From Anaerolineae bacterium (lineage in GTDB: Bacteria; Chloroflexota; Anaerolineae; 4572-78; J111): a stretch of 6,612 nt of DNA. Under the pieces are notes generated by a model that saw nothing but the letters and a program-made list of their open reading frames with translations, was not told the origin of the DNA and ran no database searches. Position 1 is the first letter of the stretch, and each line of letters begins with the position of its first letter. The stretch lies in NCBI GenBank assembly GCA_020433835.1, contig JAGRBY010000404.1, positions 1-6,612 of the forward strand. Direction: 5' to 3'. This document shows, in pieces, positions 1 to 6,612 of the stretch. The translations under genes were made by a program, and so were the position numbers.

Positions 1-131
1 TTGGGGGCGATGACGCGCACGCGCGCTCCCACTTCAAGCAGCCCATCGATTTTTCGGGCAATCTCGTGGTTCGCTCCAATCAGCACGACAAGTCGATTAT
101 CTAAGACGAGATTTAGAGGATAGGTTTTCAT
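1..131 (-). CDS. Sirohaem synthesis dehydrogenase/ferrochelatase, N-terminal part (partial)
   Basis: Reading in from the window edge, 43 codons are visible from the ATG at 129-131. The N-terminus (MKTYPLNLVLDN, then LVVLIGANHEIARK, then GLLEVGARVRVIAP) fits the Rossmann fold that opens the CysG N-terminal / SirC / Met8 family. Members oxidise precorrin-2 to sirohydrochlorin with NAD, and some also insert iron to make sirohaem, the cofactor of sulfite reductase. The start is supported by GGGAG on the minus strand at 142-146, about 10 nt before ATG. One oddity is visible: the usual glycine-rich loop (GGG followed by xVAxRK) reads G-A-N-H-E-I-A-R-K, so two of three glycines are replaced. The gene lies 102 bp downstream of cysH on the same strand, which fits a shared role in sulfate assimilation. 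Only the start is present, so a fused methyltransferase domain, as in full CysG, cannot be excluded. Confidence 0.8.
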   Translation of the reverse strand, partial: MKTYPLNLVLDNRLVVLIGANHEIARKIDGLLEVGARVRVIAP

Positions 132-197
132 TTAAAGCAAACTCCCGTTTTCCAAATGACACTACTTCTTCTCAAAAATGAATTTCTTAAACTAATC

Positions 198-211
198 TGT
201 AAACGTTTACA
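198..211. promoter_or_regulatory. 14-bp perfect palindrome, LacI-family-like operator candidate
   Basis: TGTAAACGTTTACA is a perfect palindrome in the cysH to sirohaem-gene gap, 67 bp upstream of the sirohaem-gene ATG. Its form (TG, A/T-rich, central CG, CA) matches the general LacI/CcpA-type operator pattern. It shares the core GT-n-AACGTT-n-AC with the palindrome upstream of cysH. The arms abut with no loop, which favours a protein-binding site over a terminator. The cognate regulator is not in the window. Confidence 0.5.
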
Positions 212-233
212 AAACGTTAAAGCGATACGGTTC

Positions 234-986
234 CTATGCCAAATGAATACCGCACTCCGTTTTGGTTCTACCCTTCCAGCGACCCGACCGCTCATCAGCC
301 ACATTTGTGGTGGGCAGGGTGCAGTGGGTGCAGCCGATGCTGGCAAACCCTTGATCGTGAAGGGGGTTGTAAGGGATTTTGTGCTTGAGGATGTAACTCC
401 ACACCTGGCCGCGAGTCCAATTGGCCAGCGGGTTAAGTTTGACCAAATCATACTTCTTATCCCAGGTTACCAGCGGCATATTGGCTCGTGTTGGGGCTTG
501 ATCACGGCGTAAACCGGTGATCCAGGCATCGAGTTCGTGGAGGGCATCGCCTAACGGCACAACCTTGCGGAGATGGCAGCAGTGATCGGGCGATGATTCC
601 CATAGGGCAGGGCCGTAAGTTTTTGCTTGCGCTTGCGGCGTTAAATGCGAGCTGCGAACATCTAACTGAATGGGATAACGCTGTTGAACCTGTTCCATCA
701 AGGCACAGGTTTCATCAAAGAGAAAGTTGGTATCGATAGTAATAATGCGGATACCGGGTGATAGACGGGCCAGATGGTCTAAAATAACCATTCCGGACGG
801 ACCAAAGCTGGTTACTTGGGTAACTTTATCTCCAAAGGTGCAGAGTGACCACTCTAAGAAATCATCAAGCGAACGTGTTTCGAAATGATCGTTGAGTTGA
901 GCGAAGTCATACTGAACCGTGAACGGGGATGCGGTGCAAAAATTGATTTCTTCCTGGTGCATTACTAATTCCTCTGTTGCAATCAT
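234..986 (-). CDS. cysH: Assimilatory adenylyl-sulfate (APS) reductase, CysH family
   Basis: This 250-residue protein reduces activated sulfate to sulfite in the cytoplasm, using thioredoxin or glutaredoxin as electron donor. Residues 59-65 (TSFGPSG) form the PP-loop-like nucleotide site and residues 156-168 hold the conserved ITGLRRDQAPTRA segment. The adjacent pair Cys136-Cys137 and the Cys219-x-x-Cys222 pair are the four ligands of the 4Fe-4S cluster. In this family they mark use of APS rather than PAPS. The C-terminal ECGIHL carries the catalytic Cys245. Length is normal for the family. Two starts are possible: ATG at 984-986 with AAGGGG 8 nt upstream, or ATG at 960-962 (residue 9) with GAGG 8 nt upstream; I keep the longer form. 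The gene ends in TAG, with the sirohaem-synthesis gene following. The upstream leader holds a cysteine-codon ORF, a terminator and a palindromic site, suggesting control by cysteine supply. Confidence 0.93.
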   Translation of the reverse strand: MIATEELVMHQEEINFCTASPFTVQYDFAQLNDHFETRSLDDFLEWSLCTFGDKVTQVTSFGPSGMVILDHLARLSPGIRIITIDTNFLFDETCALMEQVQQRYPIQLDVRSSHLTPQAQAKTYGPALWESSPDHCCHLRKVVPLGDALHELDAWITGLRRDQAPTRANMPLVTWDKKYDLVKLNPLANWTRGQVWSYILKHKIPYNPLHDQGFASIGCTHCTLPTTNVADERSGRWKGRTKTECGIHLA

Positions 987-1036
987 TTTTTATACCCCTT
1001 TAATCAAGAATTTTTGGCAACAAAAAACCTACACAC

Positions 1037-1050
1037 GGTCAACGTTGACC
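1037..1050. promoter_or_regulatory. 14-bp perfect palindrome upstream of cysH
   Basis: GGTCAACGTTGACC is perfectly self-complementary and ends 50 bp before the longer cysH start. Aligned with the palindrome at 198-211 it shares GT, the central AACGTT, and AC at matching positions (10 of 14 bases), so the two are plausible sites for one dimeric regulator. As RNA it could form only a short 5-bp hairpin, and the following U run begins about 8 nt after the stem, so it is a poor terminator. Confidence 0.5.
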
Positions 1051-1242
1051 AGCGCTCTGTCGTTTATAAAGCGACTGTCTACCATAACTGTAAGTCGCTA
1101 CCCATTTGCCTTTATTCTTATAGAATATTCGGCATGTTTGGTGGCTAACCACAGTAAAACTGCTTAAAAACGCGAGACTACCAATCTCTACCGGTGTAGG
1201 TATTCTGATTCAGTTGATTAACTTCGTTGTATTACAACTGTT

Positions 1243-1329
1243 TCAGCGAGACGGATAGACTCGCCTGGTACAGTTACAATATAAGAGTGGTGCGTCGGAC
1301 GCACCTTTTAACTGCGTTTCTGAATTCAT
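1243..1329 (-). CDS. Possible second short leader ORF with Cys-Asn-Cys
   Basis: A 28-codon ORF begins with ATG (1327-1329) and stops with TGA (1243-1245). A GAGAG stretch 4-5 nt before ATG could serve as a weak ribosome binding site. The peptide contains YCNCTRR, that is, codons TGT AAC TGT. An RNA stem, GGTGCGT/ACGCACC (1289-1305), lies within it, so translation would melt this stem. Shortly after the Cys codons a GCGAG segment can pair either with CTCGC at the stop codon or with the later TCTCGC (about 1171-1176) just before a U5 run. This suggests a second cysteine-sensing leader peptide, but a 28-codon ORF can arise by chance and nothing else supports expression. Confidence 0.25.
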   Translation of the reverse strand: MNSETQLKGASDAPLLYCNCTRRVYPSR

Positions 1330-1361
1330 GTTTCTCTCAACTTTGATGCTTAATAGGTAAC

Positions 1362-1396
1362 AAAAAAGCCTGCCGGTATTGCTCTCGGCAGGCTTT
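1362..1396 (-). terminator. Strong intrinsic terminator, candidate attenuator
   Basis: On the minus strand AAAGCCTGCCG (1396 to 1386) pairs perfectly with CGGCAGGCTTT (1375 to 1365): an 11-bp, GC-rich stem with a 10-nt loop, running into six U residues (1367 to 1362). In the other direction the U run is broken (TTTGTGT), so it acts mainly on minus-strand transcripts. It lies 24 nt beyond the stop codon of the polycysteine ORF and 376 nt before cysH. It could be the attenuator of the cysH operon, the end of a small RNA of about 165 nt, or the distal terminator of the ATPase gene. Confidence 0.85.
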
Positions 1397-1398
1397 GT

Positions 1399-1418
1399 GT
1401 ACGTTTTAGAAAATGTAC
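1399..1418 (-). promoter_or_regulatory. Hairpin between leader ORF and terminator
   Basis: GTACATTTT (1418 to 1410) can pair with AAAACGTAC (1407 to 1399), with one G-U pair. It begins 2 nt after the leader stop codon and ends 2 nt before the terminator stem. Its distal arm can instead pair with GTACGTT (1431 to 1425) inside the ORF, so two exclusive structures are possible and a ribosome near the stop codon would influence the choice. Confidence 0.45.
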
Positions 1419-1420
1419 TA

Positions 1421-1525
1421 CTACAACGTACCCCACCAAGACGCAGGCAGACAGAGACAACAACACATACAGCTGCAGTTGGCGAGATTTATTTTGTTAG
1501 ACTTGGTGACCAATAAGTTTAACAT
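1421..1525 (-). CDS. Polycysteine leader peptide, putative, leaderless
   Basis: A 34-codon ORF runs from ATG (1523-1525) to TAG (1421-1423). The peptide reads MLNLLVTKSNKINLA, then NCSCMCCCLCLP, then ASWWGTL. Six cysteines fall within nine residues (17, 19, 21, 22, 23, 25), far beyond chance expectation. There is no ribosome binding site, but the predicted transcription start lies within about one base of the ATG, as for a leaderless mRNA. A hairpin and a strong terminator follow directly, and cysH lies downstream on the same strand. Leader peptides rich in the end-product amino acid typify transcription attenuation, and leaderless polycysteine ORFs acting as cysteine-responsive attenuators are known from mycobacteria. 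The inferred role is sensing of Cys-tRNA charging, with the peptide itself having no function. Alternatives are a metal-binding or ribosomally made small peptide, or chance. Confidence 0.55.
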   Translation of the reverse strand: MLNLLVTKSNKINLANCSCMCCCLCLPASWWGTL

Positions 1526-1532
1526 AGCTGCT

Positions 1533-1560
1533 AGTATATAAAATATTGTAGATAGTGCAA
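1533..1560 (-). promoter_or_regulatory. Sigma-70-like promoter of the polycysteine leader
   Basis: On the minus strand TTGCAC (1560 to 1555) and TATACT (1538 to 1533) are separated by 16 bp, a good match to the -35 and -10 consensus. Start of transcription would fall near 1526, immediately before the ATG of the polycysteine ORF. Confidence 0.55.
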
Positions 1561-1672
1561 ATTTTGGTTTGGTTTTTTGGATAGATTACAGGCTATTATA
1601 GCCGGTTGCGCTCAAGCTTGGCTCAATATTTTCTCAAACTACGATCTGCGTAAGTTAATTAATTCTCATTCC

Positions 1673-4402
1673 TTAGGAAACGACGGCAAACCAACGACGG
1701 ATCAGCTCAACTTGGAAGCGGTAGCCGCCATTGACCGGCTCGATCAACTCGCGGCGGGTGAGCAGACGCAGGCTGCGGTCGAGATTCTCGCAGCACACCT
1801 GCTCGGCCAGCCGCCCCCGTTCGACGAGCGCATTTTCACCAAGCGTGGCCATAAACCGAAGAATTGTCAGCCCATCTTTGTCGATCTGGTTGCGCTCGAT
1901 ATCGGCAAAAAAGAAACTGCCCCGATCGAGGGCCTCCACGACTACTTGCTCAACATCATCTAACCGCGCCAGGCGTCGAACGGACGGATCTTGCTCGTTT
2001 TTTAAGGCCACAATTTCATCACACAGAAGCTGCACCAGGAAAGGGTGGCCCCGGGTGAGGCTAAAAACGCGGCGGCAGGCATCCTCCTCGTAGCGCAGCG
2101 GAAAATCATTGACCGGACGCTCGATCAGGTGGATAGCTTCCTGTTCCGTCAAGTAGCTGATATGTACGACCTGCACGTTGATGAGGTAACTGGCCCACCG
2201 TTGAAATTCGTCTTGGGTTTGAGAACTGGTCAGCAAAACCTTAAATTTGGGACGATGCTGGATCAGGTGGCGCAGCATGCTCAGTAAATCGCGACCGTCG
2301 AGCCGTCCCCGGTCGATGGCGTTTTCCAACGCTTCAAACTCATCCAGGGTAACCAGAGCGGTGTGATCGCCTAGCGCTACTTCCACCTCATCTAGCCATT
2401 CGTCAAAATAGGTAAAAGGATCAACTTGTAACTGCTGACGGGATAATGGGGGGAAAATTAAATCGCGCTGGCTCTGGGCAGAGTTGCTCATGCCACGGGC
2501 GATGTTGTAAAAGAAGCCGGCATAGTCATTTGCCTGCGAGGCCGGCCCTTGCAAATCGACAAATAAAGGCACAATGGTTGTGGGCAGCAGCCGGCTGAGG
2601 TTATTGAGCAGCGATGTTTTGCCCATACGCCGTTGACCATACAGCAGCAGCGGCGGACGACGGCGATCGAGCAGCAGCTTTTCAATGCGGGTGCTGATGT
2701 TGGTACGGCCAACAAAAATCTCTTGTCTTTCAGTGAGGGGAATACCGATAACGTAGGGCGAGTCGATTTCCTGACGTGATTCTACCGTAGCTGTAAGCTG
2801 GCGAACGTGGGCGGCGATGATTTGCCGCCAACGAGCAGCAATCGAGCGAAAACGGAGCGCGTAGGGTTCGCTGCTGCGAATCAGTTCACGCAGCAAACCA
2901 TCGAGCCGATCCTCGATTGTACTGAGGGCCAAGCGTTGGTTATAGGCGCTGGCTTGCTCTAACGCCACGCCGACATCTTGGCTGATGCGGCTAAAACTGC
3001 GAAGCAGCGCACTGGCCGGCCCCGATAACTCACCGGCGGCTAAATAGGTGTGGGCTAAACTAATCGCTTCGACATCGGCGCACGCCTCCAGGCCGCGAGC
3101 ATCCAGTTCTATCTGGGTGGCCTGGGCAGCCCAACGCTGGCGGTTTGTCGCCAAATAATTCATTGCCGCCCAGCCTTCATAGGGATTACGATCCATGACA
3201 AGCAACATGTGGTCATCAAGACCGACCATATGGAGCGGCTGGTGCTCATCCCAAAAAGCAGAATGCCAACGCAAGCTACTTACGCCTTGGCCCTTGCTAC
3301 GCACATCGCGGCGATAGAGTAAAAAGTTCCACCCCAGAAAAATGGGATACAGGACAATCGGTCCCCAGATAGGGAAACTTAGACCGGCCACCAGGCTGGA
3401 TAAATGCGGCAAAACCAGTGAGCCAACATCGATATTGTAATCAACCCCGGCTCGTATAAGCCAGCCGGTACCGCAGCCCAAAGCACCAGCAGTGACTCCG
3501 CTCCATGGGCCGGCTAGATTTTGAACCATGATAAAGGTGGGGAGTATGAGCGCGTAGTACAGAATAATGTAGGCAACGATTTCATTATTGATAGCAAAAG
3601 CCAACCTTAGGGCCAGCATTACCAAGATGCCAACCGCAAAACCAATGCGGATACCGCGCCACCAGCCTACAACCCCCACAAGGATTAAGCCAACTAAGGC
3701 ACAAATAAGCGAGGGCCAAACCTGCCATTTGATAAGATAGCCCCCCCCAACCAGCATTATACCGGTCAGTATAATACCAATTGACACCGCAATAATTTGG
3801 CGAATCTGCGAAAATTCTTTATGGTGAACCAGGCTGCCGGAAACTCGACCTACCAGACCACCGGCCAAACCGATGAGCAGACCGAAACCAAGACTGAACA
3901 TCATCGCTTCTGGAGGGGCAACATCTCCCCCCTGCCCCAGTAACTCTTCTATTCGCTGAGCCAGGCCGGCGGTAACCAATCCACTGCCCAACCCAATAGC
4001 AATCACCGAAGCAGCGCTAACCGCTGTGCCTATCGTCACGCTGCTTACCAGGCCGGCCATCGCCCCCACCATAAAACTGACCACCATGCCAGAGACGATG
4101 TAGGTGGGTGTCGCTCCAAAAGCGACGCTGATAAGGCCGGTAAGTACACTGGCGATGATGGGCAAAATACCGTAGCACATTATCAATAATCGCTGCAAAC
4201 TGCGGTTGCGCCATTGGTGAACGGTAAGTTCAGTAAGCGTAAAGTTGGGCTGAAGTGTGGGATCGATCCGCCGGATGTGGTGCCGCCAGGCAGTGGGGTG
4301 AAAGTAGAGCCAAAACACAAGCTGAAAACTGCCTAACACGATGTTGGGATAGTTTTGGGGAGCATCGGTATAGATTTGTTCCAGTTTTTCAGCAGTTGCC
4401 AC
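1673..4402 (-). CDS. Polytopic membrane protein fused to STAND/AAA-type ATPase
   Basis: This 909-residue protein has two halves. Residues about 72-362 contain roughly nine or ten hydrophobic helices rich in Gly, Ala, Val and Ile. Residues about 380-545 are soluble and probably helical. Residues about 560-909 form a P-loop ATPase of the AAA_16/ATPase_2, STAND-like kind: FVGR at 563-566, Walker A GQRRMGKTS at 589-597, Walker B LVTLDE at 683-688, a sensor-like KVLLTSS at 721-727, the STAND-type GHPF at 785-788, then a winged-helix-like end (about 840-905). Such ATPases act as signal-driven switches, so a membrane-coupled sensor or scaffold is likely, but no ligand or partner is evident. Translation starts at GTG (4400-4402), with a perfect AGGAGG 5 nt upstream. 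A run of eight G residues interrupts the membrane region (codons 219-221). A MITE-like inverted repeat lies just upstream of the ribosome binding site. No clear terminator follows directly. Confidence 0.92.
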   Translation of the reverse strand: MATAEKLEQIYTDAPQNYPNIVLGSFQLVFWLYFHPTAWRHHIRRIDPTLQPNFTLTELTVHQWRNRSLQRLLIMCYGILPIIASVLTGLISVAFGATPTYIVSGMVVSFMVGAMAGLVSSVTIGTAVSAASVIAIGLGSGLVTAGLAQRIEELLGQGGDVAPPEAMMFSLGFGLLIGLAGGLVGRVSGSLVHHKEFSQIRQIIAVSIGIILTGIMLVGGGYLIKWQVWPSLICALVGLILVGVVGWWRGIRIGFAVGILVMLALRLAFAINNEIVAYIILYYALILPTFIMVQNLAGPWSGVTAGALGCGTGWLIRAGVDYNIDVGSLVLPHLSSLVAGLSFPIWGPIVLYPIFLGWNFLLYRRDVRSKGQGVSSLRWHSAFWDEHQPLHMVGLDDHMLLVMDRNPYEGWAAMNYLATNRQRWAAQATQIELDARGLEACADVEAISLAHTYLAAGELSGPASALLRSFSRISQDVGVALEQASAYNQRLALSTIEDRLDGLLRELIRSSEPYALRFRSIAARWRQIIAAHVRQLTATVESRQEIDSPYVIGIPLTERQEIFVGRTNISTRIEKLLLDRRRPPLLLYGQRRMGKTSLLNNLSRLLPTTIVPLFVDLQGPASQANDYAGFFYNIARGMSNSAQSQRDLIFPPLSRQQLQVDPFTYFDEWLDEVEVALGDHTALVTLDEFEALENAIDRGRLDGRDLLSMLRHLIQHRPKFKVLLTSSQTQDEFQRWASYLINVQVVHISYLTEQEAIHLIERPVNDFPLRYEEDACRRVFSLTRGHPFLVQLLCDEIVALKNEQDPSVRRLARLDDVEQVVVEALDRGSFFFADIERNQIDKDGLTILRFMATLGENALVERGRLAEQVCCENLDRSLRLLTRRELIEPVNGGYRFQVELIRRWFAVVS

Positions 4403-4425
4403 AAGCCCCTCCTTTAGAAGGCAGA

Positions 4426-4539
4426 ACTTACGCAGTTATAAAGGTGACAGTCACTTATTGGTAGACAATCGGCCTTGGATTAGCCCCAATAGGTCGATTT
4501 AGGGCGTCCAAGTGACTGTCACCTACCTTTTGCGTAAGT
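4426..4539. mobile_element. MITE-like element with imperfect terminal inverted repeats
   Basis: The left end (4426-4456) reads ACTTACGCA, seven bases, then AGGTGACAGTCACTT. The right end, reverse-complemented (4539-4510), reads ACTTACGCA, six bases, then the same AGGTGACAGTCACTT. The 30-31 bp ends thus share 24 identical bases in two blocks and enclose about 53 bp with no coding potential. The inner block is itself palindromic (GTGAC-A-GTCAC). The size and ends fit a non-autonomous element mobilised by an IS transposase in trans. I see no clear target-site duplication, so age and family stay open. It could instead be an intergenic repeat or a large regulatory hairpin, because it lies in the ATPase leader. 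Confidence 0.6.
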
Positions 4540-4676
4540 CTTGAAGATTAAGTTCACTATACCATAACTATACTCCGAAAGTTCGGTGAGCGAGGCAAAT
4601 TTTACTCCTATTACTCGGAGTAGTTGGGTGGATGATAGTTGGAATAAGGCATATTAATTAGTCTCTTATTCTTTTT

Positions 4677-4705
4677 TTGACGTAGCTAGCAGAGTATTTT
4701 ATAAT
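4677..4705 (+). promoter_or_regulatory. Near-consensus sigma-70 promoter for the IclR gene
   Basis: TTGACG (4677-4682) and TATAAT (4700-4705) are separated by exactly 17 bp, giving one mismatch from consensus in twelve bases. Transcription should begin near 4712, leaving a 5' leader of about 60 nt before the ATG at 4774. Confidence 0.75.
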
Positions 4706-4727
4706 GGAAGCAAGAATACGGGAACAC

Positions 4728-4746
4728 TGTTGCATAATACGCAACA
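4728..4746. promoter_or_regulatory. Dyad operator candidate for IclR autoregulation
   Basis: TGTTGC (4728-4733) and GCAACA (4741-4746) form a perfect 6-bp dyad around a 7-bp A/T-rich centre. GTTGC/GCAAC-type dyads are common among IclR-family sites. It lies about 16-34 bp downstream of the predicted transcription start, where a bound protein would act as a roadblock. Binding by the adjacent IclR protein is inference. Confidence 0.5.
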
Positions 4747-4773
4747 CTTCAATAATACCCAAAGCTCTCGTCA

Positions 4774-5550
4774 ATGACCGACAATAGATCATCCGACTCA
4801 AGTATTCAGTCTGTTCAGCGAGCCGCAGCTATTCTGCGCTGTTTTACCCGTGTGGAAAATGAGCTGGGTGTTATGGCTATCAGCGAGCAACTGAAATTGC
4901 ATAAAAGTACGGTTTCTCGGCTACTGTCGACCCTCAAACAAGAAGGCTTTGTTGAGCAAAATCCGGAAACCGGCAAGTATCGGCTGGGGCTATCGCTGGT
5001 AACATTGGCGGGGGTTGTACTGGATAGTATCGATCTGCGGCAAGTGGCTCATCCATACTTACATGCATTGGCCCATGAGACGCAAGAAACGGTCAACATT
5101 GTTGTGCTAGACGGCAATGAATGTGTCAATGTTGATGGCGTGCCCAGCCCCAGACCGATTCAGTATATTGGTCGGATAGGCCGCCGAACACCTACCTATT
5201 GTACGGCGGCGGGGAAGGTGCTGCTGGCTTACCTATCCCCTAAAGAGCGCTATACCGTTTTACCCAAAATTTTGGTCCGATTTACCGATCACACCATTAT
5301 TGAGCATCAGCAGTTACTTGAGTCGTTGGATCATGTACGCGAACAGCGCTATGCCGTTGCCGTCGAGGAGCACCAAATGGGCCTTAGCGCGATTGCTGTG
5401 CCGATTTGTGATCATACTCGGGAAATTTGTGCGGCAATCTCTATATCCGGCCCGTCGTACCGGGTTGGGGTTGATAAAATCCACGAATTCTTGCCACCCT
5501 TGCAGGAAGCAGCACTTGGTATTTCAACACAGCTGGGCTGTGTTTTATAG
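4774..5550 (+). CDS. IclR-family transcriptional regulator
   Basis: This 258-residue protein has the two-domain IclR layout at normal length. Residues about 11-75 form the winged helix-turn-helix, with the recognition region around LHKSTVSRLLSTLKQEGFV (42-60) and the wing ending in KYRLG (68-72). Residues about 85-255 form the effector-binding domain, with the family motifs CTAAGKVLLAYL (143-154), RYAVAVEEHQMGLSAIAVP (192-210) and AISISGPS (221-228). IclR proteins bind small carbon metabolites and usually repress or activate catabolic genes, often including their own. The ligand cannot be told from the sequence, and no catabolic enzyme lies next to it here. The ATG at 4774 has no clear Shine-Dalgarno sequence, which is unusual given the strong promoter. 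The likely co-transcribed neighbour is the unknown 210-residue gene 49 bp downstream. Confidence 0.95.
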   Translation: MTDNRSSDSSIQSVQRAAAILRCFTRVENELGVMAISEQLKLHKSTVSRLLSTLKQEGFVEQNPETGKYRLGLSLVTLAGVVLDSIDLRQVAHPYLHALAHETQETVNIVVLDGNECVNVDGVPSPRPIQYIGRIGRRTPTYCTAAGKVLLAYLSPKERYTVLPKILVRFTDHTIIEHQQLLESLDHVREQRYAVAVEEHQMGLSAIAVPICDHTREICAAISISGPSYRVGVDKIHEFLPPLQEAALGISTQLGCVL

Positions 5551-5599
5551 CCTTCACACAACCGTTTCATAACAACAAAATACACCATGGAGAAGATTG

Positions 5600-6232
5600 A
5601 TGGGTAATAATTTTGTTCAACTTGGCCCAACGGAGTTTATCCAAGAACGGCCTTTCACCAACCCCCAAATCAGTACTGCCGATTTAGATCATCTTCAGTA
5701 TATTGCGGATAAGGTACGCCAACTCTTGCTATCTGAGCCACAGCGGTTCGATAATCAACGATTTCCTATGATTATATTTTTGAGCGAAGAAGAAGGTCGG
5801 TACTTTAGAATTACCGTGGCTCAGCCGCAGGCATTGTTAGCTAAGCATGATTTTTACGCTGTTGGTTTTTGCGGTACGAAACGCCCCCGGTCTGATCGCG
5901 GCCCGGTTGATTCGATTGATGATGAGCTTATTGGTGAGTTTCCAGAGCATCCAAGTTTAATTTGTTACTGCACGCTTGAAGTTGAACCAGGACATACCTG
6001 TAATCTGGTTTTGTTTGATAACCCAACCGGTTTAACGCATTGGTCACGCAGTGCCAAACACGCGCGGGCGGTTGAGTTGTCGCCGGATTACTATCTTTCT
6101 ATTCGATTGCACAATGCGCTGCTGCCGGGAGGGCTGCTTTCGAACCAACCCCTGGCCCTGATGCGAACCAAATATTTTGATTTTCAGGGTGAGGCCGTGT
6201 GGTGGGGGCTGCGGGAGTTGCCCGTTCAGTAA
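5600..6232 (+). CDS. Conserved-looking protein of unknown function
   Basis: I do not recognise this 210-residue protein. It appears soluble, with no signal peptide or membrane helix. Residues about 27-47 look helical; the rest looks mixed alpha/beta, with hydrophobic strands such as FPMIIFLS (55-62) and TCNLVLFD (133-140). Notable segments are FCGTKRPRSDRGPVDSIDDE (90-109), HWSRSAKHARAVELSPDYYL (147-166) and IRLHNALLPGGLL (168-180). It has only three Cys, including CYC at 122-124, and no catalytic motif I can name. The ATG at 5600 is preferred because GGAGA (5589-5593) lies 6 nt upstream; a TTG immediately before it would add one residue. It follows the iclR-type gene by 49 bp with no terminator between, so co-transcription is likely, and it ends shortly before a strong terminator. 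Confidence 0.85.
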   Translation: MGNNFVQLGPTEFIQERPFTNPQISTADLDHLQYIADKVRQLLLSEPQRFDNQRFPMIIFLSEEEGRYFRITVAQPQALLAKHDFYAVGFCGTKRPRSDRGPVDSIDDELIGEFPEHPSLICYCTLEVEPGHTCNLVLFDNPTGLTHWSRSAKHARAVELSPDYYLSIRLHNALLPGGLLSNQPLALMRTKYFDFQGEAVWWGLRELPVQ

Positions 6233-6237
6233 AAAGC

Positions 6238-6264
6238 AAGCCCCAGCCATCGATGCTGGGGCTT
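6238..6264. terminator. Bidirectional intrinsic terminator
   Basis: AAGCCCCAGC (6238-6247) pairs perfectly with GCTGGGGCTT (6255-6264) around a 7-nt loop. A T run follows on the plus strand (6263-6267, then more T-rich sequence) and an A run precedes it (6231-6235), giving a U run on the minus strand. It sits between converging genes and should stop transcription from both sides. Confidence 0.9.
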
Positions 6265-6291
6265 TTTGATTTTATTTTCGTAAAACGGTAA

Positions 6292-6612
6292 CTACATCGA
6301 TAAAAAGCCGGTGGCAAAAGCAATACCCAAACAGAAGGCTGCCATTACAAGGGTGCCAATCACCGCGATAGCGATGAAAGAGCCGCTCATAAGTGATTTT
6401 GTGGGATCGCCCATCACTTCCTCGTTGAGTTGGCGACGCTGTTCAACCCGTTTAATCTTGCCTCGAATGCTGGACACCAAATCTTCCGGGGGAGCGAGTT
6501 TGGAAAAGTAATCATCAACACCCAATTCTTTTCCTTGACGAACGTTTTCATCTGCCGATTTGGCCGTGAGGAAGATAAAAGGGATATGATTGGTGAATGG
6601 GTTGGAACGGAC
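6292..6612 (-). CDS. Response regulator receiver domain with C-terminal membrane segment (partial)
   Basis: The gene enters from the right edge, and 106 C-terminal residues are visible before TAG (6292-6294). Visible residues 1-55 are the second half of a receiver domain: strand beta-4 IPFIFLTAKS (10-19) with the conserved Thr16, helix alpha-4, then LGVDDYFSK (30-38) with the conserved Lys38, and helix alpha-5. The phosphoacceptor Asp lies outside the window. Residues about 55-75 are a charged linker. Residues about 78-103 form one strongly hydrophobic segment at the very end, so the protein is probably tail-anchored instead of carrying a DNA-binding output domain. The usual Pro-Phe after the conserved Lys is replaced by Leu-Ala. 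A TTG at 6523-6525 could be mistaken for a start, but the receiver reading frame continues upstream of it. It shares a terminator with the converging unknown gene. Confidence 0.88.
   Translation of the reverse strand, partial: VRSNPFTNHIPFIFLTAKSADENVRQGKELGVDDYFSKLAPPEDLVSSIRGKIKRVEQRRQLNEEVMGDPTKSLMSGSFIAIAVIGTLVMAAFCLGIAFATGFLSM

Follow-up and report, generated by a model that had tools for sequence, protein, structure and literature searches.

The window, by which we mean the whole stretch of 6,612 nucleotides that was analysed, carries on its minus strand a cysH gene and the start of a siroheme synthase gene, and upstream of cysH a leader region with two short open reading frames and two terminator-like elements. 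The nearest relative found is locus L001 from an Anaerolineae MAG, whose CysH is 94% identical, and this fits the Chloroflexota-like host proposed in the preliminary description of this DNA. In the direction of reading the features are:

1533..1560, minus strand: promoter-like pair TTGCAC-16-TATACT (TTGCAC 1560-1555, TATACT 1538-1533), read from the sequence; the -10 element and the spacing are kept in L001
1421..1525, minus strand: leader ORF 1, a translated frame of 34 codons, probably leaderless; conserved in L001
1451..1477, minus strand: run of cysteine codons (C S C M C C C L C) within stem 1:2, the proposed sensing site
1432..1486, minus strand: stem 1:2 around the cysteine codons, 1486-1479 (CUCGCCAA) with 1439-1432 (UUGGUGGGG side), in MFE and centroid structures
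1429..1450, minus strand: region 2, the putative antiterminator strand (CUGCC...UUGGUGGGGUA), able to pair with the terminator in the duplex test (p=0.028) and the switch test
1399..1431, minus strand: small hairpin GUACGUU...AACGUAC across the stop codon of ORF 1, from folding
1362..1396, minus strand: intrinsic terminator 1 with an 11-bp stem (1396-1365), a loop of 10 and a U tract to 1362, from folding; conserved in L001
1243..1329, minus strand: ORF 2, 28 codons after GAGAGAAAC, peptide MNSETQLKGASDAPLLYCNCTRRVYPSR up to the stop; its CNC is kept in L001 and L084
1022..1204, minus strand: second RNA domain, terminator-like and adjoining cysH, with a long-range stem UACCUACACCGGU...ACCGUGUGUAGG and U6 (z -4.2, -4.0)
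234..986, minus strand: cysH of the phosphoadenylyl-sulfate-reductase type (Pfam PF01507; NF002537 and TIGR00434 over cut-off)
1..131, minus strand: start of a siroheme synthase N-terminal-domain gene that extends beyond the window; the complete L001 copy matches TIGR01470

In L001 the operon consists of cysH, the gene for the siroheme synthase N-terminal domain and a sulfite/nitrite-reductase-like gene that scores below every curated cut-off. Of the sulfate reduction and sirohaem genes named in the earlier proposal, the window contains cysH and the siroheme synthase N-terminal domain; cysN and cysD are absent from it. Judged by position, the controlled genes would be cysH and the siroheme synthase domain here, and in relatives also sulfite reductase and cysteine-synthase-like genes. 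Upstream of the leader an AAA-ATPase gene is oriented towards it and stops at 1673. The product of this gene (1673-4402, minus strand) has 909 amino acids with an AAA ATPase domain and, by eye, a hydrophobic N-terminal half; a gene for an IclR-type regulator (4774-5550) lies beside it. Between 4442 and 4524 there is an inverted repeat with perfect arms of 15 nt separated by 53 nt, with more likeness outside by eye, which is possibly a small mobile element.

The peptide of leader ORF 1 (1525-1421) is MLNLLVTKSNKINLANCSCMCCCLCLPASWWGTL up to the stop, with cysteine at codons 17, 19, 21, 22, 23 and 25, that is, six within nine codons. All parts of the anatomy first described, the promoter-like pair, the ATG, the 34-codon ORF, the hairpin and the 11-bp terminator, could be found on the minus strand, and the intrinsic terminator is located between leader ORF 1 and the first structural gene. 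In 3000 dinucleotide shuffles of the region 987-1672 (both strands) only one ORF with at least six cysteines in nine codons occurred. The promoter scan reports the promoter pair in another register (TTTGCA-17-TATACT), and matches to the consensus alone are at chance level, with 2 found in 900-1800 against 1.9 expected. Nevertheless, the promoter candidate is supported, because the -10 element and its distance of 7 nt to the ATG (1525, minus strand) are kept in L001. Three of the six U of the terminator 1 tract lie within the stem; this terminator is absent from one listing of the terminator scan, which has a loop limit of 8 compared with the loop of 10 found here.

L001 retains the -10 element, the 7-nt distance to the ATG, both arms of stem 1:2 and the terminator, and its leader peptide is MLNLSVTKYNKITLANSCMCMCCCLCLPAPWWGTSL up to the stop; the alignment with ORF 1 of the window has one gap of 3 nt inside the ORF and the stop one codon later. 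The more distant loci L083 and L084 (CysH 62-63% identical) have different leaders with the same logic, and in L083 and L239 the terminator is close to the first gene, without a long gap. In L239 and L240 cysH comes after a gene for an assimilatory sulfite reductase (over the NF010029 cut-off), and the ORFs rich in cysteine codons (poly-Cys ORFs) precede the sulfite reductase gene and not cysH; thus, the leader tracks the start of the operon. Of the six rows that form the CysH clade of the window, five have a poly-Cys ORF before the operon; the stretch scanned for the sixth, L082, showed none.

For the whole class, 396 genomes were searched for cysH, of which 122 matched at E<=1e-30, with 131 places listed. 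One hundred of these places were retrieved (the remaining 31 are among the weaker ones) and two, L121 and L178, were unplaceable, leaving 98 class loci, four of them with less than 700 nt upstream. With the criterion of at least four cysteines in nine codons on the coding strand in the 700 nt preceding the cysH match, a poly-Cys ORF is found in 37 of the 98 loci, compared with 1 for the reverse strand and 2.4 from shuffles. A few of the 37, for example L113, may be due to chance; the other 61 loci have no such ORF within this distance. A poly-Cys ORF followed by a terminator within 60 nt occurs in 18/98 loci, but not at all on the reverse strand or in one shuffle of each locus. Two separate poly-Cys ORFs are present in 12 class loci, and L073, which lies outside the set of 98, has two with a terminator after each. 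The conservation of the cysteine run, on which the earlier reading had been made to depend, therefore holds in L001, and run and terminator recur across the class. In all likelihood the switch of the window belongs to a system that is widespread in this class and in places arranged in tandem.

Outside this set the yield was low. A phylum-wide draw of 28 new loci (L181-L208, classes not stated; places without a locus not included) gave one doubtful match more than 1000 nt upstream (L191), and a first wider search (L002-L080 minus L073, some of them Chloroflexota; three of 78 loci dropped for having less than 200 nt upstream) gave one forward and one reverse match in 75 loci. A single origin of the leader was considered and rejected, as the label requires five changes on the CysH tree of 73 rows, a count that is unsure because L085 and L097, with leaders before the preceding gene, and the doubtful L113 were labelled as without.

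A leaderless start of ORF 1 is likely in the window, judged from the 7 nt between -10 element and ATG. Among 20 first leaders, with start codons chosen by hand, the best -10 element is 6-7 nt from the start codon in seven (the window, L001, L073, L148, L151, L155 and L119) and 21-46 nt in the other 13; for L102 the chosen start is not in frame, an in-frame TTG being located 2 nt upstream, and this leaves the seven unaffected. As only these seven have the short distance, the poly-Cys switch is not tied to leaderless initiation, and the leaderless character first proposed is not a general property.

The leader of the window folds into stem 1:2 around the cysteine codons, the small hairpin and the terminator (z -2.7 for the leader, -3.5 for the part 3′ of the cysteine run). 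Pairing of region 2 with the terminator exceeds that of shuffled sequences at p=0.028 in the window and p=0.084 in L001, and is below 0.05 in 14 of 28 leader–terminator units. For the switch test a ribosome was modelled whose reach extends 12 nt beyond the start of the A-site codon. In the window the probability of the terminator is then 0.07-0.08 with the ribosome on the first three cysteine codons and 0.92-0.96 further on, reaching 0.96 at the stop codon (shuffled-spacer control, p=0.03), so that the predicted switch rests on the first three cysteine codons. With a reach of 15 nt the low-terminator state is confined to the first two. Counting against the model, this state is also predicted on several codons preceding the cysteine run. 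Without a ribosome, the probability of the terminator in the window is 0.94 when folding begins at the ORF start and 0.72 when it begins 60 nt upstream of the run, the latter fold having been computed for 26 units.

In 22 units, from which near-copies had been removed by hand, the mean equilibrium switch is 0.41 compared with 0.04 for shuffled spacers and 12 units are at p<=0.05, whereby pooled p values are too small because the units are related and were hand-picked for having leader and terminator. The equilibrium switch is absent in L001, L083, L084, L127a and others. When only the 5′ arm of the terminator has been made, it is already engaged to 0.70 with a stalled ribosome, 0.25 with the ribosome at the stop and 0.47 in shuffled sequences; in this test 14 of the same 22 units are at p<=0.05, including L083 and L084 and excluding the window and L001. 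For the window the engagement with the ribosome on the last cysteine codon equals that of the shuffled sequences (0.47 vs 0.46). Because of these equilibrium and 5′-arm results, we regard the predicted competing structure as supported for the group and as plausible, not proven, for the window.

Poly-Cys ORFs are also found at other cysteine genes. In 19 genomes selected for having a poly-Cys leader at cysH, cysteine-synthase-like genes (TIGR01136 search) have an upstream poly-Cys ORF in 15, for example MMSHRSCCCCCQKTGASSA up to the stop; 3 of these 15 cases pass the TIGR01136 family cut-off and 12 score below. Four of the genes were rechecked, giving one cysK over its cut-off and three that are nearest to cysM and below the cysM cut-off. 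Over 27 of the 30 cysteine-synthase-like loci (three short ones were omitted) there are 15 forward and 1 reverse poly-Cys ORFs within 500 nt. For ATP-sulfurylase, 19 loci were returned and none of 18 has a poly-Cys ORF in the 1500 nt before the domain match. At seven cysteine-synthase-like loci (L217, L219, L220, L221, L223, L225 and L227) a long-range complementary pair was seen by eye after the leader, for example GTCAACTGG...AGTTGACTTTTTT, which to the eye resembles the second element of the window.

The recurrence of cysteine run and terminator and the cysteine runs before cysteine-synthase-like genes support the original reading of the locus as a cysteine attenuator. We consider it highly probable, on computational grounds, that the element is a ribosome-mediated transcription attenuator that senses the supply of cysteinyl-tRNA. 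Transcription would start at or next to the ATG and a ribosome would translate the 34-codon leader. With enough cysteine the ribosome would pass the cysteine codons and reach the stop, region 2 would be masked or left behind, and the hairpin 1396-1365 could form and stop the RNA polymerase. When cysteine is short, the ribosome would stall on the first cysteine codons and block stem 1:2, region 2 could pair with the terminator, and the polymerase would continue towards cysH and the following genes. Such a switch very probably lets the cell make the enzymes of sulfate reduction only when cysteine is short. A riboswitch or T-box was also considered and rejected, as there is no Rfam match at gathering score; the region 950-1700 has five weak matches to leader or sRNA families at E<=5, two of them leaders, Phe_leader (25.9 bits, gathering 55) and Thr_leader (17.2 bits).

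The distance of 376 nt from terminator 1 to cysH had been named as the weak point of the attenuator reading. This gap contains ORF 2 and the second, terminator-like RNA domain, neither of which has an Rfam match. The segment TGTAACTGT of ORF 2 is invariant in L001 and L084. Judged by eye, ORF 2 stands where the tandem relatives have their second poly-Cys leader, and its peptide tail is similar. A closing stem comparable to that of the second domain is present in the MFE structure of L084 and in none of L001. As a second classical cysteine attenuator ORF 2 was rejected, since a ribosome walk at equilibrium gives it no support: with the ribosome on the ORF 2 cysteine codons versus the stop, the closing stem has 0.82-0.86 vs 0.90 in the window, 0.75-0.82 vs 0.88 in L001 and 0.78-0.83 vs 0.84 in L084, and in the window and L001 it drops low only with the ribosome on earlier ORF 2 codons. 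A perfect 14-bp palindrome, GGTCAACGTTGACC, at 1037-1050 is identical in L001 and not in L084; it may belong to the RNA or serve as an operator.

The gap could mean that the first attenuator is real but minor, with cysH being expressed mainly from a promoter or under a second switch inside these 376 nt. Its strong folding, the conserved ORF 2, the U-run and the palindrome would suit this explanation; however, a scan of 900-1800 with one consensus type gave no promoter-like site on the minus strand of the gap, and L083 and L239 manage without such a gap, so that we hold it to be unlikely. A wider picture can be drawn in which cysteine attenuators, frequently arranged as two in series, form a regulon that is a main cysteine control in a large part of the Anaerolineae. 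In the lineage of the window the second stage would have become a CNC leader peptide coupled to a long-range RNA terminator, through which a second signal gates cysH, giving two sensors in series on one operon. We offer this as a tentative speculation and hold it to be rather unlikely.

Candidate cys leader peptides have been described by Seliverstov et al. (2005, PMC1262725) for Mycobacterium as well as for several further Actinobacteria; in the part of that paper available to us, the Mycobacterium ORFs lack conserved terminator hairpins and the mode of action is left open, with Rho being suggested. Accordingly, the mode suggested for Actinobacteria could apply here too, the poly-Cys ORF acting through translation coupling or through Rho and the terminator being secondary. 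In agreement with this, the scan of the class loci shows no terminator within 60 nt for 19 of the 37 with a poly-Cys ORF, among them leaders with serine and cysteine runs. Nevertheless, the window and 18/98 class loci have an intrinsic terminator directly after the ORF and the competing pairings exceed those of shuffles on average, which makes this mode quite improbable as the principal one. The serine and cysteine leaders form a distinct type: upstream of cysH in L101, L106, L111, L120, L123, L124 and L133-L137 a serine run is followed by a cysteine run, as in SSSSSCLCTTSSCCCSCCCS up to the stop, and no simple terminator was found.

It is very unlikely that the ORF product is a functional cysteine-rich peptide, binding metal or taking part in redox reactions, rather than a codon sensor: clusters like CMCCCLC might bind metal, but by eye the peptides vary between groups outside the cysteine run while run and terminator recur, and CCCCC, seen at cysteine-synthase-like genes, has little but cysteine in common with CMCCCLC, seen at cysH. 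That a chance ORF merely lies beside the terminator of the AAA-ATPase gene, which points towards the leader and stops at 1673, is scarcely credible in view of the single ORF in 3000 shuffles and the recurrence beside other upstream genes.

If the attenuator reading is right, leader-peptide attenuation for cysteine extends to Chloroflexota, with intrinsic terminators and tandem units, and poly-Cys leaders would offer an easy way of recognising cysteine control from the sequences of uncultured bacteria. Leaderless polycysteine sORFs were reportedly described in mycobacteria by Canestrari and colleagues in 2020, a work also found in the reference list of PMC13236596, as far as that list was available. 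According to the accessible parts of PMC9031893 and PMC9094748, the mycobacterial polycysteine sORFs are leaderless, have contiguous cysteine codons, lie upstream of other genes and respond to cysteine in M. smegmatis. Among open-licence papers, in titles and the beginnings of abstracts, we found no report of cysteine attenuators in Chloroflexota; in the text available, the main part of PMC2965389 has no word beginning with Chloroflex, and PMC11005417, on sulfur assimilation in a cultured Chloroflexota bacterium, none beginning with "leader".

As far as these sources show, the window resembles the mycobacterial sORFs in its short ORF with cysteine codons upstream of other genes and, likely, in its leaderless start. 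It differs in having an intrinsic terminator after the ORF, in the tandem units of its group and in belonging to Chloroflexota, and 13 of the 20 first leaders are not leaderless by their -10 distance. The actinobacterial cys leaders, which in the part of PMC1262725 available precede cys operons or cbs, likewise have short ORFs with runs of cysteine codons, whereas terminators are found here in 18/98 class loci and conserved in L001. On the attenuator reading, poly-Cys leaders would be present in two phyla that are far apart, leaderless or not and with or without terminators, so that separate origins become testable. Classical leader-peptide attenuators are those of the trp, his, thr and phe operons. 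The element described here differs from them in its cysteine signal, its Chloroflexota host, its lack of an Rfam match at gathering score and its tandem copies, and is like them in the end-product codons of the leader ORF and in the possible stems 1:2, 2:3 and 3:4.
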